Source: Spirochaetales bacterium (GTDB lineage: Bacteria; Spirochaetota; Spirochaetia; Treponematales; Treponemataceae). From it: a DNA stretch of 64,000 bases. The position numbers were made by a program, and so were the translations under genes. Location: contig QKEL01000011.1 of NCBI GenBank assembly GCA_003252395.1, forward strand, positions 372,001 to 436,000. Direction: 5' to 3'. This document shows, one piece after another, positions 1 through 64,000 of the stretch (position 1 is its first letter; each line of letters starts with the position of its first letter). The notes under the pieces were generated by a model. The model ran no database searches. It saw only the letters and a list, made by a program, of their open reading frames with translations, and had not been told where the DNA came from.

Positions 1-18
1 GCTTTGGGTTGAGCATGG

Positions 19-384
19 TCAGGGGATGACTTTCTTGATCGTCTCCAGGAGTTTTTCGTTGTTGAAGGGCTTCACGATCCAGCCGGTGGCGCCGGCCTTC
101 TTGCCCTCCTCGACTACCGAACCCTGGGATTCGGTCGTTAACACGAGCACGGGGAGGAATTTAATCCCCTCGGTTTCGCGGATTTTCTTTACGAACGTAA
201 GCCCGTCCATATTCGGCATGTTCACGTCGGTAATGACGAGCTGAACCTTATGCTCGCCCAGGCGGGCAAGCCCCTCGACCCCGTCGCCTGCCTCGAAAAC
301 GGTGTATCCCCCCTCTTCGAGTATGAACCTGACGCTCTGGCGGATGGAAACGGAATCGTCTACGACTAGAATGGATGCACCCAT
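19..384 (-). CDS. cheY: CheY-type single-domain response regulator
   Basis: A 121-residue receiver domain with nothing fused to it. The acidic pocket is D9/D10, the phospho-acceptor is D53 (motif TDVNMPNMDG), the switch Thr is T83 or T84 and the conserved Lys is K105 (KPF), so all catalytic positions of a CheY are present. It is expected to be phosphorylated by CheA and to bind the flagellar switch in the cytoplasm. The start is supported by GGAGG nine bases upstream of the ATG. It is the last gene of the chemotaxis block but is separated from cheB by 65 bases that carry a promoter of its own. A general CheY-like regulator cannot be excluded, but the location argues for chemotaxis. Confidence 0.93.
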   Translation of the reverse strand: MGASILVVDDSVSIRQSVRFILEEGGYTVFEAGDGVEGLARLGEHKVQLVITDVNMPNMDGLTFVKKIRETEGIKFLPVLVLTTESQGSVVEEGKKAGATGWIVKPFNNEKLLETIKKVIP

Positions 385-404
385 GCGGTATTCCTCCGGA
401 AAAC

Positions 405-433
405 ATTGTATAGGCCCAAGGGGCCGATTGCAA
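405..433 (-). promoter_or_regulatory. cheY promoter
   Basis: Reading the minus strand, TTGCAA (428-433), a 17-base spacer and TACAAT (405-410) form a good sigma70-type promoter in the gap between cheB and cheY. A GGAGG Shine-Dalgarno follows before the cheY ATG. CheY can therefore be made independently of the long upstream operon. Confidence 0.7.
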
Positions 434-449
434 GCCTTTACGGCATTGC

Positions 450-1517
450 CTAGCGCGCTTTACTGCGCTCGAGTACCAGCGCCGCGATTTGATCGAGCGG
501 CACGGTTTTGTCCACCGCGCCGAGCTTAATCGCCTCCTTGGGCATGCCGAACACCACGCAGGAACCCTCGTCCTGGGCGATGTTGTACGCGCCCGCCTCT
601 TTCATCTCGAGCATGCCGCGGGCCCCGTCGTCGCCCATGCCGGTCATTATCACCCCTATGGCGTTTTTCCCCGCGTAGCGGGCCGTGGAGCGAAACAGCA
701 CGTCTACCGAGGGGCGGTGCCGCGAGACTAAGGGGCCTTCCTTGACTTCCACGTAATAACGGGCGCCCGACCGCTTCAGCAATACGTGTCGGTTGCCCGG
801 GGCTATCAAAACCTGGCCGCGGAGCACGGTATCGTTATTCTCCGCCTCCTTGACGCGTACCGCGCACAGGCCGTCCAGGCGCTTGGAAAAGGCCGCGGTA
901 AAATGCTCGGGCATATGCTGGACGATCACCACCCCGGGGCAATCGATGGGCAGCCGCTCCAGAAATACCCGCAGCGCCTCGGTGCCGCCCGTTGAGGCGC
1001 CGACGGCCACGACCGACTCGGTGGTCTCGATGGACACCTGGGACCGGGAGGGCGGCGGCAGCACGGCGTCGGCGGTGAGCTTCGGCTGGGGCGGCGAGTG
1101 GGGCACGGCGATTTTCTTCACGGAGGTGAGCTGGGCGGCGCGCACCGCGTCGGAAATCATGACCTTGGAATCCTCGAGGAACTGCTTGGTCCCGATTTTC
1201 GGCTTTTGGATAATGTCCACCGCCCCGAATTGCATGGCCTGGAATACGTTGTCCGAGCCTTCCTCGGCCTTGCTGGAACAGATAATCACCGGGAGCGGAT
1301 GCTGGCTCATGAGCTTCCTCAGGAAGGTCAGTCCGTCCATCCGGGGCATTTCGATGTCCAGGATAATCACGTCGGGAACCACGCTCCGGAGCTTATTCGC
1401 CGCGTCGTACGGGTCGGAAGCCGTCGCGATGATTTCGATATCCGGCTCCGCCGAGAGGACGCCGCTCAGGGTTTGCCGAACCACGGCGGAATCGTCTATG
1501 ATCATGACCTTAATCAC
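450..1517 (-). CDS. cheB: Chemotaxis protein-glutamate methylesterase/deamidase CheB
   Basis: A 355-residue CheB. It removes methyl groups from MCP glutamates and deamidates glutamines. The N-terminal receiver (about 1-125) has D8/D9 and phospho-acceptor D54 ([11 protein letters not shown]). A linker follows, then the methylesterase domain (about 165-350) with catalytic Ser175 in GASTGG, His201 in VQHMPEHF and Asp297 in TGMGDDGA, so the triad is complete. Translation starts at GTG with GGAGG eight bases upstream. The gene lies nine bases after cheR in the same operon. Length and domain order match the family. Confidence 0.96.
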
Positions 1518-1526
1518 GAATACCTC

Positions 1527-2351
1527 CTAAGGGCTTACCTTTCTGTAGACCGCCGTGCTGACGCTCTTGAGTCCCGTGTCCAGCACGCCCAGGTTCTCCG
1601 AATGACCCATAAAAAGATACGCGGATTCGTCCATATGCGCGCAAAGCCGCTCGATCACGGCCTTCTGGGTCGGACGGTCGAAATAGATGAACACGTTCCG
1701 GCAAAAGACGATCTGGTAGTTCCGTTTCAGGGGATACTGGTCGTCCATTAAATTGAGCTTTCTGAACTTTATCCGGTCGCGCAGGGCCGGCTTGAACCGA
1801 ATGGTTTTATCCGCCGGGTCCCGGCTCCGCATGCAATACCGCCGCACGAACTCGTGGGGAATTTTGGAGGCCTGGTGCTCGGTATAGATCCCGGTGCGGC
1901 CGATGGCGAGGACCTTCTCGGAAATGTCCGTCGCGAGGATTGAATAGTCCACGGACAGGCGATGGGCCGCCAGGAATTCCTCGATGGTCATGGCCAGGGT
2001 AAAGGCTTCCTGGCCGGTCGAGGCGGCCACGGACCACACGTTCAGCTCCTTCGCCCCGCGCCGGATCAGCAGTTCCGGCAAGACCGTCTCCCTGAGATAA
2101 TCGAAATGACGGATCTCGCGGAAGAAATCGGTCTCGTTCGTCGTGACCACGTCTACGAGCTGCTGGATCTCCCGCTCGAACCCCTCGGGGCTGAACACGT
2201 AATCGGCATAGGCCTCGTACGAATCGAGCTTCAAAACGCGCAGCCGCTTTGCGAGCCGCGATTCGAGCAGTATTTTCTTCGCCGGCGGCATCCTAATGCC
2301 GAGATTCGGCTCGATAAAGCCTTGAAACCGCGCGAAAACCTCGTCGGTCAT
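1527..2351 (-). CDS. cheR: Chemotaxis protein methyltransferase CheR
   Basis: A 274-residue SAM-dependent methyltransferase that adds methyl groups to MCP glutamates. It has the alpha-helical N-domain, the SAM-binding motif ending in STGQEAFTLAM and the late motif CRNVFIYFD typical of CheR. The beta-subdomain used by some CheRs to bind an MCP C-terminal pentapeptide appears present (around RSRDPADKTIRF). Its start overlaps the cheA stop by four bases (ATGA). It pairs with CheB next door to give methylation-based adaptation. The MCP at 5893-7833 ends in a candidate docking pentapeptide. Confidence 0.96.
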   Translation of the reverse strand: MTDEVFARFQGFIEPNLGIRMPPAKKILLESRLAKRLRVLKLDSYEAYADYVFSPEGFEREIQQLVDVVTTNETDFFREIRHFDYLRETVLPELLIRRGAKELNVWSVAASTGQEAFTLAMTIEEFLAAHRLSVDYSILATDISEKVLAIGRTGIYTEHQASKIPHEFVRRYCMRSRDPADKTIRFKPALRDRIKFRKLNLMDDQYPLKRNYQIVFCRNVFIYFDRPTQKAVIERLCAHMDESAYLFMGHSENLGVLDTGLKSVSTAVYRKVSP

Positions 2352-4432
2352 ACCTCGAGTTTCTCCGCCGCGTTCATGATTTGCTCAACGTCCAGTATCA
2401 AAGCGACGGAGCCGTCGCCGAGAATCGTGGCGCTCGACACGCCTTCGGCCCGCCGGAAGAGCTTGCCCAGGGGCTTAATAACCGTTTGGTTCCCGCCCAC
2501 TACCTGGTCGACCAATACGCCGACCTGGATGTTCTTTATCGCCACTACCACCATCTGCTCTATCGCCGGCCGCGGCGAGGCGAGGCCGAAATAATCGTGC
2601 ATATTGATGAAGGGCAGCTGCCGGTCGTGGAAGATCACGATGCCCTTCTCGGGCTTGCCGGGCTCCCGCGCGTACTCCAGGCAGCCGACGACCACCGAGA
2701 GGGGAATGACGAAATAATCCTCGCCGATGCGGACCAAAAGACCGTCGATGATCGCGAGGGTTAGCGGGATCTTCAGGATAATGCGGGTATATTCCTTCGT
2801 CTTGCTCTCTATGCTCACGGTGCCGCCGATAAGCTCCATCTGCCGATTGACCACGTCCATGCCGACCCCGCGGCCCGATACCGACGACACGGTTTCCTTA
2901 GTGGAGAACCCGGGGGCGAAAATGAGGGCGAAGGTCTCTTCCTCCGTCAGCACGTCCTCGCTCTTGATCAAACCCTTCGAGAGGGCCTTCCGCCGAATCG
3001 CGTCCACGTCGAGCCCGTTCCCGTCGTCCTCGATCACGATATGCACCGAAGCGCCGGTTTGCGCGGCCGACAGGGTAATCGTGCCCGCCTCTTCCTTGCC
3101 GCGCTCCTTTCGCACCTCCGGAAGCTCGATTCCGTGGTCCAGGCTGTTGCGGATAATATGGATCAGCGGGTCGCCCAGCTTTTCGATCACCGTCTTGTCG
3201 AGTTCCGTGTCCCCTCCCTCGGTTACGAGGTTCACGTTCTTGCCCAACTCAGCGGACAGGTCGCGCACCAGGCGCTTGAAGCTCGAGAAGGTGGTGCCGA
3301 TGGGAACCATGCGGATGCTCATGGTGTTGCTGCGCAGCTCGTCGGTCAGGCGGCCGAACTGCTCGATAACGGAAAGCACCTCGTCGTTCTCGTTATAGAG
3401 CTTCGTGGTTTGGAGGATCCGCGCGTGAATGGTCACCAGCTCCCCCACCAGGGCCATGAGCTGGTCGAGCTTTTCCGACTTGACCCGGATCGTGCTCATG
3501 TCGGCCGCCATCTGCTTGCCCTTTAGCGCCCGCTGCGCGAGCTTTTGCTCTTCCAGCGCCACCTTGAGGTGCGTTTTCGAAACGAGTTTTTCCTCTATCA
3601 GGATTTCTCCCAATTTTTTCTGCCGGCTCACGGCATTCTCGATCTTGTCGGTTTCTATGAGGCCGCGGGAAACCAGGATTTCCCCGAGCTTTCTCGGCGT
3701 GTACTCCTCGTCGCCGGGCAGGCACTCGATATCGATTTTGGCGAAGTCCTGCACGAAGATGAACGCGTCGCGCAATTCGTTTTCGTCGGCCTTGGTGGTC
3801 ACGAAGACATAGAGCTCGCTTTGGCATTCGGTGGGGTCAAACGAGGAAAGGGGCTTTATTCGCTCCACGTCGGGAATGCAAACGACCTCTCCCAGCCCCG
3901 CCAATTCCTGCACGATGGAGAAGGGGTTCGTGCCCCTCATGAAGATGTCCTTATCGGGGGCGAACCGGATAAACCAGGTCCTGACCGGCCGATTATCCAC
4001 GGCGGGCGCCTTCGCCTTGGCCTGTACCGCGGGCTTTTCTTCTTCGTCGGAAAAGCCCACGGTCTTCCTGAACGATTCCAGGAACCCCAGCATGTCGGCA
4101 GGCAATTCGTTCCCCTCGGGCTCTCCCGAGGTAATCATGTCCCTGATAATGTCCCGTGCCAACAGCGTATGGTTGATCAAGGGGCCCGAAAGCGGTATTT
4201 TCCCGTCCCGCAACGCCGCGAGGATCGACTCGACCTCGTGGCTGAATTCCGATATACGGTCTAGGCCAAACATGGCGGCGGAGCCCTTGATGGTATGCAT
4301 TACCCGGAATACCGCGGAAAGCAGCTCGCGGTCCGTCGGGTTTTGTTCCAGCTCCAGCAGGTTGCTCTCGAGCTTCTCCAGGAGTTCCATCGCCTCCTCG
4401 CGGAAGGTCTCTATAAATTGGTCATTGGCCAT
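2348..4432 (-). CDS. cheA: Chemotaxis histidine kinase CheA with MshEN-like insert
   Basis: A 694-residue CheA, the kinase that phosphorylates CheY and CheB. Domains in order: HPt with phospho-His H46 (VMHTIKGSAAMFG), a Pro/Ala/Lys linker, a P2-like domain (about 150-240), a tandem LGEIL-motif segment (246-296), the P3 dimerisation helices (about 310-370), the ATPase domain with N-box N429 (HIIRNSLDHG) and G-boxes, and a C-terminal CheW-like P5 domain (about 555-694). The 246-296 segment has two copies of KLGEIL(V/I) 25 residues apart and resembles the N-terminal domain of type II secretion/pilus ATPases (GspE_N/MshEN). This is not part of the textbook CheA. GAGGGGGA precedes the ATG. Confidence 0.96.
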   Translation of the reverse strand: MANDQFIETFREEAMELLEKLESNLLELEQNPTDRELLSAVFRVMHTIKGSAAMFGLDRISEFSHEVESILAALRDGKIPLSGPLINHTLLARDIIRDMITSGEPEGNELPADMLGFLESFRKTVGFSDEEEKPAVQAKAKAPAVDNRPVRTWFIRFAPDKDIFMRGTNPFSIVQELAGLGEVVCIPDVERIKPLSSFDPTECQSELYVFVTTKADENELRDAFIFVQDFAKIDIECLPGDEEYTPRKLGEILVSRGLIETDKIENAVSRQKKLGEILIEEKLVSKTHLKVALEEQKLAQRALKGKQMAADMSTIRVKSEKLDQLMALVGELVTIHARILQTTKLYNENDEVLSVIEQFGRLTDELRSNTMSIRMVPIGTTFSSFKRLVRDLSAELGKNVNLVTEGGDTELDKTVIEKLGDPLIHIIRNSLDHGIELPEVRKERGKEEAGTITLSAAQTGASVHIVIEDDGNGLDVDAIRRKALSKGLIKSEDVLTEEETFALIFAPGFSTKETVSSVSGRGVGMDVVNRQMELIGGTVSIESKTKEYTRIILKIPLTLAIIDGLLVRIGEDYFVIPLSVVVGCLEYAREPGKPEKGIVIFHDRQLPFINMHDYFGLASPRPAIEQMVVVAIKNIQVGVLVDQVVGGNQTVIKPLGKLFRRAEGVSSATILGDGSVALILDVEQIMNAAEKLEV
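3545..3697 (-). other. MshEN/GspE_N-like tandem motif inside CheA
   Basis: CheA codons 246-296. Two consecutive half-units each read (R)KLGEIL(V/I), a turn, then a helix ending in (V/A)xxxQ. The second unit lacks the glycine expected three residues after the LGxxL(V/I) core. The spacing between LG pairs is 25 residues, shorter than the roughly 30 usual in GspE-type proteins. The fold similarity is visible. Ligand binding is inference. Confidence 0.6.
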
Positions 4433-4442
4433 CGGTTCCCCC

Positions 4443-4736
4443 TCAATTGCACAGGCGCGAGAAATAGTCCGTAAGCTGCTCCCCGCTCTCGATGGGGACC
4501 TCGCTTAAGCCCAGCCGGTTTAGGCGCTCCGCGATACTCCCGTTCAGGGTACCGGTCAGCCGCACGGTCACGTCGCGCCGGGCCGCCTCGCGCCAAAGGG
4601 CCACGATCAGCTGGAATCCCGCGAAGTCCACGGTTTCCAGGCCCGATACGTCGAAGGTCGCCACGCCGTTCTTTCCGAGCTCGGCCAGCAGTTCCGCCTT
4701 GAGGTCCGCGGCGTTCGCCACCGTCAATTCACGCAT
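4443..4736 (-). CDS. STAS-domain protein of the chemotaxis operon
   Basis: A 97-residue STAS (anti-sigma-factor antagonist-like) protein. The core is FDVSGLETVDFAGFQL, where classical SpoIIAA has a phosphorylatable Ser in DSSG. Here the equivalent position is Ala39 (DFAG), so it probably cannot be switched by phosphorylation at that site. Similar short STAS proteins with TAGLQ-type motifs occur in other chemotaxis clusters, where their role is poorly defined; a scaffold or protein-protein role is likely. The ATG is preceded by GGGAGG. The start overlaps the end of the upstream cheW by eight bases and cheA follows after ten bases, so it is translated with the operon. Confidence 0.85.
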   Translation of the reverse strand: MRELTVANAADLKAELLAELGKNGVATFDVSGLETVDFAGFQLIVALWREAARRDVTVRLTGTLNGSIAERLNRLGLSEVPIESGEQLTDYFSRLCN

Positions 4737-5241
4737 TGGGGGCCTCCCGCTGCTCCGCGGAGCCGAGAAGTTCCCGTTCGGACAAGAGCTTGTCCAAATC
4801 GAGCAAAATGACGAAGGAATCGCCGAGCTTGCCCATGCCGCTAATGAACGACGTATCGATGCTGAAGCCGAGTTTCGGCGGCGGCTCTATATCGCCGGGG
4901 AGAATGTCCACCACTTCTTCCACGCCGTCGCTAAATAGGCCGATGGTAAGGGTTTCGCTCTCCTCGTCGTTCAGAATGCCGGTCACCTCAATCACGATAA
5001 TGCTCGTGTTTTCGGTAATATCGGTCTGGCCAAGGCCGAACTTCTGCTTTACGTCCAGCACCGGGATCACGCTGCCCCGCAGGTTGATGACCCGGCTTAG
5101 GTATTCCGGCATCCGGGGAACCCGGGTAATCCGGGGAACCCAGAGCACTTCCTTGATGTGGATTACTTCAAGGCCGTAGATTTCCTCGCCCAGCCTGAAG
5201 GTTAAATACTGATCGACCTCGGTCGCGATCATGGCGTCCAT
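4729..5241 (-). CDS. cheW: CheW-like coupling protein (second copy)
   Basis: A 170-residue CheW, the adaptor linking MCPs to CheA in the receptor array. It has the usual pattern YLTFRLGEEIYGLEV, then VPRITRVPRMPEYLSRVINLRGSVIPVLD, then a late hydrophobic IISGMG-type motif. AGGAGG lies five bases before the ATG. It starts directly after the stop of the other cheW (5242-5808), so the two paralogues are translated back to back. They share the layout but differ in detail, which suggests separate roles such as pairing with different receptors. Confidence 0.93.
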   Translation of the reverse strand: MDAMIATEVDQYLTFRLGEEIYGLEVIHIKEVLWVPRITRVPRMPEYLSRVINLRGSVIPVLDVKQKFGLGQTDITENTSIIVIEVTGILNDEESETLTIGLFSDGVEEVVDILPGDIEPPPKLGFSIDTSFISGMGKLGDSFVILLDLDKLLSERELLGSAEQREAPNA

Positions 5242-5808
5242 TCAGTCCTCCTGTCCTTCGCTCAGCTCTCCCGAATCCCCTTCCGACGCGACCGCGACCG
5301 CCTCGCCGCCTTCCGCGCCGTTTTGCAGAGCCTGAAGCTCATACCCGGTCAGGATTTTATTGATATCGAGAATGATGATGAACTCGTTTTCCACGTGTCC
5401 CATGCCGACGATAAAGTCGGTATCGATGGCCACGCCTATCTTCGGCGGCGGCTCTATCTCCTTCGGCTCGATGGAGATTACCTTCTGAACCATCTCGCTG
5501 AACACGCCGATGACCAGCTCCGATTCGCTGCCGTCCTTTTCGCGCTTCGTTATCTCGGTCACGATAATCCCGGTTTCCGGCGTCATGCGGGTCTCGCCTA
5601 TCCCGAATTTCTTGCACAGGTCGAGAATGGGCACGACCGTTCCCCGCAAATTGATTATGCCGCTCATGAAATCGGGCATTCGGGGAACCTTGGTGATCTT
5701 CGGAATCATCAGGACTTCTTTAATATTAGCAACGTTGACGGCATAACTTTCGTCGGCCAGCTTGAAGGTGAGATACTGATGAATATCCTTCGACCTGTTA
5801 TCGTTCAT
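5242..5808 (-). CDS. cheW: CheW-like coupling protein (first copy)
   Basis: A 188-residue CheW paralogue with QYLTFKLADESYAVNV, VPRMPDFMSGIINLRGTVVPILD and the conserved late DFIVGMG motif. It adds an acidic, glycine-rich C-terminal tail of about 30 residues (GAEGGEAVAVASEGDSGE). I start it at 5808, not at the upstream in-frame codon at 5856, because AGGAGG sits seven bases before this ATG. It is the first gene of the cheW-cheW-STAS-cheA-cheR-cheB operon. A short palindrome and a TACAAT -10 box lie in its leader. Confidence 0.93.
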   Translation of the reverse strand: MNDNRSKDIHQYLTFKLADESYAVNVANIKEVLMIPKITKVPRMPDFMSGIINLRGTVVPILDLCKKFGIGETRMTPETGIIVTEITKREKDGSESELVIGVFSEMVQKVISIEPKEIEPPPKIGVAIDTDFIVGMGHVENEFIIILDINKILTGYELQALQNGAEGGEAVAVASEGDSGELSEGQED

Positions 5809-5829
5809 TCCCTTCCTCCTAGAACTTAT

Positions 5830-5853
5830 GCCGATCAAGATCGGCTCATTGTA
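5830..5853 (-). promoter_or_regulatory. Leader palindrome and -10 box of the cheW-cheB operon
   Basis: On the minus strand TACAAT (5848-5853) is a likely -10 box. No strong -35 is seen 17 bases upstream. Just downstream lies GCCGATC-TT-GATCGGC (5830-5845), a 7-bp perfect inverted repeat at the expected transcription start. It could be an operator or a small 5' hairpin. Confidence 0.45.
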
Positions 5854-5892
5854 CAATTCTTTTTTGAAACGATGGACTCAGCCGGCCCGCGG

Positions 5893-7833
5893 TCAGAATT
5901 CCTTGAAATCATTGTCAAGATCGTCCTTACCATGGGGAAGGACGTCATCGTCGAGCACTAAATGAATACCCGTCAAGGGCAATCGCTGTTTCTGTTGGAG
6001 GGAGACTGCGGGTTTCGTCGGAGCGGTCGCCGCAGGTTTCGCCGGAGCGGTCGCCGCGGGTTTCGCCGGCGCGGTCGCCGCGGGTTTCGCCGGAGCGGTC
6101 GCCGCGGGTTTCGCCGGAGCGGTCGCCGCGGGTTTCGCCGGCGCGGTCGCCGCGGGTTTCGCGGGCGCGGTCGCCGCGGGTTTCGCGGGCGCGGTCGCCG
6201 CGGGTTTCGCGGGCGCGGTCGCCGCGGGTTTCGCCAGAGCGGTCGCCGCGGGTTTCGCGGGCGCTGCCAGCGCGGGCTTCGCCGGAGCGGTCGCCGCGGG
6301 TTTCGCGGGCGCGGTCGCCGCGGGTTTCGCCAGAGCGGTCGCCGCGGGTTTTCCCTCTACCGGTTTCCGCGTTCCGCCCTTCGCGGCGGAATCCTTGGCC
6401 ACATCGAGCGTCGCGTGCTTATCCGGGGCGGTCTCCCCGAAAAACCCGATCAAGGCCTGCATCCGTTCGGCCTGTTTCGCGAGATTCTCAGACATTTCCG
6501 AAGACAGCTCGGAAGAGGACGCGTTATCCTGAACGACGCGGTCAAGCTGCATTATCGCGCCGTTAATCGATTCGATACCCGCCTTTTGCTCATTGAGCGC
6601 GGCGCTAATTTCCTGAACCAGGTCGGCGGTTCGCTTAATATCGGGTACCAGCGCCGATATGGTTTCGCCGGCCTTCTCGGCGATTTCCACGCTGCTCAGG
6701 GAAAGGGTACTTATCGCGCCCGCCTCTTTTTGGCTTCTTTCGGCGAGTTTACCCACCTCCGAGGCAACGACGGCAAAGCCCTTACCGAATTCGCCGGCCC
6801 GTGCCGCCTCGATAGACGCGTTTAACGAAAGCATATTGGTAGACCGGGCGATTTCTTCGATTATCCCGATCTTTGAGGCGATTTCCCGCATCGCCTGCAG
6901 GGTTTCCATCACGGCGGTACCGCCGTCAGCGGCGGCCTGGGAAGACATTCGGGCGATTCGCTCGGTTTGGATCGCGTTTTCGGCGCTCTGCCTGATATTC
7001 GAGGACATTTGTTCCATGGACGCGGAAACCTGCTCTACCGACGCAGCCTGTTTCGAAGCGCCGGAGGCGAGGTGCGTCGAGGTTTCGTTGAGCTTATTGC
7101 CGCCGGAAGCCACGCCGGAGGCGACTTCGCGCATCTCGGCGATAAAATCGCCCAAACGCTCGAGCATTTGGGATACCGCCTGCGCGAGAATGCCCATTTC
7201 ATCCTTTCGCGCCAAAATCTTCTCCTCGAGCGTGACGGCCAGACGCCCGCCCGCGATGGACTCGGCGTTCCGCGTCAGGCTCACGAGGGGCCCGGTAATG
7301 CTCTTGGTCAGGAGAAACGTGAAGAGGATCGCGGTCACGAAGGCCGCGAAGGTGGCGATGACCGTGGAAACGATCGAGAGGCTCAGTTCCCGCGCTACCC
7401 CGGCGTTCACGGATTCCTTGGCGGAATAAAGGTCGCTTCGCGCCTTAAGGAGCGACTCCGTTACCTGAGGCCCCGCGGCCGTATCGAGGGCGGCGGAAAC
7501 GGGCTCCAGCCCGGTGACGGCCATCGAGAGGAAAGCCCTGGTCGTCTCGTCATGCTCAAGGTCTAACAGGGCTTGGACCGCGCCAAGCGTCGCCCCAATG
7601 CCCTCCTTAGCCCGTTGAAGGTCCGCGGACGAGCCGGTTTGGTAAAAGGACGATACGGAATCGCTCACGCCGCCGATTCTCGTTAATTCCGCGGAAAGCG
7701 CGTCTCCCGTCTTAAGGGCGGTTCTCGCGTTAAGGGTAAACCCAACGCTAATCGCCGCGATCAGCAGCGTAAAAAGCGAGACGAGGGCAAAGCCGCCGCC
7801 GATCTTGTAAACCATTTTTATGTTTTTCAGCAT
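5893..7833 (-). CDS. Methyl-accepting chemotaxis protein with long Ala-Lys-Pro tail
   Basis: A 646-residue transmembrane chemoreceptor. TM1 is at about 13-33, then a small periplasmic region (about 34-150, mostly helical), TM2 at about 151-175, HAMP, then the coiled-coil signalling domain whose hairpin tip contains the conserved [16 protein letters not shown] stretch (about 333-348). After the signalling domain (to about 465) comes an unusual tail. Roughly 15 copies of an 8-residue AKPAATAP unit (about 495-617) lead into an acidic end terminating in DFKEF. That end fits the x-[HFYW]-x-x-[HFYW] pattern of CheR/CheB docking pentapeptides. AAGGGG precedes the ATG. It lies just upstream of the che operon in the same orientation. 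Confidence 0.93.
   Translation of the reverse strand: MLKNIKMVYKIGGGFALVSLFTLLIAAISVGFTLNARTALKTGDALSAELTRIGGVSDSVSSFYQTGSSADLQRAKEGIGATLGAVQALLDLEHDETTRAFLSMAVTGLEPVSAALDTAAGPQVTESLLKARSDLYSAKESVNAGVARELSLSIVSTVIATFAAFVTAILFTFLLTKSITGPLVSLTRNAESIAGGRLAVTLEEKILARKDEMGILAQAVSQMLERLGDFIAEMREVASGVASGGNKLNETSTHLASGASKQAASVEQVSASMEQMSSNIRQSAENAIQTERIARMSSQAAADGGTAVMETLQAMREIASKIGIIEEIARSTNMLSLNASIEAARAGEFGKGFAVVASEVGKLAERSQKEAGAISTLSLSSVEIAEKAGETISALVPDIKRTADLVQEISAALNEQKAGIESINGAIMQLDRVVQDNASSSELSSEMSENLAKQAERMQALIGFFGETAPDKHATLDVAKDSAAKGGTRKPVEGKPAATALAKPAATAPAKPAATAPAKPALAAPAKPAATALAKPAATAPAKPAATAPAKPAATAPAKPAATAPAKPAATAPAKPAATAPAKPAATAPAKPAATAPAKPAATAPTKPAVSLQQKQRLPLTGIHLVLDDDVLPHGKDDLDNDFKEF
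6005..6352 (-). repeat. 24-bp tandem repeat array encoding (AKPAATAP)n
   Basis: About 15 head-to-tail 24-bp units within the MCP gene, nearly identical and with few synonymous changes. Most encode AKPAATAP, and variants read AKPAATAL and AKPALAAP. The unit is a multiple of three, so gain or loss of copies keeps the frame and changes only tail length. The near-identity suggests recent expansion. Confidence 0.92.
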
Positions 7834-7891
7834 CGCGAAACCCCTTGAAACATCGCTATGGCGCGCGTATCGGCCAGAGACTCTCTGGTTA

Positions 7892-7920
7892 AGTGTAGTT
7901 CCGGGATTTTATCGTGTCAA
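7892..7920 (-). promoter_or_regulatory. Promoter of the MCP gene
   Basis: On the minus strand TTGACA (7915-7920), a 17-base spacer and TACACT (7892-7897) form a near-consensus sigma70 promoter. The leader to the MCP ATG at 7833 is about 50 bases and ends with AAGGGG. Confidence 0.75.
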
Positions 7921-7953
7921 ACCGTTCGCTTTACCCCGACGGGAGAATGCGGC

Positions 7954-7959
7954 TATTAT
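7954..7959 (+). promoter_or_regulatory. Candidate leaderless -10 box of rlmJ
   Basis: TATTAT ends five bases before the rlmJ ATG at 7965. The -35 region is weak (TTTACC at 18 bases). No Shine-Dalgarno sits at a usable distance from this ATG. Confidence 0.4.
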
Positions 7960-7964
7960 GGGCC

Positions 7965-8810
7965 ATGCTCAGCTACCAGCACTCGTATCACGCGGGAAAT
8001 CACGCGGACATGCTCAAGCATGCCGTTCTCGCCCGGCTCATCGCCCGGCTTTTGGCCAAGGACAAACCCCTTTCCTATATCGATACCCATGCGGGAGCGG
8101 CCCTGTATCGCCTTGACGACGAGCGTGCGTTGAAAACGGGCGAGGCGAAAACCGGTCTCGAGCGCGTGCTCGCCGCGACGACGGGGCCCGAGATACTCGG
8201 ACCCTGGCTTGCGCTGGTCCGCGAAAACGCCGCTCAGGGAGCGTATCCCGGTTCCCCGGAAGTGGCCCGCAGGCTCCTGCGCCCCGGGGACCGGCTGGAA
8301 CTCATGGAATTGCACCCGGCCGAGCATGAAGCCCTCGTTCGGGCCATGGCCGCCGATTCCCGGGTACACGTTCACCGGCGCGACGGCTTCGCGGGGCTGG
8401 TCGCCCTGACCCCGCCCGATCCCCGGCGCGGATTTTGCCTCATCGACCCGAGCTACGAAACCGACGACGACTGGCTGCGCCCGGCTGAGGCCATCGTGGC
8501 CGCCGCACGAAAATGGCCCGCCGGGATTTTCGCCCTGTGGTATCCGGTAGTGCCGCGCCGGGACGGCGAACGGGAGGCCCTCCTCGAAAAGCTGAGAAAC
8601 GCGGGCATTCCCGGAACCCTCCGCGCGGAACTTCACGTGAGCCGTCCCGAAGCGGGCGCCGAGTGGGGAATGGCCGGGTCAGGGCTCGTCATCGTTCGGT
8701 CGCCCTGGCGGCTCGACGAGGATATAGCCCTCGTCTTGGACTGGCTCCGGGCCCTCCTCGCGGACGATACCGGCTTTACCCGGCTCGACTGGCTGGTTCC
8801 CCCGGCCTGA
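7965..8810 (+). CDS. rlmJ: 23S rRNA (adenine(2030)-N(6))-methyltransferase RlmJ
   Basis: A 281-residue member of the RlmJ family (280 in E. coli), which methylates A2030 of 23S rRNA using SAM. The N-terminus MLSYQHSYHAGNHADMLKH is the family signature and fixes the start at 7965, not the upstream GTG at 7914. The LIDPSYE motif (catalytic DPPY-type) is present, with FALWYPV downstream. The gene stands alone between the divergent MCP gene and the riboflavin operon. No Shine-Dalgarno is evident; a TATTAT box five bases upstream suggests a leaderless message. Confidence 0.92.
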   Translation: MLSYQHSYHAGNHADMLKHAVLARLIARLLAKDKPLSYIDTHAGAALYRLDDERALKTGEAKTGLERVLAATTGPEILGPWLALVRENAAQGAYPGSPEVARRLLRPGDRLELMELHPAEHEALVRAMAADSRVHVHRRDGFAGLVALTPPDPRRGFCLIDPSYETDDDWLRPAEAIVAAARKWPAGIFALWYPVVPRRDGEREALLEKLRNAGIPGTLRAELHVSRPEAGAEWGMAGSGLVIVRSPWRLDEDIALVLDWLRALLADDTGFTRLDWLVPPA

Positions 8811-8820
8811 AAAAACCGTC

Positions 8821-8849
8821 TTGACAGCGTCGCGCCGTCCGCCTACTAT
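8821..8849 (+). promoter_or_regulatory. Promoter of the riboflavin operon
   Basis: TTGACA (8821-8826), a 17-base spacer and TACTAT (8844-8849) form a near-perfect sigma70 promoter. Transcription would start about ten bases before the FMN aptamer. Confidence 0.85.
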
Positions 8850-8858
8850 GGACCCATA

Positions 8859-8990
8859 GTACGTCTTCAGGGCGGGGCGCGATTCCCCACCGGCGGTATA
8901 GCCCGCGAGCGGCGCTTGGCGAAAGCCTTGCGGCCCGCAGACTCGGTGTAACTCCGAGGCCGACAGTTATAGTCTGGATGAAAGAAGAAC
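8859..8990 (+). promoter_or_regulatory. FMN riboswitch (RFN element)
   Basis: The conserved blocks of the FMN aptamer are all present in order: CTTCAGGGCGGGGCG, TTCCCCACCGGCGGTA, AGCCCGCGAGC, GCAGACTCGGTG, AACTCCGAGGCCGACAG and TATAGTCTGGATGAAAGAAG. It binds FMN and lies between a strong promoter and ribD. The expression platform is the 9117-9155 terminator. The intervening 8991-9116 is G+C-rich and can fold; I did not assign a specific anti-terminator there. Confidence 0.97.
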
Positions 8991-9116
8991 TACCACGATC
9001 GGCGCGAGGCTTCTCGCGTTCCCGAGCCGTTTTCCGCCTTTTCGCGCGGGGCGCGGCCCGTCGGAGCGAAGGAAACCCGAACGCGGGCCTCCCGCGCGTC
9101 GTTATTTGGTGCATTC

Positions 9117-9155
9117 AACCCCGAAGGCAAATTTTTTGTTTTCGGGGTTTTTTTT
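9117..9155 (+). terminator. Riboswitch-controlled terminator abutting the ribD start codon
   Basis: AACCCCGAA (9117-9125) pairs with TTCGGGGTT (9141-9149) and is followed by an eight-T run (9148-9155) that ends at the ribD ATG. The only SD-like bases near the start, GGGG (9143-9147 region), are inside the 3' arm of the stem. The hairpin would thus both end transcription and hide the ribosome site. Confidence 0.85.
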
Positions 9156-10337
9156 ATGCACGATCACGTCGATTCGGCCGCTGAAGACGACCGCTACATG
9201 CGTCTCGCCCTGGAGCTCGCCCGCCGGGGCGGTACCCTCGTCGCCCCCAATCCCCTGGTGGGCGCCGTATTGGTCCGAGACGGAAGGCTTTTGGGGGAGG
9301 GCTGGCACGAGCGGTACGGCGGCCCCCACGCCGAGGCCAACGCGGTCCGGAACGCGCGCGAGCGGGGAATCGCAGACCTTCGGGGCGCCACGCTCTACGT
9401 CACCCTCGAACCCTGCAGCCATCGCGGGAAAACGCCCCCCTGCGCGGACCTCGTCGTCCAAAGCGGCGTCGGCAGGGTCGTGTACGGCATGCAAGACCCG
9501 AATCCCGCGGTGTCCGGCCGGGGGCTCGAACGGCTTTCGCGCGCGGGAATCCGCGTGGAACCCAGCGGCCTCGAGCGTCTATGCCTCGCCCTCAACCGCC
9601 CCTTCGTCAAGCACGTTACCACCGGGCATCCCTTTATCACCCTCAAGACCGCCCTTTCCCTCGACGGCAAAACCGCGACCGCTTCCGGCGAATCCCGCTG
9701 GATCAGCGGCGAAAGGTCGCGCGCGGACGCGCACCGGCTCCGGGGGGAAAGCGGCGCCGTCTTATGCGGCATAGGAACCGTGCTTTCCGACGACCCGGCG
9801 CTTACCGCGAGGGGAACCCTACCGCCGGCATTCGCCCCTCCCGTCCGCGTGATCGCCGATTCCCGCCTACGGATTCCCGAATCCTCCGCGTTGGTCCGGT
9901 CGGCGAGAGTAACGCCCACCTGGGTAATGACGGCGGAAAGGGCCCTGGAAGGCGCCGAGGCGGGTGGAAAGCTGAAGGCCTTGCGAAACGCGGGCGTTAC
10001 GGTGATTCCCGTGCCCGCCGACGCGCGGGGAGGGCTTGACCTCCGCGCCCTCTCGGCCGAACTGGGCCGGCGCGGCATAAATTCCGTTCTCCTGGAAGGG
10101 GGCGCCACCCTTGCCGCCGGGGCCCTGGAAGCCGGTATCGTGGACAGAATCCGCTACTATCTCGCGCCTACCCTCTTGGGCGGCGCCGGGGCCCCGGGCG
10201 CCGTCGGCGGGAACGGGTGCGGCCCCCTGGCCGCCGCGTGGCGCCTCGAGGACATTGCCATGGAACGCCTCGGCGCCGACTTCGTGATAGACGCCCGCGT
10301 GGACTATTCGGGGAGGCGCCCGTGTTCACCGGTTTAA
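9156..10337 (+). CDS. ribD: Bifunctional riboflavin deaminase/reductase RibD
   Basis: A 393-residue protein catalysing two steps of riboflavin synthesis: deamination of the pyrimidine intermediate and NADPH-dependent reduction of its ribosyl side chain. The N-terminal deaminase (about 1-150) shows PNPLVGAVLV, the zinc motif HAEANAV and PCSHRGKTPPC. The C-terminal reductase (about 155-385) shows LKTALSLDGKTATASGESRWIS and an LLEGG motif. It is the first gene of the operon under the FMN riboswitch. The ATG follows a T-run directly, so a normal Shine-Dalgarno is missing; GGGG eight bases upstream is the only candidate. Confidence 0.96.
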   Translation: MHDHVDSAAEDDRYMRLALELARRGGTLVAPNPLVGAVLVRDGRLLGEGWHERYGGPHAEANAVRNARERGIADLRGATLYVTLEPCSHRGKTPPCADLVVQSGVGRVVYGMQDPNPAVSGRGLERLSRAGIRVEPSGLERLCLALNRPFVKHVTTGHPFITLKTALSLDGKTATASGESRWISGERSRADAHRLRGESGAVLCGIGTVLSDDPALTARGTLPPAFAPPVRVIADSRLRIPESSALVRSARVTPTWVMTAERALEGAEAGGKLKALRNAGVTVIPVPADARGGLDLRALSAELGRRGINSVLLEGGATLAAGALEAGIVDRIRYYLAPTLLGGAGAPGAVGGNGCGPLAAAWRLEDIAMERLGADFVIDARVDYSGRRPCSPV

Positions 10338-10978
10338 TAGAGGAAATAGGTACGGTTCGGGGCATGGTCACGGGGGGCGATTCTGCGAGAATCGAGGTCG
10401 AATCCCGTGTTGCGTTGCGGGGAACCGCATGCGGGGACAGTATCGCGGTCAACGGGGCGTGCCTTACCGTTACGCGGCTGGGAGCCGGCTCCTTTACGGC
10501 CGACGCCGCGCGCGAAACGCTCGCCCGCACGAACCTGGGAACGCTCGCGCCCGGCAAGGCGGTAAACCTGGAGCGGGCCCTCCGCTTGGGGGATCGCCTG
10601 GGCGGGCACCTGGTGAGCGGCCACGTGGACGGCACGGCGATTTTGCGCGCCGTGGAGCGCGACGGCATCGCCCGCCTCTTTCGGTTCGACTGCCCCGCCG
10701 AATTGCTTCCGCTCGTGGCGGAAAAGGGCTCGGTGGCCCTCGACGGGATCAGCCTTACCGTGGCGGCCCTCGCCCCGGAAGGCTTTATCGTCTCGGCGGT
10801 CCCGCACGCCGTCGCGCATACGACCCTGCTCGCCCTCCGGGAAGGCGACGAAGTGAACCTCGAATGCGATCAAATCGCCAAATACCTCGCGCGTCTGGCG
10901 CGCTTCGCCCCGGGCCCGGAACGCCCATGCGGGGGCAGGGGGCTGACCGAGGAAACCCTCGCCCGGTTCGGATTCTGA
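10322..10978 (+). CDS. ribE: Riboflavin synthase, alpha subunit
   Basis: A 218-residue protein made of two lumazine-binding repeats. It dismutates two molecules of 6,7-dimethyl-8-ribityllumazine to riboflavin. Repeat 1 begins FTGLIEEIG and has VNGACLTV. Repeat 2 has GGHLVSGHVDG and LDGISLTV. The start is GTG at 10322 with GGGGAGG six bases upstream, giving the family N-terminus MFTGLIEE. It overlaps the end of ribD by 16 bases. The upstream in-frame extension to 10217 is antisense-free coding of ribD and not part of this protein. Confidence 0.95.
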   Translation: MFTGLIEEIGTVRGMVTGGDSARIEVESRVALRGTACGDSIAVNGACLTVTRLGAGSFTADAARETLARTNLGTLAPGKAVNLERALRLGDRLGGHLVSGHVDGTAILRAVERDGIARLFRFDCPAELLPLVAEKGSVALDGISLTVAALAPEGFIVSAVPHAVAHTTLLALREGDEVNLECDQIAKYLARLARFAPGPERPCGGRGLTEETLARFGF

Positions 10979-11003
10979 TCATTGCTCGCGAAAGGAGGCC
11001 TTT

Positions 11004-12278
11004 ATGGCACTGGATTCTATTGATGACGCGGTCCGCGATATCGCGGACGGCAAGATGGTCATCGTGGTGGACGACGAAGACCGGGAGAACGAGGGCGACC
11101 TCGTTATGGCCGCCGATCGGGTCACGGCGGAGGCGATAACGTTCATGGCCCGGTTCGGCCGCGGCCTTATCTGCGCCCCCTTCGGGGAGTCGCGCCTGGC
11201 CGAACTGGGGCTTCCGCCGATGGTAGCCTCCAACGCCGATCCCCACGGAACGGCGTTCACGGTCTCCGTCGACCGACGCGGCTCAACCACGGGCATATCG
11301 GCCGCGGAGCGGGCCGCCACCGTACGCGCCCTGGCCGACCCGGAATCGGGGAGCGCCGACTTCCGCGCGCCCGGGCACGTCTTTCCGCTGGCGGCCCGGC
11401 CGGGCGGGGTCCTGGAGCGCCGGGGCCACACCGAGGCCGCCGTGGACCTCGCGCGCCTCGCCCGCGATTACCGCCTGAAAAACGTGAAAGGCGGCGGAGA
11501 AACGGAAAGGCTGCTTCCCGGCGGGGTTATCTGCGAGATCATGAAAGACGACGGGACCATGGCCCGCCTTGACGACCTTCGCCCCTTCGCGCGGGAACAC
11601 GGCCTCAGGCTCGTATCAATCGGCGACCTAGCCGCCTATCTCGCCGCCCGACGCCCCGCGGTGACCCGCGAGGCGGAAACCAGGCTCCCGACGCGCTACG
11701 GCGAGTTTCGGATGGTCGGGTATCGCGACGCGAGAACGGGCCAGGAACACGTGGCCCTGGTCATGGGCGACGTTTCCGACGGAAAGAGCGCGCTCGTCCG
11801 CGTGCATTCCGAGTGCCTTACCGGCGACGCGCTCGGCTCGAGGCGCTGCGATTGCGGCGAGCAATACGACGCCGCCATGAAGGCAATCGCCGCGGAAGGA
11901 CGTGGCGTTCTCGTCTATCTCCGGCAGGAGGGACGGGGCATCGGGCTGGTCAACAAGATTCGCGCCTACGCCCTGCAGGACGGCGGCCTCGACACGGTAG
12001 ACGCCAACATTCGCCTCGGCTTTCGCCCCGACGAGCGCGACTACGCGGCGGGCATCGGCATTCTCAAGGATCTCGGCGTCGAGAAACTCGCGCTCATGAC
12101 GAACAATCCCGCGAAGGTCGAGGGACTGCTCACCGACGGGCTGCGCGCGTCGGGCCTGGAAATAACGGAACGCGTTCCCGTCGTGACGGAGCCGAACGCG
12201 GAAAACGAGCGCTACCTTCGCACGAAGGAAGAGCGCATGCGCCATCAATTCGGAGGAAAGCGGAATGAAGCGGTATGA
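11004..12278 (+). CDS. ribBA: Bifunctional DHBP synthase/GTP cyclohydrolase II
   Basis: A 424-residue fusion supplying both precursors of riboflavin. The N-terminal half (about 1-200, RibB) has [12 protein letters not shown] and the RHGHTEA-type motif [11 protein letters not shown] and makes 3,4-dihydroxy-2-butanone 4-phosphate. The C-terminal half (about 205-410, RibA) has the zinc ligands in [17 protein letters not shown] and [11 protein letters not shown] and opens the GTP imidazole ring. The motifs of both activities look complete. AAAGGAGG precedes the ATG. It is the third gene of the FMN-riboswitch operon. Confidence 0.96.
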
Positions 12279-12732
12279 GGGAAAGCTGGTATCGGAAGGG
12301 GCCCGCGTGGCCATCGTCGCGGCGCGGTTTAACGATTTCGTCGTCGCCCGGCTCATCGAGGGCGCCCTGGACGCCCTCGCGCGCCACGGCGTCGCGGACG
12401 GATCGGTGAGCGTGGCCCGGGTGCCGGGGGCCTGGGAGATACCCCTCGCGGCGAAACGGCTCGCGGCGCGGAAAGACGTGGACGCGGTCGTCTGCCTCGG
12501 CGCGGTGATCCGGGGTTCCACGCCCCACTTCGACTACGTCGCGGCGGAAGTAGCCAAGGGCGTTGCCCAGGTATCCCTGGCGGCGGACAAGCCGGTGGTT
12601 TTCGGGGTGCTCACCACGGATACCATAGAGCAGGCGGTGGAGCGCGCGGGCACGAAGGCCGGCAATAAGGGCTTTGACGCGGCCGTCACCGCCATTGAAA
12701 TGGTAAACCTGATGCGGGAACTCGGTTCTTAA
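12265..12732 (+). CDS. ribH: 6,7-dimethyl-8-ribityllumazine synthase
   Basis: A 155-residue lumazine synthase, which joins the products of RibD and RibB. Family motifs are [14 protein letters not shown], the [11 protein letters not shown] substrate loop, [16 protein letters not shown] with the catalytic His, and [18 protein letters not shown] lies ten bases before the ATG, inside the end of ribBA (14-base overlap). It ends the operon and meets the convergent acetyltransferase gene with a four-base overlap of stop codons. Confidence 0.97.
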
Positions 12733-13559
12733 AGCTCTTCGATGACCGACACGCCCGCAGAGCCGTCGCCGTTGGTCCACCGCCATTCCTCGCGGATTCT
12801 CAGCTTCCCTCCCGGCCCGAAAATCGGTTCCGGGGTGGAGTGGCAAACGCCGGTGCGCAGCTCCATGTCGCGGTTCAGGTGGTGGTAACCGAAATCGAGG
12901 GAACCGTCGTCGGCGGCGGTGCCGATTAGGGAGCCGCGAAGCACCGGACCGCCCTCGTATTCCGCCCAGACCATGCGGCCCTGCTGGCGATAGTGAAAAA
13001 CCGTTTCCTCGGTTACCTCGCCGTTATCGCTATTGGTCAGGGTCCGGAAGGCCCTTCCGTCGTAATTGACGAAGGAGAGGGTTTTTTCCATGGCGTTGAA
13101 ACAGAGCACCCGGCCGGAGCCGGTCTCGATTTTCTGCCACGCCACGGGTACGTAGCCGGCCTTCAAGTACATGCTGTACGCGGGAAGGGACGAATCGAGC
13201 CGGGAACGGCCGTACGTTTCCGCGACTCGGCCTTCCAGGGTGCGCAGGAGGGCCGACCCGAAGCCCCGGCCCTGATACTGGGGCAATACGAACATTCGGT
13301 ATATCTCGTCGCCCCGAATGCTGCCGGTGCCCACGACCGTTTCATCCTGCTCAAGGATCTTGTCGTCGGCTTGGTTGGCGGTTACGAGATACACGTTGCC
13401 GGAGGCGATATCGTCGCGAATCGACTCGTCCGAGTGGTATTGAAGGAAAAAGGCGACCACGTCCTCGGGATAATAGCGCGGGTATACCGTTTTGATCGTC
13501 GAAGCCACGATACCGCGAACCGTATCGAAAAATTCAACCGTCGCGCGCGTGATTTTCAC
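12729..13559 (-). CDS. GNAT acetyltransferase fused to a C-terminal 'n-acetylglutamate synthase'-like domain
   Basis: A 276-residue two-domain protein. Residues about 1-160 are a GNAT domain with the acetyl-CoA motif [15 protein letters not shown]. Residues about 165-276 match a small family (about 110 residues, often labelled 'n-acetylglutamate synthase' on thin evidence) that begins NYDGRAF and contains [18 protein letters not shown] and GICHSTPE-like [11 protein letters not shown] know that domain mainly as a stand-alone protein, so the fusion is notable. The start is GTG at 13559 with AAAGGAGGG nine bases upstream; the longer open frame to 14915 is only antisense to ettA. Substrate is unknown. 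Confidence 0.85.
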
Positions 13560-13578
13560 GGTTTCGGCCCTCCTTTCC

Positions 13579-13615
13579 CATACTTGAGTATGAAGCACGA
13601 TCGCGCCTCGCGCAA
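13579..13615 (-). promoter_or_regulatory. Promoter and palindrome upstream of the GNAT fusion gene
   Basis: On the minus strand TTGCGC (13610-13615), 17 bases, then CATACT (13587-13592). The -10 box forms one arm of the perfect palindrome CATACT-CA-AGTATG (13579-13592), a possible operator. Confidence 0.5.
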
Positions 13616-13660
13616 ATTTCCGGGGGTCGCCCCAATCTAGCGTCTTTCGGCGGATTCCGC

Positions 13661-13666
13661 TACAAT
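13661..13666 (+). promoter_or_regulatory. Leaderless-type -10 box of ettA
   Basis: TACAAT ends seven bases before the ettA ATG at 13674 and there is no Shine-Dalgarno between. The -35 region (TAGCGT at 17 bases) is poor. Confidence 0.5.
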
Positions 13667-13673
13667 CGTCGCC

Positions 13674-15440
13674 ATGGCAAAGACTGTCGACGACAAGAAA
13701 ATTATTTATACGATGGACCGCGTCTCCAAGAGTCACGGCACCAAACAGGTCCTCAAGGACATCTCCCTTTCCTATTTCTACGGCGCGAAGATCGGCGTGC
13801 TCGGCCTCAACGGCTCGGGTAAGTCGAGCCTCCTTCGCATTCTCGCGGGCACCGACACGGAATTCCTCGGCGAGACCTCCTGCGCGCCGGGCTACTCGAT
13901 CGGCTTCCTGGAGCAGGAACCCCACCTTGACCCGGGCAAAACCGTGAAAGAGGTGGTGTCCGAGGGCGTGAAGGAGATCGTGGAGCTCCTCGCGGAGTTC
14001 GACGCGATAAACGAAGCCTTCGGCGACCCGGACGCGGACATGGACAAGCTGATGGACCGGCAGGCGAAGGTTCAGGAGAGGCTCGACGCCACGAACGCTT
14101 GGGACCTCGATAACCAGCTCGAACTCGCGATGGACGCCCTCCGCTGTCCGCCCCCCGACCAGGTGGTGGACGTGCTTTCCGGGGGCGAACGCCGACGCGT
14201 GGCCCTGTGCCGCCTCCTCCTCCAAAAGCCCGACATCCTCCTCCTGGACGAACCGACGAACCACCTCGACGCGGAAACCGTCGCCTGGCTCGAGCGTCAC
14301 CTCCAGCAATACGAGGGCACGATCATCGCGGTGACCCACGACCGCTACTTCCTCGACAACGTGGCGGGCTGGATCCTCGAACTGGACCGCGGCGAGGGCA
14401 TTCCCTGGAAGGGCAATTACTCGAGTTGGCTCCAGCAGAAGAACGACCGCCTTGCCAGGGAAGAAAAGGGCGAGAGCGACCGGCGCAAGCAGCTTGAGCG
14501 CGAGCTCGAGTGGATCGCGATGAGCCCCAAGGGACGGCACGCCAAGAGCAAGGCCCGCATCGGTCAGTACGAAAAGCTCCTCGCGGAAGACGGCAAGGAA
14601 AAGATCAAGGACACGAAAATCACCATACCCGCCGGGCCCCGGCTCGGCAACGTGGTTATCGAGGCGAAGGGCCTCGCGAAGGGCTTCGGCGACCGGCTCC
14701 TCTTCGACAACCTGGAGTTTACCGTTCCCCCGGGAGCGATCGTCGGCATCGTCGGACCGAACGGCGCGGGCAAGACCACCCTCTTCAAGCTGATCGCGGG
14801 CGCCGCCGGGCAGGAAGTGCCCACCGGCGGGCCGGACGGCGAAATGGCCATCGTGAAGCCCGACGCGGGCACGATAAAGCTCGGCGAGACGGTCAAGCTC
14901 ACCTACGTGGACCAAATGCGCGGCAAGCTCGACCCGAACAAGACCGTATGGGAACAGCTTTCCGACGGCCTGGACGTGATTAAGCTCGGCGCGGTGGACT
15001 CAAACGGCCGGGGCATAAACGGGCCCGTCCGCGAGGTAAACTCGCGGGCCTACTGTTCCTGGTTCAATTTCTCCGGCGCGGACCAGTCCCGCAAGGTCGG
15101 CGTGCTTTCCGGCGGCGAGCGCAACCGCCTTAACATGGCGATGATGGTGAAAGAGGGGGCGAACGTGCTCCTTCTCGACGAGCCGACCAACGACCTGGAC
15201 GTGAACACCATGCGCGCCCTGGAAGAGGCCCTCGACTCCTTCGCCGGCTGCGCCATGGTCGTCAGCCACGACCGCTGGTTCCTGGACCGGGTCTGCACCC
15301 ACCTCATAGCCTTTGAGGCCGACGGCGAGGTGATCTGGTACGACGGCAACTGGAGCGAGTACGCCGAGTGGCGCAAGGCGAAATACGGCAAGGACGCGGA
15401 TACCCCGCACCGGGGCGTGTACAGAAAGCTGCAACGCTAG
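13674..15440 (+). CDS. ettA: Energy-dependent translational throttle protein EttA (ABC-F)
   Basis: A 588-residue ABC-F ATPase with two nucleotide-binding domains and no membrane segment. These proteins bind the ribosomal E-site and respond to the ATP/ADP ratio. Domain 1: Walker A GLNGSGKSS, signature LSGGERRRVAL, Walker B ILLLDEPTNHLD. An arm/linker region follows (about 245-320, rich in charged residues, with MSPKGRHAKSKARI). Domain 2: Walker A GPNGAGKTT, signature LSGGERNRLNM, Walker B LLLDEPTNDLD. Length and the PKGRHAKSKAR linker motif match EttA and not other ABC-F branches. It is followed by a strong terminator. Confidence 0.94.
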   Translation: MAKTVDDKKIIYTMDRVSKSHGTKQVLKDISLSYFYGAKIGVLGLNGSGKSSLLRILAGTDTEFLGETSCAPGYSIGFLEQEPHLDPGKTVKEVVSEGVKEIVELLAEFDAINEAFGDPDADMDKLMDRQAKVQERLDATNAWDLDNQLELAMDALRCPPPDQVVDVLSGGERRRVALCRLLLQKPDILLLDEPTNHLDAETVAWLERHLQQYEGTIIAVTHDRYFLDNVAGWILELDRGEGIPWKGNYSSWLQQKNDRLAREEKGESDRRKQLERELEWIAMSPKGRHAKSKARIGQYEKLLAEDGKEKIKDTKITIPAGPRLGNVVIEAKGLAKGFGDRLLFDNLEFTVPPGAIVGIVGPNGAGKTTLFKLIAGAAGQEVPTGGPDGEMAIVKPDAGTIKLGETVKLTYVDQMRGKLDPNKTVWEQLSDGLDVIKLGAVDSNGRGINGPVREVNSRAYCSWFNFSGADQSRKVGVLSGGERNRLNMAMMVKEGANVLLLDEPTNDLDVNTMRALEEALDSFAGCAMVVSHDRWFLDRVCTHLIAFEADGEVIWYDGNWSEYAEWRKAKYGKDADTPHRGVYRKLQR

Positions 15441-15480
15441 GCGACGCGCGAGTGAACGCGTAGCGCGTGTGAGCGAAAGG

Positions 15481-15512
15481 CCGCCGGGATGCAAATCCCG
15501 GCGGTTTTTTTT
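15481..15512 (+). terminator. Intrinsic terminator of ettA
   Basis: CCGCCGGGAT (15481-15490), loop GCAA, ATCCCGGCGG (15495-15504), followed by eight T residues. The stem is 10 bp and perfect. It ends just inside the 3' boundary of the convergent gene at 15511. Confidence 0.93.
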
Positions 15513-17706
15513 ATTTCCCGTCCCGGCGGGCGGCGAGCTCCCGCGCGGCCGCGGCGAAAAGGTCTTCCAGGCGGAACTCTCCGTCGGCAGGAATTTCCGC
15601 GGCGCCCACGCTCAGCGCCAACTTGAAGGGGGCGTTTGCCCGCTCGTTCCACGCGGCGGCCAGCGAATGGACCCGGGCCTCGAGCGTTTCGGGCCGGCAC
15701 TCGTCGGTATCGACGGCCAATACGCCGAATAGGTCCGCCTCTATCCGCCCGACGACGTCGAGGTTGCGGAACGCGGCCTTCAGCGTCCGCGCCGTTTCGC
15801 GCACGGCCCAATCCCCGGTCTCGGCTCCGAACCGCTCCCGCGCCTCGGTAAGGCCCTCGATCGCGACGAAAAGGAGTACGCCGCCCCTCCGCATGCGCCG
15901 GGCAATGTCGGTGATCTCGCCGCTGAAGGCGGCGAAGCCCCGCTTGTTGTATAGGCCGGTAAAATCGTCCCGATACTCGTCGTACTCCCGCGACGCGGTC
16001 CTCAGCCGGTCGCTCCTCACCCGGCCCAACCGGTTCTCGAGCTCGAGCTTCTCGGTGTACAAAAGCGAGGCTTCCAGCGCGTTGGATATCAGGGAGCACA
16101 GGAATTCCACGTTCTCCAGGCCGAACCGGCCGGGCTCGAAGACCAGATAGCCGAGCTGATCGAACTGATGGTACAGCGAATGGGCGATCGCGAAGGGAGC
16201 GGTTTCGTCCGGCGCCGGACCGGGAAGCATGGCCTCGCGCGGGTTGAACCGAAGCCATTGACCGTCTACGCGCCCCGCGGCCCCCTTCCCGAAACAGAGC
16301 GCCGATTCCGCCGTCTCCGGAAGCCGAAAGGGCTCGTTCCGGAGCCGGGTCAGTCTCCGCTCGAAAAGGACGAGATGGGCGGAGCTCACGCCCAGGTCGG
16401 AAAAGATTTTGCGGAGCGAGGCGAGCAATTCGTCCAGGGGCATAACCGTATTCAGCTTCGAGAAGTGTTCCTGAATCCGGTACAGCTCGTCGCTCATTCG
16501 GTAGCGCTCCAATCCGGCGTTGGCGTAAAAAAGCTCCGAAACCAGGCTTCGCGCGCTCTGGAAGGCGATATGCATCCTATCCGAAAAGCCCTGATTTCCC
16601 GCGGCGGGAAGGAATTCCCGAAAGAGGTCATTGAGCACGTTATTCCAGTGGCGCGGGTCCCGCATGTCGCTCGGCGCCCCCTCGATCAATTCATGGATCG
16701 AGCCCACGAAACGCGGGAGGTCCATCGGTTCTCCCGCGAAAAAGCCCGCCAGGGCAAGCCGGATTTTCGTCCGGTACTCGGCGAGGCCGGGAAGGGCCAA
16801 CTCTTCGGCGGATTGCGCGATCAGGCCGGAAATGGTGCCCGATAGGCATCCGCAGCTCGAGCGGACGACCGGTTCCGCGGCCATTCTCGTTTCGAGGGGC
16901 ACGCTCTTGCCTTCCAGGGCGTCCATGGCGTAACCCGCGGCGACATACGCCTGCCGGTACACGTCCTGGCGCACGGTGGTGAGGGGCGGCGCCTCAAAGC
17001 GCGCGCGGGCGATATCGTCGAAACCGATTACCGCGACGTCGCGTCCCGGGACTACGCCGGCCTCGCGGAGGTATCGGTACACGCCCAGGGCCATATTGTC
17101 GTTCGCGCACGCGATGGCGTCGCAATCGGGCCGATGGTGCCCGAAATACTGTTCCATGGCGCGATAGCCGCTCTCCACCGAGAAATCGCCGCACAACTCG
17201 CAAAGCGGCGAGGCCGGAATGGCTCGGTCCTGGAGGAAGGCGAGAAAGGCGGCCTTGCGTTCCCGCGCCTCCTCGTTGTTTTTCGGGCCCGAGACGAACG
17301 CGAATTTACGGTAGCCGTGAACGTCGGCGAGGTGGTCCAAGAGGGACCGGAACGCGTTTCGGTTATCTATAAGGATCGACGGGATTCCCGGAATGGGCAC
17401 CCCGAAACTGACCACGGGCATGGGGGAGAGGGAGCGCACGTGCGCTTCGAATTCCTCCGGGCTTACGTAATTGCACTGGGTGCCCGAGGCCAAGACCAGG
17501 GCGTCGGCGTTGGCCGGCGTAATATGGGAAAAAATCGCGGTATTCTGGTAGCCGTGGCCGTACGGCCAGCCCGGGGAGTTGCCCGTATACACGGTCAGCC
17601 GGGCCCCCCGTTCCCGACAGAGGTCAGAAACGCCCCGCGTGATTTCCCGGGCGTAATCGGAATCGATCTCGCTAAGCTGTAGGGCGATGCGCACGGTGAT
17701 CGACAT
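15511..17706 (-). CDS. LacI-type sugar-sensor domain fused to a degenerate GGDEF domain
   Basis: A 731-residue cytoplasmic protein. Residues about 1-290 resemble the periplasmic-binding-protein-like effector domain of LacI/GalR regulators (RIALQLSEIDSDYAREITRGV, AVIGFDDIARARFEAPPLTTVRQDV) but there is no N-terminal HTH. A helical/GAF-like middle (about 300-560) follows, then a GGDEF-type domain starting DDFTGLYNKRGF. Its signature reads RIEADLFG in place of RxGGDEF, so diguanylate cyclase activity is not expected; it may bind GTP or act as a protein-interaction module. It probably ties a sugar-like ligand to signalling. A leaderless-type promoter precedes the ATG. Confidence 0.83.
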   Translation of the reverse strand: MSITVRIALQLSEIDSDYAREITRGVSDLCRERGARLTVYTGNSPGWPYGHGYQNTAIFSHITPANADALVLASGTQCNYVSPEEFEAHVRSLSPMPVVSFGVPIPGIPSILIDNRNAFRSLLDHLADVHGYRKFAFVSGPKNNEEARERKAAFLAFLQDRAIPASPLCELCGDFSVESGYRAMEQYFGHHRPDCDAIACANDNMALGVYRYLREAGVVPGRDVAVIGFDDIARARFEAPPLTTVRQDVYRQAYVAAGYAMDALEGKSVPLETRMAAEPVVRSSCGCLSGTISGLIAQSAEELALPGLAEYRTKIRLALAGFFAGEPMDLPRFVGSIHELIEGAPSDMRDPRHWNNVLNDLFREFLPAAGNQGFSDRMHIAFQSARSLVSELFYANAGLERYRMSDELYRIQEHFSKLNTVMPLDELLASLRKIFSDLGVSSAHLVLFERRLTRLRNEPFRLPETAESALCFGKGAAGRVDGQWLRFNPREAMLPGPAPDETAPFAIAHSLYHQFDQLGYLVFEPGRFGLENVEFLCSLISNALEASLLYTEKLELENRLGRVRSDRLRTASREYDEYRDDFTGLYNKRGFAAFSGEITDIARRMRRGGVLLFVAIEGLTEARERFGAETGDWAVRETARTLKAAFRNLDVVGRIEADLFGVLAVDTDECRPETLEARVHSLAAAWNERANAPFKLALSVGAAEIPADGEFRLEDLFAAAARELAARRDGK

Positions 17707-17712
17707 ACTTCA

Positions 17713-17740
17713 AGTATTCGCCGAAACGGCCGAAAAGCAA
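17713..17740 (-). promoter_or_regulatory. Leaderless-type promoter of the sensor-GGDEF gene
   Basis: On the minus strand TTGCTT (17735-17740), 16 bases, AATACT (17713-17718), then six bases to the ATG at 17706. No Shine-Dalgarno is present. Confidence 0.6.
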
Positions 17741-17766
17741 ATTTTTTCCCCGCGCTTTTGTCGCTT

Positions 17767-18180
17767 TCACGTTTTCGCGAAAAGCGCCTTCTTCCCGGGA
17801 TCGTGGGAAAAACCGTTTCGCAGGTAAAACCCTTCCTTTTCCGCGTACGAGATCAGGCTCACGTGGTGAAAGCCCCGGTACGGCTTCATCGCCTCCCGCA
17901 AAAGCCTACTGCCCAGGCCCAGTCCCTGGTAATCGGGATGGATCGCCACGTAGGGGAAATACGCGCAAAGCGCCCCGTCGCTGATCGCCGTGACCAGGCC
18001 GACGAGGGTATCCCCGTCCCACAGGCTCGTTACGGTATGGGAGTTGGCCACCGCGAGAACCAGCTTTTCCGGAAACCGTCCCGAAGACCAATGCAGCGAT
18101 TCGAAAAGCGCGGTGAGCTGGTGCCCGGGAATATGCTTTTCCCCGAGAATCCTGAGCCCGGAAATATCCTTCCCTGCCAT
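17767..18180 (-). CDS. GNAT family N-acetyltransferase
   Basis: A 137-residue GNAT protein with the acetyl-CoA-binding motif VAIHPDYQGLGLGSRLL (motif A) and a C-terminal FYLRNGF typical of the family. I start it at 18180, where GGGGGAGG lies eight bases upstream; the ATG at 18198 overlaps that ribosome site. It is third in the trmB-aminotransferase-acetyltransferase operon, 33 bases after the aminotransferase stop. The acetyl acceptor is unknown. Location beside an aminotransferase hints at an amino-acid or amine substrate, which is inference only. Confidence 0.85.
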   Translation of the reverse strand: MAGKDISGLRILGEKHIPGHQLTALFESLHWSSGRFPEKLVLAVANSHTVTSLWDGDTLVGLVTAISDGALCAYFPYVAIHPDYQGLGLGSRLLREAMKPYRGFHHVSLISYAEKEGFYLRNGFSHDPGKKALFAKT

Positions 18181-18213
18181 GGCGTTCGCCTCCCCCATAA
18201 TTCCCTGAATCGT

Positions 18214-19446
18214 TTAGAAAACCAACGCGAGGCGCGATAGGCGCACCCGCAGTTCCTCAATCGCCCGCGTTTCCCCGTCGGCGCCTTCCGCCTCGAAGGT
18301 AACGGAAAAACGGAGGTGCGGCCCCGTTTCGTCCCAGGGCACCACGGATACCAGGGCGTCCCGCACCAGGCGCTCGGCGCAGTGGGCGGCGTCGCGAAAG
18401 CGCGTCCCGTCTCCCATTCCCGTCGGCGAGCGAACGTAGCAGTAAAACCCGCCCGCCGGTCGTTCGGCGTCGAACCCCAACGAGCGCAGCGCCGGCACTA
18501 AGAGTTCCAGCCGCCGCTCGTACCGCTCCCTCGCCGCGCGGGTGATATCCGGCCTCGTCAGGGCAAACGCCGCCGCCTTTTGTATGCCCCGGAACTGGCC
18601 GGAATCCAGGGTGTCCTTGACCGCGGCGTAAGCCGCCACCGCGTCGGAGTTCCCGCAGACGAACCCCATGCGCCACCCGGTCATGTTAAAGGCCTTCGAG
18701 AGGGAATGAACCTCCACGGCCACCTCTTCCGCGCCGGGTATCGAGAGAAGGCTGAAGGGTTTCCGGCCGCCGTAGACTAAGGCCGCGTACGCCGCGTCGT
18801 GAACGATAAGAATCCCGTTTTTCCGGGCGAAATCCACCGCGCGCTCAAAAAAGGCCCGCTCGGGCATGGCGCCTGTGGGATTGTTGGGATAGTTCAGGTA
18901 CAGCAGCTTGGCCTTTCGAACCACCTCGTCGGGTACGGAATCGAGATCGGGCACGAACCCGTTCTCCTTAAGGAGCGGAAGCCCATACGGCACGCCCCCT
19001 AAGAATTTCGCGTGGGTCGCGAGAATGGGATAGCCGGGTACCGTCGCCAGCACGGCGTCTCCCGGATCCACGAACGCCAGGGGGAGGCCGGCCAAAATCG
19101 GCTTCGAGCCGATCCCGTGCACCAGCGATGTTCCGGGGCTTTCCAGCCGAACGCCGAAGACATCCCCCATCCAGCGCGCCGCCGCCTCGCGGAACGCCTC
19201 GATCCCGTTATCCGCGTAGCGCCGGTTCTCGGAGAGGCCGGCCTCGGCGCCCAAGACGGAGACTACCGCGCGATCGGCGGGAATATCGGGTTCCCCCACC
19301 CCGAAATCCAAAAGGGACAGGCCGGGATTCGCGGCGACCGCCGCCGCCTTCGCCCGCTTAATGGCCTCAAACTTGAACGCCGTGCCGCCGCCCGCCAAGC
19401 CGGCTTCCGCCATGCGTCGCGCGAGCCGGGAGTTGATCGCGCTCAT
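18214..19446 (-). CDS. PLP-dependent aminotransferase, LL-diaminopimelate aminotransferase-like
   Basis: A 410-residue fold-type I aminotransferase. It shows LLDFGVGEPDIPAD near the N-terminus, LNYPNNPTGA, the PLP-contacting HDAAYAAL, and the Schiff-base Lys in HSLSKAFNMTGWRMGF, followed by a conserved Arg near the C-terminus. NMTGWR is typical of DapL and related class I enzymes. DapL would form LL-diaminopimelate for cell wall and lysine in one step, as known in Leptospira. The exact substrate is not certain, since it sits with a TrmB regulator and not with other lysine genes. The ATG at 19446 has GGGGAGG seven bases upstream and overlaps the trmB stop by four bases. Confidence 0.85.
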   Translation of the reverse strand: MSAINSRLARRMAEAGLAGGGTAFKFEAIKRAKAAAVAANPGLSLLDFGVGEPDIPADRAVVSVLGAEAGLSENRRYADNGIEAFREAAARWMGDVFGVRLESPGTSLVHGIGSKPILAGLPLAFVDPGDAVLATVPGYPILATHAKFLGGVPYGLPLLKENGFVPDLDSVPDEVVRKAKLLYLNYPNNPTGAMPERAFFERAVDFARKNGILIVHDAAYAALVYGGRKPFSLLSIPGAEEVAVEVHSLSKAFNMTGWRMGFVCGNSDAVAAYAAVKDTLDSGQFRGIQKAAAFALTRPDITRAARERYERRLELLVPALRSLGFDAERPAGGFYCYVRSPTGMGDGTRFRDAAHCAERLVRDALVSVVPWDETGPHLRFSVTFEAEGADGETRAIEELRVRLSRLALVF

Positions 19447-20201
19447 AGCGGGCCCTCCCCGGTTTCCGAGCGAGACAGCCTGATCTCGTTTCGAAGCGCG
19501 TCCTTGAAAAGGTCGGCGAAGTTCTTTTGGTCGGAATACAGGCAGGAAGGTTCGGGACCGCTCAGGTCTCCGGTAAGAACGCGGCTCGAGTCGACTATCA
19601 AGCGGAGCTCCACGGCCCCCCGGGGAATCCCGTGGCATTCGGGGCTTTGGCCCCGTGAATTCGGTTTCACCCCCGCGGCCCTCTCGAGCGCGAGCGGCGT
19701 CGCGAATTCCCGGTCGGTCAAAATCACGACACGGATCCCCGCGGCCGCCCGCTCGGCCAGGGGGCCGGCCAACTCGCGCAATTCGCCCCAGGGAAGCGCG
19801 ATGTACAGGCGTTCGGCGCATTCGTCTATCATCGAACGGACCCGCTCCATAATCCGCTCCCGGCCCCGCACGGTAATGAACAGGCCCGGCTCCGGCTTTC
19901 TGTCCGGCAACGAATCAATCAATGCCTTTTTCGCCCGATCCAAGGCGGCAATCCGTCCCGAACAAAATTCCCCGGGAGGCACGGGCACGTACCGCGCCGG
20001 GCTTCCGTCGGCCAACCAGGCCGCGCCCTTGTCTACCAGGCAGGAAAGGGCCGTATACGCGTTGGAACGCGAGATACCCAATTCCTTGGACAGTTCATAC
20101 CCGTTTAGGGGACCGGAAACGAGTAAAGCCCGATAAACGGCCGCTTCCTGACGGGTTAAGCCGAAATCGGCGAGCATTTCATCCGCATTAGAGTGTTCCA
20201 T
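19443..20201 (-). CDS. TrmB-family transcriptional regulator
   Basis: A 252-residue regulator. Residues about 5-75 form a winged helix (DFGLTRQEAAVYRALL, SKELGISRSNAYTALSCLVDKG). The rest resembles the PLD-like effector domain of TrmB proteins (MERVRSMIDECAERLYIALPWGELRELA, GIRVVILTDRE). TrmB proteins sense sugars or other small molecules. The start at 20201 is chosen because a promoter with its -10 box ends seven bases before it; an in-frame codon at 20249 would lie upstream of that promoter. The perfect inverted repeat at 20192-20213 overlaps this promoter, implying autoregulation of the three-gene operon. Confidence 0.85.
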   Translation of the reverse strand: MEHSNADEMLADFGLTRQEAAVYRALLVSGPLNGYELSKELGISRSNAYTALSCLVDKGAAWLADGSPARYVPVPPGEFCSGRIAALDRAKKALIDSLPDRKPEPGLFITVRGRERIMERVRSMIDECAERLYIALPWGELRELAGPLAERAAAGIRVVILTDREFATPLALERAAGVKPNSRGQSPECHGIPRGAVELRLIVDSSRVLTGDLSGPEPSCLYSDQKNFADLFKDALRNEIRLSRSETGEGPL

Positions 20202-20237
20202 AACAGGAACACTAATTCCAAACAAACGGAAAGTCAA
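20192..20237 (-). promoter_or_regulatory. trmB leaderless promoter with overlapping operator
   Basis: On the minus strand TTGACT (20232-20237), 17 bases, TAGTGT (20209-20214), seven bases, ATG (20201). The perfect inverted repeat AGTGTTCC-N6-GGAACACT (20192-20213) covers the -10 box, the start site and the start codon. It is the obvious binding site for TrmB itself. Confidence 0.7.
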
Positions 20238-20248
20238 TAGCCTTTCCA

Positions 20249-20277
20249 TTGTTTCGCCCGCGGAACGAGGGTATACT
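20249..20277 (+). promoter_or_regulatory. Promoter of the hybrid histidine kinase gene
   Basis: TTGTTT (20249-20254), 17 bases, TATACT (20272-20277). A leader of about 38 bases follows and AGGAGA precedes the ATG at 20321, so this gene has a normal leader. It is divergent from trmB; the two -35 boxes are 12 bases apart. Confidence 0.75.
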
Positions 20278-20320
20278 GAAAAAGTACCGTATTTTTCCAG
20301 GCTGATCCACAGGAGATTCC

Positions 20321-23300
20321 ATGCTAATCAAGAAGATAAGCAGGCTCTTGACGACCGTAGTCATCGCGTTAACCCTTCTCGAATTCTCGGTTTTCGCGTA
20401 CGCCCTTTACCTTTCATCCTCTCTCCATACTGATACCGCCGAGGCATACCGGGCCATAGAGGCGCTCTTCGTGTATACCGACGGCATCGAGGGCCGTATG
20501 CTCGACTTGCACGGGTTTGCGGCCCAATCCGGACAGACGGGTTCCGTAACCACGGCCGAGAACGTAGACCGCGCCCACGCGGCGCGGGAAGCGCTCGACG
20601 TTTTGGAACGCGCCAACATGACGGAGGAAGAGCGTTCCGAATTTATCTCGGCGAAATCCTGGGCCAACGGCTTTACGAACCTGGAAGCGGAAATCCTGGC
20701 CGCCCAGACCGCGGGCAGGACGGACGAAGCCCTCTCGATGATCGGGGGAACGGTCTTGGCTCGCACCTACGCCAACGCGGTTCGGTCCCTGGAAAGCGTT
20801 AACGGCCTAATCCACCAGCGATTGAAGGCCACCTCCGCCGCGAAAACCCGCTCAATCGCGATAGTTGAAACGGTTCTCGCGATACTAGCGCTCGCCACGC
20901 TTGCCATGACCCTATACGCACTGATCGTATTTATCTGGCGCAGCGTGGTTGCCCCCGTCAACTACCTGACCGACGCCATGGGCCGGCTGCAACGGGGCGA
21001 AAGCGACGTTCGCTTCGAGGCGGTTTCGGACCGCACGGAGCTGGGCCAGCTCGCCGCGGCGCTGGAATCCTTCAGGGAGGAACGGGCCGACGCGGAGCTG
21101 AAGCAATGGGTTAAAAACGGGATCGAGGAGATCATAGACCGGCTGAGGAGGGCGGAGGGGCTCGCTTCCTTTACCCGCGTTTTGCTCGATTCCCTTGCCC
21201 ATATCACCGGCGCTGGCGCGGGCATCTTTTACTATTTTAACAATCAGACCGGTAAATTCTTTCCCGCGGGAACCTGGGGAGTCGCGGAGCACGAGGTTTC
21301 CGCGGGCAACCCCAATTCCTTCGGTTTCGTGCAAGAGGCGGTCTATTCCACCAAGTTCATCGTTATAGACAACGTCCCCCCGAACTATATACGCATACAT
21401 TCCGGGCTCGGCGAATCGCGGCCCGCCACCATCGTGGTTATTCCGATCAACGCGAATACCATCCCCCTGGCCTGTCTTGAGCTCGCGCTGTTCAACGCCC
21501 CGGATACCAGGCTGGAAACCCTCATGCGGGAGCTCCCCAACGCCATAGCCCCGCACCTCCAAATCCTTCAGCGAAACCTGAGAACCCAGGAACTCCTGGC
21601 GGAAACCGAGAAACAGGCGGATCGCCTCCAGGAGCAGACCCGCCAGCTCCGGGACATAAACAACGAGCAGCAGGCTATCTTCGACGCGGCCACCACCGGT
21701 ATCGTGCTCCTGCAGAACAATATCATCCTCAGGTGCAACAAGCGGCTCGAGGATATCTTCGGGTACCCGCCCGCCTCGCTCATCGGAAAGCCGACGCGGC
21801 TCTGGTTCTCCGACGAGGCGGGTTGGACCCGCCTTACCGAGGAAAGCGTCAACGCCTTCAGGAACGGGCAAATCTACGCGAGGGAACTGAAGCTCGTGCG
21901 GCAGGACGGCTCTCCCTTTTGGGCCCGCATCCGGGCCAGGGTGCTCGACCAAATACCCGGGGGCTACCGCCTGGTGAGCATCGTCGAGGACATAACCGAC
22001 GAGCGGGATACCCGCGAGGCCCTTCGCATCGCCAAGGAAGAGGCCGAGGAAGCGGCCCGGGCCAAGAGCAATTTCCTGGCGAACATGAGCCACGAAATCC
22101 GCACGCCGCTGAACGCCATAATCGGCATGTCGCACCTTACCCTGAACTCGGAACTGAAACCGAAGCAGCGGGATTACCTCTCGCGAATAGAGGCCTCGGG
22201 CCAGCACCTTTTGGGAATAATCAACGATATCCTGGACTTCTCGAAAATCGAGGCGGGCAAGTTCAACGTGGAAGCCGTTCCCTTCGATCTGGAAGGAATG
22301 TTCGCCACCGTTTCCGGGATCCTGATCGAAAAATCCGCCGAGAAAGGGCTTGAGCTCATATTCGACATTGGGCCGGACGTTCCGCGGCACCTCGTGGGAG
22401 ACCAGCTCCGCATCGAGCAGATACTGCTAAACTACGGGTCCAACGCCATTAAGTTCACGGATAAGGGCGAGGTCAAAATCGGCGTACGCGCCGCCGAACA
22501 GGATCGGGACTCGGTGATGCTCCGCTTTACCGTCTCCGATACGGGAATCGGCCTTTCGGCTGACCAACGGAAGCGGCTTTTCAGCAGCTTCCAGCAGGCC
22601 GATATGTCGACCACGAGAAAATACGGGGGCACGGGGCTTGGCTTGGCGATCAGCAAGCAGCTGGCCACGTTGATGAACGGCGAGGTGGGCGTGGAAAGCG
22701 AGCCCGGCAAGGGCAGCGAATTCTGGTTTACCGCCCGGGTCGGCATAGACAACGAAACCCATGACGCGCTCCCCTCCGCCCCTGCCCCGCGGGGCTTGCG
22801 GGCCCTGGTGGTGGACGATAACGGGAATACCCGCGACACGATCGCCGAAATGCTGAAGGCCATGGATTTCGAGGCGGACGCGGCGGAATCCGGAGAACGG
22901 GCCCTGTCCGCCGTGAAGGCCGCCCAAGCCGGCGGCGCGCCCTATCGCGTCGTATTTTTGGATTGGAAGATGCCCGGGTTGGACGGAATCGAAACCGCGC
23001 GAAGGCTGCGCGAGGCGGGCGGGACAGAGGAGACGGGTATCGTGCTCCTGACCGGGTTTGATCCCGCCGGCATACAATCTGACCTTGAGGCGGCCGGCAT
23101 CGATAAGGTGCTCGGCAAGCCCGTAACGCCGTCCATGCTGCTCGAAACGGCCATGTCCCTCGTCACGGGCCAATCGACGGCGATAGCCGCGCCCCGGCAT
23201 GAAACCGCCAAGGGCAGGGGCGAAACCGCCTTCCATGGCCTTGCGGGGGCCAGGACGCTCCTGGTAGAGGACAATGAGCTGAACCAAATCGTCGCCGCCG

Positions 23301-23989
23301 ACCTGCTCGGCGATCTTCGTATGATGGTGGATATCGCCGAAAACGGCGCGCAAGCCCTCGAAATGGCCCGAAAGCGGACCTATGAGGTTATCCTGATGGA
23401 CATGCAGATGCCCGTGATGGACGGCGTAACGGCGACCAGGCTCATGCGACAGATCCCCGAACTCGCCGAGACCCCCATTCTCGCCATGACCGCCAACGCC
23501 ATGAAAAGCGAACACGACGCCTGCACGGAAGCGGGCATGAACGGGGTAATCCTCAAGCCGATCAATCCCGAAACCATGCGCGCGATCCTGCTGGAGCACG
23601 TAAGGCTTTCAGCTCCCCTTCCCGGCGACGACGAGCCGCTCCCCCCGATAGAGGGAGTGGACACGGAAAGCGGGCTCAGAAACGCGGAAGAGGACCCGGC
23701 GCGCTACCGAATGATACTCCGGAACATGCACGAACAGTACCGAACCCTGCCCGAAGACCTTCGCTCCGCCGCCGGCCCCGAAGAGGGAGCGAGCCTCGCG
23801 AAAGCCCTGCACGGCCTACGGCACATGCTCTCCGCCGTGGGCGCCCATGGGCTGGCCGCCGGCGCCGAAGACCTGGAAAACGAGCTTTGGGACGGAATCG
23901 CGGATACGACGCAGGAGCGTCTCCGCGATTTCGCCGAGGGAATGGAACGGTTCCGGGACAGCGTCGCGGCCGCCCTTAGGCTTGACTAA
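20321..23989 (+). CDS. Hybrid sensor histidine kinase with two receivers and an HPt domain
   Basis: A 1222-residue inner-membrane phosphorelay kinase. TM1 at about 7-29, an extracytoplasmic helical domain (about 30-180), TM2 at about 186-207, HAMP (about 208-262), GAF-like (about 275-420), PAS (about 445-560), HisKA with phospho-His H591 ([11 protein letters not shown]), HATPase with DTGIGLS and GGTGLGLAI, receiver 1 (D881 in FLDWKMPG), receiver 2 (D1027 in [11 protein letters not shown]) and a C-terminal HPt with H1164. All phospho sites of a His-Asp-Asp/His chain are present. The partner DNA-binding regulator is not in the window. It meets the MCP gene tail to tail with a 14-base overlap. 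Confidence 0.93.
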
Positions 23990-25544
23990 GCGTCGATACG
24001 CCGGTCTGTTCGGCCCCTTCAACGGAAAAAAACGAAAGGGACTGCGACAGGTTCACCGATTGCGCCGATAATTCCTCGGAAGTCGCGGCCAACTCCTCGG
24101 AAACGCTCGCGTTCTGCTGGATGACGGAATCGAGCTGCTGCAAGGCCGTGGCGATTTGCCCCACGCCCTGGTTCTGTTCCTGCGCCGAGGCGCTTATTTC
24201 CGAAACCAACTCCGCGGTTTTCCTGATATTAGGAACCAGTCTCTCGAGGATATCCGCCACGTTCGTGGCCGCCGAGAGCGTATCCGAGGAAAGGTGCCCG
24301 ATCTCGCCCGCCGAGCCCTGGCTCCGTTCCGCGAGCTTTCGAACCTCGGCGGCGACTACCGCGAAGCCCTTCCCGTGCTCTCCCGCCCGCGCCGCCTCAA
24401 TGGCCGCGTTCAAGGCCAATAAATTGGTCTGACGCGCGATTTCCTCGACGATTGAAATCTTCTTCGCGATTTCGGTCATGGCGTTGACCGCCTCGGCCAC
24501 CGCCCCGCTTCCCTCCTCGGCGTTCGTCGCGGCGTCCACGGCGATACGGCTAGTTTGGCCGGCGTTCTCGGTGTTCTGGTTGATCGCGGAATTCATCTCT
24601 TCCATGGAGGCCGACACTTCCTCCGCGAGCGAGGCCTGGGTATTGGCGCCCTGCGCGATGGTCTGCGCCGTGGTGCTGACCTCGCGGCTGCCCCGCATCA
24701 CCCCGTCCGCGATGGAAAGGGACTCAACGATAACCCCCGAAATGCGGTCGCGCATATCCTCGAGGCTCCGCGCGAGATCGCCGAATTCGTCCTTCCGCGT
24801 CAGCTCCCTCTGGGTCAATCGGGCGGAAAGATTGCCATTCCCCACCGAGCCGGCGAATTCCCTCAGGGCGGAGACCGAGCCATTGACCGTGCGCGCGAGG
24901 ATAATCGCGAAGGCTGAGGCAACCGCCGTTATGAAAACGAGGATCAGGATCAGGGAAAAGCGGATCCGTTGATACGCCGCCTGGGCTGACCCGTAGCTCG
25001 CGGCGGTCGCCTCAAGCATGATGTTCGTCAGCTCGTCCATGGCGCCGCGCATGGAGGAGAACGCCTTCTGATAGTCCCCGTAATAAAGCGATTCGAGCCT
25101 CGGAAGGTCCCGGGCATCGATCAGGGAAAGCATCTGGGCAGTGAGGGCCGAAAGCGACTCATAGTCGCGGTGAAAGGTCGCGAATTGTGGCTGGGTGGGC
25201 AATCCCATTTCCGCGTAGACCGTCTCGAACACGGTAAACCGCTCGGATATTTGTCCCAGGTTATCGGAAACGTCCTTTTTCAGGCCCTCGAGCCGCTCGA
25301 TCTCCCCGCGCGATATCGAGCCGAAGGACTGAAGGAGGGCCAGGTTGGACTGATACCCGTCCCGGTCCGCCTCTATCAGGCGCTCCACCCCGACAAGCCC
25401 GGCATTGTAGATATTCCCCGTGGCCTTATTTATTATGCCCAGGGAGTAAGCCACGAAGGCAAACCCCGCCAGGAATACGACGAGAATAGTAACGAATACC
25501 ATGGCCATCTTGGCGTATATGGACGCGTCGCGATAGAACCTCAT
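23976..25544 (-). CDS. Methyl-accepting chemotaxis protein
   Basis: A 522-residue transmembrane chemoreceptor. TM1 is at about 11-33, a four-helix-bundle type periplasmic domain at about 34-185, TM2 at about 186-210, then HAMP and the signalling domain with the tip [36 protein letters not shown] split as usual by the hairpin turn. The C-terminus (TGVSTLSQA) lacks a docking pentapeptide, unlike the other MCP in the window. The start at 25544 has GGAGG six bases upstream. It is unlinked to the che operon but near the phosphorelay kinase, which may or may not be meaningful. Confidence 0.93.
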
Positions 25545-25576
25545 TAAACCCTCCATGTGTGTAAGTAACGATACAA

Positions 25577-25605
25577 ATGTAAACCATGTCGGAAAAAATT
25601 ACCAA
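25577..25605 (-). promoter_or_regulatory. Candidate promoter of the MCP gene at 23976-25544
   Basis: On the minus strand TTGGTA (25600-25605), 17 bases, TTACAT (25577-25582), then about 32 bases to the ATG with GGAGG. An alternative pair (TTTTCC/TATCGT) lies slightly downstream. Confidence 0.45.
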
Positions 25606-25613
25606 ACGCCTCG

Positions 25614-25642
25614 TTGCAAAGCCCAAAGGCGGAACCTATAGT
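25614..25642 (+). promoter_or_regulatory. Leaderless promoter of the PAS-GGDEF gene
   Basis: TTGCAA (25614-25619), 17 bases, TATAGT (25637-25642), six bases, ATG at 25649. There is no Shine-Dalgarno. This is the cleanest leaderless arrangement in the window. Confidence 0.72.
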
Positions 25643-25648
25643 TAAGCT

Positions 25649-26572
25649 ATGGCATATTCCGCCCCCCATGCGCTCGAGCCGACCAACCTCTCCGATTTTC
25701 TGTTCGACTCCACGAACGCTGCCGTGTGCGTCGTGGACGGGGCCTTCCGAATCCGGGAGGTAAACCAGGCCTTTTGCCGCGGTTTTTCGGTCGACGCGAA
25801 TCTCGTCGCCGACGTGCCCCTGGGCAACGCGATGGGTTGCTGCCACTCGGTGGAGGAAAACCGAAACTGCGGCGACGCCTCTTTCTGCGGCGGCTGCGAG
25901 CTCTGGCGGGCCCTGGAGAAAACCAGGGGAACGAACCGGGGGGAACCGGTCCGCACCTTTATCGCCCGCCGTTTTTACGTAAACGGGAGATGCGAACGAA
26001 AAAGGCTCCGCGTTCACGCGCAGGGTTTTGACCAGAACGGGGAAGAACTTATCGCGGTGATGCTCGACGACGTTACCGAGCTCGAATCGGGCCGGGAATT
26101 GATCGCGGAGCTCGCCGAGCTCGACCCGCTTACGGGAATTCATACCCGGCGAACCCTGGACACCGCGGGCGAAATCATGTTCCAGAACGCGCTTCGCGGG
26201 AACCTTACAATTGCCGTCGCCGTTTTCTCCCTTATCGGCATTGATCGACTTGCCGACGAATCGGGTTCAGGGGCAAAGGACCGAATAATCGCCGCGACGG
26301 CGCGGGCCTTGGCCGCGAACACGCGAAAGTCGGACCTTCTCGCCCGGTTCGGGAACGACGCGTTCGCCCTGGTCATGCATGGCGCGAAACCGGGCGCGAT
26401 CGACGAGGTAATCGCGAAATTGCGCGCGGCAGTCGAGACGGGCGCCTATGCCGATTCCTACCGCTCCGGCCGCGTGGCCCTCTCGGTGGGAATCGCGGAA
26501 CGGCTCGAGGCGACCCTGGGCGCGATGCTGCGGCGCGCTGAGGGCAATCTTCCGAATAACGGCGCCGATTAG
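25649..26572 (+). CDS. Cysteine-rich PAS domain fused to a degenerate GGDEF domain
   Basis: A 307-residue cytoplasmic protein. The N-terminal PAS-like domain (about 15-140) contains a Cys cluster in NAMGCCHSVEENRNCG and SFCGGCELW. A similar C-x(n)-CG-x(n)-C-x2-C pattern occurs in a subgroup of PAS domains, where a metal or redox role is plausible. The C-terminal domain starts DPLTGIHTRRTLD and has FGNDAFALV where active cyclases have GGDEF, so catalysis is unlikely. It probably works as a c-di-GMP/GTP-binding or docking domain. It is transcribed alone and followed by a hairpin terminator. Confidence 0.8.
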   Translation: MAYSAPHALEPTNLSDFLFDSTNAAVCVVDGAFRIREVNQAFCRGFSVDANLVADVPLGNAMGCCHSVEENRNCGDASFCGGCELWRALEKTRGTNRGEPVRTFIARRFYVNGRCERKRLRVHAQGFDQNGEELIAVMLDDVTELESGRELIAELAELDPLTGIHTRRTLDTAGEIMFQNALRGNLTIAVAVFSLIGIDRLADESGSGAKDRIIAATARALAANTRKSDLLARFGNDAFALVMHGAKPGAIDEVIAKLRAAVETGAYADSYRSGRVALSVGIAERLEATLGAMLRRAEGNLPNNGAD

Positions 26573-26586
26573 CCGCCTAACGGCCC

Positions 26587-26623
26587 GCTCGCCGGGATCT
26601 TTCGGCGAGCGCGCTCTCTTTTT
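26587..26623 (+). terminator. Probable terminator of the PAS-GGDEF gene
   Basis: GCTCGCCG (26587-26594), eight-base loop, CGGCGAGC (26603-26610), then a pyrimidine tract ending in five T residues. Confidence 0.65.
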
Positions 26624-26737
26624 CGGGATTCCGCGAGACAGCGGGGGCATATCGCTATATTATGTAGGGGTATCGCGGCCGACCATTGGTCGTACGCCGT
26701 CGCACCCCCCATAACAGAAACCAAAACGGAGAATGAC

Positions 26738-27448
26738 ATGCCTGAAACCTTCTCGAGCATCGCGGTGCTCATAGACGCGGAAAACGTATCCCATACCTTT
26801 TTGGAGGATATCTCCGAGAAAATCGCCCTCTACGGGGCCGTTTCGGTACGGCGGATTTACGCCGACTGGACTTCGGAAAAAATGAAGGGATGGCGCGCGC
26901 TCCTGCAGGAGTTCGCGATCCAGCCGATCCAGCAGTTCAGCAATACCGTGGGCAAAAACTCCACGGACAGCGCCCTCATCATCGACGCCATGGACCTTCT
27001 GTACCTGCAGCACATCGACTGTTTCTGCATCGTATCCAGCGACTCCGACTTTACCCGGCTGGCGAGCCGCATCCGGGAACAGGGCAAGCACGTTATCGGG
27101 ATCGGAGAAAAAAAGACGCCGTCCTCGTTCGTGAACGCGTGCAACGAGTTCCTGCATATCGAGCCGCATAACGCCAGGCGGCACGACGACCGCAGGGCGG
27201 CCGAAAAGCTCAACAAGACCGAGATCCTTCTGGAACGCGCCGTGGATCAGCTCGCGGACTCCTCCGGCTGGGTCATGCTCTCCCAACTCATGCAGTATAT
27301 CCGCCAGGTTAAGCCTGACTTTGACCTACGCGGGGAATTGGGCGTGCGCAAACCGTTGGACTATTTCACGAGCAGAAAGGAAAAGTACCGGGTGCAGAAG
27401 GAACGCGAAGACGCGCCGAGCGCCATATTCATCTCGAAGGTACGGTAG
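26738..27448 (+). CDS. NYN (PIN-like) ribonuclease domain with C-terminal OST-HTH/LOTUS-like domain
   Basis: A 236-residue protein. Residues about 8-140 form a NYN domain, a PIN-like nuclease fold, with the acidic residues expected for metal binding: LIDAENV (D12), DSALIIDAMD and SSDSDFTRLASRIRE. Residues about 155-236 (ILLERAVDQLADSSGWVMLSQLMQYIRQ...) look like an OST-HTH/LOTUS RNA-binding module. The pairing is known in bacteria and suggests processing or decay of RNA, target unknown. CGGAG lies seven bases before the ATG. It is convergent with feoB and not obviously linked to neighbours. Confidence 0.85.
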   Translation: MPETFSSIAVLIDAENVSHTFLEDISEKIALYGAVSVRRIYADWTSEKMKGWRALLQEFAIQPIQQFSNTVGKNSTDSALIIDAMDLLYLQHIDCFCIVSSDSDFTRLASRIREQGKHVIGIGEKKTPSSFVNACNEFLHIEPHNARRHDDRRAAEKLNKTEILLERAVDQLADSSGWVMLSQLMQYIRQVKPDFDLRGELGVRKPLDYFTSRKEKYRVQKEREDAPSAIFISKVR

Positions 27449-27471
27449 GCCCCGCGGCGGCGCCTTGGCGC

Positions 27472-29475
27472 TTAAAAGCCCAACAGCCTTCCGATCTGGA
27501 AAACCCCGAACGATACCGCCCACGCCATCCCCGTTTGGAATAGAATCGCCGCGGCGGTCCATTTCAGGGAGCCAAGCTCGCGTCGGGTGGCGGCGACCGC
27601 GGCCACGCAGGGAGTGTACAGCAGGGTAAAGGTCAGGAACGACAGGGCCGATAGGGGCGTAAAGGCCGATTCCAGCCCGCCCGGCAAAATGACCGAGAAC
27701 GTGCTGATCACCGCCTCCTTGGCCGCGAAACCGCTCACCAGGGCCGCCACCGACTGCCAGTTCCCGAATCCGTTCGGCGCGAAAACGGGCGCCACCAGCG
27801 AGCCGACCGAGGCGAGGATACTATCCGTACCGTCGGCGACCAGGGTGAAGGTCCAGGAAAGGTTCGTCAAAACCCAAATGGCCAGGGATCCCAAGAAGAT
27901 AATGGTGAAGGCCCGCTGCGCAAAGTCCTTGACCTTGTCCCACAGGTGAAGCACCACCGACCGGGCCGAGGGCAGGCGATACACGGGGAGCTCGAGCACG
28001 AAGGGCACGGAATTGCCCCGGAACACGGTTTGCTTGAGAAGCACGCCGCTGACGATGGCCACGAGAATTCCGCCGAAATACAGGGCGGTCATGACCAAGG
28101 CCCCGTGTCGGGGAAAGAAGGCCGCGCAAAACACCGCGTAGACGGGGACCTTCGCGGAGCAGGACATAAAGGGCGTGAGCAGGATCGTCAGGCGCCGGTC
28201 GCGCTCGCTCGAAAGGGTTCTGGCGGCCATGACGGCGGGAACGGTACAGCCGAACCCCACCAGCATGGGAACGAAGGATCGACCCGAAAGGCCGATTTTC
28301 CGGAGCAATACGTCGAGCACGAAGGCGATTCGCGCCATATAGCCGGTATCTTCCAGCAGCGAAAGGAAGAAAAAGAGGAGCGTTATCACGGGAAGGAACG
28401 AAAGCACGCTTCCCACGCCGGTGATCGCCCCGTCCACCACGAGGCCCCGCATCCAGTCGCTCACGCCCGCCCGCACGAGGCCGGAATCGGCCAGGCCGAT
28501 CAGCGAGTCTATGATCGCCGCGAAGCCGTCGCTGACGAACGAGCCGACCGGTCCGAAGGTTACCCAGAACACGAAGCCCATGATCGCGACGAAGACCGGA
28601 ATGCCGAATACCCGATGGGTGAACAGGCGGTCAAAGCGCAGGGAGCGGCGCTGTTCCCGGGATTCTGCCGTCTTGATCACCGTATGCTTCATCAGATCCT
28701 CGATGAAGGTATAACGCATGTCGGCGATTGCCGCCTCGCGGTCGGTACCGAGTTCGGCCTCCATTTCCGCCACAATCTTGCGAACGATTTCCCGATCCGC
28801 GCGGTTCATTTCGAGGGCCGCTTCCATCGGGGGGTCGCCCTCTATAAGCTTGGTGGCCGCGAACCGCGGCGCGATTCCCGCCTTTCGGGCCGCGTCCTCA
28901 ACGATATGGGTAATGGCGTGCAGTGCCTTGTGGACGGGGCCCGCGCAAAAGTCTACCAAGCGCCCGTCGGAGCCGAAGGGAACCTTGCCCGCCGCCGCCT
29001 CGGAGACCCGTTCCATCAATTCGTCCAACCCCTCGCCGCGGTTGGCCACGATGGGCACCACGAACACGCCGAGTTTCCTCTGTATGCCGTCTATATCGAT
29101 GGAGCCCTCGTTCGCGCGGATCTCGTCCATCATGTTCAGGGCGATTACCATGGGCACTTGGAGGGTCATAAGCTGCAGCGAGAGATACAGATTCCGCTCG
29201 ATATTCGTGGCGTCCACGATATTGAGGATTACGTCGGGCCTATCCCGCACGATAAAGTCCCGGGAGACCACCTCTTCGGCGGTGTACGGGGAAAGGGAGT
29301 AGATGCCGGGAAGATCCACCACGGTAACGCCGTTTCGCCCCTTGATGAAGCCTTCCTTTTTCTCGACGGTCACGCCCGGAAAATTTCCGACGTGCTGGTT
29401 GCTTCCCGTAAGCCGGTTGAAAAGGGTCGTTTTCCCCGAGTTCTGGTTTCCGACCAGGGCAACGGTCAATTTCAT
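27472..29475 (-). CDS. feoB: Ferrous iron transporter FeoB
   Basis: A 667-residue Fe(II) transporter of the inner membrane. The N-terminal G domain shows G1 GNQNSGKTT, G3 DLPGIYSL and G4 NMMD, followed by a helical spacer domain (to about 270). The C-terminal part has two Gate domains and a FeoB_C region with about ten membrane segments, including VGFGCTVPAVMAARTL and SCSAKVPVY with the conserved Cys of the permeation path. Length is normal for FeoB without extra domains. Its start overlaps the feoA stop by four bases. Confidence 0.97.
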   Translation of the reverse strand: MKLTVALVGNQNSGKTTLFNRLTGSNQHVGNFPGVTVEKKEGFIKGRNGVTVVDLPGIYSLSPYTAEEVVSRDFIVRDRPDVILNIVDATNIERNLYLSLQLMTLQVPMVIALNMMDEIRANEGSIDIDGIQRKLGVFVVPIVANRGEGLDELMERVSEAAAGKVPFGSDGRLVDFCAGPVHKALHAITHIVEDAARKAGIAPRFAATKLIEGDPPMEAALEMNRADREIVRKIVAEMEAELGTDREAAIADMRYTFIEDLMKHTVIKTAESREQRRSLRFDRLFTHRVFGIPVFVAIMGFVFWVTFGPVGSFVSDGFAAIIDSLIGLADSGLVRAGVSDWMRGLVVDGAITGVGSVLSFLPVITLLFFFLSLLEDTGYMARIAFVLDVLLRKIGLSGRSFVPMLVGFGCTVPAVMAARTLSSERDRRLTILLTPFMSCSAKVPVYAVFCAAFFPRHGALVMTALYFGGILVAIVSGVLLKQTVFRGNSVPFVLELPVYRLPSARSVVLHLWDKVKDFAQRAFTIIFLGSLAIWVLTNLSWTFTLVADGTDSILASVGSLVAPVFAPNGFGNWQSVAALVSGFAAKEAVISTFSVILPGGLESAFTPLSALSFLTFTLLYTPCVAAVAATRRELGSLKWTAAAILFQTGMAWAVSFGVFQIGRLLGF

Positions 29476-29702
29476 GCGGAAACCCCGTTCAACTGTATGT
29501 TTTTCGCGTCGTCGCCCCGCAGGGTCAGCTCATATCCCCGTAAGTGAAGCTCCATCGGATCGCCAAAAGGCGCGACCTTACGTACCGCGACCCGGGTTCC
29601 CGGGGTAAGCCCCATATCCAGGAGCCGCCTTCGCAGCGCTCCGGTTCCGCCCACAATACTGATTACGCCGGCCTCGCCGGGCTTTAACTGATCCAGTGAC
29701 AT
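29472..29702 (-). CDS. feoA: Ferrous iron transport accessory protein FeoA
   Basis: A 76-residue SH3-like FeoA protein with LKPGEAGVI, RRRLLDMGLTPGTRV and the closing LRGYELTLRGDDAKNI, matching the family length and pattern. FeoA supports FeoB at the membrane. GAAGGG lies nine bases upstream of the ATG. It is the first gene of feoAB and is divergent from the DtxR-like regulator, with the two promoters overlapping in 73 bases. Confidence 0.95.
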   Translation of the reverse strand: MSLDQLKPGEAGVISIVGGTGALRRRLLDMGLTPGTRVAVRKVAPFGDPMELHLRGYELTLRGDDAKNIQLNGVSA

Positions 29703-29721
29703 AAGTTAGACCCTTCTTACA

Positions 29722-29769
29722 TCAGGCTAGCTTAAATCGGTTGTTTAGTCAACGAATATAGGCTATATT
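29722..29769. promoter_or_regulatory. Divergent feoAB / DtxR-like regulator promoters with operators
   Basis: feoA (minus): TTGACT (29747-29752), 17 bases, TAGCCT (29724-29729). Regulator (plus): TTGTTT (29741-29746), 17 bases, TATATT (29764-29769), six bases, ATG 29776 (leaderless). A perfect palindrome AATATAG-G-CTATATT (29755-29769) covers the regulator -10. A partial palindrome TCAGGCTAGCTTAA (29722-29735), similar to the DtxR box core, covers the feoA -10. Confidence 0.7.
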
Positions 29770-29775
29770 TGTCCC

Positions 29776-30168
29776 ATGCCGGACTCACTTAGCGCATCGA
29801 AACAGGATTACCTGGAAACCATCTTGGAATTCTCGTCGGACACGGGACAGGCCCGCTCCATCGACATCGCGAGAACGCTCGGGGTTTCCCGGGCGAGCGT
29901 CAACAAATCCCTTGGCTTCCTCAAAGATTCAGGCCTTATTGAACATGAACACTACGGCGATATTAAACTGACGGAAACGGGCCTTCGCATGGCCAAGGCG
30001 GTCCGCGCCCGCCACGAAACGTTGAAACGTTTTTTGGAAGAGGTGTTAAAGGTTTCCCCGGAGACCGCCGAGCGCGACGCGTGCCGCATGGAGCACGCGA
30101 TTAGCCCGGAAACGGCCTCCAAACTCAGGGATTATCTGGGAACCGTGCGCCCGGACAGCCTCGCGTAG
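29776..30168 (+). CDS. DtxR/MntR-family metal-dependent regulator
   Basis: A 130-residue regulator. Residues about 5-65 form the winged helix (KQDYLETILEF, SIDIARTLGVSRASVNKSLGFLKDSGLIEHEHYGDIKLTETG, broken here by family numbering). Residues about 70-125 form the dimerisation/metal-binding domain with RHETLKRFLEEVL, ERDACRMEHAIS, which supplies the Glu, Cys and His ligands expected of the family. No SH3-like third domain is present, as in MntR. Divergence from feoAB indicates iron-responsive control of that operon. The transcript appears leaderless. Confidence 0.92.
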   Translation: MPDSLSASKQDYLETILEFSSDTGQARSIDIARTLGVSRASVNKSLGFLKDSGLIEHEHYGDIKLTETGLRMAKAVRARHETLKRFLEEVLKVSPETAERDACRMEHAISPETASKLRDYLGTVRPDSLA

Positions 30169-30195
30169 CCGCCGCCGGGCGCCTGGATCGTTCTG

Positions 30196-31641
30196 CTACT
30201 TTCCCGATTCCACGTATTTTTTTAACTGTACCGAAGCCACCTTCGGGTTCGTTATCACCGACGGTCCGGCGATGCAGCCGCCCGGACAGGCCATGACCTC
30301 GACCAAATTCGCGTCGAGCGGCTTTCCCGCCGCGGCGTTCTTCCCGTACGAGGCGAGCAGCTTCATGCCCGCCGTATCCAGCCCGTTAACCAGGGCGGGC
30401 CGCAGCTTTTCGGGGTTTTTCACCCGCGCGCGCACCGCTTCCGCGACGCCGCCCGATCGGGCGAAATCGCGGCCCGTGGCCGTGGGAACCCGAACGTGCT
30501 CCATCGCCCCGCATCCGCCAATGTCGATTTCCCTCGCCATGAGGTAGGCGCCGAGTTCCTCCGCCGAAAGCACGTAATCCACGAACGGATCGTCGATTCC
30601 CTCCTTCCGTTTCGCCAGGCAGGGCCCTATGAAGACGGTTACGCATTCGGGGTCGTCGGCCTTCGCGAGTTCCGCGGTGTAGTGCATCGGGGAACGGGTT
30701 TCGGACACGCACGAATCCAACTCGGGAACGTGGATATGCACGGCCCGGACGTACGCCGGGCAGCACGAGGTGGTCATGAGGGCGTCGCCCCGTTCCATGC
30801 GCTCCTCGAACTCGTGGGCTTCCTTATCGGCGGTAATGTCGGCGCCGAGCGCCACCTCGTACGTCCGGGAGAAACCCGCGGCGGAAAGGGCGCATTCAAG
30901 CTGCCCCGGCGCGGCGCGGAACTGCGCGGCTATGGCCGGGGCATACAGCGCCACGACCCGCTTCCCGTCCATGATTCTCCGGATCACGTCCACCAGTTGG
31001 CCCTTGTCCATCATGGCGCCGAAGGGGCATTCCCGCATGCAGGCGCCGCAAAAAATGCACTTTGAGTAATCTATCCGTTCCTTGCCCGATTCGTCCTTGG
31101 AGATCGCGCCCACGGGGCACGCTTCCTCGCAGGGAACCGGCACCTTGATAATCGCGTGATAGGGGCAATTCTGCATGCACAGGCCGCAGTTCACGCATTT
31201 TTCCGCGTCGATCTTCGCCCGTCCGCCGGTTATCTCGATGCAGCCCTTGGGGCAGTTCATCATGCAGGGGCGGGCGATACAGGCCTGGCAGGCGTTGGTG
31301 ACCAGGTAGTGGGCGCGCACGCAGGCGTTACAGGCCTCGTCCAGTACGGTGAGCATGGGCTCGGTGGGCTTTTCCCGCTCCAGGGCCTCCTGCGCGTACT
31401 CGGCGAGCTTTTTTTCGTCGTCGTAATCCTCAACGCTGTGCCCGAGCCGGGCGATCACCCGCATGCGGAGCACTTCGCGGTCGTGGTATACGCAGCAGCG
31501 CAGGGCTTCGCCGTCGCGCGGCGCCATTTCGCGGGGAATGAAGTGAACGCCCTCGGTAAGGTTTCCCGCCAGCTGCAGCTTGGCTATGCGCACGAGAATT
31601 TCGCGCTTAAGCTGCGTCGCTCCGTTATTTATGTTAAGCAT
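30196..31641 (-). CDS. [FeFe]-hydrogenase catalytic protein, monomeric (group B-like)
   Basis: A 481-residue iron-only hydrogenase. The N-terminal 210 residues are rich in Cys and contain several [4Fe-4S] motifs (CQACIARPCMMNCPKGC, CVNCGLCMQNCP, CIFCGACMRECP). The H-cluster domain has L1 TSCCPAYV (both Cys kept), L2 GPCLAKRKE and L3 MACPGGCIAGP. These motif variants and the N-terminal cluster layout fit the group B type more than the bidirectional group A. It would make or use H2 with a ferredoxin-like partner. GGGAG precedes the ATG. It is the last gene of the hydS operon, overlapping the [2Fe-2S] gene by eight bases. No maturation genes are in the window. Confidence 0.88.
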   Translation of the reverse strand: MLNINNGATQLKREILVRIAKLQLAGNLTEGVHFIPREMAPRDGEALRCCVYHDREVLRMRVIARLGHSVEDYDDEKKLAEYAQEALEREKPTEPMLTVLDEACNACVRAHYLVTNACQACIARPCMMNCPKGCIEITGGRAKIDAEKCVNCGLCMQNCPYHAIIKVPVPCEEACPVGAISKDESGKERIDYSKCIFCGACMRECPFGAMMDKGQLVDVIRRIMDGKRVVALYAPAIAAQFRAAPGQLECALSAAGFSRTYEVALGADITADKEAHEFEERMERGDALMTTSCCPAYVRAVHIHVPELDSCVSETRSPMHYTAELAKADDPECVTVFIGPCLAKRKEGIDDPFVDYVLSAEELGAYLMAREIDIGGCGAMEHVRVPTATGRDFARSGGVAEAVRARVKNPEKLRPALVNGLDTAGMKLLASYGKNAAAGKPLDANLVEVMACPGGCIAGPSVITNPKVASVQLKKYVESGK

Positions 31642-31891
31642 CTGTCAACTCCCGAATGCGGGCCATAACCTTCGGCAGCGTCGCCGAAGCCATGACCTCG
31701 CCGTCTATCGTAACGAAGGGGGCCTTGCCCGCCTTCGCGTCCTTGCAGTATCCGAGGCAGGTTACGCCCTCGATCTCGACCATTTCGCGCAGCGCTTGGG
31801 GCAATTCCTCTTCGAGGAGAAGAATATCCGACGCGCCCATCACGTAACACGCGGTTCCAGAACAGATAACGACCTTGATTTTCCCCGACAT
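31634..31891 (-). CDS. Thioredoxin-like [2Fe-2S] ferredoxin
   Basis: An 85-residue protein of the NuoE C-terminal/thioredoxin-like ferredoxin type. Four Cys in the pattern C-x4-C (CSGTACYV) ... C-x3-C (CLGYC) would hold a [2Fe-2S] cluster. GGAG lies six bases upstream of the ATG. It sits between the PP2C phosphatase and the group B-like hydrogenase, so it is a likely electron carrier or redox link for one of the two hydrogenase-family proteins. Confidence 0.88.
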   Translation of the reverse strand: MSGKIKVVICSGTACYVMGASDILLLEEELPQALREMVEIEGVTCLGYCKDAKAGKAPFVTIDGEVMASATLPKVMARIRELTDA

Positions 31892-31902
31892 ATCAAACTC
31901 CT

Positions 31903-33129
31903 CTATACGTAGCGGATCACGGCTTCCTTGAGGTACCGTTCCGTCAAAAGCGACTGGATTTTCTTGACCACGTTCCGCCTGATTTCCAATTCGACCGGCA
32001 TGTTCGGGTCCTGATGCGCCTCGTTGATTTTGGTGCCCACCACGAAGGTAATGCGGTCGCTGTCCAAAATCAGGTCCACGAGCCGGGTCGCCCCGTTTTG
32101 GGAACGCTCTCCCGGTCGCGGTTCAGCGCCGTTCGGCTCCGAGGCCAAGATCTCGGCGACGCGTCCCAAGGTGATTATACCCTCGGTCACCAGGTCCGCG
32201 CCCTCCATGATGGAGGTCGGGGGCACCACGGGATCGAGGTTTTTCATGTCCAGTTTCAGGGGTTTCCCCGTTCCCCGAGACACGATATTCGCGGTAGTCC
32301 CGCCGCACACGGTCTTCTTCCCGGGAAACTCGCGGAATTCCCGAACCAGTTCCTCGTCCCGCTCGGGGCTAACCGGCGGTCCGGTCATGATTAAAAGCTC
32401 CCGGGGATGCCGGAAATACACCACCGCGCAGCTGATATCGTCCTTTGCCGCCATGCCGTCGTTCAGGTGAGCCCTGCTCACGACCTGTCTCGCGAGGTCG
32501 CGGGCGCTCACCGAGGGCGATCTGGCGACCGTCTCCAGGATAAAATCGCGGACCGCGACGGCCCCCCAGCCCAGGGGGTGGGTTCTGGAGCCCATGCCCG
32601 ATTGGGTCACGCCGTCGGAGAAAAACACGAGCCGGTCGCCCGGCCGCGCCTTGAAGGCCGAATGCCAGAGAACCGCCTCGCGTGTCGGCGCGGACTGTTT
32701 GCTCTTTCGCTCTACCCGGGCGCGGTCCTTGATCGGCTCCACCAGGGTCGACTCCCGCACGATCACGTAATCCGGGTTGTCGTACTCGATAATCCGCACC
32801 GAAGCGCCCGGACGGATATCGACCAGGGTAAAGGTGGCGTAGCTAATGCCCCGCTCCCGGCAAACCGGCAGGGTATTCATGATTATCTCCGCCGCGCGCT
32901 CCGGGGGTATTTCCGACTCGACGAACTTGAGCGCCATGGTCGCGGTAAGGGTGGAAAGCACGCCGGCCTTTATGCCGGAACCCAAACCGTCCGACAGCAC
33001 CGATACGAGCCGGCCGTCCTTTTCCTGCTTTCGCGAAAGGAAGGTATCGCCCGCGGCGCCCTGCCCGTTTTTGGAGACGCACCAATGGCCCACCTCGATA
33101 AAGGTGCCGGCCGTGAGACCCTGATTCAC
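31903..33129 (-). CDS. SpoIIE-type PP2C serine/threonine phosphatase
   Basis: A 408-residue protein with a PP2C/SpoIIE catalytic domain (about 20-240). Metal-binding Asp residues are visible in VLSDGLGSGIKAG, FSDGVTQSG and AKDDISCAVV, so it should be active. The C-terminal 170 residues (from about 250) hold no domain I recognise. It starts at GTG, overlapping the hydS stop by four bases, with GGGGAGG upstream. In other anaerobes PP2C genes accompany sensory hydrogenases, where they are thought to pass the signal on. The phosphoprotein substrate is unknown. Confidence 0.88.
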   Translation of the reverse strand: MNQGLTAGTFIEVGHWCVSKNGQGAAGDTFLSRKQEKDGRLVSVLSDGLGSGIKAGVLSTLTATMALKFVESEIPPERAAEIIMNTLPVCRERGISYATFTLVDIRPGASVRIIEYDNPDYVIVRESTLVEPIKDRARVERKSKQSAPTREAVLWHSAFKARPGDRLVFFSDGVTQSGMGSRTHPLGWGAVAVRDFILETVARSPSVSARDLARQVVSRAHLNDGMAAKDDISCAVVYFRHPRELLIMTGPPVSPERDEELVREFREFPGKKTVCGGTTANIVSRGTGKPLKLDMKNLDPVVPPTSIMEGADLVTEGIITLGRVAEILASEPNGAEPRPGERSQNGATRLVDLILDSDRITFVVGTKINEAHQDPNMPVELEIRRNVVKKIQSLLTERYLKEAVIRYV

Positions 33130-34898
33130 GGCTCGCCCTCCCCCGCGGAGAAGGACTCGATGATCGAATTGAGCGTTGCCTCCGTCTCCGCGGCGTTCTC
33201 GCCCAAAAGATAGGCGATTTTTTGAACCACGGCCAGGTTCTTGTCTATCACTTTTTTGGTCTGGCGGATTACCCGATCGCGGCGGACCTGGGGCGCGGTT
33301 ACGTCTTGAATGACCGCGCAGGCGCTTTCACCCTTCTCGATGGAGAACACCGTCGCCTGGTAAATTTTCCTTCGTTCGCGGAATTCATGCTCGCTCACGT
33401 CCGGCCCGTCGCGGGCTATGGCGTCGGCGCAAAAGGCGGCAAGCCCCGTAATCGCGGCCAAATCGGCCCCTTCCATCCCGGGCTTCGCCTCGTACATCGA
33501 AAGGATATCCTCTCCCATTAAACGGGCGAAGTTCTCGTTGCATTCGACTATCTTTAGGGCGGAATCGCAAATAACCACTCCCGAGGGCATGGCGCGAATC
33601 AGGCCATTGGCCTTTTTCTGGGCGAGCTTTCGCATGTACGAAAGGCACATGGTCTTTTCCGCGCGGGCGTCCAGCATGGCGGCAGCGAAGGCGCGACAGG
33701 TGTCATACCCGCAAGAGCCGCAATTAAGCTCGTCTCGGGCGGTAACCTTGCCCACGCTCCTGAGGGCGTTTCTAATTTCCTCGTCGGTATGCGACGTCGG
33801 GAACGTCGGCTTCTTGGGCAGGGTTCCGGTCATGTCGGGCCCCGCCTCCCGCGCGTCTCCGGCCCCTTCGGGGGCGGTTTCGGCATACTCGAGAAGCCGC
33901 ACGCGCCGCAACGCGGAACTGTGCCCCGGGCTGACGAGGGGTCCGTTCACGCAACCGCCCGGACAGGCGAGCAGCTCCATGAAAAGGGGGCGGTCCAGGG
34001 CTTCTTCGCTTAAGCCCGACAGGGCATTCCGTATCTCGGGAAGGCCGGATACGGTCATCATCCGCACGTCGCTCTTCCCCGAGGACTTTTTAATGGAAGC
34101 GATCATGCCGCCGTCCACCGGATAATAGGAGCCGGACGCGGCCCTCCAGGGAATGAAACCGTCGGCGGGACCGTCGCCGGCCCCGTTTCCGGCCAAGCCC
34201 GGCACGGGTTCGACCCCGGAAGCCGCGAACCAGGCGCGTAGGTCCGAGAAAGAAATCGCGCAATCGATATCGGGCCAGGCGTCGGCCTCGCGCTTTTTCG
34301 CCACGCACGGACCCGCGAACACGATTCCGATATCGTCGCCGTAGGTTTCGCGGAGAAAGCGGGCATGGGCTAGGAGGGGAGAGGCTCGGTCGGTAAGGTT
34401 ACCCGCGAGTTCGGGCATGCACTGCTTCACGAATTCCACGGCCGAGGGGCAGGCCGTGGACAAAAACAGGGTACGCCCGGACGCCTTATCGGCCCCGCCG
34501 TCTGCGCCGATGGCGCGGAAATCCGCCGCAAGGCGGGCGGAAACGAGATCGGCGCCGATAGCCGTTTCGGAAACGCCGAAAAAGCCGAGAGCGCGGATCG
34601 CGGCGGCCAGATCGGCCGGCTTCACCCCGCTAAATTCAGAGGCGAACGAGGGCGCGAGGGAGAGTATTACCTTTCCCTTGAGGGTCAAGAGCTGGCGGGC
34701 GCGGGACAGGTCGTCGCGGACCCGTTTCGCCCCCGCGGGACAGGCCAACACGCAATGGCCGCAGAAAACGCACAATTCGGATACCACCATCGCGTGTCCG
34801 CGTTCCACACGTATTGCCTTAACGGGGCATTCACGGATACATTTATAGCAGTCTTGGCACTGGGTTTTTTCGGTGTAGATGGGGCTTTGAAAATTCAT
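33126..34898 (-). CDS. Sensory [FeFe]-hydrogenase (HydS-like) with Fe-S and PAS domains
   Basis: A 590-residue protein. Two ferredoxin-type [4Fe-4S] motifs lie at the N-terminus (CQDCYKCIRECP, CVFCGHCVLACP). The H-cluster domain (about 75-355) has L1 STACPSAV, where the first Cys of TSCCP is Ala, L2 GPCVAKKRE and L3 LACPGGCVNGP. A four-Cys Fe-S domain (CGSCGYDTCRAF..., about 405-445) and a PAS domain (about 450-560) follow. Loss of the proton-transfer Cys and gain of PAS are hallmarks of sensory group C proteins such as HydS. It is expected to sense H2 or redox state, not to turn over fast. It overlaps genes on both sides by four bases. Confidence 0.88.
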   Translation of the reverse strand: MNFQSPIYTEKTQCQDCYKCIRECPVKAIRVERGHAMVVSELCVFCGHCVLACPAGAKRVRDDLSRARQLLTLKGKVILSLAPSFASEFSGVKPADLAAAIRALGFFGVSETAIGADLVSARLAADFRAIGADGGADKASGRTLFLSTACPSAVEFVKQCMPELAGNLTDRASPLLAHARFLRETYGDDIGIVFAGPCVAKKREADAWPDIDCAISFSDLRAWFAASGVEPVPGLAGNGAGDGPADGFIPWRAASGSYYPVDGGMIASIKKSSGKSDVRMMTVSGLPEIRNALSGLSEEALDRPLFMELLACPGGCVNGPLVSPGHSSALRRVRLLEYAETAPEGAGDAREAGPDMTGTLPKKPTFPTSHTDEEIRNALRSVGKVTARDELNCGSCGYDTCRAFAAAMLDARAEKTMCLSYMRKLAQKKANGLIRAMPSGVVICDSALKIVECNENFARLMGEDILSMYEAKPGMEGADLAAITGLAAFCADAIARDGPDVSEHEFRERRKIYQATVFSIEKGESACAVIQDVTAPQVRRDRVIRQTKKVIDKNLAVVQKIAYLLGENAAETEATLNSIIESFSAGEGEP

Positions 34899-35152
34899 TG
34901 GTCCCCCAGAAGCTTATGGGTCAGAAGATCGGCAAGCATGCCGGGCTGCACGCCCCGAAAAACCTCGCTGTCAATCTCGATAACGGGAGCATCCTTGCAG
35001 CGGCCGCTACAGAGGCAGCCGCGAAGCTCGACCCGGCAGGTCAGATCATGATCGCGGAGGAATCTGTCGATTATCTCCGTGTTAACGTTATTGCCGCGAG
35101 AGAAGCAAGAACTTCCCATACAGACTGTAATGACGGTTTCAGGCGCTTCCAC
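34895..35152 (-). CDS. Thioredoxin-like [2Fe-2S] ferredoxin, first gene of hydrogenase-sensor operon
   Basis: An 85-residue [2Fe-2S] protein with C-x4-C (CMGSSCFS) and a second Cys group CLCSGRC. It resembles, but is not closely identical to, the second such protein at 31634-31891. It starts at GTG with CAGGAG seven bases upstream, directly after the operon promoter. It is translationally coupled to hydS by a four-base overlap and is a likely electron link to it. Confidence 0.86.
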   Translation of the reverse strand: MEAPETVITVCMGSSCFSRGNNVNTEIIDRFLRDHDLTCRVELRGCLCSGRCKDAPVIEIDSEVFRGVQPGMLADLLTHKLLGDQ

Positions 35153-35170
35153 TTCGTGCTCCTGGAAAGT

Positions 35171-35199
35171 ATTGTATAAAAATATATCGATTTCGTCAA
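35171..35199 (-). promoter_or_regulatory. Promoter of the five-gene hydrogenase-sensor operon
   Basis: On the minus strand TTGACG (35194-35199), 17 bases, TACAAT (35171-35176). The leader is about 12 bases longer than the Shine-Dalgarno region. The same 65 bases hold the divergent methyltransferase upstream region. Confidence 0.75.
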
Positions 35200-35217
35200 C
35201 GTAACAGGAGAAGCCTG

Positions 35218-36027
35218 ATGGAATACCCCACTCCGCATGGCGCGGATCAACCGGAATACGCAGAGAACCTGCAGGAATTTTACGACGCTATCCGGGAATA
35301 TTATGACGAGCTTTTTCCCGTTGACGAAGGTGCGGTGGCCCTGATTACCGGACTGGTCGAGGATTTTCGCAAAAACTCCCCCATCCAGCCCCCCCCCATC
35401 TGCAGGTATCTCGGCATCGGATGCGCTACCGGAACCCTCGAAAACAGGATCTCCAGCCCGGCGCTCGACGTTACGGGCATTGACCGCAACCCCGGAATGG
35501 TCGAAACGAGCCAGCGCCGCATGAAGCGGGGCTATTCTTCTACCCGTTTTTTCGAGATGTCGGCCATCGACATTCGGCGGTTCCTAAAACCGGGTTCCTT
35601 CAATATTATCGGCTGCGTCAACAATACCCTGCCCTACCTCGCGGACGAGACCCTCGCGCGTAAATTCCTGTTCGACGCCAAGGCACTTCTCGCCCCCGGG
35701 GGAAAGCTCGTGCTTCAGTTCATCAACTTCGATTCCTTCGGGCCAAACGAAGCCGTGCGCCTCCCGGACAGGAGTTCCGTCCGGGTAAAGCTCTCCCGCT
35801 CCCTACATCCGGTAGAAGAGGGAGTATACGAGCTGGACGCGATTTTGGAGAAAGGAAGCGGCGCCTTCCTGGAGCTCGACGAGGGGACCGACCTCTTGGC
35901 GATAACCCGTCCGCGCCTCGAGGCCTGGGGCCGGGAAGGCGGGTTCGTCAATTTCGAGTACGGCGGCGATTATCTCGGCCGGCCATGGACCCCCGAAAGC
36001 CACTACACGGTGGCCATACTCAGCTAG
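35218..36027 (+). CDS. Class I SAM-dependent methyltransferase
   Basis: A 269-residue methyltransferase with motif I YLGIGCATGTLENRI, the acidic post-motif ITGIDRNPGMVE (as VTGIDRNPG), and later GSFNIIGCVNNTLPYL and LLAPGGKLVLQF. The C-terminal 80 residues are beta-rich as in class I enzymes acting on small molecules. The substrate is unknown. AGGAGA lies seven bases before the ATG. It is divergent from the hydrogenase-sensor operon and convergent with ricT with only five bases between them. Confidence 0.82.
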   Translation: MEYPTPHGADQPEYAENLQEFYDAIREYYDELFPVDEGAVALITGLVEDFRKNSPIQPPPICRYLGIGCATGTLENRISSPALDVTGIDRNPGMVETSQRRMKRGYSSTRFFEMSAIDIRRFLKPGSFNIIGCVNNTLPYLADETLARKFLFDAKALLAPGGKLVLQFINFDSFGPNEAVRLPDRSSVRVKLSRSLHPVEEGVYELDAILEKGSGAFLELDEGTDLLAITRPRLEAWGREGGFVNFEYGGDYLGRPWTPESHYTVAILS

Positions 36028-36032
36028 CCTTC

Positions 36033-36950
36033 CTATTGCACGCGCCACTTCCCGTCAACCCGGACCATCCGGGACGAGGGAATTTCAAGGACGCGGCCGT
36101 CTTCGCCCTGGAGCCTGATCATGCGGGTCAGGGGATTAACCTCGGCAACCCGAAAATTCGAATCGTCGTAATGCAGGCGAATTCCCTCGTTGGGCAAGGT
36201 CTTCCGCTCCTCGCTGTACCATTCGTGCTCGTAGGCGAGGCAGCACAAGAGGCGCCCGCACTGGCCGGAGATTTTAAGCGAATTGAGGGATAGGTTTTGG
36301 TCCTTCGCCATGCGGATCGAGACGGGCTTGAGCTTATCGGTCACGGAATGGCAGCAATACGAGCGGCCGCACACCCCCAAGCCTCCGGTAATCCGCGATT
36401 CGTCGCGAACGCCGATCTGGCGCAATTCTATGCGCATCTTGAATATGGAGACAAGGTCCTTCACCAACTCGCGAAAGTCCACGCGGTTTTCCGCGCTAAA
36501 GAAAAAAAGGATTTTCGGCTCGTCTAAGAGGTAATGGGTGGCGATCAGCTTCATATCGAGCCGATGTTGGGCCACTTTTTCCCGAAAGACCGAGAACGCG
36601 TGCGCTTCCTTCTCGCGGAATTCGGCGATTCGCGTCAGGTCGTGCTCCGTGGCCTTTCTGTCCACGGCTACCACGTCATCCGGCTTTATTCCTATCGGAA
36701 CGCGAACTCGCCCCATAACCTTTGCCAAATCCTTTCCGTAGCGGGTGGGAACCATTACGAGCTCCCCACCGACCAGCTCTTCGCCCTCGTGGGTCGCGTA
36801 GAGGCTCTCGCTGGAATACTCCAGTTTCAGGTGGTAAAGCACTTCCGGAAACACGTACGTGCCGGAATGGGTTTCCAGGACCTCCGACTGGGGGTCTTCC
36901 AGGCTGGAAAGATCCTCGCCGTGTATATCGTCATTGTATCCCGATGCCAT
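36033..36950 (-). CDS. ricT: PSP1-domain protein RicT (YaaT)
   Basis: A 305-residue PSP1/YaaT protein. It has the conserved block RIELRQIGVRDESR, then CGRSYCC and CGRLLCCLAYE, the two CGxxxCC motifs that carry Fe-S clusters in the Bacillus RicAFT complex. In Bacillus RicT supports RNase Y-dependent mRNA processing and acts in biofilm, competence and sporulation control. Whether RicA/RicF partners exist here is not visible. Next upstream is a YaaR homologue, matching the yaaR-yaaT neighbourhood of Firmicutes. It is the last gene of the M23-bactofilin-yaaR-ricT run. Confidence 0.92.
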   Translation of the reverse strand: MASGYNDDIHGEDLSSLEDPQSEVLETHSGTYVFPEVLYHLKLEYSSESLYATHEGEELVGGELVMVPTRYGKDLAKVMGRVRVPIGIKPDDVVAVDRKATEHDLTRIAEFREKEAHAFSVFREKVAQHRLDMKLIATHYLLDEPKILFFFSAENRVDFRELVKDLVSIFKMRIELRQIGVRDESRITGGLGVCGRSYCCHSVTDKLKPVSIRMAKDQNLSLNSLKISGQCGRLLCCLAYEHEWYSEERKTLPNEGIRLHYDDSNFRVAEVNPLTRMIRLQGEDGRVLEIPSSRMVRVDGKWRVQ

Positions 36951-36985
36951 TAAGGGTACCGCCTTTTTGCGCCCGCCCGCGTTTA

Positions 36986-37519
36986 TTAGGACAGTAAGTC
37001 CACGAGCAAGCCATTGATTTCCTCGATCCGTTCAAGCAAAGCCAATTGCGACTTTTGCCCGCCCAAGATCCCTGCAGCCAACTGCTCCAGCTTCTGGTCG
37101 ATTACCTGCACCTGCGTGAATTTCTTACGCTTCAGGATATTCCCGCCCGAGGTGCGCTCGGACACGTCGTAGGCGCGGTCCACCACGTATTTCACGAAGG
37201 ACCGAACCGCGCCCTTATAGGCGACGATATTGTCGGGTAAGGGCTTTTCCTTGAGGAGGTCGCCGGCGGAATGCACGTCGTCCAGCAGTCGCTCCAGGAT
37301 TTGCTCCGGCGAGAGGCCCCGATATTGCGCCGGAATGGATTCCGCGAGAGACGCTTCCGCGGATTCCGTCGCCCGTTCCTTTACCAAACGGCCGAATTCG
37401 GCCGCCTTGCTTTTTTCTTTTCTGGTCCCGCCCCGTACCGCGCCGCCGGAGAGGGCGGCTTGTCCGGCCACCGAGGCGAAAAAGGGGCTTCCCGAATCGA
37501 TGGGGCCCGGCCCGGCCAT
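36986..37519 (-). CDS. YaaR (DUF327) family protein
   Basis: A 177-residue soluble protein. The C-terminal 130 residues match YaaR: LLDDVHSAGDLLKEKP, YKGAVRSFVKYVVDRAYDVSER, RKKFTQVQVIDQKLEQLAAGIL. The N-terminal 45 residues are low complexity (Gly/Ser/Lys). Function is unknown; the gene travels with ricT/yaaT in Firmicutes as here, 35 bases apart. It begins within the bactofilin stop codon (TAATG, one-base overlap), indicating translational coupling. Confidence 0.8.
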   Translation of the reverse strand: MAGPGPIDSGSPFFASVAGQAALSGGAVRGGTRKEKSKAAEFGRLVKERATESAEASLAESIPAQYRGLSPEQILERLLDDVHSAGDLLKEKPLPDNIVAYKGAVRSFVKYVVDRAYDVSERTSGGNILKRKKFTQVQVIDQKLEQLAAGILGGQKSQLALLERIEEINGLLVDLLS

Positions 37520-37956
37520 TAGAGCGAACCGGCCGCGCGGGAAGCGGCGTAGGTGGCGGAGGCATACGCCTTCCGGTTATTGTATTCCGAAAGCGCTTCT
37601 TCGAAGCGCGCCTGGTCGTTCACCGCCACGCAGGGCCCGTTCAAGAGAACCTCTTCCTCCACGAGGAGCCTGCGGGTCAATACCGCGCCAAGCACCATGC
37701 CGGAGGAAAGAATGGTCACGCCCTCGGGCGCGACCACGTCGCCCTGGATCACGCCGCCAACGGACACCGAACGGGCGCGCACGGTGCCGCGTATGCGCGC
37801 GGCCTCGCCCACGATCACGTTGCCCGGCGTTTCGAGATTGCCGTCCAAGTCGCCGTCAATGCGGATAAAGCCGTTTACCTTGAGATTGCCGTGAATGGAA
37901 GAGCCGGGACCGATCAGCGTATTGATCGCGACTTCGTCCGGAAACTGAAAAGCCAT
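37519..37956 (-). CDS. Bactofilin
   Basis: A 145-residue bactofilin (DUF583). The central repeats run TLIGPGSSIHGNLKVNGFIRIDGDLDGNLETPGNVIVGE, shown here in short: IDGDLDGN and IVGEAARIRGTVRA, the regular five- to six-residue steps of a beta-helix that polymerises without nucleotide. The C-terminus carries a short helical tail. It sits nine bases after an M23 peptidase gene, the pairing known from spirochaetes, Helicobacter and Caulobacter, where bactofilins position peptidoglycan hydrolases and control cell shape. Confidence 0.92.
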   Translation of the reverse strand: MAFQFPDEVAINTLIGPGSSIHGNLKVNGFIRIDGDLDGNLETPGNVIVGEAARIRGTVRARSVSVGGVIQGDVVAPEGVTILSSGMVLGAVLTRRLLVEEEVLLNGPCVAVNDQARFEEALSEYNNRKAYASATYAASRAAGSL

Positions 37957-37965
37957 CGCGATCCC

Positions 37966-38994
37966 TTATTTACCGTTTTCTATCTTGATATTCAGGTATT
38001 TCATGGGGTCCACGACGTCAGAGCCGATATGCACCTCGTAGTGAAGGTGCGGGCCGGTGGAAACGCCGGTATTGCCGATATAGCCGATAACCTGACCCTG
38101 TTGCACGTACTCGCCGCGCTTTACGCGGTAGGACTGCATGTGTGCATATCGGGTATAGAACCCGTGCTTATGCTTAATAATGATATAGTTGCCGAAGCCC
38201 GGGTCAAAATCGGTGGTCACGACCTGACCGTCGGCGGTGGCGAGAATCGGATCGCCGGAGCGATACGTGGAAACGTCTACGCCCTTGTGAATGTACCACT
38301 GCCCGGTAAAGGGATGCTTGTTCTGGCCGAACTGCATGGAAATGTGGCCGATTCCGCCCTTGATGGGCCAAAGGCTCGGTATGTCCGAAAAGAGGGCGCT
38401 CTGGGAGTCCAGGAGCTTCCCGATTTCCTGAATGGGCTGAACCGAATTCTCGAGGTAGCCCCTCAGTTTCTGAAGCTCGGCAATCTCCTTCATGGAGCCC
38501 TGGGCGCTTTCCTTCACGTTAAAGAACGAGGTCAGGTCGCCGTTCTGGATATCGCTTTTAACGGTAGTCGCGCTCGAGTCAAGGCCGATGATGGACAGTG
38601 TGGACGAAAAGGCGCTTTGAAAGTTCTGGGCCGCCTTGAGCAGGCTGCCGGTTTCGTCTTTCAGGCGGTCAAGGCTCGCCCGGGTCTCGCGGCTTTCTTG
38701 CTGCAGCCGGGTAATGGTCGCGGTGGAATCGATGGAATTGCGGGTAAACCAAAAGAAGGAGGCGACAATGCCCACGGCGATGGCGATGAAGGACACCAGG
38801 GAAAACATGGTCGTCTGGAAATTGACGACGCGCTTTTGCGAGTGGGGAACGACCATAATGGTGAGCTTGCGCCGTCCGCCGTGAAAGACCGCGGATACGA
38901 AAGAGCCGACGGCCGAAATGCAGGACCGAAAAAAACGCCCGAGCGTTCGGACGAAGGAAATTTCAACGCGCTTATAGCCCCGTGTCTTGGCCAC
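37966..38994 (-). CDS. M23 (LytM) family peptidoglycan peptidase
   Basis: A 342-residue membrane-anchored peptidase. A single TM segment lies at about 56-78 after a basic N-terminus (KVEISF, HSQKRV). A coiled coil follows (about 85-150), then a linker, then the LytM domain (about 225-335) with IHKGVDVS, YTRYAHMQ and GPHLHYEV. The zinc ligands (HxxxD and HxH) are all present, so it should be active. It starts at GTG with GGAG seven bases upstream. It heads an operon with bactofilin and probably acts with it on cell shape. Confidence 0.9.
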   Translation of the reverse strand: MAKTRGYKRVEISFVRTLGRFFRSCISAVGSFVSAVFHGGRRKLTIMVVPHSQKRVVNFQTTMFSLVSFIAIAVGIVASFFWFTRNSIDSTATITRLQQESRETRASLDRLKDETGSLLKAAQNFQSAFSSTLSIIGLDSSATTVKSDIQNGDLTSFFNVKESAQGSMKEIAELQKLRGYLENSVQPIQEIGKLLDSQSALFSDIPSLWPIKGGIGHISMQFGQNKHPFTGQWYIHKGVDVSTYRSGDPILATADGQVVTTDFDPGFGNYIIIKHKHGFYTRYAHMQSYRVKRGEYVQQGQVIGYIGNTGVSTGPHLHYEVHIGSDVVDPMKYLNIKIENGK

Positions 38995-39021
38995 TATGCA
39001 ACTCCATAACTACTATATTGT

Positions 39022-39051
39022 ATCATAGCATGGATCAAAAAAATGTGTCAA
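39022..39051 (-). promoter_or_regulatory. Promoter of the M23-bactofilin-yaaR-ricT operon
   Basis: On the minus strand TTGACA (39046-39051), 18 bases, TATGAT (39022-39027), then a short leader with GGAG. Confidence 0.7.
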
Positions 39052-39080
39052 ACCGTTAAGCGCCACTCCCGGCTTTTTGG

Positions 39081-39139
39081 TTGACGGCACCCCGGCGGTG
39101 TGGTATCCTAAGGTATATAAACCTGCCGCAAGGCGGTTT
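39081..39139 (+). promoter_or_regulatory. tatD promoter and 5' leader hairpin
   Basis: TTGACG (39081-39086), 17 bases, TATCCT (39104-39109). The transcript would start near 39116 and at once form AAACC-T-GCC (39119-39127), GCAA tetraloop, GGC-GGTTT (39132-39139), an 8-bp stem with one bulged T. It may protect or regulate the message. Confidence 0.6.
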
Positions 39140-39156
39140 AACTACTCACCAACCGG

Positions 39157-39939
39157 ATGAAAGCCATGCAATTTTTTGATACTCACGCTCACATCGGGCT
39201 TATCTATGATGATCCCATTGAGCAGCTTCGTGTAATACAGGAAGCCAAACAGTCACACGTTACCCGCATCGTCAGCATTTGCAACAGCCTGCATGACTTC
39301 AGCGTCGTTTATCCCACCCTTAAATCCGCTTCGTCGGTATATCATGCCATTGGCGTTTCCCCGTCCGAGGTGACCAACCCCGGAAAGGACTGGATTCATA
39401 CGATCGAGGAGGGCCTCAAGCTCCCGAACGTGGTCGCGTTGGGCGAAATCGGGCTCGATTATTACCGGAAATTCGGCGATAAGAGATCGCAGATAGAGCT
39501 TTTCATAACCCAGCTTGAACTCGCGAACAAGGCGGACGTTCCCGTCATTATACATAATCGGGACGCGGGCAAGGATATATTAGACATTCTTGGCGAACGG
39601 CTTCCCGAGGCGGGGGGCGTGCTCCATTGCTACTCGGAAGACGCCGAATACGCCCGGATCGCGCTCGACCTGAACCTCTATTTCTCCTTCGCGGGCAACC
39701 TGACCTACCGAAACGCCCGGAACCTCCACGAAACCGTGCTGAGCCTCCCCCTCGACCGCATTCTGGTCGAGTCGGAAAGCCCCTTCATGGTCCCGGCGGA
39801 ATTCCGCGGCAAGCGCAATATGCCGTCCTACACGCCCTCTACCGTCCGTTTCATGGCCGAAATGCTGGAAATGGAACTCGAGGAGCTCGCGGCGCAGCTG
39901 TGGACCAACAGCTGTACCTTCTTCAAACTCCCGGAATGA
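39157..39939 (+). CDS. TatD-family metal-dependent hydrolase
   Basis: A 260-residue TIM-barrel hydrolase, often a 3'-5' DNA/RNA exonuclease. Metal-binding motifs are FDTHAHIGL, GEIGLDYY, IIHNRDAG and LHCYSED. Near the end the usual ETDxP motif reads VESESPF, so the conserved Asp is Glu. The second ATG at 39166 (FDTHAH three residues on) is an equally possible start, since no good Shine-Dalgarno is seen; GGATGA before it is weak. It overlaps the following dus gene by four bases (ATGA). Confidence 0.88.
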   Translation: MKAMQFFDTHAHIGLIYDDPIEQLRVIQEAKQSHVTRIVSICNSLHDFSVVYPTLKSASSVYHAIGVSPSEVTNPGKDWIHTIEEGLKLPNVVALGEIGLDYYRKFGDKRSQIELFITQLELANKADVPVIIHNRDAGKDILDILGERLPEAGGVLHCYSEDAEYARIALDLNLYFSFAGNLTYRNARNLHETVLSLPLDRILVESESPFMVPAEFRGKRNMPSYTPSTVRFMAEMLEMELEELAAQLWTNSCTFFKLPE

Positions 39940-41057
39940 GCGAAGAGGCCCGACCCGAAAGGGTTCGGCCGGGAACGGACAGTCCTGCCGATACCCTGAA
40001 TCGCGAAACGGTCCCCGCGGGACGGAGCCTCTACCGCCCCGTCTCCATCGGGAACCTCCGCCTGGCGGGGAACGTTTTTCTCGCGCCGGTGGCCGGCTAC
40101 TCCGACCGGGCGTTTCGCTCGCTCTGCATAGACTGCGGAGCCGATTTCACCTACACGGAAATGGTGTCCTCCGAGGCGCTTACCCGCAATTCCGGCAAAA
40201 CCGAAAGCCTCATGCTCCGCGCCCCAAACGAGGAACGCTACGCCGTCCAGATTTTCGGCGGCGACCCGGAACGGATGGGCGAAGCGGCGTTTATCGCCCT
40301 CGCGCAGACGGGCGCCGAATGCCTCGACATTAACGCCGGCTGTCCGGTACCCAAAATAGTGAAAACCGGGGCCGGTTCCGCCCTTACCCGCGACCCGGAC
40401 AGGCTCGCGCTCGTCACCCGCTCGGTAATCCGCGGCGCGAGGCGCTTTTCGGAAGAAACGGGCGCGGTTCCCGCGGCAGTGACCGTGAAGATCCGGTCCG
40501 GCTGGGACGCATCCGACCTGAGTTGGGAACGGGCGGCCAGGGCGGCCCTGGACGAAGGAGCGCAGGCAATCACCCTGCACCCCCGAACCCGCGCCCAGGG
40601 TTATGAGGGAAAATCGGACTGGTCCGTTCTCGCCGCCCTATCGGCCCTGGCGCGCCGCGACTATCCCGGCATACCGGTTTTCGGCTCGGGAGACCTTTTC
40701 GCCCCCGAAGACGCGGAGCGCATGCTCGCCGAAACCGGTTGCGACGGGGTAATGTTCGCCCGGGGAGCCATGGGAAACCCGTTCATCTTCACGCAAACGA
40801 GGGAACTCCTTACCGCGGGCGCGTACGCAGATATACCCGCCGAAACGCGGGTCAGGGCCGGATGGAAGGAATTGCTTGACCTGGTTTCCGATTCGGGCGA
40901 ACAGGCGGCCTGCCGGGAAATGCGTAAGCGGTTTTGCGCCTACACGAAGGGTATAGAAGGCGGAGCCGCGCTGCGGGCCGAAATCGTCCTGGCGGAAACG
41001 GCGGATGACTATCGGAAAATCTTTGAAACCCGCGGTTTTTCGTTAATCGCCCGGTAA
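39936..41057 (+). CDS. dus: tRNA-dihydrouridine synthase
   Basis: A 373-residue flavoenzyme that reduces uridines in tRNA. It has NVFLAPVAGYSDRAFR (FMN phosphate site), TEMVSSEAL, the catalytic Cys in NAGCPVPKIVKTGAGSAL, RSGWD, HPRTRAQGYEGKSDW and MFARGAMGNPFIF. The first 30 residues are a poorly conserved, charged extension. The ATG at 39936 overlaps the tatD stop; the open frame running upstream to 39627 is a shadow of tatD. The DusB-like subtype is likely but not certain. Confidence 0.93.
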   Translation: MSEEARPERVRPGTDSPADTLNRETVPAGRSLYRPVSIGNLRLAGNVFLAPVAGYSDRAFRSLCIDCGADFTYTEMVSSEALTRNSGKTESLMLRAPNEERYAVQIFGGDPERMGEAAFIALAQTGAECLDINAGCPVPKIVKTGAGSALTRDPDRLALVTRSVIRGARRFSEETGAVPAAVTVKIRSGWDASDLSWERAARAALDEGAQAITLHPRTRAQGYEGKSDWSVLAALSALARRDYPGIPVFGSGDLFAPEDAERMLAETGCDGVMFARGAMGNPFIFTQTRELLTAGAYADIPAETRVRAGWKELLDLVSDSGEQAACREMRKRFCAYTKGIEGGAALRAEIVLAETADDYRKIFETRGFSLIAR

Positions 41058-41072
41058 TGGACCGCCCAATGC

Positions 41073-41101
41073 TTGTATTACCCTTCGACAGCCGGTAGAA
41101 T
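41073..41101 (+). promoter_or_regulatory. Leaderless promoter of the gene at 41108
   Basis: TTGTAT (41073-41078), 17 bases, TAGAAT (41096-41101), six bases, ATG at 41108. There is no Shine-Dalgarno. Confidence 0.68.
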
Positions 41102-41107
41102 GGCCCC

Positions 41108-42751
41108 ATGACCTTCCTGGAAGACCTGATCCGAATCCTTCAGGATTTTCTCGAATCTCTTTTTTCGTCCTCATCGCCGGAGTACAGAAAAAAAACGGAA
41201 CTCAGGCATATCCAAGCCGATTTACGCGCCATCACCCCGCCGATTTGGAGGGCGGACGGCGCGCTCCTTCCCGCTTTCCCCACCGCGATTCTGCAAGTGA
41301 ACGCCTTTCTCGCCTACGTTCGGGAAATTCTGGACGCCACCGTCTCCGCCCAGGACAAGAGGGCGGCAGAACGGTTCCGGGAGCTTCTTTTCGAGGCGGA
41401 ACTCCCCCCGGAACAGGGCGTGGCGCGGGATCACCTCACCCTGGCCTTTCGGACCCAGGAACTGGCCGAATCCAAGGATGTTCCCGAGCGGGTGGTGGAA
41501 GACCAGGGAAAGCGTCTTGCCCAGTACCTCAAACAGCTCGAAGGCCCCCAAGGAAAGCAGGCGGAGAGCAAGGTCCTCGCGGTCCTGGCGCTGGCCGATT
41601 TCAGCCATTTCAACTTCAACGAGTTCTTCAGTTATTTTGACCCCGCCTTTTCCTCGCATATTGGCCAGGGAACCACCGTGGAAAACCCGAGCTTCAAGAC
41701 GGTGGAAGTGGCCGAGATCATTCCCTCGCTCCTGGACCTCTATTACCTCATGACAGACCTGCGAATCGGGGAATCGCTGGCCCTCTCCGTCGCCACCCTT
41801 GACGCCCTGCGCAAAAAAACGGGCCTCAGCGAGGAACTTCGCGCGAAATCCTCCCGGCTCTTCCAGGCGATCGGCTACCTACTCGAAAAGAGGATCCCCG
41901 CCGCGACCCTTCTTTCGATAATCCGCGTGGCGAAGGACGATCCCGCCTACGTTCCCGACCATCCCCAGGAAAAGGCGGATTTCCTCGAGCACTACCGCGC
42001 GCGGCTCACCGAAAGCTTTGACGGGGATTCCCGAAAACTGCTCAAGGACCGGCAAAACAGCGAGACCAGGCAACGCCTTCGCGAAGTATTCGGCGAGGCG
42101 GAACTCTCGGAGCTCGAGGGATACAACGATAGCACCAACGCCCTCGTTCAGGAGTTCACGAGCCTTTCCCTGGACTGGATCGAACCGCTGAGGATACTGC
42201 GTACCTTCACGGACCGTTTTTTCATTCCCCACTTCGCCACAATCGTCAGAAGCGTGGTGGTCGAGGGCTATTTCCATAACCGGACCCTCCAAAGCACCAT
42301 GAGCGCCACCTATTACTATTGCGAGCTTCTCCCGTCGAAATTTTCCGAATTCGAGCGGCTGTTCGCCGAGGGAGAGCCCTGCAGCCTAAAGATCCTTACC
42401 GGCTATATCACCGAACTGGAAAAGGGCATGGATTTCGAGACGCCCCTCAGAAAGATGATCGAGAACATGAACGGCTTCGCCAAAGGGCTTCTGCAGCAAA
42501 CGGTCATGGAATACCTCGAACTGTACAAGTTCTGCCTGATGATCGTTGAGGACAGCAAAAAATCCGTCCCGGAGGTCATAACCAATATTCGAACCCTGGT
42601 AACGTCGGTGAAAAACCACGATTCGTTTCGGGCGCTGGAGCAAGAAATTGGAGTTTTTCGCAATTTTCTTGAAATAATGAAGAAATATGCTATAGTGGGT
42701 TCGTTAACTGTTCCCATGCGCGCCGGCGAGCAAGCGGAGAATTCTAAATAA
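41108..42751 (+). CDS. Uncharacterised helical protein, spirochaete-type
   Basis: A 547-residue protein with no membrane segment apart from a possible amphipathic N-terminal helix (FLEDLIRILQDFLESLFSSSS). It is predicted to be almost wholly alpha-helical, with many Leu-rich amphipathic stretches and no catalytic motif I recognise. It vaguely recalls a domain of unknown function found in treponemes, which I cannot confirm from memory. It is the first gene of a coupled run: its stop overlaps the next start (TAATG) of a diguanylate cyclase, so the two are probably made in fixed ratio. Starts from a leaderless promoter. Confidence 0.75.
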   Translation: MTFLEDLIRILQDFLESLFSSSSPEYRKKTELRHIQADLRAITPPIWRADGALLPAFPTAILQVNAFLAYVREILDATVSAQDKRAAERFRELLFEAELPPEQGVARDHLTLAFRTQELAESKDVPERVVEDQGKRLAQYLKQLEGPQGKQAESKVLAVLALADFSHFNFNEFFSYFDPAFSSHIGQGTTVENPSFKTVEVAEIIPSLLDLYYLMTDLRIGESLALSVATLDALRKKTGLSEELRAKSSRLFQAIGYLLEKRIPAATLLSIIRVAKDDPAYVPDHPQEKADFLEHYRARLTESFDGDSRKLLKDRQNSETRQRLREVFGEAELSELEGYNDSTNALVQEFTSLSLDWIEPLRILRTFTDRFFIPHFATIVRSVVVEGYFHNRTLQSTMSATYYYCELLPSKFSEFERLFAEGEPCSLKILTGYITELEKGMDFETPLRKMIENMNGFAKGLLQQTVMEYLELYKFCLMIVEDSKKSVPEVITNIRTLVTSVKNHDSFRALEQEIGVFRNFLEIMKKYAIVGSLTVPMRAGEQAENSK

Positions 42752-43794
42752 TGACCAGAACAAAAAGAGCCATTTCCAATGAAGCCTCAAAAGAAAAGCA
42801 AATCTATGATCTTAAACAGCTTCTGGAAATTTCCAAGAGCCTTACCTCGGTTATCGATTTCTCCACCCTTATAGAAGCCATCCTGTATACCTGCATGGGG
42901 CAAATGAAAACCCTGGGCGTGGCCATTTTCACCAAAAAGAATTTCGACGCCACCTATTTCCAGCTTAACCGTAACTACTGCGGCTTCGAGCTCGAGGAAA
43001 ACTGCGACTATTCCTTCCCCGAGGAGCACCCGCTTATCGCGCTCCTTTCACGGCCCAGCGCCTGTTACACGGTCGAGGACATCGGCGCCCTCATCCCCGC
43101 GGACGCGCCCCTGAAAGCGCTTTTCGCGCTGGAACCGTCCCTCATCGTCCCCCTGAAAACGAAAAACCACATCAATGGATTGCTGGTGCTGGGCGAGCAG
43201 ATATCTTCCGAGCCGTACTCGAACTACGAAAAAGAGCACATTTTGAACATAGCGTCGCTGGCGTCCATCGCCATAAGCAACGCCGCCCTCCTCGAGATGA
43301 GCACGACGGACATGATGACCCACCTGAAACTCAAGCACTATTTTTACACCGTGCTGATCGAACGGATGGAATTCAGCGCCGAACAAGACCTGCGCCTCTC
43401 CGTGGTCATGATCGATATTGATTTTTTCAAAAGGTTTAACGATACATACGGCCATTCCTGCGGCGATACGGTGCTTCAAATGGTAGCCAGCGTGATTCAG
43501 CAGAATACCCGGAGCCAGGATATGGCCGCCCGGTACGGCGGCGAGGAATTCGTGGTTATGCTCTGCGAGACGCAAGCCAGCGCCGCGATGAAGATAGCCG
43601 ACCGCATTAGGTCATCCATCGAAAACCTGGACATTCTCTACGACGGCCAGCACCTGAGCCTGACCGTTTCGGCCGGCGTCGCGGAGTACGATCCCCTGCG
43701 GGACAAAACGGCAAAGGCCCTGGTGGACCGCGCCGACAAGGCCCTCTACGAAGCCAAGGAATCGGGACGAAACGCGGTTAGGCAGTCGAAATGA
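42751..43794 (+). CDS. GAF-GGDEF diguanylate cyclase
   Basis: A 347-residue cytoplasmic enzyme. A GAF-like sensor occupies about 20-170 (SLTSVIDFSTLIEAILYTCM... SYEKEHILNIASLASIAISNA). The GGDEF domain follows, starting TTDMMTHLKLKHYFYTVL, with the active signature R-Y-GGEEF (263-267) and the RxxD inhibitory site RSQD (254-257), five residues before GGEEF. It should make cyclic-di-GMP and be feedback inhibited. It is coupled by a one-base overlap to the unknown protein upstream and by four bases to the GH13 gene downstream. Confidence 0.92.
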   Translation: MTRTKRAISNEASKEKQIYDLKQLLEISKSLTSVIDFSTLIEAILYTCMGQMKTLGVAIFTKKNFDATYFQLNRNYCGFELEENCDYSFPEEHPLIALLSRPSACYTVEDIGALIPADAPLKALFALEPSLIVPLKTKNHINGLLVLGEQISSEPYSNYEKEHILNIASLASIAISNAALLEMSTTDMMTHLKLKHYFYTVLIERMEFSAEQDLRLSVVMIDIDFFKRFNDTYGHSCGDTVLQMVASVIQQNTRSQDMAARYGGEEFVVMLCETQASAAMKIADRIRSSIENLDILYDGQHLSLTVSAGVAEYDPLRDKTAKALVDRADKALYEAKESGRNAVRQSK

Positions 43795-45464
43795 CAGGGC
43801 CCTGGTGGCGTTCCTCCGTATTTTATCAAATTTACCCCCGCAGCTTTCTCGATACCAACGGGGACGGCATCGGCGATCTTCCCGGGATCGTGTCGAAACT
43901 CGACTATCTGGCCGAATTGGGCGTAAACGCCCTCTGGGTTTCGCCCTTTTTCACGTCTCCCATGGCCGATTTCGGCTACGATATCAGCGATTACCGCGGC
44001 GTAGACCCGATCTTCGGCACCATGGAAGACGCGCGTCGCCTAATCGCCGAGGCGCATAAACGGCAGATTAAAATCATCTTCGACCTGGTGCTCAACCATA
44101 CCTCCGACGAGCATCCCTGGTTCGTCGAGGCCCGCTCTTCCCGGGACAACCCGAAGCATGACTGGTTCATCTGGAAGGGCCGGACCGACGCCCTTACCGG
44201 AAAAAGGCTCCCGAAGCCCAACAACTGGGTGTGCCAATTCGAGTTCAAGAGCGCCTGGTGGCCCAACGAAGCGACGGACGAATGGTACCTGGGCACGTTC
44301 ACGAGGCACCAGCCCGAGGTGGACTGGCGCAATCCGGAACTGCGGCAAGCGATGTACGACGTTATGCGGTTTTGGCTCGACGAGGGCGTGGACGGCTTCC
44401 GGCTCGACGTGGTGAACTGGTACGTCAAGGACGCGCAATTCCGTTCGAACCCGTTCTCCTTCAAGGCGAATCCCGACATCTTCCAACGGCATATATACGA
44501 CCGCAACCAGCGCGAGACCCACGAAATTTGCGCGGAAATGCGCCGTTTGGCCGAATCCTACCCCGGAGACCGGCTCCTTACGGGGGAGATTTTCTCGCAG
44601 GATCCGGCTATCGCCGCCTCCTATCAGGGAAACGGCTCCGACGAGCTGCACCTGGCGTTCAATATGGAGCCCCTCTATCTCGGCTGGCAGCCCAAACGCC
44701 TCGCCCGGGCCATTCGGGAATGGTACCGCCTGGTTCCCGCGGAAGGGTGGCCCAATCTCGCGTTCAGCAATCACGACCAGCCCCGGCACGCGACCCGGTT
44801 CGCGCCCCGGGGATTCGGGGGCCTACTCGCGAGGGCGGTTCCCGACCGCCATAAAAAAGAGCGGCTCCAGATCGCCGCGATGATGCTGCTCGCCTCCCGG
44901 GGAACGCCGTTTATCTATTACGGCGAGGAAATCGGCATGGAAAACGCCCCGATACCGAGAAAGGAACTGGTAGATCCCACGGGCATCACCTTTTGGCCCC
45001 TCCCGCTCGGAAGGGACGGGGAACGCACGCCGATGCAGTGGAACGGCAAGCCCCATGCGGGATTTACCGGGGCGGGCGCCAAGCCCTGGCTCAGGCTTCA
45101 CCCCGACTGGCCGAGCGTTAACGTTGAGGCCGCCATGCGCGACGGCGATTCCCTCTGGCATTGGTACCGGAAACTGATCGCGCTCAGGAAGGCAGAGCCG
45201 GCGCTTTCCCGGGGCTCCCTCGAATTCGTCGCCGAGGGGGAGCGGGGCGTTATCGCCTGGCTTCGCCGCGACGAAAAAACGGTCGCCTGTCTCATGAACC
45301 TTTCGGGGAGGCACCGGACCGTCCGCCTGGATTCCGCCGTACCGGCGACCGGGGCGGCGGCGACCGTGCTTCTCGGCAACCGGCGCGACGCGGGCGCTTC
45401 CGTCCCGGTCGAGCGGGTCCCCCTTGCGCCATACGAGGCCTTGCTGGTAACCTTGCCGGTATGA
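43791..45464 (+). CDS. GH13 alpha-glucosidase (oligo-1,6-glucosidase type)
   Basis: A 557-residue cytoplasmic alpha-amylase-family enzyme without signal peptide. Motifs: FYQIYPRSFLDTNGDGIGDLPG start, DLVLNHTSDEHPW, nucleophile D206 in GFRLDVVN, acid/base E266 in LTGEIFSQD and the transition-state Asp in FSNHDQPR. The pattern fits exo-acting alpha-glucosidases that release glucose from short malto- or isomalto-oligosaccharides; trehalose-6-phosphate hydrolase or a related enzyme remains possible. A C-terminal beta-domain (about 480-557) is present. It overlaps the GGDEF gene and the rhomboid gene by four bases each. Confidence 0.9.
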   Translation: MTGPWWRSSVFYQIYPRSFLDTNGDGIGDLPGIVSKLDYLAELGVNALWVSPFFTSPMADFGYDISDYRGVDPIFGTMEDARRLIAEAHKRQIKIIFDLVLNHTSDEHPWFVEARSSRDNPKHDWFIWKGRTDALTGKRLPKPNNWVCQFEFKSAWWPNEATDEWYLGTFTRHQPEVDWRNPELRQAMYDVMRFWLDEGVDGFRLDVVNWYVKDAQFRSNPFSFKANPDIFQRHIYDRNQRETHEICAEMRRLAESYPGDRLLTGEIFSQDPAIAASYQGNGSDELHLAFNMEPLYLGWQPKRLARAIREWYRLVPAEGWPNLAFSNHDQPRHATRFAPRGFGGLLARAVPDRHKKERLQIAAMMLLASRGTPFIYYGEEIGMENAPIPRKELVDPTGITFWPLPLGRDGERTPMQWNGKPHAGFTGAGAKPWLRLHPDWPSVNVEAAMRDGDSLWHWYRKLIALRKAEPALSRGSLEFVAEGERGVIAWLRRDEKTVACLMNLSGRHRTVRLDSAVPATGAAATVLLGNRRDAGASVPVERVPLAPYEALLVTLPV

Positions 45465-46096
45465 CCCTCAAGAACACCCTCAGAAAGCCCTTCCGCTACG
45501 AATTCTGGAACGCCGCGTTCGTCGTTATCGGACTAAACCTGCTCGTGTACCTCCTGATAATGCTGGACCCGACCCTTACCCGGGTGCTTTCCATGAATCC
45601 GCTGTACGTGATCAAGGGCGGCATGTGGTGGCAGCCCTTTACCTACCAGTTCGTGCACGCCAATATCTCCCATATTTTATTCAACATGCTCGGCGTGCTC
45701 TTTTTCGGGGTCGCCGTGGAACGGCGGATCGGCTCCAAGGAATTCCTCCTGTTCTATTTCCTTTCAGCCACCCTCTCGGGAATCGTTTCGCTCGTATTCT
45801 ACCTTATCGCGGGAATCGACTACGTATTCCTGATGGGCGCGTCCGGCGCCGTATTCTCCCTTCTGCTCGCCTACGCGACCCTTTACCCGCGCTCGGTCAT
45901 ATATCTGTGGGCCATCGTTCCCATTCCGGCGCCCCTTTTGGTTCTGGGTTACGCCGGCTTGGAATTTTTCAACCTGATCACGGGATCAAACCAGGGCGTG
46001 GCCCATAGCACCCATCTCGTCGGGCTCGGGATCGCCTGGGTCTATTTCCTGGTCAGATTCGGGATAAACCCCGCCAAGGCATGGTCAGGCAGATAA
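45461..46096 (+). CDS. Rhomboid-family intramembrane serine protease
   Basis: A 211-residue integral membrane protein with six predicted TM segments. The catalytic dyad is Ser128 in GASGAVFS and His185 in AHSTHLVG; the N-terminal W/HxxxN oxyanion motif appears as HANISHILFNML. It should cleave TM helices of substrate proteins, which are unknown. The ATG overlaps the GH13 stop (ATGA); the longer upstream frame is a shadow of the GH13 gene. The downstream gene starts within its last codons. Confidence 0.9.
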   Translation: MTLKNTLRKPFRYEFWNAAFVVIGLNLLVYLLIMLDPTLTRVLSMNPLYVIKGGMWWQPFTYQFVHANISHILFNMLGVLFFGVAVERRIGSKEFLLFYFLSATLSGIVSLVFYLIAGIDYVFLMGASGAVFSLLLAYATLYPRSVIYLWAIVPIPAPLLVLGYAGLEFFNLITGSNQGVAHSTHLVGLGIAWVYFLVRFGINPAKAWSGR

Positions 46097-46878
46097 GGGG
46101 CGAACCGACCCGGCCCGCGGCGGAGAGCGGCTCCGTGCGCGACCGCCGTCGCGCCGCGCTCCTTGCCGCGGCCGCGTTCGCCTTCTTGGCGCCCGCGGCC
46201 CTGACGGGCCAAAGCGCGAGCCAGGAAGAGCGCATACGGGCGCCGGTGTGGGTGTACGCCGAACCGGTCCCGGGAACGGCCCGCGACGGCGCGGGAACGG
46301 CCAGCGATGGCGCCGCACCCCCCGATTCGCCCGTCGATACCCGGCAAAACGGGCTCGCGCTTCCCGTCCGCGAGCTTACCGAGCTTTCCCGATTCGTCCT
46401 CGCGGGCATGATTTACGGCTGGAAGTACGAATACCGGCCCAGCGATAGGCTGCGAAACGTCGCGGAAGAGTTCATCCTCCGGCCCATCGGCGCCATCGCC
46501 GAGGGCGACCCCTCCTTTTCCCTCACCGGGCTTACCGCCGAATACCCCCGCCTTACCTGCTGGGCCCAATACGCGCCCAACGAGACTACCGCGCGCTGGC
46601 AGCGGCATTGGGAGGGAATAACGGTTCGGACCGGAAAGGGAACGGGCCGGGGCGAGCGGTTGGACGGGACGGCGGGAATCCGGGCGGCATATGAGGCGGC
46701 GCTCCTCAACGCCGTGCGCGAGCGGGCGCGAAAGCTGGAAAAGAACAAGCCGAAGGAAATTCGCGGCGAGGTGCTCCTCCGGCCGGAGCCCCGGCTTTAC
46801 GCCGACGCGGGACAGTTCGTCGCCGACGTCCGCGTGCTCGTTTCCATCGACGAATTGGTTCCTTGGACCTCCTTTTAG
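46081..46878 (+). CDS. Unknown exported protein
   Basis: A 265-residue protein with a signal peptide-like N-terminus: RDRRR then the hydrophobic stretch AALLAAAAFAFLAPAALTG, with a possible signal peptidase I site after ALTGQSA. A low-complexity Gly/Ala/Asp segment follows, then a folded part (about 95-265) containing ELTELSRFVLAGMIYGWKYEYRP and a charged helix near RKLEKNKPKE. I do not recognise the family. It overlaps the rhomboid gene by 16 bases and closes the 41108-46878 gene run; it could be a substrate or partner of the rhomboid, which is only inference from position. Confidence 0.7.
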   Translation: MVRQIRGEPTRPAAESGSVRDRRRAALLAAAAFAFLAPAALTGQSASQEERIRAPVWVYAEPVPGTARDGAGTASDGAAPPDSPVDTRQNGLALPVRELTELSRFVLAGMIYGWKYEYRPSDRLRNVAEEFILRPIGAIAEGDPSFSLTGLTAEYPRLTCWAQYAPNETTARWQRHWEGITVRTGKGTGRGERLDGTAGIRAAYEAALLNAVRERARKLEKNKPKEIRGEVLLRPEPRLYADAGQFVADVRVLVSIDELVPWTSF

Positions 46879-46886
46879 AAAGGCGC

Positions 46887-46959
46887 TTTTCCCTTTTTCC
46901 GAATAATGCTATAAATGTTCGAATAATGGGAAATCCGAACGGCCCTTCGGGCGGTTTGG
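46887..46959 (+). promoter_or_regulatory. pheS promoter, direct repeats and leader hairpin
   Basis: TTTTCC (46887-46892), 17 bases, TATAAA (46910-46915). CGAATAATG occurs twice, at 46900-46908 and 46920-46928, 20 bases apart and flanking the -10 box. A hairpin follows at 46935-46959: an 11-bp stem around a TTC loop with one mismatch and one G-T pair. It is not a T-box; no AGGGTGGNACC motif is present. AGGAG lies before the ATG. Confidence 0.5.
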
Positions 46960-46985
46960 CCGACCTACCGCCTCAGGAGTAATAA

Positions 46986-48542
46986 ATGGATGTTTCCGCA
47001 ATCGTAAAAAACCTGCATCCGCTCGAAATCCGCGTGCTTCGGTCCTTCGCGCCCGGCGTCGAACTGACGGCGGACAAACTCGAAAGGGAACTCGACTACA
47101 AACCCGGTCACGCGAACCAGGCCTTTTCCTGGCTTGGCGGCAAAGGCCTCGTGACCGAAGCGCGTCGCGAAGCCCGAACTTTTTTTGAAATAACCGAATT
47201 GGGCCGCGACTTCGCGAAAAAAGGAACCCCGGAAGAGCGCATTATCGCCCTCCTCAGGGACAAGGGACCCCATACCCTCCCCGAAATCGCCGCCGCCCTC
47301 GGCCTAGAAAACAAGGACGTCGGTTCCGCCTTCGGGACCCTTTCGAAAGAGGGTGCCGTGAGCATGGACGGCGACAAGAAGGCAGCCTTCGTGGCGATGC
47401 CGGCCGACAAGCGTTTCGCCGTCACCGTGGCCCTTATCCGGCTCGCGAGCGAAACCCCCTCGGGCACGATCGACCGCGCCCACCTGACCGCCGACGAAGT
47501 CGCCGTCATGGGAACCCTCGCCAAGAAGCGCGGCGCCGCCGACTCGCCCTTCCGCGTGCTCGAGCGCGAAACCGTCGTCTATACCCTCTCGCCGGAAGCG
47601 ACCGCCGTAAAGGCGGCCCTGGACGCCGCCGGAATCACCGGCGAGGAAATCGGCTCCATCACCCCGGCCATGCTCAAGTCCGGCGAGTGGAAGAAGGGAT
47701 CCTTCCGCGGCTACAACATCGCCGTACCCCCCGCGCGGGTCATTCCCGGCCGGACCAACCCCTACGTAAGCTTCCTCGAGAGCGTCAAGGACAAGCTTTC
47801 GTCCCTCGGCTTCGAGGAATTCGACGGGCCCTTAGTGGAAACCGAATTCTGGAACTCCGACGCCCTGTTTATGCCCCAGTTCCACGCCGCCCGCGACATT
47901 CACGACGCCTACTACGTGAAAAACCCGACCCACGCGAAATCCATCGAGGAACCATGGCTCTCGAACGTCGCCGCGGCCCACAAGGACGGCGGTAACACCG
48001 GCAGCCGGGGCTGGAACTACGCCTTCGACCGCGAGTTCACCAAGCGCCTCATACTCCGCAGCCAGGGCACGGCCCTCTCCGCGCACCAGCTGCATACCGC
48101 GAAAATTCCCGGAAAATACTTCGGCATCGCGCGGTGCTTCCGCTACGACAAGGTCGACGCGACCCACCTTTCGGACTTTTACCAGACCGAGGGCATCGTG
48201 CTCGGCGAGGAAGTGAACCTCAAGACCCTCCTCGGCTTCCTCGAAATGTTCGCCGTCGAGATCGCGGGGGCCACGGAAGTGAAATACGTGCCCGGCTACT
48301 TCCCCTTCACGGAGCCCTCCGTGGAAGTGCACATCAAGCACCCGGTGCTCGGCTGGTTCGAGCTCGGCGGCTCGGGCATCTTCCGCCCGGAAGTGACCCG
48401 CGCCATGGGCGTGGACGTTCCCGTGCTCGCATGGGGCATCGGAATCGACCGCATGGCCCTCATGGCCTTAGGCCTCAACGACCTTCGCGAGCTCTTCTCG
48501 GGAGACATCGAGGGCGTCCGCCTCAGGAAAGCGAAGTACTAA
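46986..48542 (+). CDS. pheS: Phenylalanyl-tRNA synthetase alpha subunit, archaeal/eukaryal type
   Basis: A 518-residue catalytic subunit that charges tRNA-Phe with phenylalanine. The N-terminal 200 residues hold winged-helix DNA/RNA-binding-like modules (LEREL, GHANQAFSWLGGKGLV; ALGLENKDVGSAFGTL), absent from ordinary bacterial PheS (about 330 residues). The class II core has motif 2 (ILRSQGTALSAHQLH, FGIARCFRYDKVDATHLSDFYQTEG) and motif 3 (GIDRMALMALG). This domain plan is shared with archaea, eukaryotes and spirochaetes. AGGAG precedes the ATG. It precedes pheT by 211 bases carrying a large inverted repeat. Confidence 0.96.
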   Translation: MDVSAIVKNLHPLEIRVLRSFAPGVELTADKLERELDYKPGHANQAFSWLGGKGLVTEARREARTFFEITELGRDFAKKGTPEERIIALLRDKGPHTLPEIAAALGLENKDVGSAFGTLSKEGAVSMDGDKKAAFVAMPADKRFAVTVALIRLASETPSGTIDRAHLTADEVAVMGTLAKKRGAADSPFRVLERETVVYTLSPEATAVKAALDAAGITGEEIGSITPAMLKSGEWKKGSFRGYNIAVPPARVIPGRTNPYVSFLESVKDKLSSLGFEEFDGPLVETEFWNSDALFMPQFHAARDIHDAYYVKNPTHAKSIEEPWLSNVAAAHKDGGNTGSRGWNYAFDREFTKRLILRSQGTALSAHQLHTAKIPGKYFGIARCFRYDKVDATHLSDFYQTEGIVLGEEVNLKTLLGFLEMFAVEIAGATEVKYVPGYFPFTEPSVEVHIKHPVLGWFELGGSGIFRPEVTRAMGVDVPVLAWGIGIDRMALMALGLNDLRELFSGDIEGVRLRKAKY

Positions 48543-48616
48543 AGCGACGACGAGGCGCCGAAACGGGAAGCGTTTCCCTTTCGGCAAAAGCGTTCAGATA
48601 TCTGAAATGCATTTTT

Positions 48617-48729
48617 GTCCGAACAGGGGAAGGACGCCGGGAAACCGGATATGGCCGAAACTTGCGCCCGCAGGGCGAGCCGTGAGGACATATCCGGTTT
48701 CCCGAAGCTGGCTCCGCCCCTGTTCGGAC
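48617..48729. repeat. Long inverted repeat between pheS and pheT
   Basis: Outer arms GTCCGAACAGGGG (48617-48629) and CCCCTGTTCGGAC (48717-48729) are perfect 13-bp complements. Inner arms GGGAAACCGGATATG (48639-48653) and CATATCCGGTTTCCC (48689-48703) are perfect 15-bp complements. Between outer and inner arms lie unpaired 9-base and 13-base segments. The 35-base centre contains the small hairpin GCCC-GCA-GGGC. No long T-run follows. It occupies most of the 211-base gap; the remaining bases hold nothing else I can name apart from the pheT ribosome site at 48742-48748. Confidence 0.9.
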
Positions 48730-48753
48730 GAAATAAATCACAAGGAGACTACT

Positions 48754-50496
48754 TTGCCGAAAATAGAAGTAAACGAAAAACTGTTCTTCAGCCTCCTCGG
48801 CCGAACGTACGACTACGACGAACTCGAGGAGCGCCTCACCTGCGGAAAGGCGGAGCTCGACGAGAAGCCCGACGCCTCCTTGGGCGCCGACGAGCGCACC
48901 ATCAAGATAGAGCTCAACGACACCAACCGGCCCGACCTTTGGTCCACCGCCGGCGTGGCCCGCCAGCTCCGCCAGCACGCGGGAATCGGCCGCCCCTCCG
49001 CCTCCAAATACGCCGCCTACCGGGAGTTCTTCTCCGACGAAAAAACGGCCCGCGAATGCGGCGGTCGCGTCGTGAAGGTTGACCCGGGACTCAAGGACAT
49101 CCGCCCCTACATGGCCGCCTTCGTCATCTCCGGCAAGCCCATCGACGAGCCCATGCTCCTCGACATCATCCAGACCCAGGAAAAGCTCTGCTGGAACTTC
49201 GGCCGAAAGCGGCGCTCCATCTCCATGGGCGTGTACCGTTCGGCCAATATCTCCTGGCCCATTAGCTATAAGGCCGTGGACCCGGACAAGACGAGCTTCG
49301 TCCCGCTGGCCTGCGACGCCCCCATGACCTGCCGCCAGATACTCGCCGACCACCCGAAGGGCAAGGAATACGGCTTCATCCTCAAGGACGCGCCGAAATT
49401 CCCCCTCCTCGTGGACGCCAAGAACGAAGTGCTCTCCATGGCCCCGATCATCAATAGCGCCACGCTCGGCGCCGTGCAGGTGGGCGACTCCGACCTCCTC
49501 GTGGAAATGACCGGCACCGACATGCCCACCCTCACCCTGGCGGTGAGCATCGTGGCCTGCGACTTCGCCGACGCGGGCTACGAAATCCTCCCCGTGAAGG
49601 TCGAGCACCCCTACGACACGGGCTTCGGCAAGACCGTCACCACCCCCTACTATTTCCAAAAGACCGCCTCCACCACCGTGGGCGCGGTGAACCGCCTTCT
49701 CGGAACCGAGCTCACGGCCAAGGAAGTCGCCGACGCCCTCGCGAAGATGGGCTGCGAATCGGAAATCGCGGGAGACCGGGTCACCGTACGGCCGCCGGAA
49801 TACCGGAACGACTTCCTCCACGAGGTGGACATTATCGAGGACGTGATGATGGGCAAAACCCTGCCCTGGTTCAAGCCCTCCAAGCCCTCGGACTTCACGA
49901 TCGGCCGGCTTACCCCGGTCACGGTCTTCAGCCGCAAGGCGAAAAGCCTCATGGTGGGCCTCGGCTACCAGGAAATGATCTTCAACTACCTCGGCTCCGG
50001 AAAGGACTTCATCGAGCGCATGAACATCGCCGGCACCCCCGCGGGGGCCTCGGTCATCGAGATTTCCAACCCCATGACCGAAAACTTCCAGTTCGTGCGG
50101 CCCTCCATCCTCCCGAGCCTCCTCGCCGCGGAAGCCCCCTCGGGCAACGCCGCGTACCCCCACCGCGTCTTCGAGATCGGCAAGGTCGCGTACCTGGAGG
50201 ATTCTGAAGTGACCGGAACCCGCACGAGGCAGAACCTCGGCTTCCTCACCGCCTCCTCCGACGCGAACTTCAACGAGGCGGCGAGCCAGGTCGCGAGCCT
50301 CCTTTACTACCTGGACCATGAATACGCGGTCGCCGAATCCGACGATCCCCGCTTCATTCCCGGCCGCCAGGCCGCGATACTGGTCAAGGGCAAGCGCGTC
50401 GGCATCTTCGGCGAGATTCACCCCCAGGTCCTCGAAAACTGGACCATCGGCACTCCCTGCGCGGGCGGCGAGATCGACCTCGAAGAACTCATGTAA
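48754..50496 (+). CDS. pheT: Phenylalanyl-tRNA synthetase beta subunit, archaeal/eukaryal type
   Basis: A 580-residue beta subunit, far shorter than the roughly 790 residues of common bacterial PheT, because the EMAP/OB-fold and FDX-ACB parts are missing. It begins LPKIEVNEKLFFSLLG and contains IELNDTNRPDLWST, the B3/4 editing domain, and the core-like C-terminal half (NDFLHEVDIIEDVMMG, NPMTENFQFVRPSILPSLL, GIFGEIHPQVLENW). The start is TTG at 48754 with AAGGAGA five bases upstream; the longer frame to 48607 runs through the inverted repeat and is not expected to be translated. A terminator follows. Confidence 0.94.
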   Translation: MPKIEVNEKLFFSLLGRTYDYDELEERLTCGKAELDEKPDASLGADERTIKIELNDTNRPDLWSTAGVARQLRQHAGIGRPSASKYAAYREFFSDEKTARECGGRVVKVDPGLKDIRPYMAAFVISGKPIDEPMLLDIIQTQEKLCWNFGRKRRSISMGVYRSANISWPISYKAVDPDKTSFVPLACDAPMTCRQILADHPKGKEYGFILKDAPKFPLLVDAKNEVLSMAPIINSATLGAVQVGDSDLLVEMTGTDMPTLTLAVSIVACDFADAGYEILPVKVEHPYDTGFGKTVTTPYYFQKTASTTVGAVNRLLGTELTAKEVADALAKMGCESEIAGDRVTVRPPEYRNDFLHEVDIIEDVMMGKTLPWFKPSKPSDFTIGRLTPVTVFSRKAKSLMVGLGYQEMIFNYLGSGKDFIERMNIAGTPAGASVIEISNPMTENFQFVRPSILPSLLAAEAPSGNAAYPHRVFEIGKVAYLEDSEVTGTRTRQNLGFLTASSDANFNEAASQVASLLYYLDHEYAVAESDDPRFIPGRQAAILVKGKRVGIFGEIHPQVLENWTIGTPCAGGEIDLEELM

Positions 50497-50535
50497 GGCG
50501 CTGGCCGCATGGCTCCAAGGCCGCGAGCGGACGAC

Positions 50536-50569
50536 AAAGGGAACCCGATGCGAGGGTTCCCTTTTTTTA
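50536..50569 (+). terminator. Intrinsic terminator of pheT
   Basis: AAAGGGAACCC (50536-50546), loop of seven bases, GGGTTCCCTTT (50554-50564), ending in a run of seven T residues. The stem is 11 bp and perfect. The following 50570-50668 contains no gene; only a small G+C-rich hairpin is visible there. Confidence 0.92.
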
Positions 50570-50668
50570 TAAGAGGCAGATAGGGCCATCGGGGGAGAAC
50601 GCGCGAACGGCGGAGCCCCCGCCGAGAAGGCCTTTGCAGGGGCGCGCTCAGGGGCGCGATCGGGCGGC

Positions 50669-51433
50669 TCACTCCCCCGAAAAGGCGAGCATGGAAACGC
50701 TGCCGTTTTGGATCTCGTCGTACTCGACGGTCAGCGGCCCGGCCGTCATGCCCAGGACATAGAGCGCGGGAATGAAATGCTCGGTCGTGGGGGCGGCGCG
50801 GGAGAAATCCGGCATTGATCGCTCGGCGTCGGCGAGGGCCGCGCGGTCGCCCGCCTCAATCCGTTCCCGCACCCACCGGTTAGCCCGCCCCGCCCAGTCG
50901 AAAGCGGGCGCGCCGTCCCGAAAGTCGACCTCGTACAGATTGTGGACCAGGTTGCCGCTTCCGATAAAAAGGACGTTTCGTAAGCCTAAGCCCGCGATCT
51001 TCCTTCCCAGGGCGAAGTGTTCCTCGAAGGAGAAATCCGCGTTCAGGCTCATTTCCAAGAGGGGCACGTCGGCGTTCGGAAAGAGGTGCCTCATGACCGC
51101 CCAGGCGGCGTGGTCTATGCCCCGAGCGGGGTCTACGGCGATTTCCGGAAGCCCTGCCGCGATGGCAGCGGCAACCGCGGGCGAGCCCGGCGGCGCGTAT
51201 TTCAGCCGGTAAAGCCCGTCCGGAAAGCCGTAAAAGTCGTATATCTGCGGCGGCGCCGCGTGGCCGGTAATCTTGTTGCCCCGGGTTTGCCAGTGCGCGC
51301 TAAAAACGACGACGGCCTCGATCTTCTCCCCTTGCCCCTCGAAGCGTCTGCCCAATTCCCGCAAAAAACGCGCGTAGGCGTTGTCGGCAATCGCGTTCAG
51401 GGGCGACCCGTGTCCGATAAAATACGGTTTCAT
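50669..51433 (-). CDS. DODA-type extradiol aromatic ring-opening dioxygenase
   Basis: A 254-residue member of the class III extradiol dioxygenase (LigB/YgiD/DODA) family. Expected Fe/Zn ligand regions are FIGHGSPLNAI, FSAHWQTRGN, PLLEMSLNADF and the late TEHFIPALYVLG. Family members open catechol-type rings, but the physiological role of the bacterial YgiD type is unclear, more so in a probable anaerobe. It follows the pirin gene by six bases and shares its promoter. Confidence 0.85.
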   Translation of the reverse strand: MKPYFIGHGSPLNAIADNAYARFLRELGRRFEGQGEKIEAVVVFSAHWQTRGNKITGHAAPPQIYDFYGFPDGLYRLKYAPPGSPAVAAAIAAGLPEIAVDPARGIDHAAWAVMRHLFPNADVPLLEMSLNADFSFEEHFALGRKIAGLGLRNVLFIGSGNLVHNLYEVDFRDGAPAFDWAGRANRWVRERIEAGDRAALADAERSMPDFSRAAPTTEHFIPALYVLGMTAGPLTVEYDEIQNGSVSMLAFSGE

Positions 51434-51439
51434 GGCCGG

Positions 51440-52330
51440 CTATTTCCCCGAGGCCGTTCGGACGAAGGTCCCGGCTTCCAGCTCGGCCCAGGCCTGCCGG
51501 AGCTCTTCCTGGGTGTTCATGACGATGGGGCCGCGCCACGCGATGGGCTCCCCGATCGGCGTGCCGGAAATGAAGAGGAACCGGGCCCCTTCCTCGCCCG
51601 CCGTTATCCGCAGGGAGGTCCCGTCGCCGAAGAGGGCCACCTCCCGGTTATGGACGATTGCCTTGGAACCGCCCGCTTCCGCCAGGGGTTCCTCGGCGTC
51701 GGCCAGGAACGCTCCTTCGTGCGCATAGACGAGACAGGTATCCCCGACGCGGGTATCCAGCGAAAATTCCTTCCCGGCGGGCACGAATACGTCCAGGTAT
51801 ATGGGCCTCGACACCACGTCCGCCACGGGACCGGCTACCCCGTCGCACGAGCCGGCGATCACCTTAATTTCCACCCCGTCCCCCCGCCTGACCGCGGGAA
51901 TGTCCGCCGAGGATACGCCGCGATACCGCGGTTCCGTCATTTTTTCCCGGGCGGGGAGGTTCACCCAAAGCTGGAAGCCGTGCATGGAGCCGTTCGTGTC
52001 GCCCCGGGGCATTTCCCGGTGGTAAATCCCGCCCCCCGCCGTCATCCACTGCACGTCGCCGGCCCCTATTTCCCCGCTGGTTCCCGTGCTGTCGCCGTGG
52101 GCGACCGTGCCCTTGAGCACGTAGGTAACCGTTTCTATCCCGCGATGGGGGTGCCAGGGAAAGCCGGCGCGGTAGTCAGCCGGATCGTCGGAGCGAAAAT
52201 CGTCCAAAAGCAGGAAGGGATCGTATTCTCCCGGTTTGCCCAGGCCGATCGCCCTGCGCAAATGAACTCCCGCGCCCTCTATCACGGGGCGTGCCGTCGT
52301 AATGGACCGAATTTTACGGGTGGTTTCCAT
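51440..52330 (-). CDS. Pirin family protein
   Basis: A 296-residue double-cupin protein. The metal site is visible in FPWHPHRGIETVTYVLKGTVAHGDS, with two His, a third His and Glu as ligands (split here as HPHRGIE and AHGDSTG). Bacterial pirins include quercetinases and regulators of metabolic enzymes; the specific role is unknown. The start is 52330, with AAAGGAGAG four to five bases upstream, not the upstream codon at 52396 which would lie in the promoter. It is first in a two-gene operon with the dioxygenase. Confidence 0.9.
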   Translation of the reverse strand: METTRKIRSITTARPVIEGAGVHLRRAIGLGKPGEYDPFLLLDDFRSDDPADYRAGFPWHPHRGIETVTYVLKGTVAHGDSTGTSGEIGAGDVQWMTAGGGIYHREMPRGDTNGSMHGFQLWVNLPAREKMTEPRYRGVSSADIPAVRRGDGVEIKVIAGSCDGVAGPVADVVSRPIYLDVFVPAGKEFSLDTRVGDTCLVYAHEGAFLADAEEPLAEAGGSKAIVHNREVALFGDGTSLRITAGEEGARFLFISGTPIGEPIAWRGPIVMNTQEELRQAWAELEAGTFVRTASGK

Positions 52331-52367
52331 GCTCTCTCCTTTACCGCGGCGACGCCGCCTGCCCTGC

Positions 52368-52396
52368 ATTATCAACCATTTTTCCGCATCTTTCAA
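52368..52396 (-). promoter_or_regulatory. Promoter of the pirin-dioxygenase operon
   Basis: On the minus strand TTGAAA (52391-52396), 17 bases, GATAAT (52368-52373), then a 37-base leader with a small G+C-rich hairpin and AAAGGAGAG. Confidence 0.65.
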
Positions 52397-52410
52397 AGCC
52401 TATAGGTTGC

Positions 52411-52439
52411 TTGCATCAACAAATGGGATGTGTTTTACT
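52411..52439 (+). promoter_or_regulatory. Leaderless promoter of the beta-mannosidase gene
   Basis: TTGCAT (52411-52416), 17 bases, TTTACT (52434-52439), seven bases, ATG at 52447. It lies back to back with the pirin promoter. Confidence 0.6.
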
Positions 52440-52446
52440 TCGGGGT

Positions 52447-55146
52447 ATGCAGCACAACGGCCTTTATACCCTTGATCTCGGCGGCGTTTGGAAAGTCGAA
52501 TCGTCCTGCGGCGCCTGGCGTTTCGAAATGAACGTTCCCGGTTCCATTTTCGCGGAACTGGAACGGCTCGGGGCCTTCGGCGCCGAAGGCGCGTTTTGGC
52601 GCGAGAACAACCGCCTTTGCCAGGATATGGCGGAACGCGATTTTACCCTGACCCGCGCTTTCGGCCTGGGCGACGGTTTTCCCCTCGACGGGCGGCGCGA
52701 CGCGCTCTGGCTCGAATGCGACGGCCTCGATACCCTCGCCGAAATCCGGATCAACGGCGCGGTCGTCGGCAGGGCGGACAATATGCACCGACGGTGGCGT
52801 TTTCCCATCGGCGCTTTTTTGCGGCCGGGAAGCAACGAAATCGCGGTAACCCTTTCGAATTCCCTCGCGTACTGCCGGGAGCGCGCTGCGCGGCGGCCGC
52901 TCTGGCAAACCTACGAAAACAACCCGGAATTGGCGGCCCCCCATTTTAACCAGATTCGCAAGAGCCACTGCAGCTTTGGCTGGGACTGGGGGCCCGTGGT
53001 TCCCGACGCGGGAATCTGGCGCGATATCCGCGTCGTTTCGTATACCGACTGGAAGCTCGACTCGGTAGCCGTACTCCAGCGGCATGGCGGCGACGGCTCG
53101 GTGAGCCTGGAAATCCGGCCCGAGCTTCTTCCCGGCGCGGCTTCCCGCCAAGACCGCGCGGGGCTTGGCGCCGGCCCCTCGGTCGCCGAGGCCCTCGCGG
53201 CGGGCTATGCCCTTTCGGGAACCCTCACCCATCCCGACGGCGCCGTCCAGCTTTTTTCGATCGATGCCTCCGGTTCCGTCACGCTTCCGGTCGCCGAGCC
53301 GCGCCTATGGTGGCCAGCCGGGCTCGGCCGCCAGCCCCTGTACGGGCTTACCGTCTCCTTCACCGCTCCCGACGGCGCGGAAGCGGGGCAAACGAGCCTT
53401 CGCATCGGACTTCGAACCCTTACCGTCCGCCAGGAACGGGACCAATGGGGAGAAACCTTCGAATTCGCCTGCAACGGCGTATCCTTTTTCGCCCGGGGCG
53501 CGAACTATATCCCCGAGGACATTTTCCTTTCCCGGGTAACGCCGGAGCGCACCCGAACGCTCCTCGAGGACTGCGCGCTCGCGAACTTCAACGCCATACG
53601 CGTATGGGGCGGCGGCGTGTATCCACCGGACGGCTTCTACGACGCCTGCGACGAGCTGGGCCTCGTGGTCTGGCAGGATCTCATGTTCGCCTGCGCGGTA
53701 TACGACGTGAAAAACCCCGAATTCCTCGAGAATATCGCCGAGGAAGTTCGGGATAACGTACGCCGGCTCAGGCACCATCCGTCCCTCGGCCTTATCTGCG
53801 GGAACAACGAAATGGAGGTGGCCTTCGTCGAATGGGGATTCCCCCACACCCTCGGCCAAAAGGCGGAGTACATAGAGCAATACGAGGTGCGATTCCCCGA
53901 AATCCTCGCGCGCGAGGCGCCGCAAACCTTCTACTGGCCCGCTTCCCCCTCGAGCACCGGAAGCTTCGAAAACCCGAACGCCCCGGACAGGGGCGACTGC
54001 CACTATTGGGACGTGTGGCACGGCTACAAGGACTTCCACGATTTCACCCGGCACTATTTCCGTTTCATGAGCGAATTCGGCTTCGAATCGTACCCGGACC
54101 TCAAGACCGTCGAATCCTTCACGGTGCCCGAGGACCGCGTTCAGGGCAGCCCCGTGCTCGAAGACCATCAGCGCTGCGTACTGGGAACCGTCAAGCTCGC
54201 GGGCTATCTCGCGCGCTATTTCCGCTCCCCGAAGGATTTCGCCTCCCTCGTGCACGTCTCCCAGATCAACCAGGCCGAGGCGATCCGCACCGGGATCGAG
54301 CATTGGCGGAGAAACCGGGGTCGCTGCATGGGGTCCATTTACTGGCAGCTCAACGACAACTGGCCGGTCAATTCCTGGTCGAGCCTGGACGGCGCGGGGC
54401 GATGGAAGCTTTTGCATTACGCGGTAAAGCGCGCCTACGCGCCCGTCGTCGCCTCGGTGGAGGCCCTCGCGCCCGCCGCCGGCAATCCCGGCTCCGATTC
54501 GACCGGCGACCACGCGCCCGCCGATAGCCCCCGCGTCGCGTTGCACCTTTCCAACGAGAACCCCTTCGCCCTCACGGCCACGCTCTACTGGTCCCTCGTC
54601 GCCACGGACGGAACCGAACTGGATTCAGGCAGCGCGGAAGCGGGCCTTCCCGCCTTCGCGAGCCGGGCAATAGCCGAATTGGATTACGCGCATAAGCTCG
54701 GGTTTGCGCGCGGGGACCGTCGGGTCGCCCCGCTCAGGAACGCGCTCCTCTTCTTCCGCTGGACAGCCCGACCGCAGGGCGACCAGGCCGGCTCACCGGC
54801 CGCTTCCGAGACCGCCGCTTCCGAGACCGCCGGCCCCGAAGTCGTCGGCCCCGTTTCCTGCCATGCCTTCGCGCCCTGGAAGAGCGTGGAGCTCAAACCG
54901 GCCGCGGTAACGCTCTCGGTCGGCCGCGACGGGGCCGGGCGGCGTACCGTTACCCTGCGCTCGGATACGCCCGCCCTCTTCGTGACGGTCTCGGGCCGTG
55001 AATTCGACGTCGTTCTGGACGATAACGGCATACCCCTGGACGGGAGGAACGAGCGGGTCCTCACGGTCGTCAGGGGAGGGGAAGCCCTGAATGACAGGGA
55101 ATTCGCGGCGGGATTGCGTGTGTCCCATTTACGGGATTCCTATTGA
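52447..55146 (+). CDS. Beta-mannosidase-like glycoside hydrolase family 2
   Basis: An 899-residue cytoplasmic GH2 enzyme that removes terminal beta-mannose. The N-terminal sugar-binding domain begins LDLGGVWKVESS. The TIM barrel holds the acid/base E455 in GNNEMEVAF and the nucleophile E543 in SEFGFESYPD; RVWGGGVYPPDGFYDACDELGLVVWQDLMFAC, shown here as WGGGVYPPDGFYD, is typical of the family. I start it at 52447 (MQHNGLY) because the only promoter lies between 52411 and that ATG. A tandem 15-base repeat encoding (A)ASET(A) twice sits in the C-terminal domain near 54803-54832. Confidence 0.92.
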   Translation: MQHNGLYTLDLGGVWKVESSCGAWRFEMNVPGSIFAELERLGAFGAEGAFWRENNRLCQDMAERDFTLTRAFGLGDGFPLDGRRDALWLECDGLDTLAEIRINGAVVGRADNMHRRWRFPIGAFLRPGSNEIAVTLSNSLAYCRERAARRPLWQTYENNPELAAPHFNQIRKSHCSFGWDWGPVVPDAGIWRDIRVVSYTDWKLDSVAVLQRHGGDGSVSLEIRPELLPGAASRQDRAGLGAGPSVAEALAAGYALSGTLTHPDGAVQLFSIDASGSVTLPVAEPRLWWPAGLGRQPLYGLTVSFTAPDGAEAGQTSLRIGLRTLTVRQERDQWGETFEFACNGVSFFARGANYIPEDIFLSRVTPERTRTLLEDCALANFNAIRVWGGGVYPPDGFYDACDELGLVVWQDLMFACAVYDVKNPEFLENIAEEVRDNVRRLRHHPSLGLICGNNEMEVAFVEWGFPHTLGQKAEYIEQYEVRFPEILAREAPQTFYWPASPSSTGSFENPNAPDRGDCHYWDVWHGYKDFHDFTRHYFRFMSEFGFESYPDLKTVESFTVPEDRVQGSPVLEDHQRCVLGTVKLAGYLARYFRSPKDFASLVHVSQINQAEAIRTGIEHWRRNRGRCMGSIYWQLNDNWPVNSWSSLDGAGRWKLLHYAVKRAYAPVVASVEALAPAAGNPGSDSTGDHAPADSPRVALHLSNENPFALTATLYWSLVATDGTELDSGSAEAGLPAFASRAIAELDYAHKLGFARGDRRVAPLRNALLFFRWTARPQGDQAGSPAASETAASETAGPEVVGPVSCHAFAPWKSVELKPAAVTLSVGRDGAGRRTVTLRSDTPALFVTVSGREFDVVLDDNGIPLDGRNERVLTVVRGGEALNDREFAAGLRVSHLRDSY

Positions 55147-55159
55147 GGCGCCGCGCGGG

Positions 55160-55216
55160 GCCCGGCCGGTCACCGTAACAAAATCACAGACCGGCCGGGC
55201 GCTCGGGGCGTATTCT
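55160..55216 (+). promoter_or_regulatory. Hairpin after beta-mannosidase and leaderless -10 of the rhodanese gene
   Basis: GCCCGGCCGGTC (55160-55171) and GACCGGCCGGGC (55189-55200) form a perfect 12-bp stem with a 17-base loop but no T-run after it. TATTCT (55211-55216) then ends six bases before the rhodanese ATG. No good -35 is seen because the hairpin occupies that region. Confidence 0.55.
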
Positions 55217-55222
55217 TAAGCC

Positions 55223-55624
55223 ATGTTCGAAACCGCCGCAAAACCCTCGTATCGCCGCATTTCCCCCGACACCGCCCGCCGCGTGATCGGCGACAAAGGC
55301 TTCGGGGTAACCGTCGTGGACGTGCGTACCGTCGAAGAATACGCCGAGGCCCACCTACCCGGGGCCGTGCTCATTCCCGATTTCGCCCTCGCGGATCGGG
55401 CCGCCGCCGAGCTTCCGGACAAAAACGCGCCCATCATCGTCTATTGCATGAGCGGTTGCCGGGCCTATTCCGCCGCCCAAACGCTCATCGCCTTGGGGTA
55501 TACCGAAGTCTACGACTTCGGCACCATCTATAACTGGCACTGGGAACGGGAAAGCGGGATCGAGCGCCCGGAACGGTACCCGATAGCCTCGGGCCCCTCG
55601 GCCTGCGGCGTTTCCCGCCCCTGA
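55223..55624 (+). CDS. Rhodanese-like sulfurtransferase domain protein
   Basis: A 133-residue single rhodanese domain. The active-site Cys75 begins the six-residue loop CMSGCR within IVYCMSGCRAYSAAQ, and DVRTVEEYAEAHLPGAV is the family hallmark. It may carry sulfur as a persulfide or act in stress responses; the partner is unknown. The cluster (no signal peptide) is cytoplasmic. It is convergent with the flavodoxin-like pair, 16 bases away. Confidence 0.9.
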   Translation: MFETAAKPSYRRISPDTARRVIGDKGFGVTVVDVRTVEEYAEAHLPGAVLIPDFALADRAAAELPDKNAPIIVYCMSGCRAYSAAQTLIALGYTEVYDFGTIYNWHWERESGIERPERYPIASGPSACGVSRP

Positions 55625-55640
55625 GGGCCCCGCCGTCCCG

Positions 55641-56348
55641 TTACGGGTCCAGGGGCCTCGCGGTGATCGTCCGGGCCTTTAGGCCGCCGTCCCGTAGCCC
55701 CCGCCGCCAGCCCGCCTCGCCCATAACCTTGTATAGCCAGCGCGGCAGCCCGTGCTGGGTGAGTATCGTCGCCTCAAGGTTCCCGCCGTCCGCTATGGCC
55801 TCAGCAAGCGCGCGGACCGCGCCGACCACGGGTTTCCTGATCCCGGCTTGGGGAGGAACGCCTTTCATTCGGGAGATCATCTCGCCGGTCCCTATCCCGA
55901 TGCCGCCCGACCATTCAAGCCCGTACGCCGCCGCGAAATTCGCGAGCATCTCGAGGGCCACGGCGTTTTGCGCCCCCTCGAAAAAACCGCAATTCGCCGC
56001 CCCGTAAAGGCGGCGCGGCCGCTTCGCGTTCCCTGAATCCTTTCGCGGGGACGCCTCTCGCGCGGCGGCCTTCTCCGCCTCCAAGGCGGAACCGAAGGCC
56101 TCGAGCAAGGCCATGAGCGAGGAAGGCAAGCCGTCCACGTAGAGGGGGAAAGCCACCACGACGGCGTCCGCCCCCATGAGGTCCCGAACGCCGGTTCCTG
56201 GCTTTCGCGCCTCGCCAATGGAAGATACCGTCTTCCATTCGCCGTCCTCGGGGCGGCGCGCGGCGCATTCCGCCCGCAGCTGGGAAATAATTTCCGCCGA
56301 ATTGGAAGCGGCCCCCTTGGGGCTTCCGTTAATGGCCGTCACGTTCAT
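55641..56348 (-). CDS. Flavodoxin-like/NAD(P)H-dependent FMN reductase-fold protein (second of pair)
   Basis: A 235-residue protein with a flavodoxin-like N-terminal fold: TAINGSPKGAASNSAEII (FMN phosphate loop) and VVVAFPLYVDGLPSSLMALLE. A C-terminal stretch of about 60 residues follows (TQHGLPRWLYKVMGEAGWRRG). It is probably a flavin oxidoreductase of the iron-sulfur flavoprotein/NADPH reductase group. The ATG at 56348 overlaps the upstream gene by four bases (ATGA). The extended frame upstream of it is a shadow. Confidence 0.8.
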   Translation of the reverse strand: MNVTAINGSPKGAASNSAEIISQLRAECAARRPEDGEWKTVSSIGEARKPGTGVRDLMGADAVVVAFPLYVDGLPSSLMALLEAFGSALEAEKAAAREASPRKDSGNAKRPRRLYGAANCGFFEGAQNAVALEMLANFAAAYGLEWSGGIGIGTGEMISRMKGVPPQAGIRKPVVGAVRALAEAIADGGNLEATILTQHGLPRWLYKVMGEAGWRRGLRDGGLKARTITARPLDP

Positions 56349-56905
56349 ACCGCGGCCTCCGTTTCGAACCAGCGTATCGCTTCCACCGCCGGGATGGACC
56401 CGTCGGGGCCCGGTCCCAACACGAGGCACCCCGAGCCCCTGGGGAGGCCGGACTGATCGCGCTGGGCCTCCACGTACCGACGAAACGTCGATTCCTCCGC
56501 CGCGCTCCGGGCGCCGAATCCGACGGAAAGGAAGGTCGGCATCGTGCCGTAACGGAGCTTGTGGTGCATTTCGCCGTTCACGATCCTGAAGTCCGGCAGC
56601 AATAGGGGGAGCATTCGGTCGGTATACGCCTTTATCGCCGTAGCGTAGCCGCCCCAGGTAATCCTCGTGAGGGTCACCACGCAATCGGAACGGCGCATCG
56701 CCTCATAGTAATCCACGCCGGCGTCACGGGGCAAAACGCACGTTCCGGGCGTGCGGACCCAACAGCCGAAACAGCCCACGCACGGCTCGGGCGCCGCGGC
56801 GGACGCGTCGACCGATATCCATTCGGCCAAGCGCGTGGCCGAGAGCGCCTGCCAGACGGCGCGTCCGTCCGGATCGGCGGAATCGTACAAAAGTATCGCT
56901 TTCAT
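56345..56905 (-). CDS. Flavodoxin-like protein with Cys motif (first of pair)
   Basis: A 186-residue flavodoxin/NADPH-dependent FMN reductase-fold protein. It has CVGCFGCWVRTPGTC near residue 50, a Cys cluster seen in iron-sulfur flavoproteins and related reductases, then TLTRITWGGYATAIKAYTDRM. It probably transfers electrons with FMN and perhaps a [4Fe-4S] cluster. I start it at 56905, with GGGGAG seven bases upstream. It is divergent from the TetR gene and its promoter holds two TetR operators. Confidence 0.82.
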   Translation of the reverse strand: MKAILLYDSADPDGRAVWQALSATRLAEWISVDASAAAPEPCVGCFGCWVRTPGTCVLPRDAGVDYYEAMRRSDCVVTLTRITWGGYATAIKAYTDRMLPLLLPDFRIVNGEMHHKLRYGTMPTFLSVGFGARSAAEESTFRRYVEAQRDQSGLPRGSGCLVLGPGPDGSIPAVEAIRWFETEAAV

Positions 56906-56922
56906 CGTATATCTCCCCAATT

Positions 56923-56990
56923 GAATGTTTACAGTGGCAACATTGACTATAACACCGAATGTTTACAGCGTCAACATCTTCTGGTATATT
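56923..56990. promoter_or_regulatory. Divergent flavodoxin/tetR promoters with two operators
   Basis: Two near-identical operator copies, GAATGTTTACAG-x-G-x-CAACAT(T/C), lie at 56923-56945 and 56957-56979, with starts 34 bases apart. Each has AATGTT and AACAT(T/C) as imperfect palindrome ends. The flavodoxin promoter (minus) is TTGACG (56969-56974), 17 bases, TATAGT (56946-56951). The tetR promoter (plus) is TTTACA (56962-56967), 17 bases, TATATT (56985-56990), six bases, ATG (leaderless). Operators overlap both promoters. Confidence 0.78.
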
Positions 56991-56996
56991 TTTCTC

Positions 56997-57650
56997 ATGA
57001 CCGAAACCTATCACCACGGAAACCTCCGCTCGGAACTGATCGCGGGCGGTATAAAAATGCTCAACCGCGACGGGGTAGCCGCCTTTTCCCTGAGAAAGCT
57101 TTCCCAAGAGCTGGGAGTGAGCCATACCGCGGCGTATCGCCACTTTTCCTCGAAGGAAGAGCTCTTTCTGGCGATTTTTCAGGAAGTTTCCGGGAATTTC
57201 AAGAACGCGCTGATCCAATCGGTACAGGGAACCGCGGGGGAAAGCCAAACCGGCGCCGGCCGCGATCACCGCACCCTCACCCGCTTGGGCTTAGGCTACG
57301 TCCGCTTCTTTCGCGACCATCCCGAATACGTTCCGCTCTTTTCCCTCATTAATTCGGCGAACCCCTTCATGGAATCGCTCTTTCCCGGGAAATCCGGCGC
57401 TGCCGCAGGCGCCGCCGCAGGCGGGGGAACGGAGGATCTTGAGCGCGATGAGGGCTTTGAGCTTTTCAGGAGCGTCGCCGGCGCGGTCCGAGGCGACGAG
57501 GAATACCGGGACCTCGAGGAATACGAGATTCTCCTGGGCTTTTGGGCGAAAGTTCACGGCCTCGCCCTTTTGATCGTCGCGCATCCCCGCATGATTCCCC
57601 CGGAACGCTTCGAGGAAAGCCTTTTGCGGATAATGGAAACGCGCTTTTAA
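56997..57650 (+). CDS. TetR family transcriptional regulator
   Basis: A 217-residue TetR protein. The HTH (about 18-55) reads FSLRKLSQELGVSHTAAYRHFSSKEELF. The C-terminal ligand domain contains an Ala/Gly-rich insert (GAAAGAAAGGG, about 135-150). It is expected to repress its own gene and the divergent flavodoxin-like pair through the two operators between them. The start at 56997 is chosen because a promoter ends six bases before it; the upstream in-frame codon at 56925 lies inside the operator region. The ligand is unknown. Confidence 0.87.
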   Translation: MTETYHHGNLRSELIAGGIKMLNRDGVAAFSLRKLSQELGVSHTAAYRHFSSKEELFLAIFQEVSGNFKNALIQSVQGTAGESQTGAGRDHRTLTRLGLGYVRFFRDHPEYVPLFSLINSANPFMESLFPGKSGAAAGAAAGGGTEDLERDEGFELFRSVAGAVRGDEEYRDLEEYEILLGFWAKVHGLALLIVAHPRMIPPERFEESLLRIMETRF

Positions 57651-57728
57651 TAAAAACGCATAGCCAAACGTGAAAGGCAGCCCCCGGCAAGGGTTCGGCG
57701 CTGGTTCGGCTGGGGCTCGGCGCCGATA

Positions 57729-57757
57729 TTGTAACCGCCCGATGGCCGTGGTACATT
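57729..57757 (+). promoter_or_regulatory. Leaderless promoter of mlaE
   Basis: TTGTAA (57729-57734), 17 bases, TACATT (57752-57757), six bases, ATG at 57764. There is no Shine-Dalgarno. Confidence 0.68.
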
Positions 57758-57763
57758 CAATGT

Positions 57764-58531
57764 ATGCTAAAACGTATGCAGGCGCAGATAGAGGACGTTG
57801 GCCGCTATTTCGCCTTCGTGGGGAACGTGATTAAGAGCGTCGCCCGAAGGCCGTTCCGCGTCGGCCTTTTCTTCGAGGAGATCGAGCATCTCGGCGTGAA
57901 CTCCATCGTGGTAATTCTCCTTGCCGGCCTCGCCATCGGCATGATATTCGCCCTGCAGATGGTCTCGCTCCTCCAGCCCTTCCAGGCAGAAATCGGGACC
58001 GGGGCCGCCGTTTCGGTCGCCCTCGGCCGCGAGTTCGCGCCCATTATAACCATCCTTATGCTTATCGCGAAAAACGGCTCGGCCATGGCCGCCGAACTCG
58101 GCACCATGCGGGTCACCGAGCAGATAGACGCGCTGGAATCCATGTCGGTCGACCCGGTGCATTATCTCGTACTTCCCCGCGTGCTCGCGAGCATCCTCAC
58201 CTTCCCGGCGCTCACCATGCTGGCGAATCTCGTGGGCGTCATCGGCGCGTTCGTCATTTCCACAACCCTCTACGGGATCGACTCGGCCAGCTACGTGGAC
58301 TATATGTTCGACGTACTGAAGCCGAAGGACATCGTCATCGGGCTGATCAAGGCGGCTATTATGGGCATCATCGTGGCCACCATTTGCTGCTATTACGGCA
58401 TGAACACGAAGCAGGGCGCGAAGGGCGTGGGCGACAGCGCGACGAAGGCGGTCGTTGCGTCCTCGGTCTCCATTCTGATAGCGGATTATATCCTGGCCAC
58501 CCTCATGATGACCCTCTTCGCCAAATGGTAA
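57764..58531 (+). CDS. mlaE: MlaE family lipid-transport permease
   Basis: A 255-residue inner-membrane permease with five or six TM segments. It has the family block VSVALGREFAPIITILMLIAKNGSAMAAELGTMRVTEQIDALESM, seen here in parts such as GREFAPI and ELGTMRVTEQIDALE, and a late GIDSASYVDYMFDVLKPKDI. With MlaF and MlaD it forms an ABC-type system moving phospholipids between membranes. It is the first gene of mlaE-mlaF-mlaD, from a leaderless-type promoter. Confidence 0.95.
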   Translation: MLKRMQAQIEDVGRYFAFVGNVIKSVARRPFRVGLFFEEIEHLGVNSIVVILLAGLAIGMIFALQMVSLLQPFQAEIGTGAAVSVALGREFAPIITILMLIAKNGSAMAAELGTMRVTEQIDALESMSVDPVHYLVLPRVLASILTFPALTMLANLVGVIGAFVISTTLYGIDSASYVDYMFDVLKPKDIVIGLIKAAIMGIIVATICCYYGMNTKQGAKGVGDSATKAVVASSVSILIADYILATLMMTLFAKW

Positions 58532-59325
58532 GCCCCATGATCGAGCGCCCCGTCGATTCTGAAACAAGGCTCAAAAACCCCATCATCCGCGTTCGGAACC
58601 TGAAAAAGTCCTTCGGGAACCAGCACATCCTGACCGGAGTCGACCTGGACATACCCGAAGGCTCGGTTTTCGGCATCGTCGGGCAAAGCGGAACGGGAAA
58701 AAGCGTGCTTTTCAAGAGCATTATGGGAATGATACGTCCCGATTCGGGCAAGGTCTGGTACCGCGATACCGAGCTCACGGACCTTCCCTACGCTAAGCTG
58801 GTGGAAATCAGGAAGAAATTCGGTTATGCTTTCCAAAACGCGGCGCTCTTCGATTCCATGACCGTGGGCGAAAACATCGCGTTTCCCCTCAGGGAAGTGC
58901 TACAACTCAAGGACCGCCGCGAAATCGGCCGCCGGGTGAGGGAAATGCTCGACTGGATCGAGCTGCCCGGCATAGAAGCCAAGCGGCCCGACGAGCTTTC
59001 GGGGGGCATGAGAAAACGCGTGGGCGTGGCCCGGTCGCTGGTCATGCGGCCCGACGTGCTTTTCTTCGACGAGCCGACCACCGGCCTCGATCCGGTGCTG
59101 TCGGAAACCATCAACAATCTCGTGGTGCGCGTGAACCGGGAGCTCGGCGTAACCTGCATCCTCATCACTCACGATATTCCCGCGGCCTTCCGAATCTCGG
59201 ACCGGCTCGCCTTTTTGCATCGGGGAACCATAGTAGCAGAAGGAACGCCGGCCGAAGTGGCCAAATCCGACCACGAACTGGTTCATGACTTCATCAGGAT
59301 TTCTTTTAACGAGTTAAGCGTATGA
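58525..59325 (+). CDS. mlaF: MlaF family lipid-transport ATPase
   Basis: An ABC ATPase of 266 residues from the ATG at 58525, which overlaps the mlaE stop; the ATG at 58537 (262 residues) is possible. Walker A GQSGTGKS, Q-loop FQNAALFDSMTVGEN, signature LSGGMRKRVGVARSL, Walker B LFFDEPTTGLDP and H-loop THDIP are all in place. It energises the MlaE/MlaD lipid transporter. The mlaD start overlaps its stop by four bases. Confidence 0.95.
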   Translation: MVSPMIERPVDSETRLKNPIIRVRNLKKSFGNQHILTGVDLDIPEGSVFGIVGQSGTGKSVLFKSIMGMIRPDSGKVWYRDTELTDLPYAKLVEIRKKFGYAFQNAALFDSMTVGENIAFPLREVLQLKDRREIGRRVREMLDWIELPGIEAKRPDELSGGMRKRVGVARSLVMRPDVLFFDEPTTGLDPVLSETINNLVVRVNRELGVTCILITHDIPAAFRISDRLAFLHRGTIVAEGTPAEVAKSDHELVHDFIRISFNELSV

Positions 59326-60776
59326 GCGTAATGAGATACGTTAAAGTGGGCCTCTTTTTCATTTCCCTCGGCGTCGCGGGCACGGGCTACGTGGTCATGT
59401 CCACCGACGGTTTCAACCGCTTCAATACGAAGGACTACGAGGTGGTCATGGCCGACGCGACGGGGCTCTCCACCAACTCCAAGGTATACCTCGCCGGCGT
59501 GCCCGTCGGGAAGATCCGCGCGATCGACCTCACCGGCGACCAGGCCCTGCTTACGGTTTCCTTCCTCAAGGACGTGGAAATTCGCGGCGACGCCACCGTG
59601 GCGAGAAAGTCGTCATCCATCCTCGGCACCTCGATCCTCGCACTCACGCCGGGAACGGCGCAAAGCGCGGTCCTCAAGCCGGGCGACCGGATACGCCCCA
59701 CCGCGGGCGAGACGAGCATGACGGCCCTGCTGGGTTCCACGCAAGACCTGAGCGCGCAAGTGTCGGACATGATCAGGGAATTCCAGGAAAACCAGATGAA
59801 GCTCCTCGCCGTATCCCTGGAAACCTTCAATTCCATCGCGAAAAAACTGGACGAGCGGAGCGACGCGGAACTGGAACGGGTTTCCCGCATTCTGGAGTCC
59901 ACCGCGGCGATCACCGAGCGCATGGACGCGATTCTCGCCGAGCGCGAGGGCGACATCAATTCCTCCGCGACCGACATCGCCGCGGCCATCGCGAACCTGC
60001 GCGCCATTACCGAGGAAATCCGCGGCGGCCGGGGTAACCTGGGAAAAACCCTCTACGACGACGGGCTGTACGACGCCCTCCTGAAAACCGCCGAGGAAAC
60101 GAACGTCGCCGCGACGAAGCTGCAGGAGGCGCTAGACAGCGTAAACCGGCTCGCGACGAACGCCGACGGCGTGGTCCGAGACGCGGGCTCCATCGTGTCA
60201 AAGGCGAACGGGCTGGGCGTCCAGGTAAACGCAGCGGGCCGATACGGGGTGCTGTCTTCCGCGTTTCGGGGAGGGGCCTCGCTCCGGCTGGAGCCCCGCT
60301 CCAACGACCGCTGGTACCGCATCGGGGTAAACGACGCCCCGGACGGGAACCGCACCCGGTCGGTGACAGAAACCACCACCGCCTCGGGCACGGTGCGCGA
60401 GGAAACCGTCACCACGGATTACGGGGTTACCGTCGACGCGGAGCTCGCGCGGCGAATCGGCGCCTTTACCCTGCGCGGGGGCCTTCTCGAGAGCACCCCC
60501 GGCTTCGGGCTCGATTTTACCCCCGCGGGCTGGCTTTCCCTTTCGGGCGAGGCATTCGCGTTCGGGGGCGGCGCGCTGCCGAATCTGAGAGGGACCGTCA
60601 CGCTCTACCCCCTCTTCGACCCGTGGTCCAACAAGCCCTGGAATTGGGTGTACCTCACCGGCGGCGTTTCAGACGCGCTGGGACCGAAGCGCGATTATTT
60701 CGTCGGCGCGGGCCTCCGCTTCGCCGACGAGGAAATTCGCGGCCTCGTGGGGCTCGTTCCCCTCGCGGCGAAATAG
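59322..60776 (+). CDS. MCE-domain (MlaD-like) protein with long C-terminal beta-rich domain
   Basis: A 484-residue membrane-anchored protein. One TM segment (about 8-27) is followed by a single MCE domain (about 38-115; VYLAGVPVGKIRAIDL, GTSILALTPG). Residues about 130-290 are a long helical segment with heptad character. Residues about 300-484 are unlike MlaD of E. coli (183 residues): alternating polar/hydrophobic strands (VLSSAFRGGASLRLEPR, FTLRGGLLESTPGFGLDF, YFVGAGLRFADEEIRGLVG) resembling an outer-membrane barrel. It could thus span from inner to outer membrane. Its MCE domain ties it to the mlaE-mlaF operon. Confidence 0.88.
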   Translation: MSVMRYVKVGLFFISLGVAGTGYVVMSTDGFNRFNTKDYEVVMADATGLSTNSKVYLAGVPVGKIRAIDLTGDQALLTVSFLKDVEIRGDATVARKSSSILGTSILALTPGTAQSAVLKPGDRIRPTAGETSMTALLGSTQDLSAQVSDMIREFQENQMKLLAVSLETFNSIAKKLDERSDAELERVSRILESTAAITERMDAILAEREGDINSSATDIAAAIANLRAITEEIRGGRGNLGKTLYDDGLYDALLKTAEETNVAATKLQEALDSVNRLATNADGVVRDAGSIVSKANGLGVQVNAAGRYGVLSSAFRGGASLRLEPRSNDRWYRIGVNDAPDGNRTRSVTETTTASGTVREETVTTDYGVTVDAELARRIGAFTLRGGLLESTPGFGLDFTPAGWLSLSGEAFAFGGGALPNLRGTVTLYPLFDPWSNKPWNWVYLTGGVSDALGPKRDYFVGAGLRFADEEIRGLVGLVPLAAK

Positions 60777-60786
60777 CCGGGCCCCT

Positions 60787-60816
60787 TTGACAAACGCGCG
60801 GGCCGTGGCCTACGCT
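60787..60816 (+). promoter_or_regulatory. Leaderless promoter of the membrane GGDEF gene
   Basis: TTGACA (60787-60792), 18 bases, TACGCT (60811-60816), six bases, ATG at 60823. There is no Shine-Dalgarno. Confidence 0.62.
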
Positions 60817-60822
60817 TAATCC

Positions 60823-62031
60823 ATGTCGCATGCCTTGGTCTTCAGCCTGGAGCTCAATCTCTTCACCCTGATGCTGGTCGGCACCCTGCTCGCCGCCAGC
60901 TCGCGCCGGCAGGCCCTGGTGTATCTCAGCGCCCGACTCTACTTTTCCCTCCTGGCGCTTATCGGAACCCTGATCGCCCTTGAATCGGTTCGCTCCCTCA
61001 TCGTGATCGCCCGCCTTCCCGGGGGCGACGCCGTCGGGAACGCGGTAAACGCCGCGTATTTCGCCCTGGAAGGCGCCTTATACCTGCGCTATTTTACCTT
61101 TATCGATTTCCACGTATTCGGGGATACCCTCCGGACCAGGCGCCTCGCGCGCCGCGTTACCGCGGTCTGGCTCGCCTATTCGATACCCGTCGTCCTTTCG
61201 GCCTTCACCGGTTGGGTATTCTCCGTTGGCCCCGACGGCCACGTTATCCGCGGACCGCTGTTCGCCTATATCCCGGTATTTTCCTACGCGGTGCTGGGGG
61301 CAGGCCTCCTCAGGGCCTTTCAGTCGCGATCGCGGGTCGAGCGGAGAAACTTTTGGCCCCTGTTCGTCTTCCCCCTCCCGACAATCGTCGGCGGCACGGT
61401 CCAATTGCTGAACGCCGACCTTCCTTTCCTGTGGGCGGGGGCCTCCCTGTCCATGCTGATCGTTTTTCTCCATATCCAGAACGAACGGCTCAACCGGGAC
61501 TACCTGACCGGGGCCTGGAACCGGCGCTTTTTAGACGAATACCTCGAGTGCCGAACCCTTTCCGGCGATCGGGACCCCGCGCTTTCGGGCATATTCATCG
61601 ACCTCGACGGCTTTAAGCGGATTAACGACGACTTCGGCCACGAAACCGGCGACCAGGCCCTCCAAATGACGGCGAGCATCCTGAAAACCTGCGTTCGCGG
61701 CGACGACTTCCTCGCGCGCTACGCGGGAGACGAATTCGTCATCGTACTCGAAACCGCGAACCCCGGAACCCTTACGCTGGTCATATCGCGCATCGAAGAC
61801 GAGATTGAACGGTTTAACCGGGGTAAAACCCGCCCGTATACGCTCTCGCTGAGCATCGGGAGCGCCATTTATAGCCGAGAGAGGGACGGAACGGGACATG
61901 ATTTCCTCAAGCTGCTGGACGCGCGCATGTACGAAATAAAGCAAGAACGGAAGCGGCTCAGCGCCGAGGCCGCGGCGGCAAACGAGGCGGCGGGAGAATC
62001 CGATCCGGGCGGGCAGACGCCCCGGGGCTAA
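60823..62031 (+). CDS. Membrane-anchored diguanylate cyclase
   Basis: A 402-residue protein. The N-terminal 215 residues hold about six to seven TM segments with short loops, a likely membrane sensor. The C-terminal GGDEF domain (about 220-380) begins DYLTGAWNRRFLD and has the active variant AGDEF (301-305), with RxxD (RGDD, 292-295) exactly five residues before it. It should make cyclic-di-GMP with product inhibition. The tail is an Ala/Glu-rich low-complexity stretch. It overlaps the convergent GH65 gene by four bases. Confidence 0.9.
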   Translation: MSHALVFSLELNLFTLMLVGTLLAASSRRQALVYLSARLYFSLLALIGTLIALESVRSLIVIARLPGGDAVGNAVNAAYFALEGALYLRYFTFIDFHVFGDTLRTRRLARRVTAVWLAYSIPVVLSAFTGWVFSVGPDGHVIRGPLFAYIPVFSYAVLGAGLLRAFQSRSRVERRNFWPLFVFPLPTIVGGTVQLLNADLPFLWAGASLSMLIVFLHIQNERLNRDYLTGAWNRRFLDEYLECRTLSGDRDPALSGIFIDLDGFKRINDDFGHETGDQALQMTASILKTCVRGDDFLARYAGDEFVIVLETANPGTLTLVISRIEDEIERFNRGKTRPYTLSLSIGSAIYSRERDGTGHDFLKLLDARMYEIKQERKRLSAEAAAANEAAGESDPGGQTPRG

Positions 62032-64000
62032 AGCGGGAACGCGCGCGGGCGCTCCGCCGTGAGGATAAATTCCTCGTCCCGGTGGAATAACCGGAGCGGC
62101 GGGCCCTCCTCCAGCGCGTACTCGGCGCTGTGTCCGGTCACCCGGACCCGGAGCAGGGAATCGCCCAGGCGAAGGCGGAAGGAGAGCGATTTCCAGCGGG
62201 CGGGCAGGGCGGGAGAAAACCGCCACTCGCCGCCGTAATCCCGGAATCCGCCAAAACCGTATACCGTCGACATCCAGCTCCCGGCCATGGCGGCCGTGTG
62301 AATTCCGTCCCGCGTGTTCCCGTGCAGGTCGGCGATATCCATCCGGGCGGTTTTGTCGAAGTACCGTTCGGCCTTCTCCGTGTCCCCGGTTTCGCAGGCC
62401 ATAATGCTTTGAATGCAGTGCGATAGCGAGGAGTCTCCCGTGGTCAGGGGCTCGTAAAACGCGAAATTCAGCGCCTTGCTTTCCCGGCTGAATTCCCCCG
62501 AGAGGAGGAACTGGGCCAGGACCAGGTCGGGTTGCTTCAGAACGCGGTGGCGGTAAATCACCAGGGGGTGGTAATGAAGGAGCAGCGGGTACTTCTCGCG
62601 GGGCGTATTGGCGAAATCCCATTCGGCCTTACCCATGAACGAGTCGTCCTGGGGATATATGCCGGTTTTCGCGTCGAAGGGCACGTACATGCGCTCCGCC
62701 GCGCGCTTCCATAACGACAGTTCCTCCGCGGAGACGGAAAGCCCCGCCTCGGGCGCGAATCCCGATCCCGCCGCCGCTTTGCGCCGCGCCGACTCGACTA
62801 CCGAAATCGCGAACCGTAGGTTGTCGCGGGCCATCAGGTTGGTGTAGGCGTTATTGTCTACGCACGCCGAATACTCGTCGGGACCGGTAACCTCGTTTAT
62901 GCAGAACGCGCCCCCCTTCTCGGCGATGAAGGCGCCGAGGCTCGCCCACGTCCGCGCGGTTTCCACCGCCATTTCGTACACCGCGGCCGGTTCGAACCCC
63001 TTGCCGCCCAGCGGGTCGAACTCGCCGCCCCCGGAACGAGCGGCCAGGTATTTTCTGAGCGCGAAGATTATGTCCGCGTTAATGTGGTACTGCGCCGTTC
63101 CCGCCGGGTAATACGCGCTTGTTTCCTCGCCGTCGATCGTTCTCCAGGGATACAGCGCGCCCTTCAGGCTCATGACCGCGGCCCTGCGCCGCGCGGCGTC
63201 GAGGATCGAATGGCGGTACTCGAGAAGCTTACCGGCCACGTCGGGCAGAAGATAGGTAAACGCGGGGCACACGTACGCTTCCGTATCCCAAAAGTAGTGA
63301 CCCTCGTACCCCTCCGCCGTGAGGCCCTTCGCGGCTATGCTCGTCTTTCCGTCCTTGCCCGCGGATTGCAAAAGGTGGAACAGGTTGAAACGGAGGGCGA
63401 GCTCGCTGTCCTCGTCCCCCTCTATCTCGATGTCCGCGGTCTTCCAGAAACGGTCGAGATACCTTTTCTGCTCCGAAAGCAGGGCGTCAAAGCCCAGCGC
63501 CGAAAGTTCCCGGGAGCCTTCGGTAACCGTTTTCCGCAACGCGCCATCCCCGTCCGGCCCCTTCCCGTGTCGGTAATACACGTATTTTTCGAGCCGAATC
63601 GCGCCTCCGGCCGGCAGCTCCGCCGCGTATTCAACCCACGCGCGCCCGGCGGAAACAGCCGAGCGGCCCGCAATCTCCCCGTCCGCAGCGCATACCCGAT
63701 GGAACGCGCTCCCGGCGACGGAGAGGCCGCTATTCCGCGTGGTTCCGAAAAATCGGCATTCGGGACCGTCGGCGGCGAGCTCCGCGATTTTCAGCGGGGC
63801 GGAACTGAATTTGGAACCGACCCGGGGATCCTCGTCGGACCCGATATTGCGGACCGTTGCGTCAATGCCGCTCCGGATCGAGACCCGCGCGGGCGCGCCC
63901 CGAACGGTTACGGTATACCTGATGGCCGCCGCGTGCGGACGCTCCATCGGGACGATCCGCTCGGCGAGCACGGATACCTCGTCTCCCGCCGGGCTCCGCC
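62028..64000 (-). CDS. Glycoside hydrolase family 65 protein (phosphorylase/hydrolase), N-terminus outside window
   Basis: At least 657 residues, cut at its 5' end: the frame continues to the window edge and reads PAGDEVSVLAERIV before the first in-window methionine-like codon. The (alpha/alpha)6 barrel carries FWDTEAYVCPAF and the general-acid Glu in GPDEYSACVDNNAYTN, where many phosphorylases have His after GPDEY. A C-terminal jelly-roll domain (EYALEEGPPLRLFHRDEEFIL) follows. Members phosphorolyse maltose, kojibiose or trehalose, or act as hydrolases; the specificity cannot be told here. It is convergent with the GGDEF gene. Confidence 0.92.
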   Translation of the reverse strand, partial: RSPAGDEVSVLAERIVPMERPHAAAIRYTVTVRGAPARVSIRSGIDATVRNIGSDEDPRVGSKFSSAPLKIAELAADGPECRFFGTTRNSGLSVAGSAFHRVCAADGEIAGRSAVSAGRAWVEYAAELPAGGAIRLEKYVYYRHGKGPDGDGALRKTVTEGSRELSALGFDALLSEQKRYLDRFWKTADIEIEGDEDSELALRFNLFHLLQSAGKDGKTSIAAKGLTAEGYEGHYFWDTEAYVCPAFTYLLPDVAGKLLEYRHSILDAARRRAAVMSLKGALYPWRTIDGEETSAYYPAGTAQYHINADIIFALRKYLAARSGGGEFDPLGGKGFEPAAVYEMAVETARTWASLGAFIAEKGGAFCINEVTGPDEYSACVDNNAYTNLMARDNLRFAISVVESARRKAAAGSGFAPEAGLSVSAEELSLWKRAAERMYVPFDAKTGIYPQDDSFMGKAEWDFANTPREKYPLLLHYHPLVIYRHRVLKQPDLVLAQFLLSGEFSRESKALNFAFYEPLTTGDSSLSHCIQSIMACETGDTEKAERYFDKTARMDIADLHGNTRDGIHTAAMAGSWMSTVYGFGGFRDYGGEWRFSPALPARWKSLSFRLRLGDSLLRVRVTGHSAEYALEEGPPLRLFHRDEEFILTAERPRAFPL

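Follow-up and report, generated by a model that had tools for sequence, protein, structure and literature searches.

A compact form of the MshE-type tandem c-di-GMP motif between the P2 and P3 domains of a spirochaete CheA

The 64,000-nucleotide stretch of a Spirochaetales genome analyzed here, hereafter the window, encodes a CheA histidine kinase that carries two 24-residue units in tandem. We are nearly certain that these units, which form an insertion at residues 248-296 between P2 and P3, represent the MshE-type tandem c-di-GMP motif in a compact (24-1-24) form. The new feature is the linker: it consists of a single residue in most of the CheAs sampled, and this shortness is confined almost entirely to one CheA clade. 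We found no paper that describes the short linker, the clade that has it, or how it is distributed. We call "compact" the CheAs with a one-residue linker between the two 24-residue motifs, the "canonical" linker being of 5-7 residues in most CheAs of this kind.

The cheA gene (2348..4432, minus strand, as are all the domains described below) encodes a protein of 694 aa with, according to its translation and Pfam matches, the order Hpt, P2-like domain, MshE tandem module, P3, P4, and P5. Hpt, the P1 domain, occupies residues 5-95, and HATPase_c and CheW domains are also present. P1, P3, P4, and P5 each score above the Pfam cut-off, and the P2-like response-regulator-binding domain (residues 160-235; 3728..3955) matches PF07194 at 19.0 bits, under the 23-bit cut-off. 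The initial annotation had placed two motif copies 25 residues apart between the P2-like domain and P3, and we find them there, at nucleotides 3545-3691. Motif I (KLGEILVSRGLIETDKIENAVSRQ, residues 248-271; 3620..3691) and motif II (KLGEILIEEKLVSKTHLKVALEEQ, residues 273-296; 3545..3616), delimited by an NCBIfam match and each predicted to form two helices, are separated according to position mapping by Lys272 alone (3617..3619). The fourth helix is predicted to continue towards P3 through residues 297-311 (3500..3544; helix 51-76 in a model of segment 236-312). P3 (residues 313-373; 3314..3496), the dimerization domain, starts 16 residues past motif II. It is a full match of normal length to the H-kinase_dim profile (PF02895, 49.6 bits), and the extended P3 of F2 CheAs is absent. 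The tandem is not a product of chance, since a relaxed unit pattern that occurs twice in the real CheA never turned up as a pair in 10,000 shuffled versions, where single units averaged 0.007 per sequence.

The proposed likeness to the c-di-GMP motif of MshE and GspE_N domains was borne out by profile searches. Residues 248-296 align with NCBIfam model NF053729 (c-di-GMP_motif, MshE-related) from end to end of its 53 positions, at 48.5 bits (cut-off 38); the linker columns are deleted and the halves aligned as two stretches. The same model matches all 74 members of the CheA segment alignment, and NfrB, the c-di-GMP-activated glycosyltransferase of Escherichia coli, is among the weak further matches of this search. 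A profile of the 74 segments retrieved from the PDB PilF (6f8l, E 6e-25), PilB (4e-9), and MshE (5htl, 4e-9), which are the only low-E matches. Of the two HMM routes, only that through NCBIfam succeeded: the Pfam MshEN model PF05157 did not match the CheA, and domain membership rests on the motif model NF053729.

The module resembles a well-characterized domain. According to Wang et al. (2016; PMC5013675), MshE binds c-di-GMP via two halves of 24 residues with a five-residue linker, and the motif pair by itself is enough for binding (KD 0.35 uM). The N-terminal MshEN/GSPII domains of Vibrio cholerae MshE (5htl) and Thermus thermophilus PilF-GSPIIB (8pdk) consist of two 24-residue motifs with the consensus (R/K/L)LG...G...L...L..Q, as does the CheA module, which shares with them the contact residues, the cross-motif charge pairs, and, by prediction, the four helices. 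In contrast, the CheA module has a linker of one residue instead of five, a lysine at the position of Gly10 in motif II, and no MshEN_C subdomain; it is set in a kinase, with P2 on one side and P3 on the other, and the monomer model does not reproduce the closed bundle. Wang et al. name CheA and CheX among MshEN-associated proteins, and the domain combination in those CheAs is that of the window CheA; for CheA, their main text describes neither a linker variant nor the position, distribution, or fold of the module (PMC5013675). No MshEN module is mentioned in a 2023 survey of domain architectures in CheA (PMC10782961).

The short linker noticed at first sight is confirmed as one residue, against five in MshE. 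Among 213 CheAs analyzed, the linker has one residue in 153, five in 26, two in 11, and seven in 11, and the single residue is K or R in 80 of 97 compact CheAs. A phylogeny of the P3-P5 core groups 91 of 92 sequences with a one-residue linker under one branch (SH-aLRT 99) and leaves the canonical linkers outside. As one clade holds nearly all of them, the one-residue linker is an inherited trait and not an error of the source genome.

Other spirochaete CheAs share the module, as the initial annotation had asked. A CheA core is found in 270 of 296 Spirochaetota genomes, and the segment together with a P3 match in 101 of 296, a slight overcount of CheAs, as a few of the weaker matches are small non-CheA frames. 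The best 80 of 300 confirmed relatives in named genomes come from Spirochaetota, Thermodesulfobacteriota (Geobacteraceae, Desulfobulbaceae, and others), Nitrospirota, Deferribacterota, Magnetococcales, Planctomycetota, and Methylomirabilota. Matches occur in 111 of 148 genomes of the phylum group of a Geotalea genome and in 104 of 148 of that of a Nitrospirota genome, non-CheA MshEN proteins being counted in both. The module is widespread and its link to CheA was already noted in 2016 (PMC5013675), so that the description of it as unusual does not hold.

Unit number varies among these proteins. Two CheA ORFs from gut "deltaproteobacteria" (L066 and L106) carry two consecutive motif pairs, that is, four units. 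Two others (L103 and L111, the latter from Nitrospirota) carry three MshE-like units with a period of 25 residues, the first with Arg in place of Gly at position 3. At L115, L117, L120, L123, and other Spirochaetota loci, many small frames of ~60-100 aa contain little beyond one canonical MshEN motif pair and are possible stand-alone c-di-GMP receptors.

The source genome encodes four clear CheAs, and a fifth locus gives a weak core match. Three CheAs have the module, with linkers of one, two, and seven residues, the last two in paralogues L143 and L144 (G000:C9:41955-42221 and G000:C2:586145-586417), where MshE motif pairs are present. The F2-type paralogue L260, of 816 aa and with a longer P3, has no MshE motif. 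Because the genome holds several CheAs, this F2-type protein without the module among them, we place the window CheA in an accessory system, which has its own CheY-like regulator, CheB, CheR, two CheW, and an MCP. The F2 CheA of Treponema denticola, with its extended P3, is likewise a spirochaete-linked variation of CheA near P3, but its feature consists of extra residues inside P3 and is distinct from the MshE module (PMC7666581). Elsewhere in the source genome, a 303-aa frame (L147, G000:C1:131222-131542) contains two weak MshE-like units. The MCP gene of the window (5893-7833, minus strand) contains at 6008-6351 about 14 copies of a 24-bp repeat, coding for an 8-residue unit in an Ala/Pro/Lys-rich tail, and a short ORF lies between cheA and cheW.

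Six positions per motif (1, 2, 3, 17, 21, and 24) contact the ligand, 12 in total. The window CheA has K1 L2 G3 I17 V21 Q24 in motif I and K1 L2 G3 L17 L21 Q24 in motif II, so that 12 of 12 are within the extended consensus, with I and V replacing L at motif I positions 17 and 21. Lysine at position 1 goes with higher c-di-GMP affinity in PilF-GSPIIB (PMC11731258). Of 144 compact CheAs (weighted), 94% have K, R, or L at position 1 of motif I, 99-100% have Gly3, and 97% have Gln24 in motif II. The two contacts flanking the shortened linker are relaxed, with motif I keeping its Gln24 in 69% and motif II its position 1 in 73%. This relaxation counts against c-di-GMP reading, as does the retention of all 12 contacts in just 56 of the 144. 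The turn glycine at position 10 is present in motif I (Gly257) and, as first noted, replaced in motif II (Lys282). It had been taken to weaken ligand binding; the weakness is minor, since this is a helix-turn residue that makes no contact and is G in motif II of only 94 of the 144 compact CheAs.

We scored charge complementarity between motif I and motif II positions over 300 symmetrized pairs; the sets compared share ancestry and the numbers are no probabilities. Pairs 9-23 and 9-19 rank as the top two in 141 compact CheAs, and also in 48 CheAs with linkers of at least three residues and in 88 non-CheA MshEN domains. In the compact CheAs, I9-II23 has opposite charges 124 times and the same charge never, five charge reversals included; in the window CheA, both I9-II23 and I23-II9 are R-E. 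The signal is stronger outside Spirochaetota: in 43 compact CheAs from this phylum only, 9-23 ranks fourth and 9-19 twelfth. For pocket pairs, mean-field DCA with 97 and 144 sequences lacked statistical power. The simplest reading of these patterns is that the motif-to-motif packing of MshEN seems to be kept in compact CheAs, perhaps across the subunits of the dimer.

The AlphaFold2 model of residues 236-312 consists of four helices in MshEN order, with a core pLDDT of ~94 and the last helix extending towards P3. Despite this, the anticipated MshEN fold was not recovered: a Foldseek search of solved structures with the compact monomer gave no match, a result that counts against c-di-GMP reading. 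VIA-align found no match either, with four chains to compare, and says nothing on whether the folds differ. As a control, we modeled the L066 CheA segment, which has a 6-residue linker, with nearly the same alignment. At a confidence of 72, below that of the compact model, it superposed 55 residues on c-di-GMP-bound PilF-GSPIIB at 1.0 A, fitted 5htl at 1.2-1.5 A (VIA Z 9.4), and matched PilB-N too. The pipeline is therefore able to see an MshEN fold, and did not see one in the compact monomer. The suspicion that the short linker weakens binding is in this respect a serious one, as a normal-linker relative matched c-di-GMP-bound domains and the compact fold did not. Two other readings of the model were rejected. 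A fusion of helices 2 and 3 is contradicted by a break at segment residues 36-38, and a solenoid-like repeat, suggested by the Foldseek miss and the three 25-residue units of L103 and L111, is opposed by the MshEN-like cross-motif charge pairs.

These sequence features suggest that CheA may be directly tuned by c-di-GMP. Motifs I and II would pack on each other as in MshEN, and c-di-GMP from the many GGDEF proteins of the cell would bind at the motif pair. Binding would alter the fourth helix leading towards P3, the placement of P1 and P2 relative to the kinase core would shift, and CheA output would be tuned in the accessory chemosensory system. Two diguanylate cyclase candidates are encoded in the window on the plus strand, one (42751..43794; Pfam GGDEF, 152.5 bits) with a GGEEF motif and an RSQD I-site, a possible source of the ligand, the other (60823..62031; 121 bits) with AGDEF and RGDD. 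Both were initially described as active enzymes with RxxD sites; the GGDEF proteins are there, with RxxD five residues ahead of GGEEF or AGDEF, and their activity is predicted from sequence. All 101 Spirochaetota genomes with the segment encode GGDEF proteins, but so do 286 of the 296 overall, which makes this co-occurrence weak and nearly uninformative evidence. Taken as a whole, ligand binding included, the statement that the compact module still reads c-di-GMP and regulates CheA has in our estimate about an even chance of being right.

Its main rival, a credible one to which we give somewhat less than an even chance, is that a former MshEN module lost ligand binding in the clade with the one-residue linker and has become a helical spacer or docking surface, positioning P1/P2 or binding a partner. 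The confinement of this linker to essentially one clade, the relaxed contacts adjoining the junction, and the compact model without a match to the MshEN fold all fit such a loss, as does a strongly conserved surface that compact CheAs have of their own (E8 and R9 of motif I). Degenerate non-binders are also known, XpsE and PilF-GSPIIA. Loss is harder to reconcile with contacts that stay nearly invariant across many phyla (positions 1-3 in motif I, Gln24 in motif II), with the full set of contacts in the window CheA, and with a cross-motif charge pairing that equals that of true MshEN domains.

That an altered pocket binds some other nucleotide or small molecule, such as cGAMP, is improbable: MshEN binds cGAMP weakly (KD 0.33 mM, PMC5013675) and many compact CheAs differ at the two pocket positions by the short linker, but the window CheA retains every c-di-GMP contact position. 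That the repeat is unrelated to MshEN, a generic helical hairpin of superficial likeness, is most improbable and already largely refuted, for against the missing Pfam MshEN match and the weak FumaraseC_C and DUF4388 matches found instead stand the NF053729 score above cut-off, low-E PDB matches confined to PilF, PilB, and MshE, CheA relatives with canonical linkers, and covariation common to CheAs and MshEN domains.

If the two motifs of compact CheAs do pack on each other, the bundle would close in one of two ways: the helix ends could unwind so that a single chain suffices, or the other CheA subunit could supply the partner motif. Domain swapping is known to result from short hinges. A speculative and rather unlikely extension is that the one-residue linker is too short for a one-chain bundle in this clade, so that motifs I and II would pair across subunits and place the c-di-GMP sites at the CheA dimer interface, forming a domain-swapped second-messenger switch on the kinase itself in many phyla.

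In known systems, c-di-GMP reaches chemotaxis via separate proteins, such as PilZ-domain receptors. CheAs with normal linkers and those with one-residue linkers offer a ready comparison. If CheA has a built-in receptor, the kinase itself would be an entry point of the swim-or-settle signal, in spirochaetes as well as in Geobacter relatives, Nitrospirota, and others.
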